From Candidatus Latescibacterota bacterium (GTDB lineage Bacteria > Latescibacterota > UBA2968), in NCBI GenBank assembly GCA_021295695.1, contig JAGWBW010000001.1, positions 8,164 through 72,163 on the forward strand: a stretch of DNA of 64,000 nucleotides. Direction: 5' to 3'. The notes beneath the pieces are model-generated. The model made no database searches. It had not been told where the DNA came from and worked only from the letters and a program-made list of their open reading frames with translations. Shown here in pieces: positions 1-64,000 of the stretch. The translations under genes and the position numbers were made by a program. Each line of letters begins with the position of its first letter. Within the stretch, counting starts at the first letter, position 1.

Positions 1-75
1 GATGCCGATGTCGCCGAGTGCTGCGCGCACATCGTCCAGCTTGTGGGGCTGGATGACTGCTGTGATGAGTTTCAT
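1..75 (-). CDS. glnB: P-II nitrogen regulatory protein, N-terminal fragment
   Basis: Reading the minus strand from the ATG at 75 gives 25 residues that run off the window edge: MKLITAVIQPHKLDDVRAAL followed by GDIGI. This is the characteristic start of P-II family proteins (GlnB/GlnK), small trimeric sensors of 2-oxoglutarate and ATP/ADP that tune glutamine synthetase and ammonium transport. A strong Shine-Dalgarno (AGGGAGG on the minus strand, 84-90) sits eight bases before the ATG, which fixes the start. The gene is divergent from the GH13 gene. GlnB cannot be told from GlnK because the T-loop and neighbours are outside the window. Confidence 0.85.
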   Translation of the reverse strand, partial: MKLITAVIQPHKLDDVRAALGDIGI

Positions 76-112
76 ACTGAATTCCTCCCTGAGGTAGTTG
101 GGGTGGCGTAAA

Positions 113-141
113 CTGACGATTGAATATATTAGGTGTATATT
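113..141 (+). promoter_or_regulatory. Predicted sigma-70 promoter of the GH13 gene
   Basis: A -35-like CTGACG (113-118), a 17-base spacer and a TATATT -10 (136-141) lie about 100 bases before the GH13 start. Transcription would begin near 148, which rules out an in-frame ATG at 98 as the start codon and favours the GTG at 242. Confidence 0.5.
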
Positions 142-241
142 TCTTCACCGTTTCTTATCTGTTAAATGCGTATTACAAAAGGTGAGATTTCCCCCACAAA
201 CTTTCGTATATTGTCCGGAGTGCATTGTACAAGGAGGACAT

Positions 242-2374
242 GTGGATAAGCGTTTAGAATTTAAATACAAATTGCACGAGCGATATGCTGTTCAGGCGTA
301 TGATAACGCGGATGTCTGGGCAGGTAATCTGACGGTTGATTTGGATGGTATTCGATATGATACAGTGATGGCTCGGGCATTTTTGATGCCTGATCGTGCA
401 GTAGAAGCGCGTGTTCGAGCTGAGTTATTTGTTGCGGATATCGATTTGGCTACCTGTCGCACGGGTGATGTAGAAGCGCGTTTGTGGACCGATGTGAATG
501 ATCGCGGATTTGTAGATGAGCGGGGTGAGTTTCGCACAGGTACAGGCTTTTATGTTTCTATGCGTATGATTGTAGATGGGGTGGGGCAACCCGTTCTTTC
601 GGGGAATAATCTGGTTTTCGAATCGGATGTGATTCAAATCGATCAGACGGGTGTTTTTCACTATACGGTCGAGTTTTCGGCTGATGATAAGGCACTGTCA
701 GATGCTTCAAAGGCGTGGATTTCGGTTAATGATATTGCACTGAATCGAGATGGGGTAATCGCGATCAGCCCCGAACAGGTTCGCCATTGTCTTTCAATTA
801 CCGAAGTCTGTGTGCGAAAAGTTGGTGCGCGTCTGGATGCAGATGGGCAATTCGTGAGTGGTACATTTTGCGATGTGACATCGCGGCTTGGAGAGATGCA
901 GACGGATGTGGTATATTTGCTTCCTTTTTTTGAACCCGGATTAGGAGATTTGCACACGGGACAGGATGTGCGAAAAGGCACGTTGGGAAGTGTTTATGCC
1001 GTGCGGGATTTTTATCGGATCGATCCGACTCTGGTCACGCCGCCAGAAAAAGTGGATATTCTTTCGCTGGTGTCGGATGGGCTGATTGTCGATTTGGATT
1101 TGCAGACGTTATTGCACGAGCGACAATTGTCGAGGTTGCGTAAGGTCGATGATTTTAACAATTTTCGCACATTCAAAGAACTGATTGATTGGGTCGGGCG
1201 CGATACGCTGATACAGTTGATTGGGCGTGCGGAATTGCGCGCGCTAACGCGGCGGGCACACGCACTGGGCAAGCAGGTGATTTTTGATCTGGTGTTGATG
1301 CAGACCAGTCGCGATTGTCCGTTGATTGAACAATATCCCGACTGGTATGTGATCGATGAGCACGGACAGCCCAAAATTCATCAGATTGCATGGCTGGTGT
1401 ATTCGGATGTGGCGTTGCTCGACCTGGCTTTTAACAGGCCCTTGCAAAATTATCTGTCGGGAATCGCGCCTTTTTGGATGCGTACTTGTGATCTGGATGG
1501 GGTGCGTATTGATGCGAGTCAAACTGTGGATCGACCATTTTTGAAGCAGATTAAGAACCGCATCAATACGGTTAAATCCGATGCGATCGTTTTGGGCGAA
1601 ACCCTGTGTGAGTTAAGCGAGGCGGTGGATATTCCGGTGGATATGATTTACGCATTGCTGGTGGATTTTCATCGGGATGCGGAGTACGGAAATCAGTATG
1701 CCGACTTTTTAGAGCGCACCTCGGGCACCTTTGCCCCTCGCACTGTGGCGATGGCCTATTTTGAGAACCACGATAGCCCGCGCGCGACAAAAATTTGGCG
1801 AGAACGCTATCATTCCCGGGTATTGGCACTGTTGCGCAATATCCAGTGTTCGCTGATCAATGCGACGGCGGGTACGGCACATTATGTGAATTTGGCCTAT
1901 GCTTTGGAGTGGGGTTCAGAATGGGGCGAGGAGGCGCGTACTGATTTTGAAGCATCCACATTGTTGCATCCAGAGTGGGTAGAGCAAGAACCCCATTCCC
2001 AGCTTGTTGCCGCTTATGAGGCGTTGCGTCAATTTGTGCGTCAGCGTCCTGAGTTGCAAACCGGGCATGTTTATTTTCATCGCAATATCGACTCTGAAGA
2101 TCGCGTTTTTGCCTATACCCGCTATACCCGGCATTCGGGATTGCTGGTGGCGCACAATCTGGATGCGCGTTTTGTCAGGGAAGTTGTCTGCCCCATTCAT
2201 CTCTTGTCAGATGTTTTGCTATTGCGTATAGATCGGGTTCCCGCGTACGATACATACCAATTTTTGAAATCGCAGGATGCGGAGCGATGTGCGATAGCAC
2301 TGACGGATGAGGGCGTGTCGATGAAATTACAACCCCTTCAGAGTGTGGTGATCGCATTAAAATTTCAAAGTTGA
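242..2374 (+). CDS. GH13-family alpha-glucan-active enzyme (GlgE-like features)
   Basis: A 710-residue glycoside hydrolase family 13 protein. The first ~210 residues look like a beta-rich N-terminal domain and are followed by the (beta/alpha)8 catalytic barrel. The usual GH13 catalytic residues are visible: nucleophile Asp in GVRIDAS (about residue 424), acid/base Glu in LGETL (about 453) and Asp in FENHD (about 511). Region I reads FDLVLMQTSRDCPL instead of the usual DxVxNH. That, with the following PDWYV, recalls maltosyltransferase GlgE rather than a plain amylase, but the substrate is not determined. The GTG at 242 is chosen because AAGGAGG at 231-237 precedes it and the predicted transcript starts near 148; the same frame is open from an ATG at 98. 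No signal peptide is seen, so it is probably cytoplasmic. Confidence 0.75.
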   Translation: MDKRLEFKYKLHERYAVQAYDNADVWAGNLTVDLDGIRYDTVMARAFLMPDRAVEARVRAELFVADIDLATCRTGDVEARLWTDVNDRGFVDERGEFRTGTGFYVSMRMIVDGVGQPVLSGNNLVFESDVIQIDQTGVFHYTVEFSADDKALSDASKAWISVNDIALNRDGVIAISPEQVRHCLSITEVCVRKVGARLDADGQFVSGTFCDVTSRLGEMQTDVVYLLPFFEPGLGDLHTGQDVRKGTLGSVYAVRDFYRIDPTLVTPPEKVDILSLVSDGLIVDLDLQTLLHERQLSRLRKVDDFNNFRTFKELIDWVGRDTLIQLIGRAELRALTRRAHALGKQVIFDLVLMQTSRDCPLIEQYPDWYVIDEHGQPKIHQIAWLVYSDVALLDLAFNRPLQNYLSGIAPFWMRTCDLDGVRIDASQTVDRPFLKQIKNRINTVKSDAIVLGETLCELSEAVDIPVDMIYALLVDFHRDAEYGNQYADFLERTSGTFAPRTVAMAYFENHDSPRATKIWRERYHSRVLALLRNIQCSLINATAGTAHYVNLAYALEWGSEWGEEARTDFEASTLLHPEWVEQEPHSQLVAAYEALRQFVRQRPELQTGHVYFHRNIDSEDRVFAYTRYTRHSGLLVAHNLDARFVREVVCPIHLLSDVLLLRIDRVPAYDTYQFLKSQDAERCAIALTDEGVSMKLQPLQSVVIALKFQS

Positions 2375-2476
2375 TGCAAAGGACACAAAACGGATATTAG
2401 AGGATGATGACACAGAACAACAGCGTACTCCATTGGGGGATTGTGTACCTCGTTTACCGCTCTATTTATCATCGCA

Positions 2477-2992
2477 TCAGGTGTCCAATGCTTGTTGAAA
2501 TGCCTCAAGGTCAGATACCTGTATCGCTGTGCGGAGCAACAGCTTGAGGTGTTGCACATCGTCCATGGCGGCAAGGCGATCCGCTATGGGATGCGATGGA
2601 GCGCATGCAAAGCGAATCTCCAATACTTCGAGGATATCTTCAATAGCACGTTCTTTAACCCCCTGCACAATACCTTCCTTACGCCCCGCTTCAAATCGCT
2701 CTTTGCGGTATTTTTCGCGGTATTTTTCGCGGTATTTTTCTACTGGAATAATCATAAGATGCCACCCTTCTATAAAAAAAAATGTTAAAGTAACAGCGGA
2801 AAGACCCACAGGACCAACTATTTTTATCCCTTCAAAAATTGCCTGATCCACACTGCCATCTTTGATAATATACCAAAGCACAAACGCCAACCCAAATACA
2901 AAGAACGCTAAGGCCATGCCCACAAACAATGTTCTCTCCGCGTCTCCAATACTCCAAATAGACACTCTTTCTGCTTCCGCTTTGTTTGCCAT
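2477..2992 (-). CDS. Two-TM membrane protein with Rpn-nuclease-like C-terminal tail
   Basis: A 171-residue protein of unknown function. Two hydrophobic segments (about residues 22-43 and 58-80) are followed by a charged helix with a tandem KYREKYREKYRKER stretch and FEAGRKEGIVQGVKER, then a tail resembling the C-terminus of Rpn/YhgA-type transposase-like nucleases (ILEVLEIRF...LKLLLRTAIQVSDLEAFQQAL). The PD-(D/E)XK nuclease domain normally found before such a tail is absent; here the tail is joined to membrane helices. AAAGGAG precedes the ATG at 2992. It is convergent with the GH13 gene, with no obvious terminator between. A tail-like pairing or anchoring role is only a guess. Confidence 0.6.
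   Translation of the reverse strand: MANKAEAERVSIWSIGDAERTLFVGMALAFFVFGLAFVLWYIIKDGSVDQAIFEGIKIVGPVGLSAVTLTFFFIEGWHLMIIPVEKYREKYREKYRKERFEAGRKEGIVQGVKERAIEDILEVLEIRFACAPSHPIADRLAAMDDVQHLKLLLRTAIQVSDLEAFQQALDT
2705..2740. repeat. Three perfect 12-bp tandem repeats
   Basis: GCGGTATTTTTC occurs three times in a row (2705-2716, 2717-2728, 2729-2740). It encodes the KYRE repeats of the minus-strand two-TM protein. The unit is a multiple of three, so copy-number change would lengthen or shorten the helix in frame. Confidence 0.9.
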
Positions 2993-3277
2993 TTATCATA
3001 GCTCCTTTCGAAAAGTATAACAAAACGAGATTTGGAACACACCATTGGGACTTGCAAATTTTATGCCAGAAAACGCGGTGATCCGAGAATTGGCGATAAA
3101 TAGCCCGTATAAACGCGAAAAGTGCCTTATTATGTCCTCAATACGCCGTATTTCGTGTGATTTACAACTCGATTTGGCGATTGCCAGTTGACTGCCGATG
3201 GATTAAAGGGTGAAAGAGTGTAAATTTTGAGCGGTGAGAGGGAAGCAAAGTGAAAGATATGTACATCAGAGGGTTCG
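2993..3277. other. Intergenic region, no gene seen
   Basis: About 285 bases between the divergent two-TM gene and the promoter of the heparinase gene. No convincing ORF or RNA gene is seen; it presumably carries the unrecognised promoter of the minus-strand gene. Confidence 0.5.
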
Positions 3278-3306
3278 TTGACACCCTTTTGGCTCTGGAC
3301 TATATT
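3278..3306 (+). promoter_or_regulatory. Near-consensus sigma-70 promoter of the lyase-esterase operon
   Basis: TTGACA (3278-3283), exactly 17 bases, then TATATT (3301-3306). The transcript would start near 3313, leaving a leader of about 145 bases. That leader contains a 7-bp hairpin (GATGTGG 3361-3367 with CCACATC 3377-3383) of unknown use. Confidence 0.75.
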
Positions 3307-3459
3307 GTGGGCAATCGCAGGAGAACAGGTGCGGAAGACAGCTCCTCATATTTGGTACGAGATGTGGGCTACAATGCCACATCCCATAGAGACAGGGCTT
3401 GCAAATTTTGTCGCGTGGCATCAAAAAGATTAAAATATGAATAATAGGGAGGCATGGCT

Positions 3460-5415
3460 ATGAGTTCAGTTCTGGAGTACCCAGCAGGCGCGGATCAAAT
3501 TGATCACGAGATGCCTTTGGCGTCATTTGATCCTGGACGAATTTTGGAAAAATTAGATCTGACGGGTTTGGAGGCGGCAAAACGGGCTGCGGATGCTGGG
3601 GATCGAAGTGGCGCACTTGTAGTGCTGCGCGATTATTATCGGGCGAAATATCCAATAGGTGAGGCGTCTGGGGAAGGCGATTTTACAACAGCCGACAAAA
3701 TATGTCAGCGCATTATTCAGTGGGGTCCCTATGAAGAGGCGCGTTATGGCGATGATTTTGACTGGGAATGGGATCCCCGTGGCGATATTGAATGGGTTGC
3801 GGCTGTGTACCGTTTTTATTGGGCTGCACCGCTCGCACAGGCTTATGCTGCGACGCGCGATGAGAAATACGCCCGGACATTTGTGGAGATGACGACCGAT
3901 TGGATTTCAAAACATCCACTAAGAAATCACACCAAAACCCATTCCGTTTATACGTACTGGAAGGGGTTTGTCTGGCTGGATATTCAGACGGGTATTCGGG
4001 CGACGAATATCTGTTCGGCATTTCGCAGTTTGGTTCATGCCGAGGCATTTACGCCCGAGTTTCTCGGTCTGTTGCTGGCAAGTCTGTACGATCATCAGGT
4101 TAAGACAAAGCTGATTCCAATGGGGCTGATTCACAATAAGGCCGTGTTTGAACAGCGGGGATTTATCAATATTGCCTATACGTTCCGGGAGTTTGTGGAA
4201 TCGCATGAGTGGATGGAATTGGCACTGGAGCGCGTCGAAGAGAATTTTCTGGCGCAGACAACAACAGATGGCGTTCAGCGAGAGTGGTCTTTTGGATATC
4301 ATGTGGGTGTGTTGCGGGATGCTGTGGAGATATTTGGTCGCATGGATGATTTTGAGATTGAGATTCCAGAGGCGTTCCGAGCGCGCGTGCGGTTGATGCA
4401 CGATTATATTTTTTGGATTGCGTCACCCGATTTGGGTGCGCCGATGTTTGGGGATGGGTCGCGTGCGTTGATGGAGACGGATGATCGCTCAAAGTGGGGA
4501 CTTTATGGCTCACTTGTCGAGGCTACAGAATTGCTGGGTGATCCCAAATACGCTGCGCGGGCGACTCTGGATCGCGAATTTTTGCCCGATCACAAGAGCC
4601 GTGCATTTCAAGAGGCTGGTTTGTATGTGATGCGCGACGATTGGGGCCCCGACCAGATTCACATGGCGCTGCATTGTTCGCCGCCCGCTATTTCGAGCCA
4701 CGATCAACCGGATAATGGGACGTTTGAATTGTACGCTTACGGGCGCTGGTTGATGCCTGATACGGGTTTTTATACTTATGGTCACGATGCAGAAGGCCGC
4801 GCCTGGCACCGACAAACGACGGTGCATCAGACTTTGACCTTAGATGGCGGTGATACGTCCGATGATGGGCGGCATTTGTTGTGGGTGTCAGAAGGGGCTG
4901 ATAGCGATGTGCTGGTTGTGGAAAATGGATCGTATCCAGGACTGGTTCACCGCCGTTCGGTGTGGTTTGTCAATCGACAGTTTTTCGCGTTTTTGGACGA
5001 AGCGATTGGCAATGTTCCCGGTCAACTGGATTTGCATTTCCAATTTGCGCCCGGCGATGTGGTGTTTGACGAGGCGGGAAGGCGTGCTTTTACGCAATTT
5101 GACGATGCAAATGTGCTGGTGCAGGCTGGTGCAAATTGCGAGACGTGTATGGCGGAAGAAGAGGGCTGGTTTGCATGGACTTATGGTTCGCGCGTGCCGC
5201 GCAAAGCATTTCGTTTCGCGCTGAACGAGCAGGCATCCACGGCGTTTTTAACTGTGGTTGCGCCCTATCGCGGGACAGATGTTCCCGGTGTTGCAACCGA
5301 ATTGCCCAGGGTATTTCGCGCTGGGGATGACCGCGTTGAATTGACTGTTGAGGCATTTAAAAAAACATGGACGCTTGGACGAGATCTATCTTCAGGCGAG
5401 GCATGGGTGTATTAA
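3460..5415 (+). CDS. Heparinase II/III-family polysaccharide lyase
   Basis: A 651-residue protein with the two-part architecture of heparinase II/III-type lyases. An alpha-helical toroid fills about residues 1-340, rich in W/Y (DWEWDPRGDIEW, WKGFVWLDIQTG), followed by a beta-sheet domain. The family signature lies near residue 412 (SSHDQPDNGTFELYAYGRW, then MPDTGFYTYG and WHRQTTVHQTLTLDG). Such enzymes cleave uronate-containing polysaccharides by beta-elimination; the substrate (glycosaminoglycan, alginate or other) is not readable here. No signal peptide is visible, unusual for an extracellular lyase and suggesting action on imported oligosaccharides. Two ATGs occur, at 3454 and 3460; GGGAGG at 3447-3452 is well spaced only for 3460. 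The SGNH hydrolase follows 20 bases downstream, likely in one operon. Confidence 0.8.
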   Translation: MSSVLEYPAGADQIDHEMPLASFDPGRILEKLDLTGLEAAKRAADAGDRSGALVVLRDYYRAKYPIGEASGEGDFTTADKICQRIIQWGPYEEARYGDDFDWEWDPRGDIEWVAAVYRFYWAAPLAQAYAATRDEKYARTFVEMTTDWISKHPLRNHTKTHSVYTYWKGFVWLDIQTGIRATNICSAFRSLVHAEAFTPEFLGLLLASLYDHQVKTKLIPMGLIHNKAVFEQRGFINIAYTFREFVESHEWMELALERVEENFLAQTTTDGVQREWSFGYHVGVLRDAVEIFGRMDDFEIEIPEAFRARVRLMHDYIFWIASPDLGAPMFGDGSRALMETDDRSKWGLYGSLVEATELLGDPKYAARATLDREFLPDHKSRAFQEAGLYVMRDDWGPDQIHMALHCSPPAISSHDQPDNGTFELYAYGRWLMPDTGFYTYGHDAEGRAWHRQTTVHQTLTLDGGDTSDDGRHLLWVSEGADSDVLVVENGSYPGLVHRRSVWFVNRQFFAFLDEAIGNVPGQLDLHFQFAPGDVVFDEAGRRAFTQFDDANVLVQAGANCETCMAEEEGWFAWTYGSRVPRKAFRFALNEQASTAFLTVVAPYRGTDVPGVATELPRVFRAGDDRVELTVEAFKKTWTLGRDLSSGEAWVY

Positions 5416-5435
5416 CGCAAAATAGGAGTTTTTTT

Positions 5436-6503
5436 ATGATTCACGACAATGTTGAATTTCACAATGTAGCAGAACTGCGAGAAATTGAAGGGAGAGATGG
5501 ACTTCGGGTGCAGCGCGTGCCCGAAGATGTGCGGTTGTGTTTGAATGCAGGTGCCCAGGAGCGCATGTTGAGTCCGGCGGGGTCGGAGATCCGTTTTGTG
5601 AGCGCGGGTAATAAGGTCAATGTGACGCTGTCCAGCCCGGGCGGGTCGGCTGAAGTAATTCCGTTTTTTGGCCCTTTTCAAGGGAAAGAGCGTTTTCAAA
5701 TTGGGAAAGAGCCGAGGACGTTGGAATTGACTTATCCTGCAAGACTGAAGACGATTGAATCTGAGGCGGTGCGGGATTTGCCTTTTTCGCGCGATGTGTG
5801 GCGCCTGGTTCTGAGAAATACCAGTTTGCACTATCACAGTATCGAGGGCGAAGGATTTCGCCCGCCCACGGTTGACGAATTGCCAAAGCGGCGGTATTTG
5901 AGTTATGGCACGTCAATTACACACGGCGCATCGGCTACGGCTATGCATTTGACCTATGTGAGTCAGGTGGCGTGGCGTTTGGGAGCGGATTTGATCAATT
6001 TGGGCGTGGGCGGATCGGCTTATTGCGAACGCGAATTGGCTGATTATATTGCAGCGCGTGAAGATTGGGATGTGGCGACGCTGGCTTTGTCGGTCAATAT
6101 GATGGGTGCGGGGTTTTCTCTGTCAGAATTTTCCGAGCGCGTGACGTATATGGTAAATGTGGTTGCAGGCGCGAATCCCGACCGTCCCGTGGGATGTATT
6201 ACGATTTATCCGCATTTTAGAGAATTTTGTGGCGATGCCGAAGAACGCGAAAGGACAGCGGCTTTCAGGCAGGCATTGCGAGATGCGGTGGATGGTTGTC
6301 CCCATGAGAATGCACATTTGATTGAAGGGGCAGAAATGTTGAGCAATATCGGTGGGTTGACAGTGGATCTGATTCATCCAGGAGACCACGGGATGATCGA
6401 GATGGGAGAGCGCGTTGCGGGGAGGTTGGAGCCTCTGTTAGATCGCGATGCGCGAGGCGGGACCATTAGAAAGGTCAGGAAGATTAGAAAGATAAAAAAA
6501 TAA
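5436..6503 (+). CDS. SGNH/GDSL-type hydrolase (probable carbohydrate esterase)
   Basis: A 355-residue protein with a lead-in beta domain (about 1-145) and an SGNH hydrolase core. Block I reads YGTSITHG, with the nucleophilic Ser near residue 159; a Gly block (LGVGGSAY) follows, and the catalytic Asp-His pair is in DLIHPGDHG (about 311-314). SGNH enzymes commonly remove acetyl or other ester groups from glycans, which fits its place directly behind the heparinase-type lyase. The start at 5436 is preceded by AGGAG; the frame is open further upstream into the lyase gene, but that would add residues unlike the family. The extreme C-terminus is a lysine/arginine-rich tail (KVRKIRKIKK). Activity is inferred from the family, the exact ester is unknown. 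Confidence 0.75.
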   Translation: MIHDNVEFHNVAELREIEGRDGLRVQRVPEDVRLCLNAGAQERMLSPAGSEIRFVSAGNKVNVTLSSPGGSAEVIPFFGPFQGKERFQIGKEPRTLELTYPARLKTIESEAVRDLPFSRDVWRLVLRNTSLHYHSIEGEGFRPPTVDELPKRRYLSYGTSITHGASATAMHLTYVSQVAWRLGADLINLGVGGSAYCERELADYIAAREDWDVATLALSVNMMGAGFSLSEFSERVTYMVNVVAGANPDRPVGCITIYPHFREFCGDAEERERTAAFRQALRDAVDGCPHENAHLIEGAEMLSNIGGLTVDLIHPGDHGMIEMGERVAGRLEPLLDRDARGGTIRKVRKIRKIKK

Positions 6504-6526
6504 AATAGAAATCGGTTTTTTGCTAT

Positions 6527-6577
6527 AAAACACAAGCTTGGATGAACTCTGAAGAAGTTCATCCAAGCTTGTGTTTT
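6527..6577. terminator. Bidirectional intrinsic terminator, 22-bp perfect stem
   Basis: Two perfectly complementary 22-base arms (6527-6548 and 6556-6577) enclose a 7-base loop, with AAAA at the left edge and TTTT plus further T-rich sequence at the right. It sits between the convergent SGNH gene and frdD and should stop transcription from both sides. Confidence 0.9.
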
Positions 6578-6594
6578 ATTTTATTTGAGATGGC

Positions 6595-6957
6595 TTAGAG
6601 CAATACCCACAAGATGTAGAGGACTACCGCTGTGCCTGCCAGTGCGCCGCCATAGCAGAGAACGGGCAGGACTTTGGCGAGGCTGTGCAATCCGATTTCG
6701 GCGAGGGTGAAGCGGATTCGATGAGCCGCGTGGTAGAGGGGGAAGATAAGCAGGACACAGAGATAGAGTTTGACTAACGGATTTTGGAGCAGTGCTGTTA
6801 TTCGCTCGTAAGACAGAAGTTCGGGGTCTATAAGCCCCAGTGGAACAGCCAGACCACATAAAAAAATGTGGATGGGTATGAGGAGTGCGGCAATAACACC
6901 ACCTTGAGAGAACATGCCCCACCAGAAGGGTTCGCTTTTGTGTTCTTTGTAATTCAC
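6595..6957 (-). CDS. frdD: Fumarate reductase membrane anchor subunit D
   Basis: A 120-residue hydrophobic protein with three membrane segments, close in length to E. coli FrdD (119). Shared features include PFWWGMFSQGGV near the N-terminus, LGLIDPELLSYERI in the middle and HAAHRIRF. FrdD and FrdC anchor the FrdAB catalytic dimer in the inner membrane and form the quinone site of quinol:fumarate reductase. It is the last gene of frdABCD, 15 bases after frdC, and is followed by the strong terminator. Confidence 0.88.
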   Translation of the reverse strand: MNYKEHKSEPFWWGMFSQGGVIAALLIPIHIFLCGLAVPLGLIDPELLSYERITALLQNPLVKLYLCVLLIFPLYHAAHRIRFTLAEIGLHSLAKVLPVLCYGGALAGTAVVLYILWVLL

Positions 6958-6972
6958 AGCGATATCCTCGGT

Positions 6973-7407
6973 CTAAAGAGTTAGGAATAGGTAGGCGATG
7001 ACACAGGTTGCAACAATCCACGCGCCATAAGACCCCAGTGCAATAAAAATGGGTGGCAGGGTCTTTGTGCCAATTTTAACGAGGCCACGTCCGGCCGCCT
7101 GCATTTTGGTCGTTAGCCCCAACCATGTCCAGCTATGATAAAGGGCGAAGAGCAGGGCGATAACAAAAAAGACAATAAAGGGACCCGATCTGAGAGATTC
7201 CTGAAAAGCAGCGTGTGCATCTGGCCCTTTTGTCAGGAGAAAAATTTCGTAGGTAAAGATTACTACGTACAGGGCAACGAATACGCTTGTGAGTTCGCGG
7301 AGCAAGAACATAAAATATCTGCGATTAAAATGTCCGCGGTCGCGCAGCCACCAGGCCTTGGATATGGGGCGCGTATAGGTTTTGGTCGTTTCAGAGTCGA
7401 GCATCAT
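6973..7407 (-). CDS. frdC: Fumarate reductase membrane anchor subunit C
   Basis: A 144-residue three-helix membrane protein matching Frd[28 protein letters not shown] at the N-terminus (key residues R, W, Y) and [11 protein letters not shown] in the second half, where the family carries a quinone-site region. The reading frame is open further upstream inside frdB, but the start at 7407 overlaps the frdB stop as ATGA, typical translational coupling; the next codon (7404) is also ATG. It partners FrdD as the anchor of the FrdAB dimer. Confidence 0.87.
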
Positions 7408-8156
7408 TTTTTGTTTCCCCAGGGCATGACAAGCGATTTGAGGCGGTTGGTTGTGGTTGCCACTTTGGTCTGTTGAATGGCTTCTGCGGGATCGACGTGT
7501 TTGGGGCAAACGACGGAGCATTCACCCACATACGTGCATTCCCAGATGCCTTCTTTGCTGGCAATGACGTGTTGACGCTGTTGATTGCCTTCATCTCGGG
7601 AATCGAGGTTGTAGCGGTGGCCCAGGGCTATTGCGGCCGGGCCGACGAAGTCGTGTTCGAGGCCATAGACCGGGCAGGCCGCGTAACAGAGCATGCAGTT
7701 GATGCACTGGCTGAATTGTTTGTAATCTTTGAGCTGATCTGGCGTCTGGAGGTATTCCCCTTCGGACACGGGTTTTTCTTCTTCTCGAATGATCCAGGGT
7801 TTGACTGCTTTGAGTTTGTCCATAAAATCGGTCATGTCGGTGACGAGATCGCGGACAATGGGGAAGTTGACCAGGGGCTCCACATGCATTTCGTTGGGAT
7901 AATAGTCGCGCAACATCGCGGCACAGGTGAGTTTGGGTTCGCCATTGACCATCATGCCGCAACTGCCGCACACGCCCATGCGGCAAGACCAGCGGAATGA
8001 GAGCGTGCCGTCGATGTGGTCTTTGATGTGGTTGAGCGCGTCGAGAACGACCCAGTCGTCGCGAAATTCAACTTCGTAAGTCTGTTCGGTCGGCTCGTCC
8101 TCTTCTTCGGGGCGATAGCGCAATACCGTGATTTTTATGGTTCGGAGATCGCTCAT
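7404..8156 (-). CDS. frdB: Fumarate reductase iron-sulfur subunit B
   Basis: A 250-residue electron-transfer subunit. An N-terminal plant-type ferredoxin domain carries the [2Fe-2S] ligands in [10 protein letters not shown]; the C-terminal domain carries the [4Fe-4S]/[3Fe-4S] motifs [15 protein letters not shown] and [17 protein letters not shown]. It passes electrons from membrane quinol to the FAD of FrdA during fumarate respiration, or the reverse in succinate oxidation. The start is ten bases after frdA. Together with E. coli-type C and D subunits, the naming as Frd rather than Sdh is reasonable; the direction in vivo cannot be read from sequence. Confidence 0.92.
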
Positions 8157-8166
8157 AGATTTTCCT

Positions 8167-9873
8167 TTAATAGGTTCGTTCTTCGGGTTCCCAGCGGGTG
8201 AGTGTTACGGGCATGTACTCGATGCGGGGGTCGCCATCGGTTTGATAGGCCAGAGAGTGTTTGAGGAAGTTTTCGTCATCGCGCTCTTCGTAGTCCGATC
8301 GCGCGTGAGAGCCTCGAGATTCGCGTCGTAAGAGGGCCGAGTGTGCGAGTCCTTCGGCGACGTCGAGCATGTAACCCAGTTCGAGGGCATTGACGAGATC
8401 GGTATTGAAGACGCGCGAGTGGTCGTCTATGCCGATATTTTCATAGCGTTCTTTGAGGGTGCGAATGGTGTCACAAGTGGTTTTGAGCGCGTCTTCTGTG
8501 CGGAAGATGCCCGCGCCTTCTTCCATGGTTTGGCGGAGATCATCGCGGATATTGGCCACGCGCTCTTTGCCGTTGTTGCCGAAGAATTGGGTTTCAATGC
8601 GTTTTTGCTCGTCTTGCGCCATTTTGACCATTGAGGCCGAATCTGCAAAGTCGGTGTCGGCTGCGTGTTGCGCGGCTACCTGGCCTGCGCGCGCGCCAAA
8701 GACGAGGCATTCGGTTAGTGAGTTGGATCCCAGGCGGTTGGCTCCATTGAGGCTGACACAAGCCGCTTCGCCTGCGGCATAAAGACCAGAGATAGGTGTT
8801 GCGCCGTGGATATCGGTATGTACGCCGCCCATGCAGTAGTGGACGACTGGACGCACGGGGATGGGTTCGATAACGGGGTCAATGCCGACGTAATTGCGGG
8901 TGAGTTCGCGCACGAAGGGCAGTTTTTCGTCGATGACCTTTTCGCCCAGGTGCCGGAGGTCGAGGTGAACGTAGCTGCCATCGGGACCTTCAAAGACATT
9001 GCCCTGGCGCTGTTCGTGAATAAAGGAGCGAGATAAGATGTCGCGCGGGCCGAGTTCCATTTTGCCGGGTACGTATTCGCTCAGGTAGCGTTCGCCTTTG
9101 CTGTTGACGAGATGACCGCCTTCGCCCCGCGAGGCTTCGGTCATTAAGATGCCCGTGCCGGGCAGGCCCGTGGGGTGGTATTGCACAAATTCGAGGTCTT
9201 TTAGAGGACAGCCAATGCGGTAGGCGAGAGCCATTCCGTCGCCGTTTTTGATGGCGGCATTGGTGGTAAATGGAAAAATTTTGCCCGCGCCACCCGTGCA
9301 TATAATGACGGATTTTGCGCTAATGGCGTGAATGTTGCCGGATCGGATGTTGAGAGCCGTGACGCCGCATACCCTGCCATCTTCGACGAGCAAAGAGGTG
9401 ACAAACCATTCGTCGTATCGGGTAATAGCGTCGTATTTGAGAGACGTTTGAAAGAGGGCGTGCAGCATGTGGAAGCCGGTTTTGTCAGCGGCATAGAGCG
9501 TGCGTTTGACACTCATGCCACCAAATGCGCGGACGCTTACTCGGCCGTCTTCGTCGCGGCTCCAGGGGCAGCCCCAGTGTTCTAACTGGATGACTTCATC
9601 GACAGCTTCTTTGACAAAGGCTTCGACCACATCCTGATCGCCGAGGTAGTCGCTGCCTTTGATGGTGTCATAAGCATGCAGATCCAGATTGTCGTCTTCG
9701 CGCATGACCGCTGCGGTGCCACCTTCAGCAGAGACGGTGTGACTTCGCATGGGATAAACTTTGGAGACTACGCCAATATCCGCACCACGATAAGTTTCAG
9801 ATGCGGCAATTGCTGCACGCAGGCCCGCACCCCCTCCACCTACTAAGAGCACGTCGTGCTTGGGGATGTTCAT
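8167..9873 (-). CDS. frdA: Fumarate reductase flavoprotein subunit A
   Basis: A 568-residue-class flavoprotein. The dinucleotide fold [14 protein letters not shown] starts near residue 9. The His of [11 protein letters not shown] is the expected site of covalent FAD attachment. Active-site and dicarboxylate-binding motifs follow: [19 protein letters not shown] and [10 protein letters not shown]. It catalyses fumarate/succinate interconversion. The start at 9873 is set by GAGGT upstream and by the family N-terminus; the open frame extends to 9981 but would cross the promoter. First gene of frdABCD with a single predicted promoter. Confidence 0.93.
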
Positions 9874-9913
9874 AAATACCTCGTTTAACTGTGATTGATA
9901 ATGAGTAGGAGTA

Positions 9914-9942
9914 ATTATAACTTGTTCTTCTTGTCTCGTCAA
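9914..9942 (-). promoter_or_regulatory. Sigma-70 promoter of frdABCD
   Basis: On the minus strand: TTGACG (9942-9937), a 17-base spacer and a perfect TATAAT (9919-9914), giving a start near 9907 and a leader of roughly 35 bases. No recognisable FNR-type palindrome was found next to it. Confidence 0.8.
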
Positions 9943-10017
9943 TTGGAAAATTGGGCTAAAGATGCGTCTCAGACGCCGCATATCTGATAAGCACAGGCGG
10001 GTATTTTTCCGGGTAGT

Positions 10018-10440
10018 CTAAATCTCTGGTTCAGCGGTACTGAGCAGGAAAATTTCGGCTTTGACCGTTACGGTATTTGTACCTGTGTTGCGAAAAACGA
10101 TGTAGTAGGTGTCACTGTCGTAAATGGGCAAGCGAAAGGTTTCCCCAGATGTTTCACCCGGACTGTAGAGCACTGTAGGCGTGCCCCCTTCTACCCAGGT
10201 TTGATACTCGGATTCGGTCATAACAGCCATCTGAATGCTGCCGTTATCAACGCTGAATTCACCCTGAAGGATGACGTTTTGCTGTATATCTGTGTCAACG
10301 GTAAAGCTAAAGTCTTCAATTGATCCGCCCGACAGATTAAATGTTTGATTGACGACGGGTTGGCCCGAATCGGCGGGGTTGTCGTCACCGCAGGCAGCGA
10401 TTGCAAATATCAGACACAAAACAGGTATAATTTTGTTCAT
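10018..10440 (-). CDS. Small secreted lipoprotein, beta-rich
   Basis: A 140-residue lipoprotein of unknown function. MNKIIPVLCLIFAIAAC is a lipoprotein signal with lipobox AIAAC, so Cys17 would be lipidated. The mature part is acidic and contains strands typical of pre-peptidase C-terminal (PPC)-like domains: FNLSGGSIEDFSFTV, then GETFRLPIYDSDTYYIVFRN. That fold assignment is tentative. AAGGAA precedes the ATG at 10440; the frame is open further upstream but without a signal peptide at that N-terminus. It lies upstream of frdA on the same strand, about 145 bases away, with the frd promoter in between. Confidence 0.65.
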   Translation of the reverse strand: MNKIIPVLCLIFAIAACGDDNPADSGQPVVNQTFNLSGGSIEDFSFTVDTDIQQNVILQGEFSVDNGSIQMAVMTESEYQTWVEGGTPTVLYSPGETSGETFRLPIYDSDTYYIVFRNTGTNTVTVKAEIFLLSTAEPEI

Positions 10441-10528
10441 GATTTTTCCTTTTCCCCGGCAAATGTAAATGGCTGTGATGTCTTGAATAAGACGTTTAGG
10501 GACAAAGCGGGGTTCCGCATACAATTGA

Positions 10529-10945
10529 TCAAGTCAGTTCGTTTTGAAAAAATTCAATGATTTCGCCGTCGGGGCCTTTGCAAAAGGCAATGCGCACCGG
10601 GGTTTTGTGGGGTTCGCTGGGTATTTCGACGTCTTTGGGTTCTACAGTGATTTGGGCACCGGCTGCTCTGGCGCGTTCGATAGCGGCGTCGCAGTCGCTG
10701 GTGCGCAATGCAAAGTGGATGATGGACCCTTCCGGTTTGGGTTCATCTGTGCCATTGGCGAAAATTTCGAGGTAATTTCCATCCCCAGTGTCGAGCATGA
10801 TGGCCCGTCTTTTGTCTTCGCCCCAGGTGATTTTTTTTTGAAATCCCATCACCTCGGTATAAAATTTTACGGATGCTTCAAAGTCGTGGGCGCGAATTGC
10901 AACGTGGTGAAAGCCCCCACCACCGATGGTTTTGTTTTGCGACAT
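10529..10945 (-). CDS. VOC-superfamily (glyoxalase/bleomycin-resistance fold) protein
   Basis: A 138-residue protein with the paired beta-alpha-beta-beta-beta modules of the vicinal oxygen chelate superfamily. Likely metal ligands are visible in order: His in FHHVAIR, Glu in YLEIFANG, His in IIHFALR and Glu in GEIIEFFQ. The family includes glyoxalase I, dioxygenases and epimerases; which reaction is catalysed here cannot be told. It is divergent from the Gfo/Idh oxidoreductase and upstream of the lipoprotein gene. Confidence 0.75.
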   Translation of the reverse strand: MSQNKTIGGGGFHHVAIRAHDFEASVKFYTEVMGFQKKITWGEDKRRAIMLDTGDGNYLEIFANGTDEPKPEGSIIHFALRTSDCDAAIERARAAGAQITVEPKDVEIPSEPHKTPVRIAFCKGPDGEIIEFFQNELT

Positions 10946-10975
10946 GACCTGCTCCTCTTTTGTGTTGATTATTGT

Positions 10976-11003
10976 TTGAATTATCGCAAAGATAGGTTAA
11001 GAT
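10976..11003 (+). promoter_or_regulatory. Possible promoter of the Gfo/Idh gene
   Basis: TTGAAT (10976-10981), 16 bases, then TAAGAT (10998-11003), 75 bases before the Gfo/Idh start. It is a reasonable but not strong sigma-70 match. Confidence 0.4.
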
Positions 11004-11077
11004 AAAAATTTTGCAAGCAGATTGATGTTGGACCATTGGCAGAATGGCGAAAACACCATTTTTATTGGAGGGATGTT

Positions 11078-12268
11078 ATGGACCGTCTCAAAATTGCACT
11101 TGTGGGTGCCGGGCGGCGCGGCGCAGGAGCGCATTTGCCCGTGATTATGCAGTTAGCAGATGTTTTTGACTTTGTCGCTATTTGCGATAAGGATGAGGAA
11201 ACAGTCCAGAGTTTGGCTGCAGAACACGGGGTAAATGCTTATACGAGTGTGCGCGACCTGGTCGATAATGAAGATATCGATGTTGCCGATGTGGTGGTGC
11301 CAGGCGTGGCGCACCATGCGATTTGCTGTTTTTTGGCGCAGGCAGGTGTGCATCAGGTTGTGGAGACACCGATTGCAATGACCCGACCGGCATCAGATAT
11401 GATGATTCGAGCTGCGCGAGATGCGGGCGTTTATCTGGAGGTTGCCGAAAATTATTATCGCGCGCCGATTGAGCGGTTGAAGAAGAAGGTGCTCGTATCA
11501 GATGTTATTGGGGAAATTGGACGGATCTATAGAATATGCCACGAGGGTGGATATCATGGGATGAGTTTGTTGCGCGTGTTGGCTGGCGGCAATCCCAGGC
11601 AGGTGATTGGGTTGAGCCATACTACGCCTGTGGTTCCACATATAGATCGCATGAAGCGACATCACGATCGGGAAAGATGGAGTTTGAGTTTTTTGGAATT
11701 TGACAATGATGTGGCTGCTCTTATGGTGTATTCCAATGTGATTCACGCGCGTTCACTCGGGCGCAAGCAGGCGGGTATGGATGAGATTGACGGGACAGCG
11801 GGCAGCATTGTAGATGGCAATGTGTATGTTGTGCCAAAGGATGAATTGGAAACAGGGGCACAGGGCGTGGCTTATGAACCCGTGCGCGTGACGGAAACGG
11901 TAAATGGGGTAAATGTGTTGCGCGAGATTCGCTATGAGTTGCCCGGCGGTGCGATTGCGTGGGAGAATCCATTTGCAAACTATGCGCTAAGTGAAGGGCA
12001 AGTGGCTGTGGCTGATGAGTTGTTGAGTATCGCCAATGCCGTTCGAGAAGATCGCGAGCCGGATTACGGTGCCGCGCTGGGTCGGTTGGATCAGGAGATG
12101 AGTCTGGCGGTGAATGCGTCAATTGAGGCCAACCGAGAGACGATTGTGTTTCCGCTGCCCGACGAGACAGAGGTTGAGCGCAATATCCATCGCAGTTTTG
12201 AAGAGCGATTTTTGTGTGCATGGGACGATGTGGAGACTCTGGTGGATGTGTTTTATCCGAGGAGTTAG
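11078..12268 (+). CDS. Gfo/Idh/MocA-family NAD(P)-dependent oxidoreductase
   Basis: A 396-residue protein. The N-terminal Rossmann domain starts with KIALVGAGRRGAGAHLPVI (GxGxxG-like), continues with ICDKDEETVQSLA and carries the family EtPiAmT strand as VVETPIAMT. A mixed alpha/beta substrate domain follows, with EVAENYYRAPIERLKK taking the place of the usual EKP/NxR region. Members oxidise or reduce sugars, inositols and their derivatives with tightly bound NAD(P); the substrate is unknown. GGAGGG six bases before the ATG at 11078 fixes the start. A DCC-family gene follows after 19 bases, so co-transcription is likely. Confidence 0.8.
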   Translation: MDRLKIALVGAGRRGAGAHLPVIMQLADVFDFVAICDKDEETVQSLAAEHGVNAYTSVRDLVDNEDIDVADVVVPGVAHHAICCFLAQAGVHQVVETPIAMTRPASDMMIRAARDAGVYLEVAENYYRAPIERLKKKVLVSDVIGEIGRIYRICHEGGYHGMSLLRVLAGGNPRQVIGLSHTTPVVPHIDRMKRHHDRERWSLSFLEFDNDVAALMVYSNVIHARSLGRKQAGMDEIDGTAGSIVDGNVYVVPKDELETGAQGVAYEPVRVTETVNGVNVLREIRYELPGGAIAWENPFANYALSEGQVAVADELLSIANAVREDREPDYGAALGRLDQEMSLAVNASIEANRETIVFPLPDETEVERNIHRSFEERFLCAWDDVETLVDVFYPRS

Positions 12269-12287
12269 GTTTTTTTCCGGAGGCGTG

Positions 12288-12710
12288 ATGGAAAAACCCA
12301 TTGTTGTATATGACGGCGAATGTCGTTTTTGTATCTGGAGTGTTCGCCGCATGAAAAAGAAGGACAAGCGCAGTCAGTTTGATTATTTGCCCAGGCAGAC
12401 GCAGGGGATTGAAGACCATTTTCCAAAGCTGGCGTCGTCGGATTTCAATACGGGTATGCGCCTGGTGGTGGGCAAAGAGGATATTTACGTGGGTGCGGAT
12501 GCCGTGTATCAAATCTATCGCAGGTTGCCACCCTTTCATCTGTTTGCATGGTTGTATCGCGTGCCGGTTTTGCATCTCGTTTTTCGGGCGGGATATGCAT
12601 TAATTGCGCGATATCGCCATCTTTCAGGTCGCGTGGCGTGCGATACGGGGACGTGCGAGTTGTCTTATGGGGAGCGTGTGGAAGGGAAAAAAGAAGATCG
12701 AACAGCTTGA
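12288..12710 (+). CDS. DCC-family thiol-disulfide oxidoreductase-like protein
   Basis: A 140-residue protein of the DUF393/DCC family, named for the DxxCxxC motif seen here as DGECRFC near residues 9-15. A helix-rich thioredoxin-like region with a long central helix (YRRLPPFHLFAWLYRVPVL) follows. Redox activity is inferred from the motif; the physiological partner is unknown. CGGAGG precedes the ATG at 12288. The last residues (KEDRTA) and stop codon lie inside a 22-base sequence repeated at the end of the next gene. Confidence 0.75.
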   Translation: MEKPIVVYDGECRFCIWSVRRMKKKDKRSQFDYLPRQTQGIEDHFPKLASSDFNTGMRLVVGKEDIYVGADAVYQIYRRLPPFHLFAWLYRVPVLHLVFRAGYALIARYRHLSGRVACDTGTCELSYGERVEGKKEDRTA

Positions 12711-12712
12711 CA
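12691..12712. repeat. Left copy of a 22-bp direct repeat
   Basis: Matches 14217-14238 at 21 of 22 positions. It covers the last codons and the stop of the DCC gene and a TTGACA hexamer, but unlike the right copy it has no -10 box 17 bases on. Confidence 0.85.
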
Positions 12713-12745
12713 GGGATTTTTGAAGCTGTCAGGAAGGAGTACCTC

Positions 12746-14236
12746 ATGTCCGCTACAGTTCAAGTCGGAAGTCGGAAGCAGCTTTTCATCGACGCGCGTT
12801 TCTTTGATCGGGCCTCCGGCGTCAACCTCCGTATGAATCCGCCTTTGCAGTCCCCCGAGCCGGTGCTCCGGGCGGATAAGCCGTGGGAGAAGCTCGGGAT
12901 TGGGGGGTACAATACGGTGATCCGGGAAGGGGATCGGCACTTCCGGCTCTGGTATGGCGCACAGATGAAATCGGGCGGTCCGCAGGAAGGAGCGGTTCGC
13001 CTCTGCTATGCAGAGTCCGAAGACGGGGTCTCCTGGCAGAAGCCGGAAATGCACCTCGTCCCGTTCCAGGGTAGCACCGCCAACAACATCGTCGCCCCGC
13101 TGGATGAGCGCCAGAGCATGCAGGGCGCGACGGTCTATATAGACGAACGCGCGCCCGCCGATTCGCGCTACCGGCTCTGGTCGAAGTACCAGCCCGGGAA
13201 TGATGAGATCGAGGCCGGTGTTCAGCCGGGGCTTTGGGCTATGCATTCACCCGACGGGATCCATTGGACGTATGATGAGGGCCAGCCGAATCCGCCCAAT
13301 CAGATGTGCGATACCCAGAATGTTTTCTTCTGGGATGACAGCCTGGATCTCTACGTCGGCTATACGCGGGTACACGAGACCCAGCGACGGGACGAGGCGG
13401 CGGAAATGAAGCTCGGAAAGCGGTACCGGTCCGTTGGCCGGATCACGTCGCCCGACTTCAAGACCTGGTCACAGCCTACGCTGATCGTCCTGGAAGGGGA
13501 TGCGCTGGACCTGGAAGCACCTCTGCCTCCCCGGTCGATGGACAGGCCGCAGGTCGATTACTACACGAACGCGGTCTATAAGCATCCCGAGGCGGATGAT
13601 GCGTACTTCATGATGCCCGCCGCTTACTACCACTGGGAAGCGTCCGATTTCCCGGCCACGATGGACGTCCAGCTCCTCACGAGCCGTGACGGGGTCATAT
13701 GGTCGCGTCAGGGAGACCGGGAGCCGTTCATCCGCCGGGGGCTGGATGGGGGGCCATCGGGTGGCATGGTGATGGCCAATGTCTGGCCCGTGCTTACCGA
13801 GACCGAGATGTGGATCTACTATTCGGGCCGGGGAAGTCGGCACAATGATGAGGTGCGTGACGGTTGGAATACCGGTCTGTTCCGGGCGATCTTGAGGCGA
13901 GACGGTTTCGTCTCGGCGGATGCGTCTCTCTCTGGCGGAGAGTTTGTGACACCGCCGCTGGCGTTCGACGGTCAGGCGCTCGAGCTGAATGTAGATTGTG
14001 GCGGGGGCGGCTGGCTGCTGGTCGAACTGCAGGACGAGGAGGGGCGCCCCGTGGAAGGCTACACGCTGAAGACGTGCGAGACGATTGTCGCCAATGCAAT
14101 TAAGGCAGGCGTGTCGTGGCAGGGGGCTGGCCGCCGGATCCCCACGGATCGGGGACCGCTGCGGCTTCGCATCGTGATGCGGTCGGCAAAGCTCTACTCG
14201 TTCCGGTTCGTGCGGGAAGAAGATCAAACAGCTTGA
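12746..14236 (+). CDS. Beta-propeller glycosidase-like protein, probably acquired
   Basis: A 496-residue protein. Repeated F/YRLWY, YAESEDGVSWQKPE, MHSPDGIHWTYDEG, SPDFKTWSQP and TSRDGVIWSRQGD strands are typical of five-bladed beta-propeller glycosidases (GH32/43/130-like), where an S-x-D-G-x-x-W strand recurs in each blade. A C-terminal beta-sandwich (residues ~405-490: LELNVDCGGGGWLLVELQDEEGRPVEG) fits this. Family and substrate are not established. AGGAAGGAG precedes the ATG at 12746; the frame is open into the previous gene. Codons are strikingly C/G-ending compared with both neighbours, and direct repeats flank the gene, so horizontal insertion is likely. Its last residues (EEDQTA) appear to be supplied by the right repeat. 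Confidence 0.7.
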   Translation: MSATVQVGSRKQLFIDARFFDRASGVNLRMNPPLQSPEPVLRADKPWEKLGIGGYNTVIREGDRHFRLWYGAQMKSGGPQEGAVRLCYAESEDGVSWQKPEMHLVPFQGSTANNIVAPLDERQSMQGATVYIDERAPADSRYRLWSKYQPGNDEIEAGVQPGLWAMHSPDGIHWTYDEGQPNPPNQMCDTQNVFFWDDSLDLYVGYTRVHETQRRDEAAEMKLGKRYRSVGRITSPDFKTWSQPTLIVLEGDALDLEAPLPPRSMDRPQVDYYTNAVYKHPEADDAYFMMPAAYYHWEASDFPATMDVQLLTSRDGVIWSRQGDREPFIRRGLDGGPSGGMVMANVWPVLTETEMWIYYSGRGSRHNDEVRDGWNTGLFRAILRRDGFVSADASLSGGEFVTPPLAFDGQALELNVDCGGGGWLLVELQDEEGRPVEGYTLKTCETIVANAIKAGVSWQGAGRRIPTDRGPLRLRIVMRSAKLYSFRFVREEDQTA

Positions 14237-14238
14237 CA
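14217..14238. repeat. Right copy of a 22-bp direct repeat
   Basis: Second copy of the sequence at 12691-12712, one mismatch. It encodes the end of the propeller gene and contains the -35 hexamer of the trpS leader promoter. Confidence 0.85.
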
Positions 14239-14261
14239 CAAGTTGTTGAAGTCGTTATTTT
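14233..14261 (+). promoter_or_regulatory. Sigma-70 promoter of the trpS leader
   Basis: TTGACA (14233-14238), a 17-base spacer, then TATTTT (14256-14261). Transcription would begin near 14268, just before the leader-peptide ribosome-binding site. The -35 overlaps the stop codon of the preceding gene. Confidence 0.7.
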
Positions 14262-14289
14262 CATCGGCGATATATCACGGGAGTTTGTT

Positions 14290-14403
14290 ATGATTATGCA
14301 CGATCACATTTTGGCTGATGCGACGCCCAATAGGGTGCTGGCTCTCCGTGTGTCCAAGACTGTCCGCGGTTGGTGGTGGCGTGCCATTGTGTGGGTTTGC
14401 TGA
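14290..14403 (+). CDS. Tryptophan-codon leader peptide of trpS
   Basis: A 37-codon ORF, MIMHDHILADATPNRVLALR followed by VSKTVRGWWWRAIVWVC. GGGAG (14279-14283) is well spaced for the ATG at 14290. Three consecutive TGG codons (14371-14379) and a fourth (14392-14394) lie just ahead of the stop at 14401. This is the organisation of Trp attenuation leader peptides such as TrpL, whose core in E. coli is KGWWRTS. A terminator follows 31 bases after the stop and tryptophanyl-tRNA synthetase lies downstream. Ribosome stalling at the Trp codons when charged tRNA-Trp is scarce would favour read-through. The peptide probably has no function beyond being translated. Inferred from layout; no homologue was searched. 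Confidence 0.75.
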   Translation: MIMHDHILADATPNRVLALRVSKTVRGWWWRAIVWVC

Positions 14404-14465
14404 CGGATTGTATTTATTTGAAAATTCTGAATTGACCGCCGTCGGCTTTTTGACGGCGGTTTTTT
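14399..14465 (+). terminator. First trpS attenuator: terminator with competing antiterminator
   Basis: Terminator: ACCGCCGTC (14435-14443), 8-base loop, GACGGCGGT (14452-14460), then a T6 run. Alternative: GCTGACGG (14399-14406, overlapping the leader stop) can pair with CCGTCGGC (14439-14446), eight pairs including one G-U, which removes the left arm of the terminator. Confidence 0.75.
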
Positions 14466-14531
14466 GTGGTAGGTATGCGATGTTTTTGATTGCAATGACA
14501 GAGCTATTTAATAGTGGCGGACGCTGGTGGT

Positions 14532-14624
14532 CGGTAGGCGCAATGGGAGATGTATGTCCACCACCGGATATTTGGCGATCTTTATTTGCAACGCGCGCTA
14601 CCGGAAGGTGGCGCGTTTTTTTTT
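14532..14624 (+). terminator. Second trpS attenuator: terminator with competing antiterminator
   Basis: Terminator: AACGCGC...ACC (14590-14602), GGAA loop, GGTGGCGCGTT (14607-14617) and a T9 run to 14624, ending 44 bases before trpS. Alternative: CGGTAGGCGC (14532-14541) can pair with GCGC (14593-14596) and CTACCG (14598-14603), ten pairs around one bulge. TGG-TGG (14525-14530) lies just upstream in an ORF with no stop before the terminator, and can also pair with CCACCA (14558-14563). Confidence 0.6.
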
Positions 14625-14668
14625 GTGAAAAATGTGGATTTTAAATAGCTATAGAAAGGATATTAGAC

Positions 14669-15667
14669 ATGAGTCGCACAATTGTTTTAACAGGTGATCG
14701 CCCAACGGGCAGAATGCATTTGGGGCATTATGTTGGGTCGTTGGAGAATCGATTTGAGATGCAGGATGAGTTTCAGTGTTTTTTTATGATTGCCGATTAT
14801 CAGGCGCTGACGACGCATCGGGATCGGACAGAGGATTTGGAGCATCACGTCAGAGAAATGGTGCTGGATTATCTGGCGGCGGGTTTTGATCCCGAAAAAA
14901 GCGTTTGTTTTTTGCAATCACAGGTGGCACAACTGGCAGAGTTGACCATGATTTTTTCCAATTTGGTGACGTTGCCGCGTTTGTTGCGGAATCCAACAGT
15001 TAAGGAGGAAATGGGTAAGATGGGGTTGGGGAATCGGGTGCCTTACGGTTTTGTGGGGTATCCGGTGTCTCAGGCGGCGGATATTTTGCTTTTTCGTCCG
15101 CGATATGTGCCGGTGGGTCCAGATCAAAAACCCCATATTGAATTGGCACAGGAAGTGGCTGCGCGATTTAATCGGATTTATGGCGAGGTGTTTCCCATTC
15201 CCGATGGCGTTTATGGCACGCGCTTGAAGGGCACGGATGGTCAGAGCAAGATGGGGAAGAGTTATGGCAATGCCATTGATTTGTCGGATAGAGAAGCGTC
15301 TGTGCGGGCAAAGGTGATGAATATGGTTACCGATCCGGGGCGGGTGCGGGCAACTGATCCGGGAGATCCCGATGTGTGTTCGGCATTTCACTATCGAGAG
15401 GTGTTCGATGAAGAGAATGTCGAGCAGGTGGCAAAGGCATGTCGCGGTGGGACGGTTGGCTGTACGACCTGTAAAGGCGCGTTGGCAGATGTGCTGAACG
15501 ATTTTATGACGCCGTTTCGGGTACGCCGCAGGGGTTTTGAAGAAAAGCCCGATTTGGTGCGCGATATTTTGAATCTGGGCGGTTCGAGGGCGCGTATTGA
15601 AGGACAACGCACGCTGGAGTATGTCAAGGAAGTGATGGGAATGGGGTATAAGTCGTTGATGGAATAA
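14669..15667 (+). CDS. trpS: Tryptophanyl-tRNA synthetase
   Basis: A 332-residue class I aminoacyl-tRNA synthetase, the usual length for bacterial TrpRS. It charges tRNA-Trp with tryptophan in the cytoplasm. The HIGH signature appears as HLGH (residues 17-20, within PTGRMHLGHYVGS) and KMSKS as KMGKS (about 194-198, within DGQSKMGKSYGNAI). Typical TrpRS segments include FMIADYQALT, PVGPDQKPHIELAQE and VGCTTCKGALAD. AAAGGA precedes the ATG. It stands alone after a 400-base leader holding a Trp-rich leader peptide and two terminators, so its expression is probably set by tryptophanyl-tRNA supply. The gene converges on the GNAT gene, five bases away, with no terminator visible. Confidence 0.95.
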   Translation: MSRTIVLTGDRPTGRMHLGHYVGSLENRFEMQDEFQCFFMIADYQALTTHRDRTEDLEHHVREMVLDYLAAGFDPEKSVCFLQSQVAQLAELTMIFSNLVTLPRLLRNPTVKEEMGKMGLGNRVPYGFVGYPVSQAADILLFRPRYVPVGPDQKPHIELAQEVAARFNRIYGEVFPIPDGVYGTRLKGTDGQSKMGKSYGNAIDLSDREASVRAKVMNMVTDPGRVRATDPGDPDVCSAFHYREVFDEENVEQVAKACRGGTVGCTTCKGALADVLNDFMTPFRVRRRGFEEKPDLVRDILNLGGSRARIEGQRTLEYVKEVMGMGYKSLME

Positions 15668-15672
15668 GGGAG

Positions 15673-16242
15673 TTATTTTTTAATTCTTAGCTTGGCGTAG
15701 ATGGCTTCCCAGCGTTCGGGGTGGCTTTCGTGGGTGTTGAGGGGCTGGAATCCTGCATCGAGGTAGGTTTTGATGGCCGATAGGCGCCAGTCATCGGTTT
15801 TGAGATGTGCTTTCTGATAGCCCAGATTTTTTAAGCGGTGGAGGACGAGGGCGTTGAGCAGGTGTCCAAGTCCTTTGCCGCGGTGGTCTGCATGCGCGGC
15901 GACCATGTGAACTTCGCCTGTTTCCGGAGATTGGTTGGGTGTTTTCCAGGCGCACGCACTGGCTATGGCGTCGTCGTTGTGGGTGATAAAAAAGAGGTTT
16001 TCAGCCTGGAAGCGGGGATCGCGGATCAATTGTGCCCGGCATTTCTCTGTTGTCCAGTTGCTACCCACATTGCCTTCCATGATGCGACACCAGGCGGCTT
16101 CGTCCCCCGAACGATAGGTGCGTGTGGCATAGCCGGTAATTTGCTGAATTTCGGGCAGGTCATTGAGGTGATCGCGAAACATTTCGAGTTGGGGCAGGTG
16201 TTCGACAGGAGGGGCGAATAGTTTTTTGAGCCAGTTGAACAT
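15673..16242 (-). CDS. GNAT-family N-acetyltransferase
   Basis: A 189-residue protein with one GNAT domain (about residues 40-175). The acetyl-CoA pyrophosphate-binding motif is seen as HADHRGKGLGHLL within the beta4-alpha3 region (EVHMVAAHADHRGKGLG); the C-terminal LSAIKTYLDAGFQPL is the typical beta6-alpha4 segment. The acceptor is unknown. The frame is open upstream to a TTG that overlaps the polA stop, but the ATG at 16242 is preferred. It follows polA by 14 bases on the same strand and may be co-transcribed with it. Confidence 0.75.
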   Translation of the reverse strand: MFNWLKKLFAPPVEHLPQLEMFRDHLNDLPEIQQITGYATRTYRSGDEAAWCRIMEGNVGSNWTTEKCRAQLIRDPRFQAENLFFITHNDDAIASACAWKTPNQSPETGEVHMVAAHADHRGKGLGHLLNALVLHRLKNLGYQKAHLKTDDWRLSAIKTYLDAGFQPLNTHESHPERWEAIYAKLRIKK

Positions 16243-16256
16243 GTGTTTTCCATTTT

Positions 16257-19022
16257 TCAATGCGCTTCCAGCCAGGTATTTCCCAGGCCCATTTCTACCA
16301 CAATTGGCACGGATATTGGCAGGGCATTTTTCATCGCGTCTTCGATTAGAGGCATCACGATATCGGCTTCATCTTTGTGCATGTCAAAGACGAGTTCGTC
16401 GTGTACTTGCAGCAACATGCGCGTTTTTAAGTCTCGTTCAAATAATGCATCCTGAACGCGGCGCATCGCAATTTTTATCATGTCGGCCGCCGAGCCTTGA
16501 ATGCGCGAGTTAATTGCGTTGCGCTCGGCACCCTTGCGCGTGGTGGCATTGCGCGAGTGGATATCCCGCAAATATCGCCTGCGTCCCGTCATGGTTTCCA
16601 CATACCCGTGTTCTCGCGCAAAATCAATGGTGTCATCCATGTACTTTTTTGCTCCGGGAAATTGCTCAAAATATTGCTCGATCAATTTGCCGGCTTCAAA
16701 TCGCGGAATGTTCAGGCGCTGCGCCAGGCCAAAGGCCGAAATTCCATAAATAATGCCAAAATTCACGGTTTTTGCCTGTCGGCGCATATCTTCGGTTACA
16801 TTGCGTTCATCCAATCCGTAAATTTTCATTGCGGTTGCCGCGTGGATATCCAGACCTTCTCGAAATGCCCTGTGCATCTCTTCATCTCGACTCAGTTCGG
16901 CCGCTACGCGCAATTCAATTTGCGAATAGTCTGCTGACAAGAGCGTGTAATTTTCATTGCGGGGCACAAAGGCTTTGCGAATTTCGCGTCCCTTTTCTGT
17001 GCGAATGGGAATATTTTGCAGATTCGGCCCGTGCGATTGCAACCGCCCGGTGGCGGTGACCGCCTGCTCGTAATGGGTGTGGACGCGCCCGGTATTTTTA
17101 AATACGGTTCCCGGCAACATGTCCAGATATGTCGATTTCAGTTTTGAATATGTTCGATACATCAAAATTTGTTCTACAATTTCGTGTTTGTGCGCCAATC
17201 GTTGTAAGATAGATTCTCCTGTTTGATACTGCTTTGTCCTGGCTGTCCGCCGCGCATTGGGATCCAGTTTTAATTTGTCAAATAGGATTTCGCCCAATTG
17301 TTTGGGTGAGTTCAGGTTAAATGTTTCATCAGCCAGATCGTAAATGCGCTCTCGAATAGCAACCAATTCATCTTTCAGGTCTTCCGAAAGTGCCTCGATT
17401 ACAGATGCTTCCATGCGGATGCCTTCGTATTCCATTTGGGCAAGGACAGATACCAGCGGGCATTCTATGTCTTCGAATACGCGCGTTTGCCCCATTTCTT
17501 TGATTTTGGGACGCAGAGCTTCGGACAGTTGCAAGGTGATGTCCGCATCTTCGGCTGCGTATTCTGCTACTTTGTCCAGGGGGACTTCGCGCAGGGTTTT
17601 TTGTTCTTTGCCTTTTTCTTTTTTGCCGATTAAAGACTCAATTTTAATGGGTTCATAACCCAATAATGCCAGCGATAGAGAATCCATACCGCGCCGCATT
17701 TCGGGTGCGGTCACATAAGCGGCGAGCATGGTATCAAAGACAGGTCCCTGAACCCAGACGCCTTGCCACAATAATACGGCGAGGTCAAATTTGAGATTGT
17801 GTCCGATTTTCTCAGTATTCGGATTTTCCAAAATTCCACGGAATTCTTCCAATACCGCCTTATTTTCATCCGGGTCTTCTGGTATTGGTACGTAATATCC
17901 CGTGTGCGGTTGAAATGAAAATGCAAGGCCGAGTAGCGCACATGTTCTCGGATTTAGCCCCGTTGTTTCTGTGTCAAAACAAAACGTCTTTTGCTGCGCC
18001 AATTTTTCGATTAATGCTGCGCGCTTTTTCGGTGTATCTATCAGGTGATATTCGTGTTCGACATTCGCAATGGTTTTGTGTTTTGATACGTCCGCCAGTG
18101 CTGTTTCTTCGCCGAAGAGTGAGATTTGTTGCTGATCTACATTAAAATCATTTCCAAATAACCTTTTGCCCAGTGTGCTGAATTCCAATTCTGCGAACAG
18201 GGTTTTCAATTTTTGTTCGTCTCTTTTTTTAACCGCGAGATTATCCAATCCAAGATCCATCGGTACATTGAGATGGATGGTGACCAGTTCCTTTGATAAC
18301 AATGCCTGTTCTCGATATGTCTCCACATTTTCTTTTTGTTTGCCTTTCAATTCATCAACGTGATCGAGTAAGCCTTCCACACTGCCGTATTGCCCAATCA
18401 ATTTTTGTGCGGTTTTTGGCCCAATGCCCGGTATGCCCGGTACATTATCGCTTGAGTCGCCCATCAGTCCCAGCATGTCGATGACTTGATCCACGCGCTC
18501 GATTTCCCATTGTTTTAGTATCTCTGGCACGCCCAGGATCTCGGCGCCATCGCCCGTGCGTCCGGGTTTGCTGATGAATGTTTTGTTTGAGACGAGTTGC
18601 GCGTAGTCTTTATCGGGGGTTACCATATACGTTGTGAAGCCGTCCTTTTCAGCTATTTTTGCGAGTGTGCCGATTACGTCGTCGGCTTCATAGCCGGGTT
18701 TGCGGATGACGGGCACGTTGAACGCTTCACACATTTGATCGATGTAGGGGAGGGCGCTGCTTATGTCTTCGGGCATTTTTTCTCGTTGTGCCTTGTATTC
18801 TTTGTATATCTCGTCCCGAAACGTCGGCTCTGGCGTGTCGAAGACCACGGCCAAATGCGAGGGCTTTGTGTTGCCCAAAATGTCTAATATTGTATTGGCA
18901 AAAACGAATAACGTCGAGGTGTTCAGACCTTTCGACGTCATCCGCGGATTGCGTATCATCGCAAAATGCCCGCGATAGACCAGTGCCATACCGTCTAATA
19001 AATACAGGGTTTTGTCTGCCAT
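16257..19022 (-). CDS. polA: DNA polymerase I
   Basis: A 921-residue, full-length PolA. Three modules are visible: the N-terminal 5'-3' exonuclease (about 1-290; YLLDGMALVYRGHFA, GYEADDVIGT, VPGIPGIGPKTAQKL helix-hairpin-helix), a 3'-5' exonuclease with intact catalytic acids (FCFDTETTGL and KIGHNLKFDLAVL), and the polymerase domain with motif A DYSQIELRVAAEL, O-helix RRQAKTVNFGIIYGIS and motif C VHDELVFD. It fills gaps in repair and removes RNA primers from Okazaki fragments. Proofreading looks functional because the DxE residues are present. It starts 21 bases after the YwqK-like lipoprotein gene. Confidence 0.97.
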   Translation of the reverse strand: MADKTLYLLDGMALVYRGHFAMIRNPRMTSKGLNTSTLFVFANTILDILGNTKPSHLAVVFDTPEPTFRDEIYKEYKAQREKMPEDISSALPYIDQMCEAFNVPVIRKPGYEADDVIGTLAKIAEKDGFTTYMVTPDKDYAQLVSNKTFISKPGRTGDGAEILGVPEILKQWEIERVDQVIDMLGLMGDSSDNVPGIPGIGPKTAQKLIGQYGSVEGLLDHVDELKGKQKENVETYREQALLSKELVTIHLNVPMDLGLDNLAVKKRDEQKLKTLFAELEFSTLGKRLFGNDFNVDQQQISLFGEETALADVSKHKTIANVEHEYHLIDTPKKRAALIEKLAQQKTFCFDTETTGLNPRTCALLGLAFSFQPHTGYYVPIPEDPDENKAVLEEFRGILENPNTEKIGHNLKFDLAVLLWQGVWVQGPVFDTMLAAYVTAPEMRRGMDSLSLALLGYEPIKIESLIGKKEKGKEQKTLREVPLDKVAEYAAEDADITLQLSEALRPKIKEMGQTRVFEDIECPLVSVLAQMEYEGIRMEASVIEALSEDLKDELVAIRERIYDLADETFNLNSPKQLGEILFDKLKLDPNARRTARTKQYQTGESILQRLAHKHEIVEQILMYRTYSKLKSTYLDMLPGTVFKNTGRVHTHYEQAVTATGRLQSHGPNLQNIPIRTEKGREIRKAFVPRNENYTLLSADYSQIELRVAAELSRDEEMHRAFREGLDIHAATAMKIYGLDERNVTEDMRRQAKTVNFGIIYGISAFGLAQRLNIPRFEAGKLIEQYFEQFPGAKKYMDDTIDFAREHGYVETMTGRRRYLRDIHSRNATTRKGAERNAINSRIQGSAADMIKIAMRRVQDALFERDLKTRMLLQVHDELVFDMHKDEADIVMPLIEDAMKNALPISVPIVVEMGLGNTWLEAH

Positions 19023-19043
19023 GTTTGATCCTTTCAGTGCGGG

Positions 19044-19559
19044 TCAATGCGATTCTTCAACCCGCAAAAATGCACCGCGATCCCAATACTGCTTTTTTGC
19101 TATCACACCCGTCGAATCCCAATATGTCCAGATCCCATCGGGTTCTCCTTCTATGTAGGTCACTTCTTTTTCCTTTTGTCCGTTGGCATACCACCAGGTC
19201 GAAAGACCATGCCGCCCACCATTTTCCCAATTTCCCATGTTCTTTTGTTGTCCATTTTTGTACCATTCTGTTACTATGCCTTCGGGTTTGCCGTTGACCC
19301 AGTCCATTTCGCCTTGTTTTTGTCCGTTTTCATACCAGTGTGTCCAAATGCCCACTTTTATGTCGTGTTCGTATTTGCCAACCGAACGCTGGCGACCACT
19401 TTCGTAAAATGACTGATACAATCCGTGTCTGAAATATCGTTTGTGACCGTCATCCCAATACACATAGTATTCTTCGTGTCCATCTTTTACCAATTGAACA
19501 TCGGGTCCACACGCAAATAGCGTGAGATAAATCGCGATGATTCCCAATTGACGCCACAT
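19044..19559 (-). CDS. YwqK-like lipoprotein with MORN-variant repeats
   Basis: A 171-residue protein starting MWRQLGIIAIYLTLFAC, a lipoprotein signal with the lipid-modified Cys at about 17. The mature part consists of about five MORN_2-type repeats of ~23 residues with a W/YYxNGQ core: FYESGRQRSVGKY, WYENGQKQGEMDW, WYKNGQQKNMGNW, WYANGQKEKEVTY and YWDSTGVIAKKQYW. Such proteins are often annotated as YwqK-family antitoxins or phosphatidylinositol-kinase-like repeats, but no toxin is next to it, so the role is open. It is probably envelope-anchored. A weak AGGT precedes the ATG at 19559. Confidence 0.7.
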   Translation of the reverse strand: MWRQLGIIAIYLTLFACGPDVQLVKDGHEEYYVYWDDGHKRYFRHGLYQSFYESGRQRSVGKYEHDIKVGIWTHWYENGQKQGEMDWVNGKPEGIVTEWYKNGQQKNMGNWENGGRHGLSTWWYANGQKEKEVTYIEGEPDGIWTYWDSTGVIAKKQYWDRGAFLRVEESH

Positions 19560-19563
19560 GTTT

Positions 19564-19683
19564 TTACCTGATTTTTGAAGATAGTTCGAAGGGAGATTCA
19601 AAATGTGCCGGTTGCTTTGACTCTTTGATTATCTGTAGAAGTGATTCAATGTCTTTACTGGAGACATACGGCGGTTTTTCCAT
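19564..19683 (-). CDS. Possible 39-residue protein of unknown function
   Basis: The predicted product is MEKPPYVSSKDIESLLQIIK followed by ESKQPAHFESPFELSSKIR. It has one amphipathic helix and an acidic, proline-bounded C-terminus. The frame stays open upstream to about 19785 with a TTG, but that extension has no ribosome-binding site. It ends four bases before the YwqK-like ATG and follows fic on the same strand, so it could be a small partner of either. I do not recognise a family; it may be a remnant of a longer gene. Confidence 0.35.
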   Translation of the reverse strand: MEKPPYVSSKDIESLLQIIKESKQPAHFESPFELSSKIR

Positions 19684-19822
19684 TGCCTTGATAATGCGTC
19701 CACCGCCTTGTTCGCCCAGGCACTGGGCGCGGTCATGGATCGCATCCTCTATTACACAAGCCTTCGTTTTGGAGCCACGAACCAAAGATGGATTCGAAGA
19801 ACGGAGTTAATCCATCACCATC

Positions 19823-20983
19823 CTATTCAGTTTCGTGGAACAGGTTAATATAGCTCCTGTATATGAATCTGCGGTTGCGCGCCTGACCGGTGAACTCGTG
19901 CAAGATGCCGCTGCTTGCCAACCGGTTGACAAGATTGTTGGCTGCCGTGTACGTGGTCCCGGTCAATTCCTGAACGTCGCTGACCGAAATAATGGGGCGT
20001 TCGTAGAGATTTTCTAGGACTCGATGTCCGTTACTTGCTGCACGTCCGAAATTCTCGGTGATTACTTTCCGGTGCTCTTCACGTAGATCAATGATTCCGC
20101 GCGCGGTGTCGGTCGCTTGCTTGCTTACCTCCACAATGCCGTGCAGGAAGAACATAAGCCATTGCTCCCAAGTCCCGGCATCTCGTATAGATTGAAGTTC
20201 CTCGTAATATTGTTGCCGATTCTGTTTGAAGAAGTAGGATAGGTAGAGTACGGGCTTTTGAAGCACCTTCTGCTCACAGAGTAGAAAGGTGATAAGGAGC
20301 CGGCCAACACGACCGTTGCCGTCCAAAAAAGGGTGAATCGTCTCGAACTGTGCATGAGCCAAACCGACCTTAATCAGGAGTGGCAGTTTTGCATCCTGTA
20401 GAAAGTTCTCCAACTCAAATAGCTTCTCGGGAACTTCCTGATGTGGCGGAGGGACAAATATTGCGTCGTAAATCGACTGGCCTGCGGATCCGATCCAGTT
20501 CTGGCTGGTTCGCAGTTCACCGGGTGTAAGTTGAGAACCTCTTACACCTCTCAGCAGTTCAGCATGGATCTCACGTATCAACTGAACCGATACGGGGAGT
20601 TCCGATAGCCTACTGAGACCATAATTCATCGCCCTTACGTAATTTACTACTTCGGATACATCTTTAGGTTGATTGGGTGAGAAAATATTGGCTTCGGCAG
20701 CCAGTAGGTCCTGCAAGGAGCTTTGCGTTCCTTCAATTTGGCTCGACAGCACCGCTTCTTTCCGGACATACATATATACAAACAGGTCCGGATTAGGCAG
20801 CGTCTGGATTGATCCATCTAGGCGTCCGAGGACACGGTCAGCCTCTGACAGCAGCGTTTGCATCATCCCAGTGATCTGAAGCGGCGGGTCGGGTGGCAAC
20901 GGCGCCGGAAGGAAAGCTCTGTAACCTTCCGGCTGTATAATGTAACGGCCTGCCCGCGTCGAGGGCGAAAAATAGTCTGTCAT
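19823..20983 (-). CDS. Fic-family AMP-transferase with built-in inhibitory helix and winged helix
   Basis: A 386-residue class II Fic protein. The catalytic motif HPFLDGNGRVGR is complete, His217 being the base. An N-terminal inhibitory motif S-xxx-E-G (SSQIEG, residues 80-85) can fold over the ATP site, so the enzyme is likely autoinhibited. The last ~90 residues (RPIISVSDVQELTGTTYTAANNLVNRLASSGIL) form a winged-helix DNA-binding domain. Fic enzymes transfer AMP (sometimes other phosphates) to hydroxyl side chains of target proteins. GGAAAG precedes the ATG at 20983. Two 27-bp palindromic elements lie 37-103 bases upstream and could be bound by its own winged helix. The target is unknown. 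Confidence 0.85.
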   Translation of the reverse strand: MTDYFSPSTRAGRYIIQPEGYRAFLPAPLPPDPPLQITGMMQTLLSEADRVLGRLDGSIQTLPNPDLFVYMYVRKEAVLSSQIEGTQSSLQDLLAAEANIFSPNQPKDVSEVVNYVRAMNYGLSRLSELPVSVQLIREIHAELLRGVRGSQLTPGELRTSQNWIGSAGQSIYDAIFVPPPHQEVPEKLFELENFLQDAKLPLLIKVGLAHAQFETIHPFLDGNGRVGRLLITFLLCEQKVLQKPVLYLSYFFKQNRQQYYEELQSIRDAGTWEQWLMFFLHGIVEVSKQATDTARGIIDLREEHRKVITENFGRAASNGHRVLENLYERPIISVSDVQELTGTTYTAANNLVNRLASSGILHEFTGQARNRRFIYRSYINLFHETE

Positions 20984-21019
20984 GGCAAACTTTCCATTAC
21001 GTATATGCGGTTGTCGGGG

Positions 21020-21046
21020 CCATAGTAAAGGCTACGTTGACCATGG
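21020..21046. promoter_or_regulatory. Operator-like element, proximal copy
   Basis: A 27-base element sharing 22 of 27 positions with the palindrome at 21060-21086. Its own symmetry is degraded. It starts 37 bases upstream of the fic ATG. Confidence 0.55.
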
Positions 21047-21059
21047 CGCATGATTGTAT

Positions 21060-21086
21060 CCATATTAAAGGCTACCTTTAATATGG
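21060..21086. promoter_or_regulatory. Operator-like perfect palindrome, distal copy
   Basis: CCATATTAAAGG and CCTTTAATATGG form perfect 12-base arms around CTA. The element starts 40 bases (close to four helical turns) from the start of the first copy, as expected for tandem repressor sites in the fic promoter. Confidence 0.65.
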
Positions 21087-21285
21087 AGAAAAATTCCGTC
21101 CTTGTAAAGCACTGCGTTCAATAACGGCACTACCTTGCATTACCCGCCGAGAATTTTCCCCCAACAGTCCCACCGTTTTCCGCTCCAGAGCCAGAATATC
21201 GGCCCTTATTTTTTCAGTTTTCGCATCGGATGCGGTTTGTAGAAGTAGCGCGTGAAACTGATTTCGTATCCGACCTTGACGCTGG
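21087..21285. other. Intergenic, no supported gene
   Basis: A 73-codon GTG-initiated frame crosses this stretch on the minus strand but runs into the fic operator and has no ribosome-binding site. I see only half of the inverted 13-mer pair here. Confidence 0.4.
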
Positions 21286-21311
21286 TCAGGTCTTACCACG
21301 CATCCGATGCG
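21222..21311. repeat. Pair of inverted 13-mers
   Basis: CGCATCGGATGCG (21222-21234) and its reverse complement CGCATCCGATGCG (21299-21311), each itself nearly palindromic, 64 bases apart. The right one covers the end of the small antitoxin-like ORF. Confidence 0.6.
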
Positions 21312-21426
21312 TAGGACAACACATCATTAGAAATTCGAGGTAGTCTTTCAGTTGTTCTGTCTCTTGATCAGGAAGCCCATCCACCGTCTTGTGTATCCAT
21401 TCTCTTGTTGGAGTTTGTACATTCAT
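21286..21426 (-). CDS. Small antitoxin-like ORF (DUF2281-like N-terminus)
   Basis: 46 codons starting MNVQTPTREWIHKTVDGLPD, then QETEQLKDYLEFLMMCCPTH. The helix-LPD-helix pattern with YLEFL resembles the N-terminus of DUF2281/antitoxin-component proteins, though it ends early (RMRGKT). The ATG overlaps the stop of the alpha-CTD repeat gene as ATGA, and AAAAGG is well spaced, so translation is plausible and coupled. Truncation by the inverted 13-mer is possible, since the family is usually 70-90 residues. Confidence 0.45.
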   Translation of the reverse strand: MNVQTPTREWIHKTVDGLPDQETEQLKDYLEFLMMCCPTHRMRGKT

Positions 21427-23150
21427 ATTTGATTGCCTTTTGATTCAAGCACATCGAGATTTGCTATAACTTTATTGACCGTTTCTTGAATTTCGGCCAG
21501 AGATTTGCGTCCACAATTCCTGAATCTGAGCCATTGTGGGGGGGAAAGTTCGGCAATATCAGCAAGTGTTTTGAAGTCTTGTGCAAGGAGAATATTTTGC
21601 ACTCGACCGCTCCAGTTTGATTGATGAATATATCTGTTTTGAAGAGTTTTCCAGGTGTTGGCAGATACTTTTATGTTTAATAGAGGGATAAAGATTTTAA
21701 AAAAATGATCGAGCTTCGAGTCGAGCACATTAGAATTAGCTTGAAGTTGTTCAATTGTTTCGGTCAAGTGCTCTTGAATGTCTCTCAAAGAGACGGTGCA
21801 GAAGCTGCTATAACGCAACAATTTTCTTGGTGAAAATTGGCATAGGTCGGCAAGTACTTGTAGTCTCTGCTGCTTGATCGCACTTAGTGTCCTAAATCCC
21901 CAGGGAATATTGTTGACCGGAATTTTTTGAAGAGCTTCCCATGTTTGTGCAGATACTATTATGTTCAGGAGAGGGACAAAGACCCATTGCTCTTCAATAG
22001 AATGAGAATGTCTATCGCTCAGATCAGGTAGATGAGGATTAGCCCGAAACTGCTCAATTGTTTCGGTCATTCGCTCCTGGAGTTCTGTCAAATAGGTATG
22101 TCCAAACCTTCTAAAATTCAACCATTCTTCTGGTGAAAATAGGCATATATCGGCAAGTACTATTAGTTCTTGCTGCTCGATCACATTTTGCGTCCGACTA
22201 TTCCATCGGATACTATTGACAGGAGTCTTTTGAAGGGCTTCCCATGTTTGAGTAGATACGTTCATATTCAGGAGAGGGACAAAGATTTTAAAAAAATGGT
22301 CGAGCTCCGAATCAGACAGGTGTGGATTAGTCTGAAGTTGCTCAATTGTTTCGGTCAGGCGATCCTGGAGTTCTTTCCATTTCCAAGAGATATTGAAGTT
22401 TCTCAAACTTAGCTGTGCTCTCAATGAAAATAGGCATATATCGGCAAGTACTTGTAGTCCCTGCTGCCTGATCAATTTTCGTGTCCCAGAACTCCAGGGG
22501 ATACTGTGGATCGAAATTTTTTGAAGGGCTTTCCAGGTGCTGCCGGATACTTTCATATTCAGGAATGGGAGAAAGATCCATTGCGCTTCAATAGAATGCT
22601 CATCGCTCAGGTCAAGCACATGAGGATTAGTCCGAAGTTGTTCAATTGTTTCGATCAAACACTCCTGGAGTTTTATCAAGGAGATGAGACCGAAGTTTCT
22701 AAAACTCAACAATTCTTCCGATGAAAATAGGCATATATCAGCAAGTTGTTGTACCCCAGGAAGATAGATCATAATTTTCGTCCGACTATTGCATCGGATA
22801 CTGTTAATAGGAATTTTTTGAAGAGCTTCCCAAATATGGGCAGATACTTTTATGTTTAAAAGTGGGATAAAGACCGATTGTGCTTTGGCCGAATGCTCAC
22901 CGTTTGAATTGGACGAGTTAATTTCTGATTCTTGACAGCAGTCGCAGACAAGGTTTAAGTTTGTGATAAATGTCCCTATTTCTTTGGCTGTTTTCCTGCC
23001 ACAATTTCTGAGAGCAATTAGACTATCAAAGGTGGTAAACTTGTGGATTAGCTCTTGTTCGTTTGCAATAGTTGCTTTTGCCAGACAATTGGATGCACGA
23101 ACGCTAAGTCCTTTAGTCCTCCAGAACTGTGCAGTCTCATCTATTTTCAC
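21423..23150 (-). CDS. Protein of tandem RNA-polymerase-alpha-CTD-like repeats
   Basis: 575 residues made almost wholly of repeats. Five units of about 97 residues start at F(I/V/L)PxLN(I/M)xVS near residues 94, 193, 290, 391 and 487. Each contains WxALQKIPxNSI, then LADICLFSPEELLxFRNFG and LxELQExLTETIEQL. The latter is the helix-hairpin-helix pattern of the RNA polymerase alpha-subunit C-terminal domain, clearest in the last unit (KTLADIAELSPPQWLRFRNC, then GRKSLAEIQE) and in a half-unit at 40-62 (FDSLIALRNCGRKTAKEIGT). Function is unknown; alpha-CTD folds bind DNA minor groove or transcription factors. The start is a GTG with AAGGAA upstream. Codon use is more A/T-rich than in neighbours. 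It is the first gene of the run leading to fic. Confidence 0.7.
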   Translation of the reverse strand: MKIDETAQFWRTKGLSVRASNCLAKATIANEQELIHKFTTFDSLIALRNCGRKTAKEIGTFITNLNLVCDCCQESEINSSNSNGEHSAKAQSVFIPLLNIKVSAHIWEALQKIPINSIRCNSRTKIMIYLPGVQQLADICLFSSEELLSFRNFGLISLIKLQECLIETIEQLRTNPHVLDLSDEHSIEAQWIFLPFLNMKVSGSTWKALQKISIHSIPWSSGTRKLIRQQGLQVLADICLFSLRAQLSLRNFNISWKWKELQDRLTETIEQLQTNPHLSDSELDHFFKIFVPLLNMNVSTQTWEALQKTPVNSIRWNSRTQNVIEQQELIVLADICLFSPEEWLNFRRFGHTYLTELQERMTETIEQFRANPHLPDLSDRHSHSIEEQWVFVPLLNIIVSAQTWEALQKIPVNNIPWGFRTLSAIKQQRLQVLADLCQFSPRKLLRYSSFCTVSLRDIQEHLTETIEQLQANSNVLDSKLDHFFKIFIPLLNIKVSANTWKTLQNRYIHQSNWSGRVQNILLAQDFKTLADIAELSPPQWLRFRNCGRKSLAEIQETVNKVIANLDVLESKGNQI

Positions 23151-23261
23151 TTTGATAAGTTCCTTTCCATCAAATATTTCGATCCTCTGAATATAAATGA
23201 GACGCGAAAATAATGGTTCACGGATGGTCTTTTCTAAAATTCCGATAATGTGTTCGTACGG

Positions 23262-23696
23262 TTATACCACAATCTCTAACAATTGAATCGTCATAGTAAT
23301 TTCTTCTCCCGCAAAGGGATGGTTGCCATCTAATGTCACGGTTTGGGATGTTATTTCTTTGACAGATACTTCGATGGGTGTACCATTTGGGTCGGATTGT
23401 ACTTCCATACGCATTCCCTTTTCGAGAAGTGCATCAGGAGGAAATTTTGATCGCGCAACTTCGATTACAAAGTCGGGATTATAGGGACCAAACGCATCTT
23501 CTGGAGATAGGATGACCGTGCGAGAATCACCCTCTTCCAGGCCATTTACAAGGCGCGTGAATATGTCTTTTACAGATTCGTCTCCCACTGTAAATTCAAA
23601 TGGTTCATTCTCAGGCGTACCTTCAGCTATGGTTCCGTCTTTTAGGATTCCCTTGTAATAAATCAATACGCGATCGCCAATTTCTGCTTGTGCCAT
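23262..23696 (-). CDS. FKBP-type peptidyl-prolyl isomerase, SlyD-like
   Basis: A 144-residue cytoplasmic prolyl isomerase. The FKBP core is split by an insert-in-flap chaperone domain, as in SlyD: VLIYYKGILKDGTIAEGTPENEPFEF, ...NGLEEGDSRTVILSPEDAFGPYNPDFV, and GNHPFAGEEITMTIQLLEI at the end. It catalyses cis-trans isomerisation of Xaa-Pro bonds and assists folding. Unlike E. coli SlyD it lacks the His/Cys-rich metal-binding tail. TTGGAG precedes the ATG at 23696; the frame is open far upstream but that region belongs to the divergent promoter and the opposite gene. Confidence 0.88.
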   Translation of the reverse strand: MAQAEIGDRVLIYYKGILKDGTIAEGTPENEPFEFTVGDESVKDIFTRLVNGLEEGDSRTVILSPEDAFGPYNPDFVIEVARSKFPPDALLEKGMRMEVQSDPNGTPIEVSVKEITSQTVTLDGNHPFAGEEITMTIQLLEIVV

Positions 23697-23798
23697 GATG
23701 TCTCCAATGAGAATTGCTATGAGGGTCTGCACAATGTAATTAGGAAATAAGGTCCTGTCAATTACGAGCTTGAGACGGTCCATTTTACGAATGGGCGG

Positions 23799-23827
23799 TT
23801 GACACTTTTTGCCCGTTTGCTTAATCT
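23799..23827 (+). promoter_or_regulatory. Sigma-70 promoter of the PorV-like gene
   Basis: TTGACA (23799-23804), 17 bases, TAATCT (23822-23827), leading to a short leader before the GTG at 23874. Confidence 0.6.
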
Positions 23828-23873
23828 TGTACGATACGCTGGGTTTTGGAGCATTTACAGGTAGGAGGTTTTT

Positions 23874-24758
23874 GTGAAGCAGGTTGTTTTCGGCATTTTG
23901 ATTGCGACATGTTGTCTGTTTTCTGCTGAGGCCAGTACTTCGGCGCGCAAGGTCGGTTTTGTGTTGTTGCGCGAGGGGGTTGGCGCGCGTGCTGCTGCGA
24001 TGGGTGAAGCGCAGACCGCAGTGGTGGGTGAGCAGACAGCGGCGTTTTGGAATCCGGCAGGTGTGGCGGCTATGCAGGGCAAACATTTTGTCCTGGCGCA
24101 CCACCGATCGTTTCAGGGGATCAAGCAGGGGTATGGAGGCTGGGCTTATGGTAATAATAGACGCGGCCTTGCGCTGAGTTTGGGCGTTTATGGGGCTGGG
24201 GGATTGGAAGCGCGACGGGAGCCGACGGCGACGCCTGCGGGCACGTTTAGTGTTTATGACCTCAATGTGGGGCTGTCTTATGCGCAGAAGATAGGGCAGC
24301 GTATTTATGTGGGGTTTTCGGTTCGGGCATTGCATGAAAATATTGGGCCAGAGAGTGCGGGGGGGATGAGTGCAGATGGGGGTGTGTTGTACCGCCTGTC
24401 TGAGAACTTGATGCTGGGGGCGTCGTATCGAAATTTGGGACGGATGGCGCAGTTAGACCGCGAGCGCATCCCTTTGCCCCAGGTGTTTCGCCTGGGGGCT
24501 GCCTGGTCCTGGCGCAACTGGATAACAACAGCCGATTTTCGCCTGCCAGAGGTGGGTAACAGAGGTGCAAATTTCGGTTTGGAATACGGGGTGATGGACA
24601 GGTTGTTTTTGCGCGGTGGGATTCAAACCGGGCACGATACGCGTATGTTGTCGTTTGGATTGGGCATCACGAGGCGCAACTGGCGGGTAGATTACGCTTT
24701 TGTGCCTGCATCGCAGGGGTTGGGCGATTCGCATCGCATTGCAATGGGGATAAGGTGA
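23874..24758 (+). CDS. PorV/PorQ-family outer-membrane beta-barrel protein
   Basis: A 294-residue protein with a signal peptide (VKQVVFGILIATCCLFSAEA) and a barrel of the FadL-like PorV/PorQ (UPF0164) group. The family N-terminus is clear: LLREGVGARAAAMGEAQTAV followed by AAFWNPAGVAAMQG, then alternating strands (GLSYAQKIGQRIYVGFSVRA, LMLGASYRNLGRM) and an aromatic-rich end. In Bacteroidota PorV shuttles type IX secretion cargo; other members are of unknown function and no type IX genes are nearby, so that role is not claimed. GTG start with TAGGAGG upstream. An M50 protease gene follows closely. Confidence 0.78.
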   Translation: MKQVVFGILIATCCLFSAEASTSARKVGFVLLREGVGARAAAMGEAQTAVVGEQTAAFWNPAGVAAMQGKHFVLAHHRSFQGIKQGYGGWAYGNNRRGLALSLGVYGAGGLEARREPTATPAGTFSVYDLNVGLSYAQKIGQRIYVGFSVRALHENIGPESAGGMSADGGVLYRLSENLMLGASYRNLGRMAQLDRERIPLPQVFRLGAAWSWRNWITTADFRLPEVGNRGANFGLEYGVMDRLFLRGGIQTGHDTRMLSFGLGITRRNWRVDYAFVPASQGLGDSHRIAMGIR

Positions 24759-24776
24759 GAAGTGTGAGGAGTGATT

Positions 24777-25751
24777 GTGTCAGACGATTTGAATGGTAAT
24801 CGGTATTTTCCCAGGCGGACGACTTTGCCCAGGACGCAGGATAATTTGAGACTGCATATTGGGTTGTTTTTGGCAACTGTGTACACGACGACGGTGGCGG
24901 GTGTGTTTATGTCGCCACAATTTGCATCTATGCCCGATAGCTGGCACATTTTGGTTGATCCGCGTTATCTGGTGTATGGCTTGCCATTTTCCGCGACATT
25001 GTTGATCATTTTGGGCATACACGAGATGGGGCATTATGTGACTTCTCGCCGCTGGGGCGTGCGCGCGTCATTGCCCTATTTTATCCCCTTTCCTTCGTTT
25101 ATTGGCACCCTGGGGGCCGTGATCAAATTGCGATCTCAGATTCCGAATCGACGGGCGCTTATCGATATTGGCGCGTCGGGACCTATTGCCGGGTTTGTGA
25201 TGTCTGTGATTGCGTTGAGTGCTGGTCTGCATATATCGGAAGTAATTGAAGTGCGAGATATACCGGAAGGCGCACTTACTCTGGGTGATTCTCTCTTGTC
25301 GGGCTGGTTGGGTACAAGCGTTATCGGTGATTTGCCCGAGGGTTATGATGTGATGCTGCATCCGGTGGCTTTTGCGGGTTGGTTGGGGTTGTTTGTGACG
25401 GTATTGAATTTGTTGCCGATGGGACAATTTGATGGCGGGCATATTGTCTATGCGATTTTTGGCGGGAAACACCGGCTAATTTCTCGGGCGACAATGGTGG
25501 GGTTGGCATTGATGTGGTTATTGGCACCGCCTTACCACTGGTGGGATGCACAATCTATGTTCAGGGCCTGGTATGATTCCCGCTGGATCGGCTGGCTGGT
25601 GTGGTTGGGGTTGGCTGCGCTGATGGGACGGCATCATCCGCCGCCTATAAATCCCAATGTTGAATTGGATCCCGCACGGCGGTGGCTTGGGTACGCGTCG
25701 CTGGCTATTTTTGTATTGTGTTTTATTCCCGATCCAGTTCAGGTTTATTGA
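24777..25751 (+). CDS. Site-2-protease-family (M50) membrane metalloprotease
   Basis: A 324-residue polytopic membrane protein. HEMGHY (about residue 83) supplies the two zinc His and catalytic Glu; the third ligand is in NLLPMGQFDGGH, about residue 217. About six membrane segments are visible, with the family GAVIKLRSQIPNRRALIDIG stretch after the first motif. This resembles the bacterial/plastid EGY-type M50 group without PDZ domains. Substrate unknown. Two GTGs occur at 24771 and 24777; GAGGAG spacing favours the second. Confidence 0.85.
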   Translation: MSDDLNGNRYFPRRTTLPRTQDNLRLHIGLFLATVYTTTVAGVFMSPQFASMPDSWHILVDPRYLVYGLPFSATLLIILGIHEMGHYVTSRRWGVRASLPYFIPFPSFIGTLGAVIKLRSQIPNRRALIDIGASGPIAGFVMSVIALSAGLHISEVIEVRDIPEGALTLGDSLLSGWLGTSVIGDLPEGYDVMLHPVAFAGWLGLFVTVLNLLPMGQFDGGHIVYAIFGGKHRLISRATMVGLALMWLLAPPYHWWDAQSMFRAWYDSRWIGWLVWLGLAALMGRHHPPPINPNVELDPARRWLGYASLAIFVLCFIPDPVQVY

Positions 25752-25760
25752 GTCTAAAAA

Positions 25761-26999
25761 ATGGCGAAACGTTTGTCAGAAAAAAGACCATTGAAAATGG
25801 CTCGCAAGCGGCGATCTCTTCGGTTATGGGTTGTACCCTGTGCTATAATAATTCTGATTGTCGGTGGATTGGTTGCCTATTTTTGGCTACCGCGATCGTA
25901 TTTTTGGCGACTGCGGTCATATTTTTTGCGACCACAGTCGGTCGAATATGTACTTCCCATCGAAGAGCCAACCAGATGGAAAGCCGGTCCAGAAGACGTT
26001 CTTGCATTTGCCGATACAATGGTCGTGCGGGCAAAAGATGTGTTGATTGGGCTGGGGGTTCCTCCTGAAATGATTAAAGAGGTGCGTTTGTCCAAAGGCG
26101 AGGATCCCCATTTGCGTTGGGAAGTGCAGTCGAAAGTGCCCGATGCTTTGCCACTATCTGTTTGCAATCTGTCTTTGACCCATCTGGCGCATGAATTGGG
26201 TGGGATGGTAATTGAAGGTAGCGAAGACCGACGGGGCAATGTGTTGTGGCTTCGCGTGGGTTTGAATGATAAACAGACCAATTTGTTCAGGCTCGAACAG
26301 AGTGAAGAACTCGAGCGAATCGCGGGGCGCATTGCCATTGTGATCGATGATTTTGGATATCAGGAGCAGAATCTGGTTCTGTCTTTTTGTGAGTTGCCAC
26401 AGCCAATTACATTTTCGATTTTTCCCGGAGAGAAGCATACGACATGGATAGCGCAACAGGCTATTGAGAAAAATCACGGCGTGATGGTTCATTTGCCTAT
26501 GGAACCGATAGACTATCCAGCGCTCGATCCAGGTCCCAATGCGATTTTTTCGGATTACGCACCGGAAAAGATCGCAGAGTTGACCCAAAATGCTCTTGCA
26601 TCTGTACCCTATGCAAAGGGAATGAACAATCACATGGGGTCTCGCATAACACAAAATTTTGAAGCTATGAAAGCGGTGTTGCAGGTCGTGAAACGATGGA
26701 ATTTCTTTTTTATAGATAGTGTCACGTCACCCCAATCAGTGGCTTATGCAATCGCGCGAGATATGAGTATTCCCAGTGATCGCAATGCGTTGTTTTTGGA
26801 TATCGTCGAAGATGAGGACGCGGTGGTCAAACGACTGTACAGGCTCGCTGCACGCGCACGACATGAAGGTACGGCGATTGGCATTGGGCATGCAAAACTT
26901 AATACACTACATGCATTGCAACGCATGTTACCAGAGTTGACAGAACAGGGGTTTGTATTTGTGTTGGCTGAAGAGGCTGTTCATCCTTCTGATCCTTGA
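25761..26999 (+). CDS. YibQ-family divergent polysaccharide deacetylase
   Basis: A 412-residue protein with an N-terminal membrane anchor (LWVVPCAIIILIVGGLVAYFW), a variable stalk and a C-terminal domain of the YibQ/DUF610 group, distantly related to polysaccharide deacetylases. Family motifs are IAIVIDDFGYQEQN, ITFSIFPGEKH, GVMVHLPMEP, MNNHMGSRIT and FFIDSVTSP. The fold is known, the reaction is not well established. It likely acts in the periplasm on envelope glycans. Directly after the membrane helix the heptapeptide YFWLPRS is repeated three times with variation. The ATG at 25761 has a poor ribosome-binding site; 25797 is an alternative but would still keep the anchor. Confidence 0.8.
   Translation: MAKRLSEKRPLKMARKRRSLRLWVVPCAIIILIVGGLVAYFWLPRSYFWRLRSYFLRPQSVEYVLPIEEPTRWKAGPEDVLAFADTMVVRAKDVLIGLGVPPEMIKEVRLSKGEDPHLRWEVQSKVPDALPLSVCNLSLTHLAHELGGMVIEGSEDRRGNVLWLRVGLNDKQTNLFRLEQSEELERIAGRIAIVIDDFGYQEQNLVLSFCELPQPITFSIFPGEKHTTWIAQQAIEKNHGVMVHLPMEPIDYPALDPGPNAIFSDYAPEKIAELTQNALASVPYAKGMNNHMGSRITQNFEAMKAVLQVVKRWNFFFIDSVTSPQSVAYAIARDMSIPSDRNALFLDIVEDEDAVVKRLYRLAARARHEGTAIGIGHAKLNTLHALQRMLPELTEQGFVFVLAEEAVHPSDP
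25878..25940. repeat. Three degenerate 21-bp tandem repeats
   Basis: Units at 25878-25898, 25899-25919 and 25920-25940 encode YFWLPRS, YFWRLRS and YFLRPQS right after the membrane helix of the YibQ-like protein. Confidence 0.8.
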
Positions 27000-28629
<1,630 letters not shown>

Positions 28630-28647
28630 CAGAGAGGTGAAATAGCG

Positions 28648-29577
28648 ATGAGGGTAGTGTTTATGGGCACGCCCGATTTTGCGGTGCCGTCGCTTGTGGG
28701 TGTGGCTCAAAGCGGTCATGATCTGGTGGGCGTGGTGACGCGGGCAGATAGGCCACGCGGTCGGGGTCAGCAGATGCAACCAACAGATGTGAAGGCTGCG
28801 GTTGCGTCGCTGGGGTTGGATGTGCCGGTTTTGCAGCCCGAGTCGCTCAGAGATGAGAGTTTTCACGCTCAGTTGCAGGCTCTGGAACCAGATTTATTTG
28901 CGGTGGTGGCTTTTCTGATTTTGCCGCGTTCTGTGCTGGCGATTCCAAAATTGGGTTCTGTGAATGTCCACCCATCCCTGTTGCCCAAATACCGCGGGGC
29001 AGCGCCTATTCAATGGACTATTATCAATGGTGAGACCGAGACGGGTGTGACCATTTTTTTACTGTCGCCGCGCGTGGATGCTGGCGATATTTTAATTCAA
29101 CAAAAGGTAGCAATTGGGGACGATGAGACGGCGGGCGAACTTTATGAGCGGTTGAAAGTGAAGCGCGCTGAGGTGCTCATTCAGGCTATTGATGGCATGG
29201 CAGCTGGTTCTGTTATTCCCGTGCCACAGACGAATGAAGGCGTGAGTCGCGCTCCAAAATTAGAGAAAGAAGATGGCGGGATTGATTGGTCAAAAGGTGC
29301 TGGCGATATTCGCAATCTCATTCGGGGAACCAATCCTTTTCCGGGAGCGTTTACACTCTGGCGCGGCAAATTACTGAAGATTCACCGGGCAATAGTTGAC
29401 ACGGGGATGGGAGAAGCGGGTACTGTGATTGGTGCAGATGATAAGCGAGGACTTGTTGTGGGAACGGGCGAGGGTGCTCTCGCGCTGGACGAGGTGCAAC
29501 CGGCGGGTAAAAAGCGGATGTCCGGTGCTGATTTTGTGCGGGGATATCGCATTGAGGTCGGGGAGAGATTTGGTTAA
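28648..29577 (+). CDS. fmt: Methionyl-tRNA formyltransferase
   Basis: A 309-residue enzyme that formylates Met-tRNA(fMet) with 10-formyl-THF to allow initiation. The family signature is intact: VNVHPSLLPKYRGAAPIQW with the catalytic Asn/His/Asp region, then GVTIFLLSPRVDAGDIL. The N-terminal MRVVFMGTPDFAVPSL and C-terminal OB-fold (KLEKEDGGIDWSKGAGDIRN) are typical. GAGAGGTGA precedes the ATG. The usual partner def (peptide deformylase) is not beside it. Confidence 0.95.
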   Translation: MRVVFMGTPDFAVPSLVGVAQSGHDLVGVVTRADRPRGRGQQMQPTDVKAAVASLGLDVPVLQPESLRDESFHAQLQALEPDLFAVVAFLILPRSVLAIPKLGSVNVHPSLLPKYRGAAPIQWTIINGETETGVTIFLLSPRVDAGDILIQQKVAIGDDETAGELYERLKVKRAEVLIQAIDGMAAGSVIPVPQTNEGVSRAPKLEKEDGGIDWSKGAGDIRNLIRGTNPFPGAFTLWRGKLLKIHRAIVDTGMGEAGTVIGADDKRGLVVGTGEGALALDEVQPAGKKRMSGADFVRGYRIEVGERFG

Positions 29578-29594
29578 TAGCGAGACGCGAAGGG

Positions 29595-29625
29595 CTGACA
29601 ACCGATAACTGATAACTGACAACTG
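29595..29625. repeat. Degenerate heptamer tandem repeat
   Basis: CTGACAA-CCGATAA-CTGATAA-CTGACAA-CTG between fmt and the next gene: four 7-base units plus a partial one. Confidence 0.8.
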
Positions 29626-29643
29626 TTTCAGGAGGAGATGGTC

Positions 29644-30324
29644 ATGTTGGAAGGTTTGATGGTGATGTTTGTGGGAATAGCTATTACGCTGTGGGCGCAA
29701 TTCAAGGTGAAGCGCACGTTTCGCAAATACGATGAATTTGTTGCGCGAAGCGGTGCAACTGCGGATCAGGTCGCGCGAGATATTTTGCGTCGAGGTGGTT
29801 TGCCCGTGGGCGTGGAGCCTGTGCATGGGCATTTGACAGATCACTACGATCCGAGAGATCGCATGTTGCGCCTGTCTGAAAGTGTGTACGGGAATCGTTC
29901 CTTAGCCGCGATTGGTGTGGCTGCTCACGAAGCCGGACATGCATTTCAACACGCGCAGGGCTATGTGCCTTTGTCTCTTCGGACGAGCCTGGTTCCGATT
30001 GCGAATATTGGGTCGAAGCTGTCGTGGATTTTTATTATTGCTGGATTTCTTTTTAGCATTTTTGAACTCGTTTTTTTGGGTATGGTATTCTTTTCTGCGG
30101 CTGTGGTTTTCAGTATTGTTACTCTGCCGGTTGAGTTTAATGCGAGTAGTCGGGCTATTCAGATTTTGGCCGATGGGGGATATTTGACGCCTGAGGAAAT
30201 CCCCGCTTCGCGCAAGGTTTTGAATGCTGCTGCGCTGACTTATGTTGCATCAGCATTGGTGGCGGTTTTGGAGTTGTTGCGTTTTGCCTGGATGGCGGGC
30301 TTTCTGGGCGGCTCGGATGAGTAG
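29644..30324 (+). CDS. YugP-type zinc metallopeptidase, membrane
   Basis: A 226-residue member of the DUF/PF04298 neutral zinc metallopeptidase group (YugP in Bacillus). HEAGHAFQH gives the HExxH zinc motif near residue 98; membrane helices flank it (first ~20 residues; IGSKLSWIFIIAGFLFSIFELVFLG; LTYVASALVAVLELLRF). The LTDHYDPRDRMLRLSESVY and LPVEFNASSRAI segments are family-specific. Substrate and role are unknown. AGGAGG is spaced correctly for the ATG at 29644 rather than 29638. The KDG kinase-like gene follows after 28 bases. Confidence 0.85.
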   Translation: MLEGLMVMFVGIAITLWAQFKVKRTFRKYDEFVARSGATADQVARDILRRGGLPVGVEPVHGHLTDHYDPRDRMLRLSESVYGNRSLAAIGVAAHEAGHAFQHAQGYVPLSLRTSLVPIANIGSKLSWIFIIAGFLFSIFELVFLGMVFFSAAVVFSIVTLPVEFNASSRAIQILADGGYLTPEEIPASRKVLNAAALTYVASALVAVLELLRFAWMAGFLGGSDE

Positions 30325-30352
30325 CTGACTGCTAATTTTTAGGGAGGACTAT

Positions 30353-31396
30353 ATGTACGATGTCGTGACTTTTGGCGAGGCGATGATTCGGTTGTCTTCG
30401 CCAGAATACCGCCGGTTGGAAAATGCGAGTAAACTCGATGTCGAGATCGGTGGGGGGGAATACAATGTCGCGGTCGGTTGCGCGCATTTGGGATTGAAGG
30501 CGGCGTGGGTGTCCCGGTTGGTTGATAATTGGACGGGTTGGATTATTCGCAACAAGGGGCGCGAGCACGGGGTGGATATGTCCAATATTTTGTGGACGGA
30601 TTTTGATGGTGTAGGGCTTGAACGCAATGGGTTTTATCATATGGAAGTGGGTGTGGGGCCGCGTGCGAGTGCCGTGACGTATGACAGAGGCCATACCGCG
30701 ATTATGAATATCAAACCCGGGATGGTGGATTGGGCATCTGTTTTTGAAGGGAGCAAGTGGTTTCACGTCAGTGGAATTACGCCCGCGTTGTCCGAAGGCG
30801 CGGCAGAGACCACGGTAGAAGCGCTGGTAGCAGCTCGCGATGCAGGTGTAACTACGAGTTTTGATCTCAATTTCAGATCCAAATTGTGGAGCGCAGAACA
30901 AGCACAGGAGACGATTGCAAAGTGTATTCCGCATGTGCAGGTGCTTATCGGCAATGAAGAGGATTTTGAAAAGACGATGGGGCTTAAAGCCGAAGGTACG
31001 TCGGGCGATTACGATGCGCTCGATCCCGAAAGTTATAAAGATGTCGCGCGCAAGGCCGTATCGCAATATCCCAATGTGACGCTTGTGGGCACAACCCTGC
31101 GCGTTGCAAAGACCGGGTTGCTAAATGACTGGCGCACGTTGCTTTACGATGGCAGTGAGTTTTATTTCTCGCGTATTTATGAAAATTTGGAGATGGTGGA
31201 TCGCGTGGGTGGTGGCGATAATTTTTCTGCTGGTATTATTGCCGGGATGCTTGAGGGCGAGCCAGCACAGGATATCGTGGATTTTGCAGGTGCTTATTCT
31301 GCGCTGGCACATACGTTCCCGGGCGATGTGAATTGGGCTACGCGCGCGGAAGCCGAGAGTGCAATGAAGGGTGAGAGTGCGCGGATTAGACGATAG
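30353..31396 (+). CDS. PfkB-family sugar kinase, probable 2-keto-3-deoxygluconate kinase
   Basis: A 347-residue ribokinase-fold enzyme: VVTFGEAMIRLSSP at the N-terminus, the substrate-side GGGEYNVAVGCAHLG motif, and the catalytic DRVGGGDNFSAG, in which the usual GAGD anion hole reads GGGD with the base Asp kept. KDG kinases share the GEAMxxL and EYNVAVG features; the KDPG aldolase 600 bases downstream supports this assignment. Phosphorylation of KDG to KDPG links uronate breakdown, for example products of the heparinase-type lyase at 3.5 kb, to the Entner-Doudoroff route. Another sugar (fructose, tagatose) cannot be excluded. GGGAGG precedes the ATG. Confidence 0.75.
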   Translation: MYDVVTFGEAMIRLSSPEYRRLENASKLDVEIGGGEYNVAVGCAHLGLKAAWVSRLVDNWTGWIIRNKGREHGVDMSNILWTDFDGVGLERNGFYHMEVGVGPRASAVTYDRGHTAIMNIKPGMVDWASVFEGSKWFHVSGITPALSEGAAETTVEALVAARDAGVTTSFDLNFRSKLWSAEQAQETIAKCIPHVQVLIGNEEDFEKTMGLKAEGTSGDYDALDPESYKDVARKAVSQYPNVTLVGTTLRVAKTGLLNDWRTLLYDGSEFYFSRIYENLEMVDRVGGGDNFSAGIIAGMLEGEPAQDIVDFAGAYSALAHTFPGDVNWATRAEAESAMKGESARIRR

Positions 31397-31428
31397 AGTT
31401 TAAAAGGGGATATGGCAAGGTTGCAAAA

Positions 31429-31653
31429 ATGGCAAAACTTGATAAATTAAAAGAAGAAATAGGATGGATGAAAATTATATTTGGTATATTGGTTGCCATT
31501 GATATCTCCCTTGTTGCCTGGTTGGCACAAAACTACAAAACCGCTACATTCCTTGTGATTATCTGTGCCATTGGGGCTTTCGGGACCACAATCGGCATTG
31601 TATGGGTCAACAAATCGGCGTATCGCAAGATCAACAAACTGGAGGATTTGTGA
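31429..31653 (+). CDS. Small two-TM membrane protein of unknown function
   Basis: A 74-residue protein with two predicted helices (IIFGILVAIDISLVAWLAQ and TATFLVIICAIGAFGTTIGIVWV) between charged ends (AKLDKLKEEIGW, SAYRKINKLEDL). Similar small proteins are scattered through many phyla, without known role. It overlaps the next small ORF by one base (TGATG), so the two are probably coupled. Confidence 0.65.
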   Translation: MAKLDKLKEEIGWMKIIFGILVAIDISLVAWLAQNYKTATFLVIICAIGAFGTTIGIVWVNKSAYRKINKLEDL

Positions 31654-31775
31654 TGGAATGGTTGCTCATTACAGTTTTTTTCGTGTTTATGACAGGCATT
31701 GGCATTGTCACAGTCCAGGCAGTTAGAAACGGTAGCGAAAAGGATGACAAGTCCAGCAAGTCAAAACGCTCATGA
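31653..31775 (+). CDS. Single-TM microprotein, duplicate copy 1
   Basis: 40 codons: MEWLLITVFFVFMTGIGIVT, then VQAVRNGSEKDDKSSKSKRS. One membrane helix and a charged cytoplasmic tail. CTGGAGGAT precedes the ATG, which overlaps the previous stop. The product, the ribosome-binding site and the preceding codons recur about 150 bases downstream. Confidence 0.6.
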   Translation: MEWLLITVFFVFMTGIGIVTVQAVRNGSEKDDKSSKSKRS

Positions 31776-31801
31776 TGGTTGATTGATAAACTGGAGGATC
31801 T

Positions 31802-31915
31802 ATGAGGGAATGGTTCCTTATTGCAGGTTTTGCGATCTTCATGACTGGCATTATTACGGTCGCTGTACAGGCCATTAGACATGCCTATAAGGATGATGAC
31901 AAGTCTGACAAGTGA
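31802..31915 (+). CDS. Single-TM microprotein, duplicate copy 2
   Basis: 37 codons: MREWFLIAGFAIFMTGIITV, then AVQAIRHAYKDDDKSDK. It aligns with copy 1 along its whole length (WxLI...F..FMTGI.....VQA.R...KDD) and has the same CTGGAGGAT ribosome-binding site. Conservation at protein level despite many DNA changes suggests both are translated. Confidence 0.6.
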   Translation: MREWFLIAGFAIFMTGIITVAVQAIRHAYKDDDKSDK

Positions 31916-31946
31916 TAGGGTAGGTTATAGTCCATAACATATAATG

Positions 31947-31984
31947 CCTCTCTCCTTTTATTCGTTTTGGAGAGAGGTTTTTTT
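31947..31984 (+). terminator. Intrinsic terminator between microproteins and KDPG aldolase
   Basis: CCTCTCTCC (31947-31955) pairs with GGAGAGAGG (31969-31977) across a 13-base loop and is followed by T7. It ends only 11 bases before the KDPG aldolase ATG, so it must attenuate that gene or separate it from upstream transcripts. Confidence 0.85.
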
Positions 31985-31995
31985 AGGGAGGAAAA

Positions 31996-32637
31996 ATGTC
32001 AAGTACTGTGGATCGCATTATTGATTGCGGTGTGGTCGCTGTGTTGCGGGCAGATAATCCGTCGCAGTTGATGGATGTGTCAAAAGCGTTGCGCGAGGGC
32101 GGTGTGGTGGCGATTGAGGTGACGATGACGGTACCGGGTGCGCTGAAGGTGATTGAAGAAGCGTCGGCAAAGATGGAAGATACGATTATTGGGGTGGGGT
32201 CTGTGCTCGATCCGGAGACGGCGCGGGCAGCGATTCTATCCGGCGCGGAATATGTGGTGAGTCCTATTTTGAATACGGCGGTGATTGAGATGAGCAAGCG
32301 GTATGGCAAGGCCGTGATGCCCGCGGGGTTTACGCCTACGGAAATTTTGACGGCATGGCAAGCAGGAGCCGATGTGGTCAAGGTGTTTCCCGCTGGCGTG
32401 GGGGGACCGTCTTATTTTAAGGATATTCTGGGTCCTTTGCCACAGGTGAAGCTCATGCCCACGGGTGGGGTGGATGCAAAAACAACGCCTGAGTTTATCA
32501 AGAATGGCGCGGTGGCTGTGGGGGCTGGCAGCGCGATGGTCGATAAGACGGCTGTGGATAATAAAGACTGGGCATCTTTGACGGCGACGGCAAGATCATT
32601 TGTAGATGCCGTAGCGCAGGCGCGGGCAGAACAATGA
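31996..32637 (+). CDS. eda: KDPG/KHG aldolase
   Basis: A 213-residue class I aldolase, the usual length. It cleaves 2-keto-3-deoxy-6-phosphogluconate to pyruvate and glyceraldehyde 3-phosphate. The Schiff-base Lys is K129 in ADVVKVFPAG; Glu41 of VVAIEVTMT is the catalytic acid/base; the phosphate-binding PTGGVDAKTTPEFI is intact. AGGGAGGA precedes the ATG. The ROK gene overlaps its end by four bases. With the KDG kinase-like gene this makes a short uronate/gluconate route. Confidence 0.9.
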   Translation: MSSTVDRIIDCGVVAVLRADNPSQLMDVSKALREGGVVAIEVTMTVPGALKVIEEASAKMEDTIIGVGSVLDPETARAAILSGAEYVVSPILNTAVIEMSKRYGKAVMPAGFTPTEILTAWQAGADVVKVFPAGVGGPSYFKDILGPLPQVKLMPTGGVDAKTTPEFIKNGAVAVGAGSAMVDKTAVDNKDWASLTATARSFVDAVAQARAEQ

Positions 32638-33572
32638 GTGTGACGATTGGCGTGGATTTAGGGGGCACCAATACGCGTGCGGGGCTTGTGACAGCGTCGG
32701 GCGAGATTGTGGGCAGGGCGCGGGGACCGACGCAATTGCACCTGGGTGCCGAAGGTGTAGTAGCAGGCATTGCTGAATGTGCGCGTGCGGCTGCGCGAGA
32801 TGGTGGAATTTCACTGAGAGAGGTACAGGGGGTAGGGGTAGGTGCGCCAGGTCCATTAGATCCGTTTGACGGTGTGATTATATCGCCCGAGAATTTGCAG
32901 TGTATGCACGGTGTGCGGTTAAAGGATCGCCTGGAGGCATTGCTCGGTCTGGGCGTGGTGGTGGATAATGATGCAAATTTAGCGGCTTATGGCGAGCAAT
33001 GGCTGGGATCTGGTCGAGGTGTTGAGCACTTTTTATGCGTGACTTTGGGGACAGGGGTTGGCGGTGGATGGATTAGCGAGGGACGGGTTATGCACGGGTT
33101 TAATGGCAATGCGGCCGAGGTGGGGCATATTACAGTGGATCACAATGGGCCGCGCTGTCCGTGTGGCAATTTTGGATGTTTGGAGATGTATGCATCTGCC
33201 ACGGCCATGGTGCGCCGCACGCTGGAAAGACTTGATAGAGAAAAACCGGATACGTCTTTGAAAGCTGAGGGTTTGACCACACAGGTTATTTTTGAAGCAG
33301 CAGAGGCGGGTGATGATTTTGCGATGCAGATGTTTGAGGAGACGGGGTTTTTCCTCGGTGTGGGGCTGGTGAGTTTGGTGAATGTATTGAATGTGGATCG
33401 CGTTGCACTAACAGGTGGATTGGCGCAGGCGGGCGATTGGATTTTTGATCCGGCGATGAGAACTTTTCGGGATCGCGGTACTGTTGGTGTAAAAGAACAC
33501 GTGCAGATTGTTTCTGCTGAACTGGGCGATGATGCGGGGATTTTAGGCGCGGCCAGACACGCGCAGGCGTAA
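32634..33572 (+). CDS. ROK-family sugar kinase (glucokinase-like)
   Basis: A 312-residue ROK kinase: phosphate-binding IGVDLGGTNTRAGLV at the N-terminus, VVVDNDANLAAYGEQW with the catalytic Asp, LGTGVGGGWI, and the zinc motif CPCGNFGCLE. No N-terminal DNA-binding domain, so it is an enzyme rather than a repressor. Glucose or N-acetyl-hexosamine are possible substrates. The ATGA overlap with eda implies coupled translation. Confidence 0.85.
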   Translation: MSVTIGVDLGGTNTRAGLVTASGEIVGRARGPTQLHLGAEGVVAGIAECARAAARDGGISLREVQGVGVGAPGPLDPFDGVIISPENLQCMHGVRLKDRLEALLGLGVVVDNDANLAAYGEQWLGSGRGVEHFLCVTLGTGVGGGWISEGRVMHGFNGNAAEVGHITVDHNGPRCPCGNFGCLEMYASATAMVRRTLERLDREKPDTSLKAEGLTTQVIFEAAEAGDDFAMQMFEETGFFLGVGLVSLVNVLNVDRVALTGGLAQAGDWIFDPAMRTFRDRGTVGVKEHVQIVSAELGDDAGILGAARHAQA

Positions 33573-33593
33573 AGTGCCACACTGTCTGACCGC

Positions 33594-33607
33594 TTACGTC
33601 TTATGTC
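33594..33607. repeat. Short heptamer repeat, TTACGTC type
   Basis: TTACGTC-TTATGTC at the junction of the convergent ROK and RraA-like genes; related to the longer array at 47490-47522. The stop codon of the RraA-like gene lies inside it. Confidence 0.5.
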
Positions 33608-34353
33608 TCGCCCTGTTCCGCTTTCCACGCTTCATATTCTACACGCGCTTCATCTGTGAGTGGATAATATTTTCGCAGGTCGCCGCCTTCGGCGAGTTTC
33701 ATTCGGCTAAAGACTTCCCATTCGGCGTGTTCGGTCGCTTTTTCTGCCAATTCAGGCGCGAGTTTAATTGGCACTACCACGACGCCATCGTCGTCGGCAA
33801 CGATAATATCGCCGGGCATTACAAGTGTGTCACCACACGCTATCGGGACATTCACGGCGTGGGGGAAGATGTTCGTTTGCGCGTGAAAATTGGGCGTTGT
33901 TCCTTTAAGCCATAAGCCGAGATCCAATTCCTGCGCATGGGGAAAATCGCGAATACAACCATCGACAATTGCACCTTGACCTCCCTGACCGCAAAAATAG
34001 GTCAGCATCATCTCGCCAAAAACGCCACTGCTCAAGTCGCCCCGAGCATCGACTACGACCACATCGCCCGGTTGTGTATGGTACAACACATGGCGATGCA
34101 GTTGTCTTTCTGGTCCTTGATATTCTCCCGATGAATGCAGATCTTCTCGTTTGGGCATGAATTGTAGCGTCAGTGCTGGGCCACAGATTGATTTGCCCGG
34201 TGTTCGGGGTAGGGGTCCCAACATCTGGGCATTGCGGATGCCCAGCTTAAATAATTCCCCACTGGCTGTGGCGCTACCAATATGTGATAACGCGTCGATT
34301 AATGCTTTTGGTGGACGTTCTATATCCGGTGTTTGAATGGGTTCCAGACTCAT
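33601..34353 (-). CDS. RraA-like aldolase/demethylmenaquinone-methyltransferase-fold protein
   Basis: A 250-residue protein of the RraA/HMG-aldolase fold. The metal and substrate region is VVVDARGDLSSGVFGEMMLTYF, GAIVDGCIRDF (G-x-R-D) and PGDIIVADDDGVVVVP. Members include 4-hydroxy-4-methyl-2-oxoglutarate aldolases and E. coli RraA. Genomic company with a hydroxyacid dehydrogenase and a lactonase-like amidohydrolase points to a sugar-acid aldolase rather than RNase E control. AGGAG precedes the ATG at 34353. Confidence 0.78.
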   Translation of the reverse strand: MSLEPIQTPDIERPPKALIDALSHIGSATASGELFKLGIRNAQMLGPLPRTPGKSICGPALTLQFMPKREDLHSSGEYQGPERQLHRHVLYHTQPGDVVVVDARGDLSSGVFGEMMLTYFCGQGGQGAIVDGCIRDFPHAQELDLGLWLKGTTPNFHAQTNIFPHAVNVPIACGDTLVMPGDIIVADDDGVVVVPIKLAPELAEKATEHAEWEVFSRMKLAEGGDLRKYYPLTDEARVEYEAWKAEQGET

Positions 34354-34379
34354 TGACAACTCCTGTTTTAAGTGTTTTA

Positions 34380-34414
34380 GGGCATATTGTATGGTCTTAA
34401 GATAAACAATGCCC
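34380..34414. promoter_or_regulatory. Interrupted palindrome in divergent promoter region
   Basis: GGGCAT...TTGT on the left matches ACAATGCCC on the right, around a central perfect TCTTAAGA (34395-34402). It lies 27 bases from the RraA-like start and may be the operator for the divergent sugar-acid genes. Confidence 0.4.
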
Positions 34415-34508
34415 GCAGGGATTCAATACTATTTTCTTATTTGGCAAGAATCGGATTGTACAGTATTTTTGAAGCACTGGCCTGCAAAGGCTCGCCTTGT
34501 TTCAATAT

Positions 34509-34537
34509 TTGACATTATCATGCCGTGCGCGATACGG
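34509..34537 (+). promoter_or_regulatory. Possible promoter of the dehydrogenase gene
   Basis: TTGACA (34509-34514) and a weak ATACGG (34532-34537) 17 bases on. Confidence 0.35.
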
Positions 34538-34562
34538 CTCATTATTTTTTACAGGAGGTCCC

Positions 34563-35435
34563 ATGCTCGGTCTTATCGGTCTTGGACTCGTCGGATCAGC
34601 ACTTGTTGAACGCTTTCGTGCCAAAGGTTTAGAAATCGCGGGGTATGATATTGATCCCAAAAAAATAAAGGCACAGGAAGGCGATGGTTTTACGCCCTGC
34701 AAATCTCCCGCCGATGTCGCCGATAAAGCGCGCCGCATCGTTCTTTCGCTTCCCGACTCCCATGTTGTCAACGATGTGGTTACAGGCGCGAGGGGCATTT
34801 TGTCTGCGGCATCTCCCGGCGCAATTATTGTAGATACGACCACAGGCGATCCGCAGATGTCAACTGCGCTTGCGAGGCATCTTGAAAGCAGAAGTATCCG
34901 CTTTCTCGATGCGACCATTCTCGGCTCCAGCAAGCAGGTGCGCGAGTCAGATGTTCTCGTGATGGTTGGCGGTACGTTACCCGTTTTTGAACTGTGTACG
35001 GATATTTTTGAAGCTTTTTCTCTCAGGACCTTTCACATGGGGCCTTCGGGCAAAGGTGCCGAAGCCAAACTAATTGTCAATCTCGTGCTCGGTCTCAACC
35101 GTCTGGTATTGGCCGAGGGTCTTGTTCTCGCACAAAAAACCGGGGTGGATATCGATGTTCTGCTCGATGTTTTTAAGATGGGCGGTGCGTATTCTCGCGT
35201 AATGGATATTAAAGGCGAAAAAATGATCACCGGAGATTTTACCACTCAGGCTGCATTGGATCAGCATTTAAAAGATGTCGAACTCATCCTTGACCTCAGC
35301 GCGCGTACAGAAACGCCTTTGCCCGTAACCGGGTTGCACGCCCAACTTTTGCGCACGGGCGTCGCGCTCGGCCTTGCAGAACAGGACAATTCTGCCATTG
35401 TCGAAGTGCTGAGAAAAATGGCGGGAATTAAATGA
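34563..35435 (+). CDS. Beta-hydroxyacid dehydrogenase (HIBADH/tartronate-semialdehyde reductase family)
   Basis: A 290-residue NAD(P)-dependent dehydrogenase. Rossmann motif LGLIGLGLVGSALVERF, then IAGYDIDPKK; DATILGSSKQV for substrate binding; catalytic Lys in KGAEAKLIVNLVLG. The family reduces or oxidises 3-hydroxyisobutyrate, tartronate semialdehyde, sulfolactaldehyde and similar compounds. AGGAGG six bases before the ATG at 34563 decides the start. Operon with the amidohydrolase 30 bases downstream. Confidence 0.83.
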   Translation: MLGLIGLGLVGSALVERFRAKGLEIAGYDIDPKKIKAQEGDGFTPCKSPADVADKARRIVLSLPDSHVVNDVVTGARGILSAASPGAIIVDTTTGDPQMSTALARHLESRSIRFLDATILGSSKQVRESDVLVMVGGTLPVFELCTDIFEAFSLRTFHMGPSGKGAEAKLIVNLVLGLNRLVLAEGLVLAQKTGVDIDVLLDVFKMGGAYSRVMDIKGEKMITGDFTTQAALDQHLKDVELILDLSARTETPLPVTGLHAQLLRTGVALGLAEQDNSAIVEVLRKMAGIK

Positions 35436-35465
35436 TCTATCTGTTTGATCGGAAAGGATATATCC

Positions 35466-36305
35466 ATGATTATTGATACGCACGTTCATTTTTACGATAC
35501 GACCCGACCCGGCGGCGTTCCCTGGCCGCCCGAAGATAATGAATTGCTCTATCGCCCCATTTTGCCGCCCCACTTTGTTGAACGCACTGAAAAGATGGGT
35601 GTGACGGGTACGGTCGTAGTTGAAGCCAGCAAGCTGGTTGAAGATAATCAGTGGATTCTGGATCTCGCAGCAGATAATCCCTGTATTGTCGGGTTTGTGG
35701 GTAGTCTGGATCCCAAAACGGAAGATTTTGAGAAGAATCTCGACCGCTTTTCAGCCAATCCACTCTATCGCGGGATTCGCCTGGGTCTTCAGCGGGGCAG
35801 TTTGGAAGATCAAGATGCTATTATGCCACAGCTCCAAAAATTGGCTGATCGCGATTTGCAACTCGATTTGATGACCAACGGCAAACAGTTGCCGATTAAC
35901 GCGGTTATTGCCGAGCAAATTCCCAGTCTGCGCCTTGTTATTGACCATGTGGCGCATGTTGAAGTGACGGGTGAAGCGCCCGATCCCGAGTGGGTGCAGG
36001 GTATTCAGACCATTGCGAAATACCCCAATGTATATTGCAAGGTGTCTGGCATGGTTGAACGCGCAGCCCAACAACCCGCTCCCGACGATCCGGCTTATTA
36101 TGTGCCCACGCTCGATGTTTTATGGCATGCTTTTGGTGAAGACCGCCTGGTCTATGGTAGCAATTGGCTCGTGTGCGAACGCGCAGCTCCTTATGAGACC
36201 GTACTCAATATTGTTACCCATTATATTGAGAACAAGGGGCCAGAAGAGATGGAGAAATTTTTCTGGAAGAATTCAAAAGCTGCGTATAAGTGGGTTGAGA
36301 GATAA
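35466..36305 (+). CDS. Amidohydrolase-2-family lactonase/hydrolase
   Basis: A 279-residue TIM-barrel hydrolase of the COG3618-like group (lactonases such as L-rhamnono- or fucono-lactonase, PDC lactonase). The metal HxH is in DTHVHFYD near the start and a later His in VIDHVAHVE. The beta-8 motif, usually GSDWP with a catalytic Asp, reads YGSNWLV; this Asn variant also occurs in relatives, so activity is not excluded. AAAGGAT precedes the ATG at 35466. Likely opens a sugar lactone in the same pathway as the dehydrogenase and RraA-like protein. Confidence 0.78.
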   Translation: MIIDTHVHFYDTTRPGGVPWPPEDNELLYRPILPPHFVERTEKMGVTGTVVVEASKLVEDNQWILDLAADNPCIVGFVGSLDPKTEDFEKNLDRFSANPLYRGIRLGLQRGSLEDQDAIMPQLQKLADRDLQLDLMTNGKQLPINAVIAEQIPSLRLVIDHVAHVEVTGEAPDPEWVQGIQTIAKYPNVYCKVSGMVERAAQQPAPDDPAYYVPTLDVLWHAFGEDRLVYGSNWLVCERAAPYETVLNIVTHYIENKGPEEMEKFFWKNSKAAYKWVER

Positions 36306-36375
36306 AAAACGCGAATAGACGAATGGAATACACACTGGTTTTGGGAGGCAGGCTGGGCGGGGTTCGTTGATTCGC

Positions 36376-37116
36376 CTAATACGTCGCGCCAGTGGAATCT
36401 ACCATTGGCACGAATCTGACAGGTATAATGTGATTTTGTTGCAATTTGCCTTCCTGCTTGGTCAATAGCACGAGTTCTTGTGCATCGCGTTTTCCAACCG
36501 GAATGACCAGGCGCCCACCTTCGGCGAGTTGATCTTGAAGGGGTTGGGGAATTTGCGTTGGTGAACACGTCACGATAATCGCATCAAAAGGCGCGTGTTC
36601 CGGCCATCCTTTGTACCCATCGCCAACTTTCACGTCGATATTCTCATATCCCAATGTATTGAGCAAGTTTGCGGCGCGCTTGCCCAGCACTTCCACAATT
36701 TCTATGGTGTAGATGCTGTCACACAACTCGCCCAGAATCGCCGCCTGATATCCCGATCCCGTCCCAATTTCCAGCACTTTATCCGACTTCTTCAAATTCA
36801 ACACTTCGGTCATTAGCGCGACAATATACGGTTGCGAAATGGTCTGTCCCTCGCCAATGGGCAATGGATGATCGCTGTATGCTCGTGAGGCATAAGACTC
36901 GGGCACAAACTGGTGGCGCTCCACTTTTCGCATTGCCTCCAGGACAGCGGGGTCTTTAATCCCTCGGTTTTCAATCTGTGTCTTTACCATACGTTCTCGC
37001 AATCGCTCCATGAGGTCTTGTGCAGGCGATGTAGAGATCATCGCCACTCCCACCAATAAGAGCAGTAAAGCATGTGCTGAAATGATCTTATTCAGTATTT
37101 GCATCCTGCGCACCAT
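36376..37116 (-). CDS. pcm: Exported protein-L-isoaspartate O-methyltransferase
   Basis: A 246-residue enzyme that methylates isoaspartyl residues of aged proteins using S-adenosylmethionine. The family signatures are GQTISQPYIVALMTE, KVLEIGTGSGYQAAIL (SAM site) and LVIPVGKRDAQELVLL. It carries an N-terminal signal (IISAHALLLLLVGVAMISTSPAQ), so it should be periplasmic, which raises the question of SAM supply; exported PCMs occur elsewhere. AGGAGG precedes the ATG at 37116. Confidence 0.88.
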   Translation of the reverse strand: MVRRMQILNKIISAHALLLLLVGVAMISTSPAQDLMERLRERMVKTQIENRGIKDPAVLEAMRKVERHQFVPESYASRAYSDHPLPIGEGQTISQPYIVALMTEVLNLKKSDKVLEIGTGSGYQAAILGELCDSIYTIEIVEVLGKRAANLLNTLGYENIDVKVGDGYKGWPEHAPFDAIIVTCSPTQIPQPLQDQLAEGGRLVIPVGKRDAQELVLLTKQEGKLQQNHIIPVRFVPMVDSTGATY

Positions 37117-37136
37117 GTACCTCCTGTTTCAGCGTT

Positions 37137-37499
37137 TTAGAAAAACCAACCGTCGGGATCTGGATACGCCTCTTCGCGTGCCAAATATTGCAAACCTTTT
37201 GCACACCGAATGATCCACCAGACCGGTAAAACCATTATTATCACTACCCCTGTGCCAAACACGATTGGTGACAGCAGCACGAATGCTATCACCAATATCA
37301 AGATTGCGTACAACAAGCAGAGCCAGAACGTGCGAATTTGAAACCGATAGTGTGAAGCCAGCCACTCAGGTGCATCCGACCTGTTCACATAAGCCATAAT
37401 AACGCCAATCAGGCCCGTGATACCAAAAGCAACGCCGACCAGATATAGAATGTAAATGATCCTCGCTGTACTTGTGATATCATGTTTTTCTTCTGCCAT
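37137..37499 (-). CDS. DUF4870-like small membrane protein
   Basis: A 120-residue protein with three membrane helices. The motif SHYRFQIRTFW between helices one and two and RCAKGLQYLAREEAYPDPDGWFF at the end are those of a conserved, uncharacterised family also common in gammaproteobacteria. It is 20 bases upstream of pcm on the same strand, probably co-transcribed. Confidence 0.72.
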   Translation of the reverse strand: MAEEKHDITSTARIIYILYLVGVAFGITGLIGVIMAYVNRSDAPEWLASHYRFQIRTFWLCLLYAILILVIAFVLLSPIVFGTGVVIIMVLPVWWIIRCAKGLQYLAREEAYPDPDGWFF

Positions 37500-37518
37500 T
37501 AAGCCTTTCCTTTCACGA

Positions 37519-39108
37519 TCAGGTTACGACAAAAGTCGCTTCGACTTCTTCACTCTCCTTATATCCTATACGAATGGCTTTTGCGCGAATTGTAGTCTCA
37601 CCTTTTGACAGACGAATGGGTTCGGTGTACAATCGCCAGTGTTCATCGCCCGCGAGTTGATACGCCATTGACGCGCCCTGTGTGCCACAGTAAAATTGTA
37701 CGATCATCGGTCCCTTAAAGGTTCCGCCTTCGGGCGCGGCCTCTCGTCCGGGGCTTTCTTCACATATTGGCACAAAAACCGGTAATTCGGTCTGCGGTTG
37801 CTCTGTTCCTTGCCACATGCGAAATACCATCTGATCTTCGGGAACATCGCCCCATACGTCGTATTTTTCGCGCCAGTCGTCCAGTGCCCCGCGCAAGCGG
37901 TTCAATGTTTCGGCGTGTGTGGGATCGTCCGCGAGATTATTAACTTCAAACGGGTCGTTCTGTGTGTCGTACAATTCTTCTACGGGTCGTTTTTGAAACA
38001 TTACATTCTGCACGCCTTCTAATTCGCCCGCGAGATGGAGCCGCCACATTTCCTGCAATGCGGGATGTCGATTGCGATAGGGGATCCATAACAAATATGG
38101 GTTTTCCGTCATATAGTTTCGAATGTATTTGAATCGCTTATCTCGCACGGCGCGCATCATGTCATAAGATTCATCGTACCGATCCCGCATTGCAAATACA
38201 TAATCCCGGTCTTTTTCTTTTGGTCCCGCAAAGGGTTGGCCCTGGATATGGGCTGGGATTTGGACACCAGCAAGTGATAGTACGGTTGGCCCCAGATCGA
38301 CCATGCTCACCAATCGCTCGTTGACGCTACCTGGTTCCAATTTACCAGGCCAGCGCACGATGCACGGTACGCGAATGCCCGCATCATAGGGCCAGCGTTT
38401 GGCTCGGGGTAGTCCTTCGCCGTGGTCACTCCAGATAAATACAATTGTGTTGTCCGCCAATCCATCGTCTTCCAATTGTTGCAACATTTCGCCAACCCAC
38501 GCATCGTTGTCGGCGATGTTGTCGTAATGTCGCGCCAATGCCAGCCGCGCTTTGGGGGTATTGGGGATATAGGGCGGTAGCGTGACCGAATCTGGATCGG
38601 TCTCTACTTCTGGGCGTTTCTCGGGCCACATGCCGCTTTCGTGCGTTACGGTGCGATTAAATACCGCAAAGAAGGGCGCGCCATCGGGACGATTCCGCCA
38701 GTGCGCTTGTGCGCTCAATTCATCCCAGGCGGTAATTGGCGGGGTAAATTGATAATCGGTTTTTGTGTTGTTCGTGCAGTAATATCCGGCCATTCGCAAA
38801 TATTCTGGAAAACATTTTACATAATGCGGCGGTACTACGTCATAGGGCGTGGGCATTTGCGGCGCGTGTGCATTGGTGTGGCGCGTGCGCATGTGCTGCG
38901 CGCCAATGGCCGTTTGATACATGCCCGTGATAATTGCCGCGCGACTCGGCGCGCATACGCCCGCTGTTGAAAATGCATTGGGATACCGGCATCCCTCCGA
39001 TGCCAGTTTGTCGAGATTTGGCGTGCGTGCTACGTCATCGCCATAACATCCAAATCGCGGACTTGTGTCTTCTAAAGATAACCACAGAATATTGGGTCTT
39101 TCACTCAT
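37519..39108 (-). CDS. Cys-type sulfatase with C-terminal CHB_HEX-like domain
   Basis: A 529-residue formylglycine-dependent sulfatase. CAPSR (Cys52) is the site converted to formylglycine; LWLSLEDTSPRFGCYG supplies metal ligands, and WSDHGEGLPRAKRWPYDAG the second metal motif. The last ~90 residues (GGTFKGPMIVQFYCG... IRAKAIRIGYKESEEVEATF) resemble the chitobiase/hexosaminidase C-terminal Ig-like domain, an unusual addition probably for carbohydrate contact. No signal peptide is seen. A formylglycine-generating enzyme is needed but is not in the window. Confidence 0.87.
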   Translation of the reverse strand: MSERPNILWLSLEDTSPRFGCYGDDVARTPNLDKLASEGCRYPNAFSTAGVCAPSRAAIITGMYQTAIGAQHMRTRHTNAHAPQMPTPYDVVPPHYVKCFPEYLRMAGYYCTNNTKTDYQFTPPITAWDELSAQAHWRNRPDGAPFFAVFNRTVTHESGMWPEKRPEVETDPDSVTLPPYIPNTPKARLALARHYDNIADNDAWVGEMLQQLEDDGLADNTIVFIWSDHGEGLPRAKRWPYDAGIRVPCIVRWPGKLEPGSVNERLVSMVDLGPTVLSLAGVQIPAHIQGQPFAGPKEKDRDYVFAMRDRYDESYDMMRAVRDKRFKYIRNYMTENPYLLWIPYRNRHPALQEMWRLHLAGELEGVQNVMFQKRPVEELYDTQNDPFEVNNLADDPTHAETLNRLRGALDDWREKYDVWGDVPEDQMVFRMWQGTEQPQTELPVFVPICEESPGREAAPEGGTFKGPMIVQFYCGTQGASMAYQLAGDEHWRLYTEPIRLSKGETTIRAKAIRIGYKESEEVEATFVVT

Positions 39109-39247
39109 TTTCCTTCCTTTGTGAAGGTTACATATTGGATTCCGATTCTATTATGCACAATCTTTATATGGCAGGCAATCATTGTTTGTTTTGCCTCGTG
39201 GTGTGAATATTGTATTTTGCCTATAACTGCAAACAAAGGGGTACGCT

Positions 39248-41329
39248 ATGGCGATTGAGGTTCGAGGAAGGGTGATGGAAGATCTGTCTGGACGCGGTCT
39301 GGGAGGTGTTTTGGTTTCCAATGGAGAGCAGATTGTGCAGACGGACGAGGAGGGCCGGTACGCGCTTGCAGTGGAACCGGAGGCGCACCGGTTCGTATTT
39401 GTGACCGTTCCGGATGGTTTTCGGACAACATCGGGGTTCTACTCTTCTACACGGAACTGGATGGGCGCGCAAGATGGGGTGGATTTTTGGCTTGAGCCTG
39501 CACCTGAGCGGGCTGCACGGCAGTTTACGCTTGTGCAGATTACCGATACACACGTTGTGACGGAAGGGGAGATGCTGACGTCCGGAGAGGTTCTCGTCGA
39601 GGCACTACAGCAACTTGTCGGGGAAGCCGATCCGGATATGATTGTGGCGAGCGGAGATCTCACGAACAGGGGGGAGCTTGCGGAGTTGTACCGCTTTCGA
39701 GAGGCAATTGAGACGGTTTCAACGCCGGTTTTCCCGCTGTTCGGCGGGCACGATGGGAACGAGGAACGCCACGAGGGGGTCTCTCAAGCAGGCAATACGT
39801 TTACCCGGCATTTCGAAGCGGTGCTCGGTCCCTCATATTACAGCTTTGATTGGGGGGGATGCCATTTTGTGTTTTATCCCAATGAGCAGTCGTTTTTTTC
39901 GCCTGAGGACCAGGAGCGAAAGGAGGTGTGGTTCTGGGCGGATTTGGCACTACAGTCTACGGATCGGGAGATCGTGGTGGTGGTTCACACGCCTCCGCCG
40001 GTTTTATTTTTGGAGGCGTTGAGCCGGTATAATGTCCGCCTGGTACTGCACGGGCACTGGCATTCCAGCAAGGTGTTCTCTTACAAAGAGATGGTTGTGG
40101 CCGCAACCCCGTCGTTCTGTTTTGGCGGGATCGATACGTCGCCGAGAGGCTACCGCGTCGTGCGGTTCGGAGAGGAGGGGGCGGAAGTGGAACTCTGTAC
40201 GTTTAAATCCACTGGCGTCTCGCTACCTTCCGAGGATACGCCGGTGGAGGTGTCGTTGGACGAAATAGGGCTGCGCCTTCGATGGGAGCAACAACTTCCA
40301 GGGGGCTTGCACCGAGCGGCACCCGTGCAGGCGCGAGATCGGCTGCTGTTGAGCCTGCGGGACGAGGGCTATCCCGCCCGCAACGGGGTTTGTTGTATTG
40401 AGGTGGGCAGTGGGGATCTGGCGTGGCATGCACGCACAGATGCGACGGTGAAAAACAGCGTGGCAGTAGATGACGGTATCTGCGCGGCTGTGTCGGTTAC
40501 CGGGCGGGTGCATGCGCTGGAGGAGGCGTCGGGCCGCCTGCTGTGGCATGCGAATTTGCCCGGGTATCCCGACCGCTGGATTTACACGTCTCCGGTTATT
40601 GCAGATGGGACGTTGTACGCAGGGGCAAAGGCCGGTTACGCGGCGTTCGATCTAAAAACGGGGGAGCAGCAGTGGTATGTACCTGTCGAAGACAGTGATA
40701 ACTGGTCGTGCTACGCAAGCCCCCAGGTTTATGAGGATCTGCTTCTCATGCTTGTGCAGCGGCGGGGGCTGATGGCATTGGACCGGCAAAGCGGAGATGT
40801 GGCGTGGGAACAGCAGGTGGGAGTTGAGTATCCATATCCAACACCGGTTGTGACTGGAGACTTGCTGATAAGTGGGGGAGACTCGTCAGGAGAGACATCG
40901 CATTTAACCGCGTTACAGGCAATTTCGGGAGAGGTCGTGTGGGATAAGCCTATCCTCCCGTCCAGTTACCTGACCGGACTACTCGTGCGGGATGGTCTGA
41001 TCTATGCTACCACATCGGAGGGAGAGGCTCTCTGTTTTGATTTCAATTCTGGGGCGCTACTGTGGCGGTTCCAGACGGGGGGCGATCTGCTGGATATGGT
41101 TCCCTATCGCAAAGGCGTGCGGAGTATTTTAGCTGCGCCGATCCATTTCGAGGACTTTCTTCTAATTTGTGGATGTGATGGGTGTTTGTACGCCTTAGAT
41201 ACCGCTTCCGGCGAATGCCGGGGGCGTGCGACGTTTGGGTCGCCAATTACAGCACCTCCCTGTGTGGTGGAAGGGGGCTTGTTTGTTGGGACGTACGATG
41301 GGCGGATTTTCTGTTTTGAGTGTGTGTAG
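39248..41329 (+). CDS. Calcineurin-type phosphoesterase fused to a PQQ-like beta-propeller
   Basis: A 693-residue multidomain protein. A short carboxypeptidase-regulatory-like beta domain (1-90) is followed by a metallophosphoesterase with all metal motifs: ITDTHV (99-104), SGDLTNRGE, GGHDGNE, VVHTPPP and LHGHWHS. From about residue 350 come repeats of a PQQ-type propeller (SGDLAWHARTD, SGRLLWHANLPG, TGEQQWYVPVED, SGDVAWEQQVG, SGEVVWDKPILP, SGALLWRFQTGG, SGECRGRATFG), each with the A/W-docking pattern. Substrate unknown; the propeller may bind glycan or protein. AAGGGG precedes the ATG. A similarly built gene follows. Confidence 0.82.
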   Translation: MAIEVRGRVMEDLSGRGLGGVLVSNGEQIVQTDEEGRYALAVEPEAHRFVFVTVPDGFRTTSGFYSSTRNWMGAQDGVDFWLEPAPERAARQFTLVQITDTHVVTEGEMLTSGEVLVEALQQLVGEADPDMIVASGDLTNRGELAELYRFREAIETVSTPVFPLFGGHDGNEERHEGVSQAGNTFTRHFEAVLGPSYYSFDWGGCHFVFYPNEQSFFSPEDQERKEVWFWADLALQSTDREIVVVVHTPPPVLFLEALSRYNVRLVLHGHWHSSKVFSYKEMVVAATPSFCFGGIDTSPRGYRVVRFGEEGAEVELCTFKSTGVSLPSEDTPVEVSLDEIGLRLRWEQQLPGGLHRAAPVQARDRLLLSLRDEGYPARNGVCCIEVGSGDLAWHARTDATVKNSVAVDDGICAAVSVTGRVHALEEASGRLLWHANLPGYPDRWIYTSPVIADGTLYAGAKAGYAAFDLKTGEQQWYVPVEDSDNWSCYASPQVYEDLLLMLVQRRGLMALDRQSGDVAWEQQVGVEYPYPTPVVTGDLLISGGDSSGETSHLTALQAISGEVVWDKPILPSSYLTGLLVRDGLIYATTSEGEALCFDFNSGALLWRFQTGGDLLDMVPYRKGVRSILAAPIHFEDFLLICGCDGCLYALDTASGECRGRATFGSPITAPPCVVEGGLFVGTYDGRIFCFECV

Positions 41330-41396
41330 GATCTGACCTGATGGACTTGTTCAGCGGGTCACACGCTGGATAGATCGCTGAACAGAAGGGAACAAT

Positions 41397-42989
41397 ATGC
41401 TGATTGGATATGTGAGCGATGAGCGATATGTGGCAGTGCCAGAGGTGTTGCTAGAGTTTGAAGGCGAGGCGGGGTCATTTGAAGCGCGTTCGCGGGCGAC
41501 CGGAGCGGTTTATGCGGATTTGCCTCCTGGAGAGTATAGAGTGACACTTTACAAGCCGGGTTATGGCTTCAAAACAGTACCGCTTAAGATACCGACTAAG
41601 GTCCTCTATCAGTTCCGGCTGTTGACCGATGGGCTGCTGGGATATATGTGGCCAAAGTGGGTACAGGCTGGACAGCTGTCAGAGTTCAGGGTACACGCGG
41701 TGGAGGCGTACAAGCTGTCGCTGTGGCGGTATGGGTGGCAGAAAGAATTGGTGCGTCCAATTGGCTGGTACGATGAACACGGCCCCCGGGCGACGATGCA
41801 AATTACGCCGGATGGGGATTATACGCAGACCGGTATTCAATGGAATGCACAGGGTTATACCAGCCCGACACACAAGCAATATGTAACAGCACCCGAACGG
41901 TCGGGATTGTATTATCTGCACGCCAAAACGGAGTCAGGTGTGTTTTTTTCGTTTCCGTGGATTGTCGCACCGGCAAAGCCGAGTGCCGACGTTGCAGTGC
42001 TGGCGTCGAATATAAACTGGAATGCGTATAATAATTTTGGGGGGCGCAGCAATTATATCCATGCGGAGAAATTTCCGCCCAGGCCCACGGTGAATGCGCG
42101 AATGGATCTCAAGCGATATACGGACCCCAGGCATTTGCTTTTTACTTCAAAGGAATATGCACCGCTGTCGTTTGACCGGCCTGAGCCGATCAATTTTATT
42201 GCAGAGGAGGAGCGGATTACCGATCCGATTGAGGGAAGGTCGAACTGCCATGTGGCCCCGGCGGAGTGGCGGTTGCTGGGGTGGCTGGAGCGGGAGGGAT
42301 ATGGATACGATTTTTATGCGGAGACGCAGTTCCATTCCGGGGTATTGAATTTGGACGATTACCGGGTGTTGATCATCAGCACGCATCCGGAGTATTGGTC
42401 TGCGGATATGTACTATAAGCTGAAGACCTGGGTGTTTGAGCGGGGCGGCAAGCTGATGTATCTGGGTGGAAATGGTCTGAATTGCGAGGTGGTGTTTACG
42501 GATGAATATACGATGGTGGTGCGAAATGGAGATAAAGGCGGGGGGTTCAGCCATCTGCAGAAGTTGGGATTGGAGAGTCGATTCCATCTGTTTCACGAGT
42601 CAGAGGCGAATCTGCTGGGTATAACCTGTTCGGAGACGGGTATTATGACTGGCGCGCCTTATCGGGTGGTGGATGGGGCGCACGATATCTTTGAGGGGAC
42701 AGGCCTGAAGACGGGAGATATTTTTGGAGAGAAGTGTCTGCATATGCGGTGTCCGGGCGGTGCATCTGGACACGAAACGGATAAGATGACAGAGAGTTCG
42801 CCAAAAAACACACAACTGCTGGCCAAAGGCTTAAACCCCGATGAGGGAGGCGCGGAGGTCGTATATCACCGCACCGAGAGCGGAGGAGAGGTGTTTTCGG
42901 TGGGGTCGATCAATTATCCAAGTTCTCTACCGGTGGATGAGTCGATTTCGGCGATTACAAAGAATGTGCTGGACCGCTTTTTGGGTTGA
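41397..42989 (+). CDS. N,N-dimethylformamidase-beta-subunit-like protein with Ig-like N-terminus
   Basis: A 530-residue protein. Residues 1-80 form a carboxypeptidase-regulatory-like domain (PPGEYRVTLYKPGYGFKT). The remainder matches the C-terminal domain of the N,N-dimethylformamidase large subunit: ASNINWNAYNNFGGRSNYIH, LIISTHPEYWSADMYYKLK, GGKLMYLGGNGLNCEV and FSVGSINYPSSLP. Only relatives in a few bacteria have been tested as amidohydrolases, so an amide substrate is a family-level inference. Operon with the phosphoesterase-propeller gene; both share the N-terminal beta domain. Convergent with PhyH. Confidence 0.72.
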   Translation: MLIGYVSDERYVAVPEVLLEFEGEAGSFEARSRATGAVYADLPPGEYRVTLYKPGYGFKTVPLKIPTKVLYQFRLLTDGLLGYMWPKWVQAGQLSEFRVHAVEAYKLSLWRYGWQKELVRPIGWYDEHGPRATMQITPDGDYTQTGIQWNAQGYTSPTHKQYVTAPERSGLYYLHAKTESGVFFSFPWIVAPAKPSADVAVLASNINWNAYNNFGGRSNYIHAEKFPPRPTVNARMDLKRYTDPRHLLFTSKEYAPLSFDRPEPINFIAEEERITDPIEGRSNCHVAPAEWRLLGWLEREGYGYDFYAETQFHSGVLNLDDYRVLIISTHPEYWSADMYYKLKTWVFERGGKLMYLGGNGLNCEVVFTDEYTMVVRNGDKGGGFSHLQKLGLESRFHLFHESEANLLGITCSETGIMTGAPYRVVDGAHDIFEGTGLKTGDIFGEKCLHMRCPGGASGHETDKMTESSPKNTQLLAKGLNPDEGGAEVVYHRTESGGEVFSVGSINYPSSLPVDESISAITKNVLDRFLG

Positions 42990-42997
42990 TCCACTGC

Positions 42998-43738
42998 TCA
43001 ATACTGCCAGTATTCCCTGACGTGCTCGGGTATGGATGTTTCGGAGATTTGCTTTCGGCTTTTCCGGACCTCCTGTATCCGCTCTTTGAGCGGCGCATTT
43101 CCCTTTGTCCGAGATGTGTACAAACCGGTGATATATCGTCGCAACCGATGGATGGGCACTACGCCGTGCCAGACTTCTGGTATGCGAAAGACGACACTGC
43201 CCGCTTTCAGGTTGATTGGAATGTACTGACCCGATTGAATATCTTCCTTTGTGGGCAGAACTCGGCCCGGGTCACACACAGATGCAAAATGATACAAATG
43301 CGTGCCGGGCACATAGGTCAACGCCCCGGAGTTGACATCGATATCGTCCAGATAAATCATTGTTGCCAGCCACTGAAAGGGCGTGGCGAGATCCGTCTGG
43401 CTACCGTCTGAGTGTCGCCCCACGCCTTTGTATTCTGGCGTGTACCGGTTGGTTTTCATTTGTAAAAGAAAAGGCTGCGGCTCATCCAGGATCGCCGATA
43501 CGATCCCCAAAATGCGAGGATGAGAAAATAAGCTGCCCAGAGCGGGGTAATTTAACAGCGGTTCGTTTCGCAGACTGTCCCGGCTGCCGGGTTCACCCGG
43601 TCCCATATCCATATCCAGATATGCCTGTTCTAACTCCCGGCGGATTGCATCGAGCTCATCTTGCGAGAGCAAGTTGTGTAAGACGCCTACGCCGTTCTTC
43701 CATGCGGCTTCAACAGCCGCTCTATCTTCTGCGTCCAT
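42998..43738 (-). CDS. Phytanoyl-CoA dioxygenase (PhyH) family oxygenase
   Basis: A 246-residue Fe(II)/2-oxoglutarate dioxygenase. Iron ligands are His109 and Asp111 (GRHSDGS) and His191 (EVWHGVVP); Arg200/201 of HRLRRYITG should hold 2-oxoglutarate. Members hydroxylate small molecules of many kinds; the substrate here is unknown. The family is typically amplified in genomes of this type. It begins on the minus strand at 43738. Confidence 0.83.
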   Translation of the reverse strand: MDAEDRAAVEAAWKNGVGVLHNLLSQDELDAIRRELEQAYLDMDMGPGEPGSRDSLRNEPLLNYPALGSLFSHPRILGIVSAILDEPQPFLLQMKTNRYTPEYKGVGRHSDGSQTDLATPFQWLATMIYLDDIDVNSGALTYVPGTHLYHFASVCDPGRVLPTKEDIQSGQYIPINLKAGSVVFRIPEVWHGVVPIHRLRRYITGLYTSRTKGNAPLKERIQEVRKSRKQISETSIPEHVREYWQY

Positions 43739-43870
43739 TTCCGTCTCCTGTTCAAGTCCTTTATAATCTGTTCGCTTTGCAATATTTTAACCTTGTTCTT
43801 CATTCCATGATGTCACATATTTGTGCATTCATCAAGCAAAAAGCGTTGCCAATTCTACCCAATTTTTAAA

Positions 43871-44569
43871 ATGTCACGTCCAATAATCGGTATTACGACC
43901 AGCTTTCTTTCGAAAAGCAAACAGCAATCACTAAATCACGAATATGTGATTGCGGTAGAACGCGCGGGTGGCTGTCCTCTCATTTTGCCTATGACGGAGG
44001 AACAGGAAACGCTCGCGCCACTGTTTGCCCTGCTCAACGGCCTGATTATCACAGGCGGTCCCGGCATTACCGAGGGTTTGGTTGGCAAGTTGCCCAAAGA
44101 CCTGCCTGCGGTTGTGCCCACGCGCTATAAAAATGATATTCGCGCTTTTGAATACGCGCAAAAAAAACAGATGCCCGTTTTGGGCATCTGCTATGGCATG
44201 CAATTTATCAATGCTCGATATGGCGGCACGATCTATGCCGATATTCAAATACAATGCGATGTCGATCCGCATTCACCCAATCGCACAGAAGATCCCGTTT
44301 ACCACACGGTCTCGCTTGATCCCGATTCCCATCTCTCGTCTATTCTGGACAAGACCGAATGTGCGACCAATAGCTTTCACCTTCAGGGTCTCGAGACGGT
44401 TGGCGGAGAACTCAATATAAGTGCTCGTAGTGAGGATCGAGTCATAGAAGGCATCGAAACGCCGGATGGTCGCATTATCGGTGTGCAGTTCCATCCCGAA
44501 AAAATGCCCAATACGATCTTCGATCACATCTTTAATCACTTGCTCACCCAAGCTCAAGCCATGTCCTAA
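43871..44569 (+). CDS. Gamma-glutamyl-GABA hydrolase-like (PuuD) class I peptidase
   Basis: A 232-residue class I glutamine amidotransferase-like hydrolase. The nucleophile elbow GICYGMQ and the distal GVQFHPEKM supply the Cys-His-Glu triad; IIGITTSFLSKSKQQSLNHEYVIAVERAGG is the PuuD family N-terminus. PuuD releases GABA from gamma-glutamyl-GABA in putrescine breakdown, though relatives act on other gamma-glutamyl amides. The ATG at 43871 is the natural start although the ribosome-binding site is weak. It converges on the rhodanese gene with a four-base overlap. Confidence 0.8.
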   Translation: MSRPIIGITTSFLSKSKQQSLNHEYVIAVERAGGCPLILPMTEEQETLAPLFALLNGLIITGGPGITEGLVGKLPKDLPAVVPTRYKNDIRAFEYAQKKQMPVLGICYGMQFINARYGGTIYADIQIQCDVDPHSPNRTEDPVYHTVSLDPDSHLSSILDKTECATNSFHLQGLETVGGELNISARSEDRVIEGIETPDGRIIGVQFHPEKMPNTIFDHIFNHLLTQAQAMS

Positions 44570-44970
44570 ATACCTGATACTACTGGATATCCCTCCTCTT
44601 TCCAATAGGTAATCCCGCCGATCATTTCCTTCACGGAAAATCCCAGGGCACTCAATTTCACAGCGGCTTTTGTCGCTCCGTTACACCCCGGTCCCCAGCA
44701 GTACACCACGATCAATCGGTCTTTGGGAAACTCGGTCATTCGCGCCTCGGTCATATCATTGTGATCAATGTGAATGGCTCCGGCAGCGTGACCGTTGAGA
44801 TAGGCTTCTTTATCGCGGACATCAATAAACTCAAAACTATCGATTCCATTTTCCAGATCCGCATTCACATCAAACGGATCGGTCTCACATCGCAACTTAT
44901 ATGAAAAAAATTCTTGTATCTTATCAGGCGAAGCGGGTGGTGTTTCACAAACGCGGGAAAAAGCTGTCAT
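44566..44970 (-). CDS. Rhodanese-like protein
   Basis: A 134-residue single rhodanese domain: FEFIDVRDKEAYLNGHAAGAIHI and the active-site loop VVYCWGPGCNGATKAA, with an unusual W after the first Cys. These move sulfur or act in redox and signalling. GGAGGTTG precedes the ATG at 44970. It follows the second sulfatase on the same strand, 34 bases away. Confidence 0.8.
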   Translation of the reverse strand: MTAFSRVCETPPASPDKIQEFFSYKLRCETDPFDVNADLENGIDSFEFIDVRDKEAYLNGHAAGAIHIDHNDMTEARMTEFPKDRLIVVYCWGPGCNGATKAAVKLSALGFSVKEMIGGITYWKEEGYPVVSGI

Positions 44971-45004
44971 TGCAACCTCCAAAAAAGTTGAACGCTTAAC
45001 TATT

Positions 45005-46546
45005 CTACCGAGCGAGATAATCGTCAAAGTCTCGTGCGGGATCATCGCTGATCACTTTGGGCGCGTACAGAGGTGTATCGACCTCGACCAATTTGCCGTC
45101 GCCCCTCAGAATTTGATTGGGAGTTTGCATTTTTACACGCGCTGGATATTTGGCACGCAATTCAGCGGTTTGCTTTTCGCGCAGGGCTTCTACTTCGTCG
45201 AAGTCAAATCCATCCAGTACGGCTTCTCGCAATGCTTTTAAGTCGGCATTGTCGGGATCATCTTTCAACAAATTGCATTGCTCGTCGGGATCGGTTTCCA
45301 TATCGAAGGCGAGGTCTTCACAATCTCGAAATGCGATATACTTGTACTGTCTGGAGCGAATCATTCGGAACTCCGTGCCCTTGCCCCAGCGCGGATTTGT
45401 CGATTCGGTAATCACGCCCGCACGGTTATCGAGCGCAGAACTCGTTTCTCCCTTTAATACATCCGTCAAATCCACACCATCCAGCTCATCTGGACAATTT
45501 AGACCCACCAACCCGCAGAGTGTGGGAAAGAGATCGGCGAGGCTTACGGGTGTACGTATTTCTCTCGCCTTCAGGCTACCGTTGCGGTGTTCGGGAAGCG
45601 AACAGATAAAAGGTACATGGGCGGCGGCTTCGTGCCATGTATTTTTCCACCATATCCCGTGTTCGCCCACCAGTTCTCCGTGATCTGATGTATATACAAT
45701 GACCGTATTGTCCAAAAATCCATCGCGGTCGAGCAAGGCGAGAAAATCGCCCAAAATTTCGTCCAGAAAATCGACTGCCGCAAAATAAGCTGCGCGCGCT
45801 TTCAGCATTTCATCTTCAGCTATCTCGTCGGTGCGAAATCCCCTGATCGCGCCCAGGGTCATTGGATGGTCGGCACTGTCGCCTGTGCGGCGCACCCAGG
45901 GTGGTGTCACCCCTTCGGGATAATAGCGGTCGAAAAAACGCTTCGGCGCAGTTAGTGGGAAGTGCGGGCGGCTAAATGACGTATAGACCAGCCACGGCTT
46001 GTCGGGATTGGCATGGCGATGTTCGCGCAGCCAGGCAAGCGATTCGCGCGCAATCATATTTTCTTGCAGGAGGGATTCGGGCACCTCGCTGATTCCCGCA
46101 TCGACTGTGCGCGTCCGCAAACCATCTTCTGTTTTGTCCAATGGATCGGGCTGATGAGAACACGGACCACCAAAATCGCCGTAGGGCCGCGCGCCAAATC
46201 CGGCGTGTTGTAAAGACCCGCCCAGGTGCGTTTTGCCTACGACCGCTGTTTCATATCCATTGGCCTGAAAATGACTGCCAAATGTGGGCAAATCGGGGTC
46301 CAAAATCGACCCATTGGTCCACGCGCCACACCGATGAGGGTGTCGCCCTGTAAGCATCGAAATACGACTTGGAGTACACAGAGGCATCTGACAATAGGCA
46401 GCGTCAAAATTGACGCCCTGTGCGATCAAACCATCCAATGTGGGCGTATGACAGGGTTCACCGCCCAGTTCGTGGCTACGAGCCGACAAAAAGCGAAAAC
46501 TGTGTTCGTCACTGTGCAAAATCAGGATATTTGGACTTTTAGACAT
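45005..46546 (-). CDS. Cys-type sulfatase
   Basis: A 513-residue formylglycine sulfatase with CTPSR (Cys57) and metal motifs NILILHSDEHS and YTSDHGELVGEHG. HPHRCGAWTNG and VGKTHLGG after the active site are typical. No signal peptide. The C-terminal part ends in a variable region without extra domain. Substrate, probably a sulfated sugar or small ester, is unknown. It lies in one direction with the rhodanese gene. Confidence 0.88.
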   Translation of the reverse strand: MSKSPNILILHSDEHSFRFLSARSHELGGEPCHTPTLDGLIAQGVNFDAAYCQMPLCTPSRISMLTGRHPHRCGAWTNGSILDPDLPTFGSHFQANGYETAVVGKTHLGGSLQHAGFGARPYGDFGGPCSHQPDPLDKTEDGLRTRTVDAGISEVPESLLQENMIARESLAWLREHRHANPDKPWLVYTSFSRPHFPLTAPKRFFDRYYPEGVTPPWVRRTGDSADHPMTLGAIRGFRTDEIAEDEMLKARAAYFAAVDFLDEILGDFLALLDRDGFLDNTVIVYTSDHGELVGEHGIWWKNTWHEAAAHVPFICSLPEHRNGSLKAREIRTPVSLADLFPTLCGLVGLNCPDELDGVDLTDVLKGETSSALDNRAGVITESTNPRWGKGTEFRMIRSRQYKYIAFRDCEDLAFDMETDPDEQCNLLKDDPDNADLKALREAVLDGFDFDEVEALREKQTAELRAKYPARVKMQTPNQILRGDGKLVEVDTPLYAPKVISDDPARDFDDYLAR

Positions 46547-46587
46547 AAACCCTCCTTGATTAATATTTGTGGAAAGTGTAAAGCGGT

Positions 46588-47472
46588 TCAGGCAACACCC
46601 TGAGATTTTTTTTGCTGTACAATTAGGCCTGCAATGATCAACGTCAACCCGACATAAGTGGAGGGAAATATATTTTCTCCCACCAAAAAGTGGATAAAGA
46701 CGAGTGATAAGAATGGGGATAAAAAAATTAAATTCCCGATTCGCGCGGTATGATCAGTGAGTTTCATCGCCGACAACCACAGGACAAATGTGATGCCCAT
46801 TTCAAATAATCCGACGTAAATAGTGCCGTACAAACCCAGTATATTGATCCGAATAGTTGAAAATACAATGCAGATTGTTAGCACAAAAGGCAATGCAAAA
46901 ACAAAATTCAAAAACATTCCCACAACCGGATCTCGCGTATCCCGTTTGTTGTAAATCCAGTACAGTGCCCATAAAAAGCTGCTGAAAAGGGCCAGTCCCA
47001 CACCCAGGGGATTGGAAAATCGAAATCCCATTACATCTCCCCGAGTAGAAATCACAAACACTCCTGCATAACTCACCATCCCGCCGATCACATCCCAGAA
47101 GGTCAATTTCTGTTTCAAAAGGGGAATGGACAATAGTGCCAGTGCTATTGCCCAGGTATAATTCAGAGGCTGCGCTTCCTGCGCGGGCAGCAGGTCATAA
47201 GCGCGCAACAATACCAGATAGTAGGCACACGGATTGAGCAATCCCATTCCGAGGGATTGCAAATACTGTCGTCTCGTACACAAAAAAATCGCCGACCATT
47301 TGCCCTGAGCCACTATAATTAAGCCCAGAACAATGGACGACGCAAGGACAGCATAGAACAAAAGTTGAATAGGATCTAAAACACGCAGCGACAGCTTAAA
47401 TGCCGTGGCCGCCGTTGACCACAGAAAGACGGCGGAAATTGCGTAGATATATGCTTGTTTTTGGGGGGGCAT
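46588..47472 (-). CDS. EamA/DMT-superfamily transporter
   Basis: A 294-residue protein with about ten hydrophobic helices in two repeats of the EamA type (first helix YIYAISAVFLWSTAATAFKL; second repeat GVGLALFSSFLWALYWIYNK). It probably exports or imports a small metabolite. The start at 47472 lacks a clear ribosome-binding site; the region upstream holds the heptamer array between this gene and ftsZ. Confidence 0.75.
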   Translation of the reverse strand: MPPQKQAYIYAISAVFLWSTAATAFKLSLRVLDPIQLLFYAVLASSIVLGLIIVAQGKWSAIFLCTRRQYLQSLGMGLLNPCAYYLVLLRAYDLLPAQEAQPLNYTWAIALALLSIPLLKQKLTFWDVIGGMVSYAGVFVISTRGDVMGFRFSNPLGVGLALFSSFLWALYWIYNKRDTRDPVVGMFLNFVFALPFVLTICIVFSTIRINILGLYGTIYVGLFEMGITFVLWLSAMKLTDHTARIGNLIFLSPFLSLVFIHFLVGENIFPSTYVGLTLIIAGLIVQQKKSQGVA

Positions 47473-47489
47473 AAGACGCAAGGGGGAGC

Positions 47490-47522
47490 TTACGTCTTGC
47501 GTCTTACATCTCACGTCTTACC
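47490..47522. repeat. Degenerate heptamer tandem repeat, TTACGTC type
   Basis: TTACGTC-TTGCGTC-TTACATC-TCACGTC-TTACC in the gap between ftsZ and the EamA gene. Confidence 0.75.
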
Positions 47523-47524
47523 TT

Positions 47525-48766
47525 TTACCCTTCTTGTTGCCTTTGTCTGCGAAGAAATGTGGGGTATTGCAGATCGTTTAGGGATATGGTGTCGATTTTG
47601 GATTTTTCCTCGGATTTTTCCTCAGATGTTTTTTCGAATTTTTTCTCGAATTTTTTCTCGAATTTTTCCTCGACTTCTTCCTCTGTCGCTGTAGGCTCGG
47701 CATCCTCAGATTCAATTTTGCGTATAAAGGCGGGGATATCTGTGCTAACAGGAGGTTCGGGTGTGAATTTCGAGTAAGAAATATTCGCATTGGGCTTCGG
47801 TGGTGAACCGGTATTAAAGCCCGTGGCAATAACTGTGACGCGCAATTCGTCCCCGAGGTTATCATCGAGCACTGTGCCCCATATAATATTGGCTTCGTGG
47901 CCCACGGCATCGGTTATGAGATTCACAGCTTTATCCATTTCAAACAGCTTCAGTTCGCTGCTGGCCGAAATATTCACCAGCACCCCCTGAGCACCTGCAA
48001 CAGATACATTGTCGAGCAATGGACTGTTTAATGCTTTTTCGGCTGCTGTAATAGCCCGGTTTTCGCCCGAAGCCTCGGCTGTACCCATCAGCGCATCGCC
48101 ACCGGCTTGCATTACCGTGCGCACGTCATTAAAGTCGAGATTCACCTCGCCGGGTATGGTGATCAAATCGGAAATACCCCGCGTGGCCTGCAACAAAACA
48201 TCATCGGCGATGAGAAACGCCTCTGTCAATGTTGTATTTTCTGAACTGATTTCTAAAAGCCGCTGATTGGGAATAATAATCACCGTATCCGCAGATCTTT
48301 TTAAGGAATCAATACCCGCTTGAGCATTGCGCATGCGCGGCATGCCCTCCATTCTAAAAGGCAGACTCACAATGCCCACAGTGAGTGCGCCTGCATCGCG
48401 AGCAATTTCGGCGACAGTGGGTGCAGCACCTGTGCCCGTGCCGCCCCCCATGCCAGCGGTCACAAAAACCATATCGGATCCGGTCAATGCCTCGGCCACC
48501 TCGTCGCGATTTTCTTCAATAGCCTCTGCGCCAATTTCGGGATTGGCACCCGCGCCTAACCCTTTTGTCACATCGCGCCCAATTTGAATGCAATTAGGTG
48601 CCTGTGAAAGTTCGAGATCTTGTTCGTCGGTGTTGATGGCAATAAACTCAACGCCCTGCAATCCCGACTCAATCATGCGATTGATCGCATTACCACCTGA
48701 CCCCCCGACGCCTACGACTCGGATTTTGGCCTGGCTATCGGCGTCAACAATGGAAAATGTAACCAT
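47525..48766 (-). CDS. ftsZ: Cell division GTPase FtsZ
   Basis: A 413-residue tubulin homologue that polymerises into the Z ring. The GTP-binding signature GGGTGTGAAP, T7-loop region NLDFNDVRTVM and VGVGGSGGNAINRM are intact. The linker after the C-terminal domain holds acidic-basic 4-residue repeats (EKKFEKKFEK, EEKSEEKSK), encoded by 12-base DNA repeats; it is followed by a conserved terminal peptide LQYPTFLRRQ, the docking site for FtsA. GGGGGTT precedes the ATG at 48766, 133 bases after ftsA, and that gap may hold its own promoter. It is the last gene of the dcw operon. Confidence 0.96.
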   Translation of the reverse strand: MVTFSIVDADSQAKIRVVGVGGSGGNAINRMIESGLQGVEFIAINTDEQDLELSQAPNCIQIGRDVTKGLGAGANPEIGAEAIEENRDEVAEALTGSDMVFVTAGMGGGTGTGAAPTVAEIARDAGALTVGIVSLPFRMEGMPRMRNAQAGIDSLKRSADTVIIIPNQRLLEISSENTTLTEAFLIADDVLLQATRGISDLITIPGEVNLDFNDVRTVMQAGGDALMGTAEASGENRAITAAEKALNSPLLDNVSVAGAQGVLVNISASSELKLFEMDKAVNLITDAVGHEANIIWGTVLDDNLGDELRVTVIATGFNTGSPPKPNANISYSKFTPEPPVSTDIPAFIRKIESEDAEPTATEEEVEEKFEKKFEKKFEKTSEEKSEEKSKIDTISLNDLQYPTFLRRQRQQEG

Positions 48767-48899
48767 GAGAACCCCCTGTGTTAACAAGTAATAAAAATTG
48801 ATCGGCTATTAAACATCAGTTAGCCCAACCCAAACATACAACGGGAGATGTGTATGCGAGCACATGCAACACACAACATTAAGTAAAGACAGAAGCTCT

Positions 48900-50120
48900 T
48901 TAAAAAAAATTCTGAACCCAGTGTTTCATGCGACCAAAAATTGAATCAAAAAAATCGCCTTCATCGGATATAAAATTACCATTTTGGTGAAACAGCCCGA
49001 ATTGCACCAGCCCAACAGCGGTGGCATAGAGCGGTTCACTCACGGCATTGGCCCGCCCCGTTATCCCTCGGGGTTTGCCAATCGCCACGGGCAATTCAAA
49101 AATCTCTTTGGCCAGTTCAGCACAACCCTGGAGCATTGAACCGCCACCTGTGAGCACGATGCCTGCCCCCAGCAGATCGGCATAGTCGGTGCGGTGAATC
49201 TCCTGATTTATATGACCAAAAATTTCTTCCATACGCGCCTCAATAATCGCGGCCATTTTCGCCCGAGACACCTGGCGAGAAGGGCGTCCGGCAACTCCCG
49301 GCACATCGACCATATCGTTGGGCCTGACCAGCGATTGCAATGCACAGCCACTTTCTATCTTCATGGCTTCGGCTTGTTTCCAGGGCGTTCGCAAACCAAT
49401 AGCCATATCGTTTGTCACATTTGTCCCCCCTAATCCCACAACGGCTGTATGGCGTATAGCACCGTCGTAAAATACTGCCAGATCGGTCGTGCCCCCTCCG
49501 ATATCGACTAATGCCACGCCCATTTCTTCTTCGTCAGGTGTCAATACCGCATAACTCGAAGCAATGGGTTCGAGCACCAGGTCCACCACCTCTACACCTG
49601 CGCGACGGATACTTTTGCAGATATTCTGTGCTGAAGTTACGGCGCCGGTTACAATGTGTACATCGACTTCGAGTCTCACGCCCGACATGCCAATGGGGTC
49701 TTTAATACCGGGCTGATCGTCAACCACAAAAGATTGTGGCAACACATGAACAATTTCCCGATCCATGGGAATAGATACCGCTTTGGCTGCTTCAATCGCG
49801 CGTTCTTCATCATTGGCTGTAATCTCATTGTCTGATCCCGACACGGCCACAACCGCTCGCGTATTCACGCTGCGAATATGATCTCCGGCAATGCCCGCAT
49901 AAACAGCACCAATGCGCGTACCCGACATTTCCTGCGCTTCTTCTATAGCAGTGCGGATAGATTGCACGGTTTTTTCCACATTGATTACCACACCGCGCTT
50001 TAGGCCATGGGAGGGACTACTGCCCAATCCCGTAATTTTGGGCGTGCCGTCATCTTCTACTTCAGCTACAACAACACAGATCTTGGTGGAGCCAATATCG
50101 AGTCCAACAATTCGATCCAT
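48900..50120 (-). CDS. ftsA: Cell division protein FtsA
   Basis: A 406-residue actin-fold protein that tethers FtsZ to the membrane. Phosphate-1 loop VGLDIGSTKICVVV, phosphate-2 VALVDIGGGTTDLAVF and adenosine motif GIVLTGGGSMLQG are present, and the last residues (RMKHWVQNFF) form the amphipathic membrane-targeting helix. The ATG at 50120 follows AAGGG; the start is 26 bases after ftsQ. Confidence 0.95.
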   Translation of the reverse strand: MDRIVGLDIGSTKICVVVAEVEDDGTPKITGLGSSPSHGLKRGVVINVEKTVQSIRTAIEEAQEMSGTRIGAVYAGIAGDHIRSVNTRAVVAVSGSDNEITANDEERAIEAAKAVSIPMDREIVHVLPQSFVVDDQPGIKDPIGMSGVRLEVDVHIVTGAVTSAQNICKSIRRAGVEVVDLVLEPIASSYAVLTPDEEEMGVALVDIGGGTTDLAVFYDGAIRHTAVVGLGGTNVTNDMAIGLRTPWKQAEAMKIESGCALQSLVRPNDMVDVPGVAGRPSRQVSRAKMAAIIEARMEEIFGHINQEIHRTDYADLLGAGIVLTGGGSMLQGCAELAKEIFELPVAIGKPRGITGRANAVSEPLYATAVGLVQFGLFHQNGNFISDEGDFFDSIFGRMKHWVQNFF

Positions 50121-50145
50121 CTTGTGGGTCCCTTTCACTAATGAA

Positions 50146-50964
50146 CTACTGCTGCCTTCCTACGATTACTTGATCTCGATAGCGCAGGTCAATATACGCG
50201 AGGTCTGTGCCAAGTCCAGATGTAGTCTGGGTATAGGCACGGAAATTTCGAATCTGCTTTTCGGGATTTTCAAAACGCATTTTGAGGGCCAGATCATCGG
50301 CCACCAGATAAACCGTAGCAGAATAGGGATTGTCCGTGCAGATTTCTGAAATTTCGCGCCAAAACGCCGGTGTACGGATTTGCAATTCCGTCACAAATCC
50401 CGCCAGAGCACTTGCCCAGGAGCCATCCTTATCTCTTTGCAAATCAACACCCGTCAGAATGGGCAAATCTACCTGCGCTGCAGGGGACAGGGGAAAAATT
50501 TTGCCGGACTCATCCAGTCCCATCAAACCTTTGGGCGTGTTCAACAGCCCAACAGGCTGACGTTCTTCGATGCTAATGACCAGTGTTTCCGGTAATTCCC
50601 TATGTAGCAACACCTTTTTGACCATTGGGTGTTGTGTCACGCGTTCTGTTGCAGATTTTATATCACAGGCAAACAGGTTTGTGCCCACCTGCAATTGCGA
50701 AAGAGTCACGACCTCGGCTTCAGATATTAGGGAGTTGCCGAGGACTCTAATATGTGTCATGAGAAAGAAGTCCGAATCTGCCAGCGATGAATAGGCATTT
50801 TGGATGCCCACAACCAGCAGGCTCATCAGTGTCATAACAATTACCCAGCGTGCGAGTTTTCGCGGACGCTTCTTCGGTGTAGGTGTTGCGTTCAGGGTCG
50901 TGTTCACCGCGTCCGGTATATTTTCAGACCTGTGAGATATGTAGATTGGTTTATACCCAGACAT
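50146..50964 (-). CDS. ftsQ: Cell division protein FtsQ
   Basis: A 272-residue bitopic protein: cytoplasmic tail, one membrane helix (WVIVMTLMSLLVVGIQNAY) and a periplasmic POTRA domain (THIRVLGNSLISEAEVVTLSQLQVG) followed by the FtsQ beta domain. It links FtsB/L and FtsW/I in the divisome. AGGAGG precedes the ATG at 50964. Confidence 0.9.
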   Translation of the reverse strand: MSGYKPIYISHRSENIPDAVNTTLNATPTPKKRPRKLARWVIVMTLMSLLVVGIQNAYSSLADSDFFLMTHIRVLGNSLISEAEVVTLSQLQVGTNLFACDIKSATERVTQHPMVKKVLLHRELPETLVISIEERQPVGLLNTPKGLMGLDESGKIFPLSPAAQVDLPILTGVDLQRDKDGSWASALAGFVTELQIRTPAFWREISEICTDNPYSATVYLVADDLALKMRFENPEKQIRNFRAYTQTTSGLGTDLAYIDLRYRDQVIVGRQQ

Positions 50965-50987
50965 AAAATCCTCCTGAAAAAAGTTCA

Positions 50988-51905
50988 TTATTCACCCAAT
51001 ATCCTTACTTCTGTTTCCAACTCAATTTTGTGAACCTGAAAAACGCGCTTTTGAACCCGCGCGATCAGCGCGATCACGTCTTCGGTGGAATTCCCTCCGA
51101 GGTTGACCATAAAATTGGCGTGTACATCCGAAACTCTCACTGACCCTATCGACATTCCTTTGCATCCAGCACTGTCGATGAGTGCTCCCGCAGAATGCCC
51201 CGGTGGATTCTTAAAAATGCACCCCGAGCTGCGGTTTGATAACGGTTGTGTACTCTTGCGTTCTGCCAACATGCGTTCCATCTCGGTGGCAATGGTTTTG
51301 GGTTCGCCTTCTGCAAGTCGAAATCCTGCTTCGACAATGAGCAGATCACCGGGCAAGTCAGTGTGTCGATATCCGAAAGAAATATTGGATTGCTCGAGGT
51401 GAATTTCCCGACCCGTTCTAAGGTCTATACCGCGCAACCAGTTTATACGATCCATCGTTTCGCCTCCCCAGGCGCCGGCATTGCCCCATATTGCGCCGCC
51501 GATGGTGCCGGGAATCCCGCACCCAAATTCCAATCCTGTTTTGCCTGCTCGCTGGCATTGCCGAGATACTACCTGCGTGCTCGCGCCAGCCTGTATGACG
51601 CCCTCGTCGTCCCCAATCTCAATGCGCCGCGCGCCCGCTGTCAGTGAAATGACCAACCCGCGGAATCCGCTGTCGCGCACGAGGGTATTTGTTCCCCCAC
51701 CCAGCGGAAAAATCGGAAGCCCGGCGTCTTTGATCAGTGGTACAGCAATGGCCAGATCACCGAGATCGGCGGGTGCAAAAAAGAGGTCCGCAGTACCGCC
51801 CAACCCAAATGTCGTGTGTTTGGCGAGGGGTTCATCGCGCTTGAGCTTTCCCCGGCATTGGCGTTGAATCTCTCTCGCGAGCAAATCGCGTTGTACATTG
51901 TACAT
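50988..51905 (-). CDS. murB: UDP-N-acetylenolpyruvoylglucosamine reductase
   Basis: A 305-residue FAD enzyme that reduces UDP-GlcNAc-enolpyruvate to UDP-MurNAc. FAD-binding PLGGGTNTLV, GIPGTIGGAIWGNAGAWG, and catalytic Ser in HSAGALIDSAGCKG are present. Type I length. The start lies in a TTGTACA heptamer tandem repeat, so several ATGs in different frames occur 7 bases apart; only the one at 51905 is in frame. Confidence 0.94.
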   Translation of the reverse strand: MYNVQRDLLAREIQRQCRGKLKRDEPLAKHTTFGLGGTADLFFAPADLGDLAIAVPLIKDAGLPIFPLGGGTNTLVRDSGFRGLVISLTAGARRIEIGDDEGVIQAGASTQVVSRQCQRAGKTGLEFGCGIPGTIGGAIWGNAGAWGGETMDRINWLRGIDLRTGREIHLEQSNISFGYRHTDLPGDLLIVEAGFRLAEGEPKTIATEMERMLAERKSTQPLSNRSSGCIFKNPPGHSAGALIDSAGCKGMSIGSVRVSDVHANFMVNLGGNSTEDVIALIARVQKRVFQVHKIELETEVRILGE

Positions 51906-51914
51906 TGTACATTG
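51891..51914. repeat. Heptamer tandem repeat spanning the murB start
   Basis: TTGTACA repeated three times plus TTG. The unit is not a multiple of three and each contains an ATG on the minus strand. Confidence 0.9.
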
Positions 51915-51916
51915 CC

Positions 51917-53278
51917 TTATATTTCTCTAAGGATTTGGTAAATATCGCGGGCAACTGTTTCAATATCTCCAGCACCCATAACCAGTAGCAAGTCGCCAGC
52001 GCGCAAGTCGTTTAACAATGCCGTTTTTAGATCATTTAGTGCGGGTGCGTAATTTGCGTCGGGAATTTGATCGGCAAGCCACTTTCCATCAACGCCCGCA
52101 ATGGGTTCTTCCCGCGCGGGATAAATATCGGTGATCCACACGCGATCGGCCCGTTGTAGCACTCGGGCGAAATCGGGTGCAAAATCCCGCGTGCGGGTGT
52201 ACAAATGCGGTTGAAAAGCGACCACAAGGCGACCGCACCATCCCGCCCGCGCAGCCTGAAGTGTGGCGGCAATTTCTGTAGGGTGATGGGCGTAATCATC
52301 AACCACTGCGATACCTTGTGTTTCGCCGAGTATTTCAAACCGACGGTGAACACCTCGAAATGCTTCGAGACCACGACAAATTTCTTCCCACTTGAGGCCG
52401 ACATACTTGCCAGCCCCAAGTGCTGAGAGAGCATTGGTCACATTGTGTTTGCCCGGCACTTGAAGGCGTATGCGCCCCAACCGCGTATTCTTTTCCAACA
52501 CGTCAAAAGCCATCCCAAAACCATCTTGTTCAATGCTTGTTGCACGAAGATCGCCACCTGTCAAACCGCAGGTTATTTTTTCGTATCGCTCGTCGAGATT
52601 GAGCAGGCGTATCTCGGGGGAGTCGGTACATAATACAGCGCAGCCATCGTTGGGCAGGGTATTGACAAATTGTTCAAAAGTCGCGCGAATGTCGTTCATA
52701 TCTTCGTAACAGTCGAGGTGATCGGCTTCCAGCGTCGTCACCACGGCAATTTTGGGTTTTAATGTTAAAAAAGAGCGATCGTATTCGTCGGCTTCTACCA
52801 CCCAGAGCGCGCCATTGCCAATGTGTAACGCGGTTTCCCAACCGCAAATCACACCCCCTACAAGAGCTGTTGGGGCATGGTTTGCGGAGATGAGCATGGT
52901 CGCAATCATTGCTGTTGTGGTTGTCTTGCCGTGCGTACCTGCCACGCATATCGCGGGATGTGGATTCACGAGTTGACCGAGCAATTCGGCGCGGCGCAAT
53001 AGGGGGATGCCTTTTTCTCGCGCGGCTTTTCTTTCGGGATTCTCAGAATCCGTCGCCGATGTGTAAACGACGCAGTCGGCTCCAGCGATGGCACTGCGCG
53101 CATGTCCAATGCGCACGGGAATGCCGAGTTGTTCCAAACGCCGGATGAGCGGCGAATCCTGCCGGTCAGAACCCGAAATGAGGCATCCTCGTGCGGCGAG
53201 CAATTCGGCCAACGCGCTCATGCTTATGCCACCAATACCGATAAAATGCACCCGGGTTCCAGCGTCGAATGAGACCAT
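51917..53278 (-). CDS. murC: UDP-N-acetylmuramate-L-alanine ligase
   Basis: A 453-residue Mur ligase: Rossmann motif VHFIGIGGISMSALAELL, ATP site GTHGKTTTTAMI, and catalytic IAVVDDYAHHPTEI. It adds L-Ala to UDP-MurNAc in the cytoplasm. The frame reaches TTG 53293 overlapping the ftsW stop, but the ATG at 53278 is a better start. It directly follows ftsW, where murG would be expected. Confidence 0.94.
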   Translation of the reverse strand: MVSFDAGTRVHFIGIGGISMSALAELLAARGCLISGSDRQDSPLIRRLEQLGIPVRIGHARSAIAGADCVVYTSATDSENPERKAAREKGIPLLRRAELLGQLVNPHPAICVAGTHGKTTTTAMIATMLISANHAPTALVGGVICGWETALHIGNGALWVVEADEYDRSFLTLKPKIAVVTTLEADHLDCYEDMNDIRATFEQFVNTLPNDGCAVLCTDSPEIRLLNLDERYEKITCGLTGGDLRATSIEQDGFGMAFDVLEKNTRLGRIRLQVPGKHNVTNALSALGAGKYVGLKWEEICRGLEAFRGVHRRFEILGETQGIAVVDDYAHHPTEIAATLQAARAGWCGRLVVAFQPHLYTRTRDFAPDFARVLQRADRVWITDIYPAREEPIAGVDGKWLADQIPDANYAPALNDLKTALLNDLRAGDLLLVMGAGDIETVARDIYQILREI

Positions 53279-53289
53279 TTTGAAATCGT

Positions 53290-54495
53290 TCAACGTCGGG
53301 GAATGATGAGGTGATGTTGTCTGTACATCGCGTGCCGGGGAACGACTTGCGATGCAGCAGGTGAGTGACGGGTTTTGTTTCGAGTATTCGTCCGTCCTAT
53401 ACCAATGAGCACACCTGTCGCGGAGAGTGTAAACATCAAGGATGAACCACCGTAGCTGATAAAGGGAAGGGGAAGTCCCGTGACAGGCAGCAACCCGGTA
53501 GCCACACCCATGTTGATCAGAGCATAAATCAGAATCGTAATGGTAATACCAGAAGCGAATAGAAAACCAAAGGTATCAGGGGCTTTGCGGGCAATGCGAA
53601 ATCCGCACCGCCCAAAAATTAAAAATAAAATTAAAACGAGCATGGTGCCCCACAAACCGAGCTCTTCACCCACAATACTAAATACAAAATCGGTATGAGG
53701 CTCGGGCAAAAAGAAATATTTTTGCTGGCCCTGTCCCAGGCCCGTGCCCCAAAATCCACCACTGCCCAGGGCGAGAAGGGATTGCGCGAGGTGATAGCCC
53801 GTATTTTGTACATCGTCGCTGGGAAAGAGAAAGGTCATCACGCGCTCGCGGCGATACCCAAAAACAAAAACAATCACATACAAAATGGGCAAAAGACCCG
53901 CGCACGTTGCCATAAGATGTCGCAACCGCACACCGCCAAGATAGAGCATCAATGCACAGGTTATCCCAATCGCCACCGCTGTACCCAAATCGGGTTGTAT
54001 CAAAATCATCACCATTGCCGTGCCGATTACCACGGCATGGGGTAAAAAGCCCGATTTGAAATTTTCAATCACTTCCTGGCGGCGCGTCAGGGAATCGGCC
54101 AGGTAAAGTACCAGCACCACGCGCATCATATCGGCGGGTTGGAATTGCCCTCCCGGCAATGGTATCCATCGATACGCACCTCTCACTTTGCCAATGCCAA
54201 ATAACTTGAGGATGAGTACCACGAGCAAAAAACCAAAAGCTATTACCAATATCAAACGCGCTTTTTTTCGCCAGACTCGATAATCTATGTGAATTAGCAG
54301 AACCATCACCGCCAGACTGATGGCCATGCGAATGGCCCAGCGGTTGAGAAAAAAATTGCTGTTGTCAAATCGCAGTTGCGCCAATCCAGAACTGGCACTA
54401 TACACCATCACCGTACCAAAGCCCACCAGCATAACCACAATGAGTAGGAGCAAGATCCAGGTTCGATCATCTCTTTGTTCGTTTGTCAGTGTCAT
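53290..54495 (-). CDS. ftsW: Lipid II polymerase FtsW
   Basis: A 401-residue SEDS glycosyltransferase with about ten membrane helices. Motifs: RWIPLPGGQFQPADMMRVVLVLYLAD, MILIQPDLGTA with the catalytic Asp, QSLLALGSGGFWGTGLGQGQQK and PLPFISYGGSSLMF. It polymerises lipid II at the septum together with FtsI. It starts 12 bases after murF; mraY and murD, often between these genes, are missing. Confidence 0.94.
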   Translation of the reverse strand: MTLTNEQRDDRTWILLLLIVVMLVGFGTVMVYSASSGLAQLRFDNSNFFLNRWAIRMAISLAVMVLLIHIDYRVWRKKARLILVIAFGFLLVVLILKLFGIGKVRGAYRWIPLPGGQFQPADMMRVVLVLYLADSLTRRQEVIENFKSGFLPHAVVIGTAMVMILIQPDLGTAVAIGITCALMLYLGGVRLRHLMATCAGLLPILYVIVFVFGYRRERVMTFLFPSDDVQNTGYHLAQSLLALGSGGFWGTGLGQGQQKYFFLPEPHTDFVFSIVGEELGLWGTMLVLILFLIFGRCGFRIARKAPDTFGFLFASGITITILIYALINMGVATGLLPVTGLPLPFISYGGSSLMFTLSATGVLIGIGRTNTRNKTRHSPAASQVVPRHAMYRQHHLIIPRR

Positions 54496-54507
54496 AGCTG
54501 ACGCGCC

Positions 54508-55884
54508 CTACATTTCAAATCCCAACGCTGTAACTATTCTTTCCATTGCAATGCCGCGTGATCCCTTGATGAGCATCAAGTCTCCGGGTTTCAAATAAGC
54601 CTGCAATGCCCCGGTTAACGCATCCTGGTCTGCATAAGCCCACGCCTGATCTATACCTGCTTCGCGCCCCCCTTCAACGACCACCGGTGCCAGGTCACCC
54701 AATGCGAAAAGTGCGTCAATGTGGCGATTGCCCGCTTCGCGCCCCAACGCCCGATGTGCGTCGTGGGTCATTGCCCCTAATTCGCGCATATCGCCCACCA
54801 CTGCGACCCGCCGACCATCCACCTCAATTTGTGATAGGGTCTCAAGTGCTGCCCGCATCGACGCGGGATTGGCGTTGTACGTGTCGTTGATCATGCGAAT
54901 CCCATTGTGTTCCAGCACCTGGCTTCTCAGTTTGGTCAGCGTAAAATTTTCAAGTGCTTTTGCCGCATCTTGTAGGGGCACATTGAGTGCCCAACCTGCT
55001 GTTGCAGCCATTAGCGCGTTATACACATTGTGCTTGCCCGGAATTGACAGGTGAAAAGAATGGCCCTGTAGAGAGAAATGACCAAAGCCCTTCTGATCCA
55101 GTTTGAGTCCCTCCCCACGAAACTGACATATCTGCTCGATGCCAATGCCCAGGAGTCTCCCCTTAACTTTTGCTTGCTCCTTGGACAAAAACAGGTCATC
55201 GAGATTCAAGATAGTCATAGAAGACTCGTCTAGATATTCCAGAAGTTCCCCTTTGGCTTTTGCCACACCCTCTACAGAGCCGAAAAACTCGATATGTGCT
55301 GGTCCGATATTGGTTATCATGCCGATGGTCGGTTGCGCAATTTCGCACAGATAGCGCATGCCACCGCGTTCGGTAATGCCCATTTCAATAACTGCGACAT
55401 CGCAATGTGCCGACAGGTTAAATAAGGTGAGCGGCACTCCCAGTCTGTTATTGAGATTTCCCCGTGTCGCCAAAACCCGATACCGCGTGTTCAAAACAGC
55501 AGCGACCATATCTTTGGTCGTGGTTTTGCCACTGCTACCCGTAATGCCAATAACGGGAATGTCGAAACGCCTGCGATAAAACCGCGCCAGATCGCCCAGG
55601 GCTAAATCAGGTGCATCGACGACGATCAGAGCTTGCCACGATTCTCGAGCACCAGATCGGGCGACCACTGCAGCACAGGCTCCCCTGGCAAATGCAGCGT
55701 CCAAAAATTGGTGACCATCGACCTTTTCACCGGGCAGTGCAAAGAAAATTTCGCCCGGTTTGAGTGTCCGCGTATCAATACTGACTCCTGTTGGCACAAT
55801 AGCGGTGGGATCACCCTGTCCGGTCCAGTGGCCTCGGGTTGATTCAATTACATCTGATAGCGTTAATCCTTCCATATAACCCAT
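54508..55884 (-). CDS. murF: UDP-MurNAc-tripeptide-D-Ala-D-Ala ligase
   Basis: A 458-residue Mur ligase: ITGSSGKTTTKDM ATP site, NRLGVPLTLF and GIRMINDTYNANPASMRAALETL. It adds D-Ala-D-Ala to the UDP-linked tripeptide. The ATG at 55884 overlaps the murE stop by one base, giving TGATG and translational coupling; the frame is open slightly upstream. Confidence 0.95.
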   Translation of the reverse strand: MGYMEGLTLSDVIESTRGHWTGQGDPTAIVPTGVSIDTRTLKPGEIFFALPGEKVDGHQFLDAAFARGACAAVVARSGARESWQALIVVDAPDLALGDLARFYRRRFDIPVIGITGSSGKTTTKDMVAAVLNTRYRVLATRGNLNNRLGVPLTLFNLSAHCDVAVIEMGITERGGMRYLCEIAQPTIGMITNIGPAHIEFFGSVEGVAKAKGELLEYLDESSMTILNLDDLFLSKEQAKVKGRLLGIGIEQICQFRGEGLKLDQKGFGHFSLQGHSFHLSIPGKHNVYNALMAATAGWALNVPLQDAAKALENFTLTKLRSQVLEHNGIRMINDTYNANPASMRAALETLSQIEVDGRRVAVVGDMRELGAMTHDAHRALGREAGNRHIDALFALGDLAPVVVEGGREAGIDQAWAYADQDALTGALQAYLKPGDLMLIKGSRGIAMERIVTALGFEM

Positions 55885-57338
55885 CACCCCACTTTGCACT
55901 TGAGTATTTCCCGTGCAACTTCCCGATCGTCAAAAGGGGTTTTAATCCCATTAATTTCCTGATAATTTTCATGCCCCTTGCCCGCAATGAGCACGAAGTC
56001 GCCCGCTCGCGCTTTTGCAATGGCCTTTTCAATTGCCCGTCGGCGATTGGGTTCAACGATGTGCGGGGCATCGCCCAGGCCGGGCAAAATATCGGCAATG
56101 ATGGCATTGGGGTCTTCAGTGCGAGGATTGTCTGATGTCACTACAGATAGATCGGCCAATCGCGCCGATAGGTCACCCATCACAGGGCGCTTGCCCTTGT
56201 CGCGGTCCCCGCCGCACCCAAATACGCAAATCAATTGTCCTCGGGCAAATGCGCGCGCGGTTTGAAGCACATTTTTTAGTCCATCTGGCGCGTGTGCATA
56301 ATCGACAAATACCCCAAAATTTTGCCCACAATCAATGCCTTCAAAACGACCCGGAATCCGAATTTCTCGCAATGCATCTGTGATGATGTCAGGTTTGATC
56401 TCCAATGCGAGGCCAGCAGTGACAGCCGCAGTGGCATTGTACAGTTGAAAATCACCCCGAAGTTCCAGTTCCAGGTCCATCAGTCCGTGTGGTGTTTGCA
56501 AGCAAAGTCGCGTACCGTCTTGTGAAGTGCTACCCTCTAAAATGCGCACTGTCGCATCTTCTGCGCGTCCATAGCGCAACAAGTGTGCCGAACATTTTTG
56601 CATCAATATTTTTGATGCTGCGTCGTCTGTATTGACGACTGCATAAGCATCCGATCTGAGATTGTCAAAGAGCCGTGCCTTGGCAGCTAAATAGGCGTCA
56701 GGCGTGTTGTGATAATCCAGATGATCGCGCGTCAGGTTGGTAAATACCGCAACTTCATAATCAATGTCCAACACGCGGTTTTGCGCCAGTCCGTGTGAGG
56801 TCACTTCCATCGCGGCTGACCGGCATCCCGCATCAACCATTGCGCGAAACATACGGTGTAAGTCGTGTGCCTGCGGCGTAGAATTGTGCGATATTTCGCG
56901 TGTTGTGCCGAGGTCGTGTTCAATAGTTCCAATCAAACCCGGTGCAAAACCAGCCGCATCAAGCACCGCGCGGATGAGATAAACGGTCGATGTTTTGCCA
57001 TTGGTGCCCGTAACACCGATCATTTTCAACTGTTCACTCGGCTTGTTGTAAAAACGACGGGCAATATGTGCAAGTGCGCGGTGCGTGTTGGTCGTTTGAA
57101 CAAAAGCCGTATCCCCTACATCAACATCGCGTTCGGCAACAACGGCTCGAGCACCCGCCTGAATCGCCTGGAAAATAAATGGATGTCGATCTGCAATGTC
57201 GCCATCGGCACTGAGCGCGACAAATACATCGCCTTCTTTGACACCCCCCGAATGGGTTGCAATACCCCCGATATTGGGATTATTTCCGCGTACCCTCACG
57301 ACATCTGGCACGTCGGATAGCAATTCTCGCAGGCGCAT
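55884..57338 (-). CDS. murE: UDP-MurNAc-L-Ala-D-Glu:meso-diaminopimelate ligase
   Basis: A 484-residue Mur ligase with ATP site GVTGTNGKTSTVYLI and the DNPR motif (TSDNPRTEDP), which selects meso-diaminopimelate rather than lysine. This implies a DAP-type, Gram-negative-style peptidoglycan. It starts three bases after the ftsI stop. Confidence 0.95.
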   Translation of the reverse strand: MRLRELLSDVPDVVRVRGNNPNIGGIATHSGGVKEGDVFVALSADGDIADRHPFIFQAIQAGARAVVAERDVDVGDTAFVQTTNTHRALAHIARRFYNKPSEQLKMIGVTGTNGKTSTVYLIRAVLDAAGFAPGLIGTIEHDLGTTREISHNSTPQAHDLHRMFRAMVDAGCRSAAMEVTSHGLAQNRVLDIDYEVAVFTNLTRDHLDYHNTPDAYLAAKARLFDNLRSDAYAVVNTDDAASKILMQKCSAHLLRYGRAEDATVRILEGSTSQDGTRLCLQTPHGLMDLELELRGDFQLYNATAAVTAGLALEIKPDIITDALREIRIPGRFEGIDCGQNFGVFVDYAHAPDGLKNVLQTARAFARGQLICVFGCGGDRDKGKRPVMGDLSARLADLSVVTSDNPRTEDPNAIIADILPGLGDAPHIVEPNRRRAIEKAIAKARAGDFVLIAGKGHENYQEINGIKTPFDDREVAREILKCKVG

Positions 57339-57341
57339 ATC

Positions 57342-59420
57342 TCAGCTTTCTCGTTTGCATTCGACCGTGCACACTGTTCCCGGTTTTACGGGTACTCCCG
57401 GTTCGGGCGACTGTGCGATCACCCGTCCACTACCCGAAATTTTGATCTGAAACCCCAACTGTGTCAGTTGTGCAACTGCCTGCCGCACGGGTGCTCCGCG
57501 CAAATCGGGCATGTAAAGCGACTCTGGACCTTTGGCTTCTGTGCGGCGATCGGGGGCGGCGATTGGTGCAGAAGCCAAAAACAACGAGACATTATTTTCT
57601 TCAATGTCGATATGCTGTCCAACAACGCGGTCTCCTTCACCCGCAATTTGATAGGTCATTCCCAGGCGTTTCAGAGCATCTGTTGCAGCTTTGCGCGAAA
57701 GGCCCACCAGATGGATGTCGGCGCGTGGAGGCGGAGGTGGCTGCTCATCGAGCAAAGGAGCACTATGGCGCAGAGGGGTTTGCCGCAGGCTCAAAATTCG
57801 CTGTACAATACGTTTGAAAACAGGTGCCGCAACCAGACTTGCCCAGTGAATCCTTTTGGGACTATCTATAGCCACCAGGCACAGCAGTTCGGGGCGTTCG
57901 ACGGGCAAAAACCCCACAAAAGACGGAATGTAGCGATTGGGATCATATCCACGTTGTCCTTCTTTCACTTGCTGCGCTGTTCCGGTTTTTCCGGCGACAC
58001 GAAAACCATGTATGCGCGCATTTTTTCCGGTGCCGTGTTTGACAACACCCTCGAGAAAACTGGTAAGAGTACGCGCTGTTTCAGGCGATATCACCTGTCG
58101 AATTGGTCTGGGCGATCCCTCGGCCGTTGTGGAATCTTTGCGAGAAGCTTTTAAAAAAATACGCGGCGTCATCAATCGCCCCCCATTGGCAATCGCGCTA
58201 TAAGCAGAGGCGACCTGAAGGGCGGTCACGGCGATCTCTTGTCCAATGGAAATGGTTTCGAGAGATCGCGCAGACCACGCATCGGGATGCCGAAGTTGAC
58301 CGCCGACTTCGCCCGGTAAATCCACACCTGTTTTGGAGCCAAAGCCAAACAAGCGTATCTGGCGAAATAAGGGACCTTTTTCCACTTTACGCGCAATTTT
58401 AGCTGTGCCGATATTGCTCGATTCTTCCATCACTTCTCGCACGGTCAGCCAGCCGCTGGGATGAGAATCTCGAAGCACCTTGCCGCCAGCAATACGCATT
58501 CTGCCATTTTCACAGAAAATTTTATCTTCTGGCTCAACCAAACCGGCTTCAAGCGCGGCGGCAAATGCTACAATCTTAAAGGTCGAACCTGGCTCGAACT
58601 GATCGGTCGCCGCCCGATTGCGCCGTACCCAGAGTTCTGATTTTGAAAAATCATTTGGATCGTAAAAAGGCGCGTTTGCCAGTGCTAAAATTTCGCCTGT
58701 ATGGGGTTCTATCACAATGGCGATGCCGCTTTTGGCATCGAATTTCTGCATGCCTTTTAGCAATTCTTCTTCTGCAATGGCCTGATAATCGACATCGATG
58801 GTGAGGGTGATATCATCGCCATTTTTTGGCATCTGTCGAACTGCGCCGAGCGTGCTGAGCATTTGACCTCGCGCATCAACGCGTGCGGATAATTCCCCTG
58901 GTTCACCTCTCAAGGTTGGATTAAAAGCGCGTTCAATCCCTTCAATTCCCAGGCCATCGGTATCGGTATATCCCAATACCTGACCCGCCAGAGTCCCCAT
59001 GGGATAATTGCGCCGCATCTCGACAATGCGACCGATCCCTTCTGGCAATCCGGCAGGCGCATCAATGACCTGACGAGCGAGCCATACGAAGGAGCGCGAT
59101 TGATCGACCTTTTTCAGGAGAGCTGCTTCATCGTGCCCAGACTGTCGAGAAAACCGAACGGCGAGCGCGCGCAGGCTGTCCTTATCGGATATTTGATTGA
59201 GAAAGAACGATTGAGATTCGAAATTTGTCGCCATTACTCGGCCGCGCCGGTCAAAAATGCGTCCTCTTTCTGCCAGTAGAACCCGTTTCTTGACATGCTG
59301 ACTGCGCGCTTGATCTGTGTATGCCTCTACTGACCAGATTTGTAGAGAAACCAGTCGAAACGCCAAAAGTAGCGCGAATCCCATACCGAAAAGCGCAATT
59401 ATTCTTAAGCGGATATTCAT
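57342..59420 (-). CDS. ftsI: Septal transpeptidase FtsI (PBP3-like) with two PASTA domains
   Basis: A 692-residue class B penicillin-binding protein. A membrane anchor at the N-terminus (IIALFGMGFALLLAFRLV) and a pedestal with GRIFDRRGRVMA are followed by the transpeptidase motifs SxxK in GSTFK, SSN in EESSNIGT and KTGTA. C-terminal repeats (IHLVGLSRKAATDALKRLGM and YMPDLRGAPVRQAVAQLTQLG) are PASTA domains. It cross-links septal peptidoglycan with FtsW. Its ATG overlaps the ftsL stop (TAATG). Confidence 0.94.
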   Translation of the reverse strand: MNIRLRIIALFGMGFALLLAFRLVSLQIWSVEAYTDQARSQHVKKRVLLAERGRIFDRRGRVMATNFESQSFFLNQISDKDSLRALAVRFSRQSGHDEAALLKKVDQSRSFVWLARQVIDAPAGLPEGIGRIVEMRRNYPMGTLAGQVLGYTDTDGLGIEGIERAFNPTLRGEPGELSARVDARGQMLSTLGAVRQMPKNGDDITLTIDVDYQAIAEEELLKGMQKFDAKSGIAIVIEPHTGEILALANAPFYDPNDFSKSELWVRRNRAATDQFEPGSTFKIVAFAAALEAGLVEPEDKIFCENGRMRIAGGKVLRDSHPSGWLTVREVMEESSNIGTAKIARKVEKGPLFRQIRLFGFGSKTGVDLPGEVGGQLRHPDAWSARSLETISIGQEIAVTALQVASAYSAIANGGRLMTPRIFLKASRKDSTTAEGSPRPIRQVISPETARTLTSFLEGVVKHGTGKNARIHGFRVAGKTGTAQQVKEGQRGYDPNRYIPSFVGFLPVERPELLCLVAIDSPKRIHWASLVAAPVFKRIVQRILSLRQTPLRHSAPLLDEQPPPPPRADIHLVGLSRKAATDALKRLGMTYQIAGEGDRVVGQHIDIEENNVSLFLASAPIAAPDRRTEAKGPESLYMPDLRGAPVRQAVAQLTQLGFQIKISGSGRVIAQSPEPGVPVKPGTVCTVECKRES

Positions 59421-59734
59421 TATCGACTCAAATACAAATTTTTCGGTGGCTCACTTGGGAACACCATCCCCAATTCTCGAACGGCAATATCGCGAATGCG
59501 ATTGCTCTGCTTCAAACTCGCTGTGCGTGCGAGGAGTCGCTCTTGCTGATGCAAAAGGTTTTTTCGCTCAGCACGCAACCGATCAATTTCACGTCCCTGA
59601 CTCTGAGTTTGCACATGTCCCCACATATAAATCAGCAATCCCGCAACGAGGAGAATGACCGATAAAAAACCAGAGCGATAAATCCCCCAGGGTGGGCGTG
59701 GTTCCGAAGTCACGACAGAGGTCCTCGATGGCAT
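59420..59734 (-). CDS. ftsL: Cell division protein FtsL
   Basis: A 104-residue bitopic protein: short cytoplasmic part, one helix (SGFLSVILLVAGLLIYMWGH) and a periplasmic coiled coil (REIDRLRAERKNLLHQQERLL), ending in the typical IRDIAVRELGM. It bridges FtsB/FtsQ and FtsWI. Overlaps rsmH by 25 bases. Identified mainly by position and architecture because FtsL sequences diverge strongly. Confidence 0.85.
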   Translation of the reverse strand: MPSRTSVVTSEPRPPWGIYRSGFLSVILLVAGLLIYMWGHVQTQSQGREIDRLRAERKNLLHQQERLLARTASLKQSNRIRDIAVRELGMVFPSEPPKNLYLSR

Positions 59735-60684
59735 AACCAGGGCTGAGCGGAAACACCGAGACGTTGTGCCACGCGAAGCGTTGCGCTGCGTGCCCGTGGG
59801 TTTTGGGCGATTTCCACCCGATTTGGTCGAATGACTCGCTTTTTCGGCAAGGTCAATACGGGCACACGATCACAGGCACATATGGGCAGATCAACAGGCC
59901 CGATACAATCGCGCGTGCCCAGTCCAAAAATCCGTTTGACAGCGCGGTGTTCCAGCGAATGATAAGACAAAACGCCAATGCGCCCCCCGGGTTTGAGCAG
60001 GTCAATAGCCGTTTGGAGCGCGTCTTCAAGATGTGTCAATTCGTCGTTCACCTCAATGCGAAGTGCCTGAAATACTCGCGCAAGGGTCTTTTGTTTTCGA
60101 GGCCCATAGCTGTGCCGCACAATTACATCGGCCAGGTCGTCCGTATAATTAAGAGGTCTGTTTTCACAGATTGCTCGGGCAATGCGGGCAGCAGCGCGTT
60201 CTTCACCATACGTTTTGATGACCTGGGTCAAATTTTTCTGCGAATACGAATTAACCACCTCGCGGGCCGTGCATTTTGCATCGGGTCCCATACGCATATC
60301 GAGCGCACCGCGTTGCTGAAAACTGAACCCTCGGTCGGCATTGTCAATCTGGTGAGATGAGAGACCCAGATCAAATACAATGCCCGTGATTGTCGCAAGG
60401 CCCTGTTCTGCCAAAATGTGTCGGAGGTTCCAAAATGGTGCTTGCACTGTATAAACCCGATCTTTGAATGGGGTCAGGCGTTTTGCCGCGACTTCGATGG
60501 CTTTGGGATCGCGGTCAATGCCGATCAATTTGCCATCAGGTCCCAGATGCTTGAGCACAATTTCAGCGTGTCCACCTCCGCCCAGGGTAGCATCGACATA
60601 AATTCCATTGGGATCGGTTATGAGATATTTTGACACATCTGGCCCCAAGATCGGGACGTGATACTCTGGGGCCTTGTTGTGCAT
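59710..60684 (-). CDS. rsmH: 16S rRNA (cytosine1402-N4)-methyltransferase
   Basis: A 324-residue methyltransferase (MraW). SAM motif YVDATLGGGGHAEIVL, IGIDRDPKAI, FDLGLSSHQID and LSYHSLEHRAVKRIF are typical. It methylates C1402 in the ribosomal P site. Second gene of the dcw operon, 77 bases after mraZ. Confidence 0.95.
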   Translation of the reverse strand: MHNKAPEYHVPILGPDVSKYLITDPNGIYVDATLGGGGHAEIVLKHLGPDGKLIGIDRDPKAIEVAAKRLTPFKDRVYTVQAPFWNLRHILAEQGLATITGIVFDLGLSSHQIDNADRGFSFQQRGALDMRMGPDAKCTAREVVNSYSQKNLTQVIKTYGEERAAARIARAICENRPLNYTDDLADVIVRHSYGPRKQKTLARVFQALRIEVNDELTHLEDALQTAIDLLKPGGRIGVLSYHSLEHRAVKRIFGLGTRDCIGPVDLPICACDRVPVLTLPKKRVIRPNRVEIAQNPRARSATLRVAQRLGVSAQPWLCHRGPLS

Positions 60685-60761
60685 AACTTATTGTTTTTAA
60701 TTTTGTTGTCGATAATTCGAATATTTATTCCAAATATTTATTCCAAATATTGGAATATTCT

Positions 60762-61208
60762 TTACCATTCTAATTTTTCTGCTATGGCTTCTATATCGAC
60801 GTCGTTTTGAACTTCGTTATACTTATCGGGATCCCAAATTTCAATACAATCCACAACGCCTGTCAGCGTTGCGCGATCTGTAATACCGACCAAATCCAGA
60901 TGCTTTCGTGGAATCAATGCGCGCCCCTGGCGGTCGAGTTTTACCTCATATGCACGCCCCGCCATTGCCCTAACTAATTGTCTTTCATTGCGTTGCGAGT
61001 GTCCCAGGTCGCGAAGTTGATCCATGCGCCGCCGCCATTCATAAGGATCAAATGCCATCAAATAGTCATCAAACAACTTCGTGACGATAATGGAACTTAC
61101 GCCATTGGGTAGTGCGTTCCGCAATGGTGCAGGGACAATTAAGCGGCCCTTAGCATCCAGGGGGATATTTTCAAATTCGCCAAAAAATGTGGGGCGGTTA
61201 TCGGCCAT
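60762..61208 (-). CDS. mraZ: Transcriptional regulator MraZ
   Basis: A 148-residue protein with two AbrB-like SpoVT/MraZ modules: FENIPLDAKGRLIVPAPLR at the N-terminus and YEVKLDRQGRALIPRKHLDLVG in the second half. It binds short phased repeats in its own promoter and tunes the dcw operon. First gene of the operon; repeated ACCAC boxes lie just upstream. Confidence 0.94.
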   Translation of the reverse strand: MADNRPTFFGEFENIPLDAKGRLIVPAPLRNALPNGVSSIIVTKLFDDYLMAFDPYEWRRRMDQLRDLGHSQRNERQLVRAMAGRAYEVKLDRQGRALIPRKHLDLVGITDRATLTGVVDCIEIWDPDKYNEVQNDVDIEAIAEKLEW

Positions 61209-61270
61209 CTGAGAAGCCTGAGGGAGATAAATTATTATTTTACAAAGTGATATAACAAAAATTTTCAGTC

Positions 61271-61297
61271 ACCACAACCCACCACAATATACCACCT
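61271..61297 (-). promoter_or_regulatory. Likely MraZ operator, three 10-bp-phased repeats
   Basis: ACCAC occurs at 61271, 61281 and 61291 (GTGGT on the minus strand), exactly one helical turn apart. They overlap the predicted transcription start. Phased G-rich boxes are the known binding mode of MraZ. Confidence 0.65.
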
Positions 61298-61302
61298 GGC
61301 TT

Positions 61303-61331
61303 AAATTAGTAATTCGCGTTTCAAAAGTCAA
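61303..61331 (-). promoter_or_regulatory. Predicted promoter of the dcw operon
   Basis: On the minus strand TTGACT (61331-61326), 17 bases, TAATTT (61308-61303), leaving a leader of about 90 bases before mraZ. Confidence 0.6.
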
Positions 61332-61423
61332 TTGTTTTATGTAGAAAAATAGGTTATTTATATCTATGCGTTATTGTGACGTCTTTTGAGGGAATTTTGG
61401 AAGGACCTCTTTGGAACTCTATT

Positions 61424-61765
61424 ATGAAAAAACTGCTCCTCTGGTGCCTTTTGCTCAGTGCGGTTGGATGCGCGATCGCTCCATCGCCAAAGCTATCGGA
61501 TAAGAAATTTATTGAGCTATTTTCAGATGCGATGGAACTCCACCGCCGTTATGTACACGCACCCGACTCGCTACTGGTGGAACGAAAAAAATTGTTCAAA
61601 CGCCATGGTGTTACACAAGGCGATATTGAGAAATTTCTCAAAGATCGTCGGGATCACCCCGAAAAATGGGATGCGCTCATTGCCCTGATTCAGCAGCGAT
61701 TTGGCGAGAACGCAGAGCGTGAGATGAAGGGATTTCAAAAGACGGGAAAGACAGGTGAGAGATGA
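61424..61765 (+). CDS. Small lipoprotein, DUF4296-like
   Basis: A 113-residue lipoprotein: MKKLLLWCLLLSAVGC, with Cys16 as the lipidated residue. The mature helical part (KFIELFSDAMELHRRYVHAP, then DSLLVERKKLFKRHGVTQGDIEKFL) resembles DUF4296 proteins of Bacteroidota, in which a helical domain is followed by a xxYGxxxxxFexxl-like segment. Function unknown. The ATG at 61424 has no strong ribosome-binding site; it is divergent from mraZ. Confidence 0.6.
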   Translation: MKKLLLWCLLLSAVGCAIAPSPKLSDKKFIELFSDAMELHRRYVHAPDSLLVERKKLFKRHGVTQGDIEKFLKDRRDHPEKWDALIALIQQRFGENAEREMKGFQKTGKTGER

Positions 61766-61774
61766 CAGGGCCTC

Positions 61775-61798
61775 ACACAAAGACACAAGGACACAAAG
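61775..61798. repeat. Three near-perfect octamer repeats
   Basis: ACACAAAG-ACACAAGG-ACACAAAG just after the lipoprotein stop codon. Confidence 0.8.
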
Positions 61799-61831
61799 AA
61801 GCGAGAGGCTGGGGAGTTGGTTAGAAATAAA

Positions 61832-61861
61832 AAAATCCCCCACATTTTTGCGGGGGATTTT
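61832..61861. terminator. Bidirectional intrinsic terminator
   Basis: AAAATCCCCC (61832-61841), 10-base loop, GGGGGATTTT (61852-61861), A-run on the left and T-rich right side, between the convergent lipoprotein and rseP genes. Confidence 0.9.
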
Positions 61862-61890
61862 GTCGTTCAATCTCTGGTATATCAAGAGCT

Positions 61891-63216
61891 TTAGTTTCCA
61901 AACCATCCGGAAATGCGCCCGATATCGTTGAAGGTTACGTAAATAATCAGGAAGAGCAAAAATGCAAATCCGGCTTGCTGAAGCCAGGCTTTGTGTCGCG
62001 CAGATAAATCTCGGCGTATAATGCCTTCAACCGCAAGAATGGTGAGATGGCCACCATCGAGCATGGGAATGGGTAACAGATTGAGCACGCCCAGGTTAAT
62101 GCTGAGCATGGCCATAAACCACAGCAAATAGGAAAAACCGCGCTCAGCACTTTGTCCCACCATCTGGAAAATGCCCACAGGCCCGGCCAGAGCACTGCTG
62201 GATTGTTGTCCTATGACCAGGTCTTTGACAAATCCAAAAATAGCCGTTGACAAAATGATGGTTTCTGATGCGCTGCGGCGCACGGCTTTAAAAAAGGGAA
62301 TGGGGTTGCGTTTGGAGGCCGAATCAATGCCAATGCGGCCTACTGTTTCGCCATTAAAAGTTTGAGAAGAGGGAATAATCTGCGCCGTCATCTCTTCGCC
62401 ATTGCGCTGCCATGTCAAAGAGATTTCCACACCGGGTTGCGCTGAAATCTCGCGGCTCATCTCCCACCACATCGTCACCGGGACACCATTGACCGATGTA
62501 ATTACATCGCCCGGTTGCAGGTCAATTTCTGCAGCTGGCATTCCGGGCATTACGGCTCCGACCTCTGTGGTCATATAATATCCCAGTCCCAGTCCTTCTC
62601 GAGGGGGGGAGGTCAAATCGACAGAAATCGTCAATCGCTCAGTCCTGTCTGTCTGGTAGGCAGGTGTGCGTTCAATTTCAACGGGCACGACGTCACCGGC
62701 GTGAAGGAGAAACGCATCTGACATTTCTTCCCAGTCATTTATCGCTGTATTTCCAACGGTCAAAATGCGGTCTCCTGGCCTTAGCCCAGCCGTATAGAAG
62801 GGCGAGTCTGTCTTCACTTCACCCACGCGTGAATCGTCCAAAAAAGCGTATTCACCTGCCGCCATACGCAAAATTAGCAATAGTAAAAAGCCCAGAAAAA
62901 AGTTCATCGCCGGACCGGCAACCATCACTGCCATCTTAATCCATCGCGGCTTGGACTGAAATTCCCAGGGTTTTCCCTGGCTTTCTTCGTGACCAAAATC
63001 GGCCATGCCAGCGACTTTGACATATCCCCCTAATGGCAACCACGAAAGGCAGTATTCGGTCTCACCAATTTGCACACCCACGGCTTTGGGTGGGTATCCC
63101 AGTGAAAAGGCTTCAACCCTGATGCCCGATTTTTTGGCCACCAAAAAATGCCCAAGTTCGTGTACAAAAACCAGCACGCCCAAAACAAAAAAGAAGTAGA
63201 GAAGATCGACGATCAC
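61891..63216 (-). CDS. rseP: Site-2 protease RseP
   Basis: A 441-residue M50 intramembrane protease. HELGHF near residue 20 and LNLLPIPMLDGGHL near 385 hold the zinc ligands; two PDZ domains sit between them (YTAGLRPGDRILTVGNTAI and AEIDLQPGDVITSVNGVPV). It cleaves membrane-bound anti-sigma factors and signal-peptide remnants. It lies 14 bases after dxr on the same strand, a common arrangement. Confidence 0.94.
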   Translation of the reverse strand: MIVDLLYFFFVLGVLVFVHELGHFLVAKKSGIRVEAFSLGYPPKAVGVQIGETEYCLSWLPLGGYVKVAGMADFGHEESQGKPWEFQSKPRWIKMAVMVAGPAMNFFLGFLLLLILRMAAGEYAFLDDSRVGEVKTDSPFYTAGLRPGDRILTVGNTAINDWEEMSDAFLLHAGDVVPVEIERTPAYQTDRTERLTISVDLTSPPREGLGLGYYMTTEVGAVMPGMPAAEIDLQPGDVITSVNGVPVTMWWEMSREISAQPGVEISLTWQRNGEEMTAQIIPSSQTFNGETVGRIGIDSASKRNPIPFFKAVRRSASETIILSTAIFGFVKDLVIGQQSSSALAGPVGIFQMVGQSAERGFSYLLWFMAMLSINLGVLNLLPIPMLDGGHLTILAVEGIIRRDLSARHKAWLQQAGFAFLLFLIIYVTFNDIGRISGWFGN

Positions 63217-63230
63217 GGGAAACCTCGTTT

Positions 63231-64000
63231 CTATGATTCAAGTGAACAAATCAGCTCATTTGCGCGGTCTCGTCCCCAGCGGTCCGCATCAAAAACCGCT
63301 TCGAGGGTATCTTCGTATGCCTCGTGCTCATCAAGAGCTTGTGCAATCACACGAGGGATATCGAGAAATCCGATGCGGCCATCGAGAAAAGCGTACACGG
63401 CGATTTCATTGGCAGCATTGAGTACAGCGGGCGCAGTTCCGCCCTGTTCTACGGCCTGATATGCCAATTGAAGACAGGGAAATCGCTCTGTATCGGGCTG
63501 AAAAAAACTCAATGTGCCAACCTTTGTCAGGTCCAGTGGTTCAACCTGTGTGGGTAGCTTTTCGGGATGTACCAGGGCCTGCTGAATTGGCAACTGCATA
63601 TCGGGTGTACTCAGGTGCGCCATCATGCCGCCATCCACGTATTCTATAAGACAATGCACAATAGACTGCCGATGAATAATCACATCGATTTTCGAGACTG
63701 GCAAATCGAGAAACCATTGCGCTTCGATTACTTCAAAGCCTTTATTCATCAATGTAGCCGAGTCAATCGTAATTTTTGGTCCCATCTGCCAGGTGGGATG
63801 ATTGAGTGCCTGATCGCGTGAGACACTCGCCATTTGTTCTTGCGTATAATCAAAAAAGGGACCGCCCGAGGCGGGCAGTAAAATGCGTTTGACCTCTTCT
63901 CGATTCGTCTCTTGTAATGATTGCCACAGCGGCGTTGTCTCACTGTCAATCGGCAATAATGTGGCACCCGTCTGTTTGGCCAAGGCAGTTACCAGATGCC
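63231..64000 (-). CDS. dxr: 1-Deoxy-D-xylulose 5-phosphate reductoisomerase, C-terminal part
   Basis: About 255 residues; the N-terminus lies beyond the window edge. It catalyses the committed step of the non-mevalonate isoprenoid pathway. Visible family motifs are LLPIDSETTPLWQSL, ILLPASGGPFFDY, HPTWQMGPKITIDSATLMNKGFE, IHRQSIVHCLIEYVDGG and NAANEIAVYAFLDG. Metal and substrate residues (the DSE of IDSE, the NKGFE) are present. The open frame continues to the last base. Confidence 0.93.
   Translation of the reverse strand, partial: HLVTALAKQTGATLLPIDSETTPLWQSLQETNREEVKRILLPASGGPFFDYTQEQMASVSRDQALNHPTWQMGPKITIDSATLMNKGFEVIEAQWFLDLPVSKIDVIIHRQSIVHCLIEYVDGGMMAHLSTPDMQLPIQQALVHPEKLPTQVEPLDLTKVGTLSFFQPDTERFPCLQLAYQAVEQGGTAPAVLNAANEIAVYAFLDGRIGFLDIPRVIAQALDEHEAYEDTLEAVFDADRWGRDRANELICSLES

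Follow-up and report, generated by a model that had tools for sequence, protein, structure and literature searches.

The window analyzed here is a stretch of 64,000 nucleotides from an uncultured marine Latescibacterota bacterium whose genome comprises 5.33 Mb in 415 contigs. It contains trpS2, the second of two tryptophanyl-tRNA synthetase (TrpRS) genes in this genome, preceded by two consecutive leader units (Table 1). The trpS2 product is a full TrpRS that scored 270.9 bits against TIGR00233. The other copy (G000:C103) outscores it on this model (308.1 vs 270.5 bits). In a sequence search, the nearest solved structure to TrpRS2 was 2A4M, TrpRS II. TrpRS2 also carries cysteines in the arrangement C-x20-C-x6-C-x2-C, which are absent from the other TrpRS (L001). 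This arrangement presumably resembles that of the iron-sulfur TrpRS from Thermotoga maritima (2G36), and 2G36 was the third match in the same structure search.

Table 1. Predicted features of the trpS2 leader region and the gene downstream (positions in the window).
Feature	Position	Strand	Basis or remark
Sigma-70-type promoter, TTGACA-N17-TATTTT	14233-14261	+	same hexamers and spacing in relatives of the genus
Shine-Dalgarno of leader 1, GGGAG	14279-14283	+	sequence; kept in alignment
Leader ORF 1, 37 aa	14290-14403	+	ATG 14290; Trp codons 14371-14379 and 14392-14394
Antiterminator 1, 14399-14406 with 14439-14446	14399-14446	+	98.6% of cells paired
Terminator 1 with T-tract	14434-14466	+	hairpin 14434-14461, -19.0 kcal/mol
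Leader ORF 2, 54 aa, MFLIAMTELFNSGGRWWSVGAMGDVCPPPDIW...	14480-14644	+	passes through terminator 2
Helix A:B, Trp codons (14525-14530 and neighbours) with Pro codons CCACCACCGG (14558-14567)	14524-14567	+	-14.7 kcal/mol
Candidate antiterminator 2, 14532-14541 with 14593-14603	14532-14603	+	-19.1 kcal/mol
Terminator 2, GCGCGCTACC-GGAA-GGTGGCGCGT, with T-tract	14593-14624	+	94.3% of cells paired
trpS2, second tryptophanyl-tRNA synthetase	14669-15667	+	332 aa; HLGH and KMGKS motifs; TIGR00233; 2A4M

Unit 1 (14233-14466) comprises a promoter, a ribosome site, a leader, an antiterminator, and a terminator. A preliminary description of this DNA had pointed out the promoter, a leader ORF with GGGAG and a WWW...W run before its stop, and a terminator with a competing antiterminator, and we found each of these to be present. 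The promoter counterpart in L011, which belongs to another genus, is TTGACA-N17-TATTCT. The predicted leader 1 peptide, MIMHDHILADATPNRVLALRVSKTVRGWWWRAIVWVC, contains WWW plus a further W and ends at a TGA codon (14401-14403). The Trp run and the stop are kept in 11 genomes from two genera, the window included (L003-L009, L011-L014), with GGGAG or a similar sequence upstream of the ORF across the 11; the antiterminator pairing described next likewise recurs in the ten relatives. The segment GCUGACGG, which overlaps the leader 1 stop, pairs over 8 bp (-15.6 kcal/mol) with CCGUCGGC, a segment within the 5' arm of terminator 1. We folded transcripts ending before the 3' arm, with ribosomes represented as masks. 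Whether the RNA was free of ribosomes or carried one at the Trp codons, antiterminator 1 formed with P of about 0.6-0.75 in most copies and was weaker in L009 and L011 (P 0.2-0.4). Masking in a ribosome at the leader 1 stop codon largely abolished this pairing. In these folds, the antiterminator competes with the intrinsic terminator and is precluded once a ribosome occupies the stop codon.

The alignment of relatives held no two-sided pair changes in antiterminator 1, so covariation alone proves little for this helix; the pair at alignment columns 7-56 is UG, UA, or CG across copies. The folding of unit 1 does not stand out from shuffles (z 0.01), and the numbers of promoters (1 against 0.8 in shuffled sequence) and of terminators in both units (2 against 1.1) are within chance. 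Conservation across relatives, with leader 1 kept in 11 genomes and unit 2 in 18, is what lifts the arrangement clear of chance. We infer that unit 1 is a classical Trp attenuator, the logic of which is well supported.

The preliminary description had placed a single leader peptide ahead of two terminators. Both terminators stand, but a second leader ORF that runs through terminator 2 had been overlooked. Conservation in relatives had been set beforehand as the check, and both leader peptides and both terminators proved to be conserved. Unit 2 (14480-14624) is more than a bare terminator, and the roughly 140 bases 3' of terminator 1 that constitute it are conserved better than unit 1. The predicted leader 2 has its start codon at 14480, Trp codons at 14525-14530, and Pro codons at 14558-14566. 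It takes the form x-WW(W)-(8-9 aa)-PPP-D, with V/I/L followed by C/Y/R/W immediately before PPP; G015 deviates, reading WPTPG (PTP for PPP). The first Trp and first Pro codons lie 33 nt apart in g2, g3, and the genus of the window; all other copies have a distance of 30 nt. Between the start and the Pro codons, the Trp frame contains no in-frame stops in 15 of 15 modules, compared with a per-module mean of approximately 2.1 in one alternative frame and 1.1 in the second.

In a classical attenuator, the leader stop codon lies upstream of the terminator, and unit 2 lacks such a stop in the 17 copies. In 16 of them the frame stays open past the U-tract, and the stop in G015 lies inside the 3' arm. 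The leader 2 ORF ends just upstream of trpS2, overlaps it, or is fused to it (L006). Stops are scarce in all frames past the Pro codons, so their absence from leader 2 is no proof of selection. That PPP shares the frame of WWW may go back to a single chance event in an ancestor.

We examined the helices of unit 2 by alignment and folding. The fold of the unit gave a z-score of -2.2 against shuffles. Helix A:B, which joins the Trp codons to the Pro codons, is paired in 87.5% of cells across 16 sequences. It shows no two-sided changes, and its pairing is confounded with the TGG/CCA codon content in register. Terminator 2 consists of a hairpin at 14593-14616 (-18.9 kcal/mol) followed by a T-run. 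Five pairs in unit 2 changed on both sides (1 of 500 shuffles), all of them in terminator 2, and the covariation score of this terminator exceeds all 500 shuffles.

The preliminary description had also drawn a helix competing with terminator 2, and this pairing is real in the window. The candidate antiterminator 2 is about as strong there as the terminator (-19.1 vs -18.9 kcal/mol) and would be able to form before the terminator 3' arm is made. When a ribosome stalled on the first Trp codon was masked in, the terminator 2 5' arm paired with the spacer in 10 of 15 modules (P 0.28-0.84). Under the same mask, it paired with other upstream sequence in L010, L011, and L015, and showed hardly any pairing in L012 and L014; antiterminator 2 itself is weak in these five copies. 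The spacer/arm duplexes of unit 2 are stronger within than across lineages (p=0.0024), and a comparison with shuffled spacers, lineages combined, was not significant (p=0.27). In window-type sequences, the footprint of a ribosome on the first Trp codon takes in part of antiterminator 2. Terminator 2 dominates at equilibrium under nearly every mask, so a switch in unit 2 must be kinetic. The modelled antiterminator 2 helix is partly supported: it is credible for the window and its close relatives, and its generality is unproven.

Other candidate switches in unit 2 were rejected. Pairing of CCACCACCGG with the terminator 2 3' arm (-13.7 kcal/mol) is a poor main switch because that arm is the last to be transcribed and folds with nearby sequence first; the CCGG part of the pairing is also lost in L015, G019, G017, and G004. 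A helix joining sequence 3' of the Pro codons to the terminator 2 5' arm was inconsistent across copies, and a further start codon in the loop, following GGGAG, is missing in L010. TnaC-like arrest by free Trp was dismissed because the spacing of W, D, and P in the leader does not fit that of TnaC.

We searched for unit 2 in 64 genomes of the phylum with a covariance model. It is present in 15 of 15 genomes in the window's family and 3 of 6 in the sister family, and the carriers are genomes with a second, TrpRS-2-type gene. Unit 2 lies directly upstream of all 17 TrpRS-2-type genes in the phylum, across the two families; in an eighteenth genome (G012), a contig end interrupts the locus. We found no clear copy of a TrpRS-2-type gene in the phylum without unit 2. 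In L010, L015, G004, and the f2 paralogues, unit 2 stands directly before the gene, leader 1 is not adjacent, and the Trp codons are kept in all. The relatives with the element are public Candidatus Latescibacterota MAGs (e.g., OX638329, OY282377, JAJEDY01, and JABIFK01). PBWH01 is labelled Gemmatimonadetes, and genome classification placed it in the same family.

When 84,980 species were scanned with a sequence pattern, the motif accompanied by a T-run occurred only in this group and always before trpS. The scan gave 76 matches in all. Those outside the family lack a T-run and were set aside as chance; they are mostly one recurring 104-nt stretch in Rhodobacteraceae. Weaker covariance-model matches elsewhere are chance-like hairpins, with the exception of L139. 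At L139:567-690, in another family of the class, a classical Trp leader (MNFLLHTRRWWCAWYSPSQERGASIR, then a stop) and a terminator precede an apparent trpE. No WW leader was found within 1.5 kb of trpE in the window's family, apart from chance ORFs in L149.

T-box riboswitches are a common form of control for tRNA synthetase genes, including trpS in Firmicutes, and the preliminary description made this comparison. A synthetase gene is likewise the target here, but the host is a member of Latescibacterota, trpS2 shares its genome with another trpS, and Trp leader ORFs occupy the leader instead. Rfam at gathering score, T-box included, gave no match. A hit to GcvB (E 6e-4, below gathering) was rejected as fortuitous, reflecting a hairpin followed by a T-run.

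We propose that trpS2 is under two serial ribosome-mediated transcription attenuators, both reading the supply of Trp-tRNA, and we judge this arrangement likely. Expression would probably come on when tryptophan-charged tRNA is scarce. Double attenuation in response to tryptophanyl-tRNA charging had been suggested from the outset and is supported as the best reading. The anatomy, the conservation, the terminator covariation, and the strict linkage to the trpS2 type are established; we infer the response to starvation, the direction in which unit 2 would act, and a role for PPP. With ample Trp-tRNA, a ribosome at the stop of leader 1 would cover 14399-14406 and terminator 1 would form. With a ribosome stalled at WWW, the stop-codon segment would pair with the terminator 1 5' arm and transcription would continue. 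A second ribosome would start at 14480. Without a ribosome there, the Trp codons of leader 2 would pair with CCACCACCGG. A stall on these Trp codons would free the spacer to pair with the terminator 2 5' arm before the 3' arm is made, allowing transcription into trpS2. With ample Trp-tRNA, the ribosome would reach the Pro codons and break the spacer pairing, and terminator 2 would form.

Because no stop codon lies upstream of terminator 2, slow peptide-bond formation at PPP(D) may stand in for the stop codon of unit 1. A more specific version of this idea, which is tentative and rather unlikely, holds that a programmed poly-proline pause replaces the stop codon in unit 2 and that the Trp and Pro codons are complementary halves of one helix, such that a ribosome held at Trp means on and one held at Pro means off. 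If this were true, trpS2 would answer to EF-P or Pro-tRNA besides Trp-tRNA. Poly-proline placed before a terminator inside a reading frame raises termination when EF-P is missing (PMC5021804).

The same findings could be explained by a coupling gate in unit 2 like that of pyrBI, with unit 1 as the Trp attenuator. A close ribosome would prevent termination, a stall at WWW or PPP would uncouple it and cause termination, and starvation would close unit 2. The absence of a stop before the U-tract in nearly all copies and the ends of the ORF near or over trpS2, or its fusion to that gene, are consistent with such a gate, as is the finding that PPPPPP before the pyrL terminator raised termination without EF-P (PMC5021804). 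In addition, masking the Pro-codon region left the Trp-codon segment free to pair with the terminator 2 5' arm in most f1 copies. However, the two units would then oppose each other, and Trp codons would be a poor choice for the stall. The missing stops are weak evidence given how few occur downstream in any frame, and ribosomes do little to suppress terminators within about 100 bp of the start (PMC4824070). We consider a gate of this kind unlikely.

A structured RNA with a ligand, protein, or tRNA as its binding partner, and with an ORF that is incidental, is a very unlikely account of unit 2. The strong conservation of the Trp/Pro segment and the loop would suit such an RNA, as would the z-score of the fold. 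The start codon, the open frame, and the 3n spacing are also conserved, though, helix A:B is built of TGG and CCA codons in register, and the Rfam search yielded no family. The simplest proposal is that leader 1 alone regulates the gene, with terminator 2 acting as a plain terminator whose partial effect keeps the basal level down. Unit 1 is a complete attenuator by itself, and the minimal version of the preliminary description amounts to this proposal. The copies in which unit 2 directly precedes the gene with leader 1 not adjacent, together with the conservation of a Trp-containing leader 2 in all copies, make it highly improbable.

We compared the proposed tandem attenuators to known systems. 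Leader-peptide attenuation had been described at the outset as usually a matter of trp biosynthesis. The trpRS1 gene of Streptomyces coelicolor is also preceded by an attenuator. Attenuators were predicted before trpS2 of Streptomyces avermitilis (PMC1262725), which provides a trpS precedent. The units described here share a short leader ORF, tandem Trp codons, and a terminator with a mutually exclusive antiterminator, a candidate one in unit 2, with the trp-type attenuator of Escherichia coli, and they share trpS as the target gene with those of Streptomyces. They differ in that two occur in series before one gene and in another phylum. In unit 2, moreover, the stop codon is not before the terminator and the Trp codons pair with the leader's own Pro codons. 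The Salmonella mgtCBR leader contains tandem ORFs, mgtM and mgtP, the second of which has three consecutive Pro codons (PMC3641672). The resemblance lies in two leader ORFs per leader RNA and three Pro codons in the second, but mgtM and mgtP read ATP and proline, and both leaders here carry Trp codons. Like unit 2, pyrBI of E. coli has a terminator inside its leader ORF (PMC5021804, PMC4824070), but pyrBI senses UTP through RNA polymerase pausing, and unit 2 has Trp codons and alternative helices. Leader-peptide control of trpS and tandem leader-ORF attenuators are already known from Streptomyces and Salmonella mgtCBR, respectively; the new elements are the serial arrangement of two Trp leaders and, in unit 2, a stop-less design that combines Trp codons with Pro codons. 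The proposed control would extend attenuation by leader peptides at an aminoacyl-tRNA synthetase gene to an uncultured phylum, and the design of unit 2 raises the question of whether pausing at Pro-Pro-Pro could mark the "plentiful" state for an attenuator.

The sister family offers a possible origin for the tandem. There, a classical Trp leader (MMAALCGNSGSWWWHDFNRTGRLNAC, then a stop, and variants) with a terminator and a good promoter precedes trpS1 (L033, L035, L036, L037). The gene order in three sister-family genomes is hemB, attenuator 1, trpS1, unit 2, and a trpS2-like gene. In the window's family, trpS1 sits elsewhere, and no WW leader was found in the copies checked. Leader 1 of L011 aligns with the sister-family trpS1 attenuator (score 59 vs a best of 34 in 200 shuffles); leader 1 of the window gave no clear alignment (35 against 33). 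The sister-family order points to departure of trpS1 from the operon as the probable event that set the two attenuators next to each other. Loss of a gene between two attenuators would be a plausible path to tandem regulators.

Unit 2 also precedes truncated, apparently inactive TrpRS paralogues. The trpS2 genes of L012, L013, and L014 (G008, G007, and G006) have an in-frame loss of about 83 residues that includes the KMSKS loop. These shortened genes remain behind both leaders, and dN/dS among the three is 0.05-0.08. The TrpRS paralogues behind unit 2 in L114, L115, and L116 (G019, G017, and G015) have lost KMSKS, and their HIGH motif is lost or altered (HRGH in G019); the C-terminal helix is conserved. 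dN/dS between two of them is 0.38. They are possibly non-catalytic proteins with another role. A trpS2 copy behind unit 2 in L117 (G004:C47) contains three in-frame TAG codons and is probably a pseudogene.
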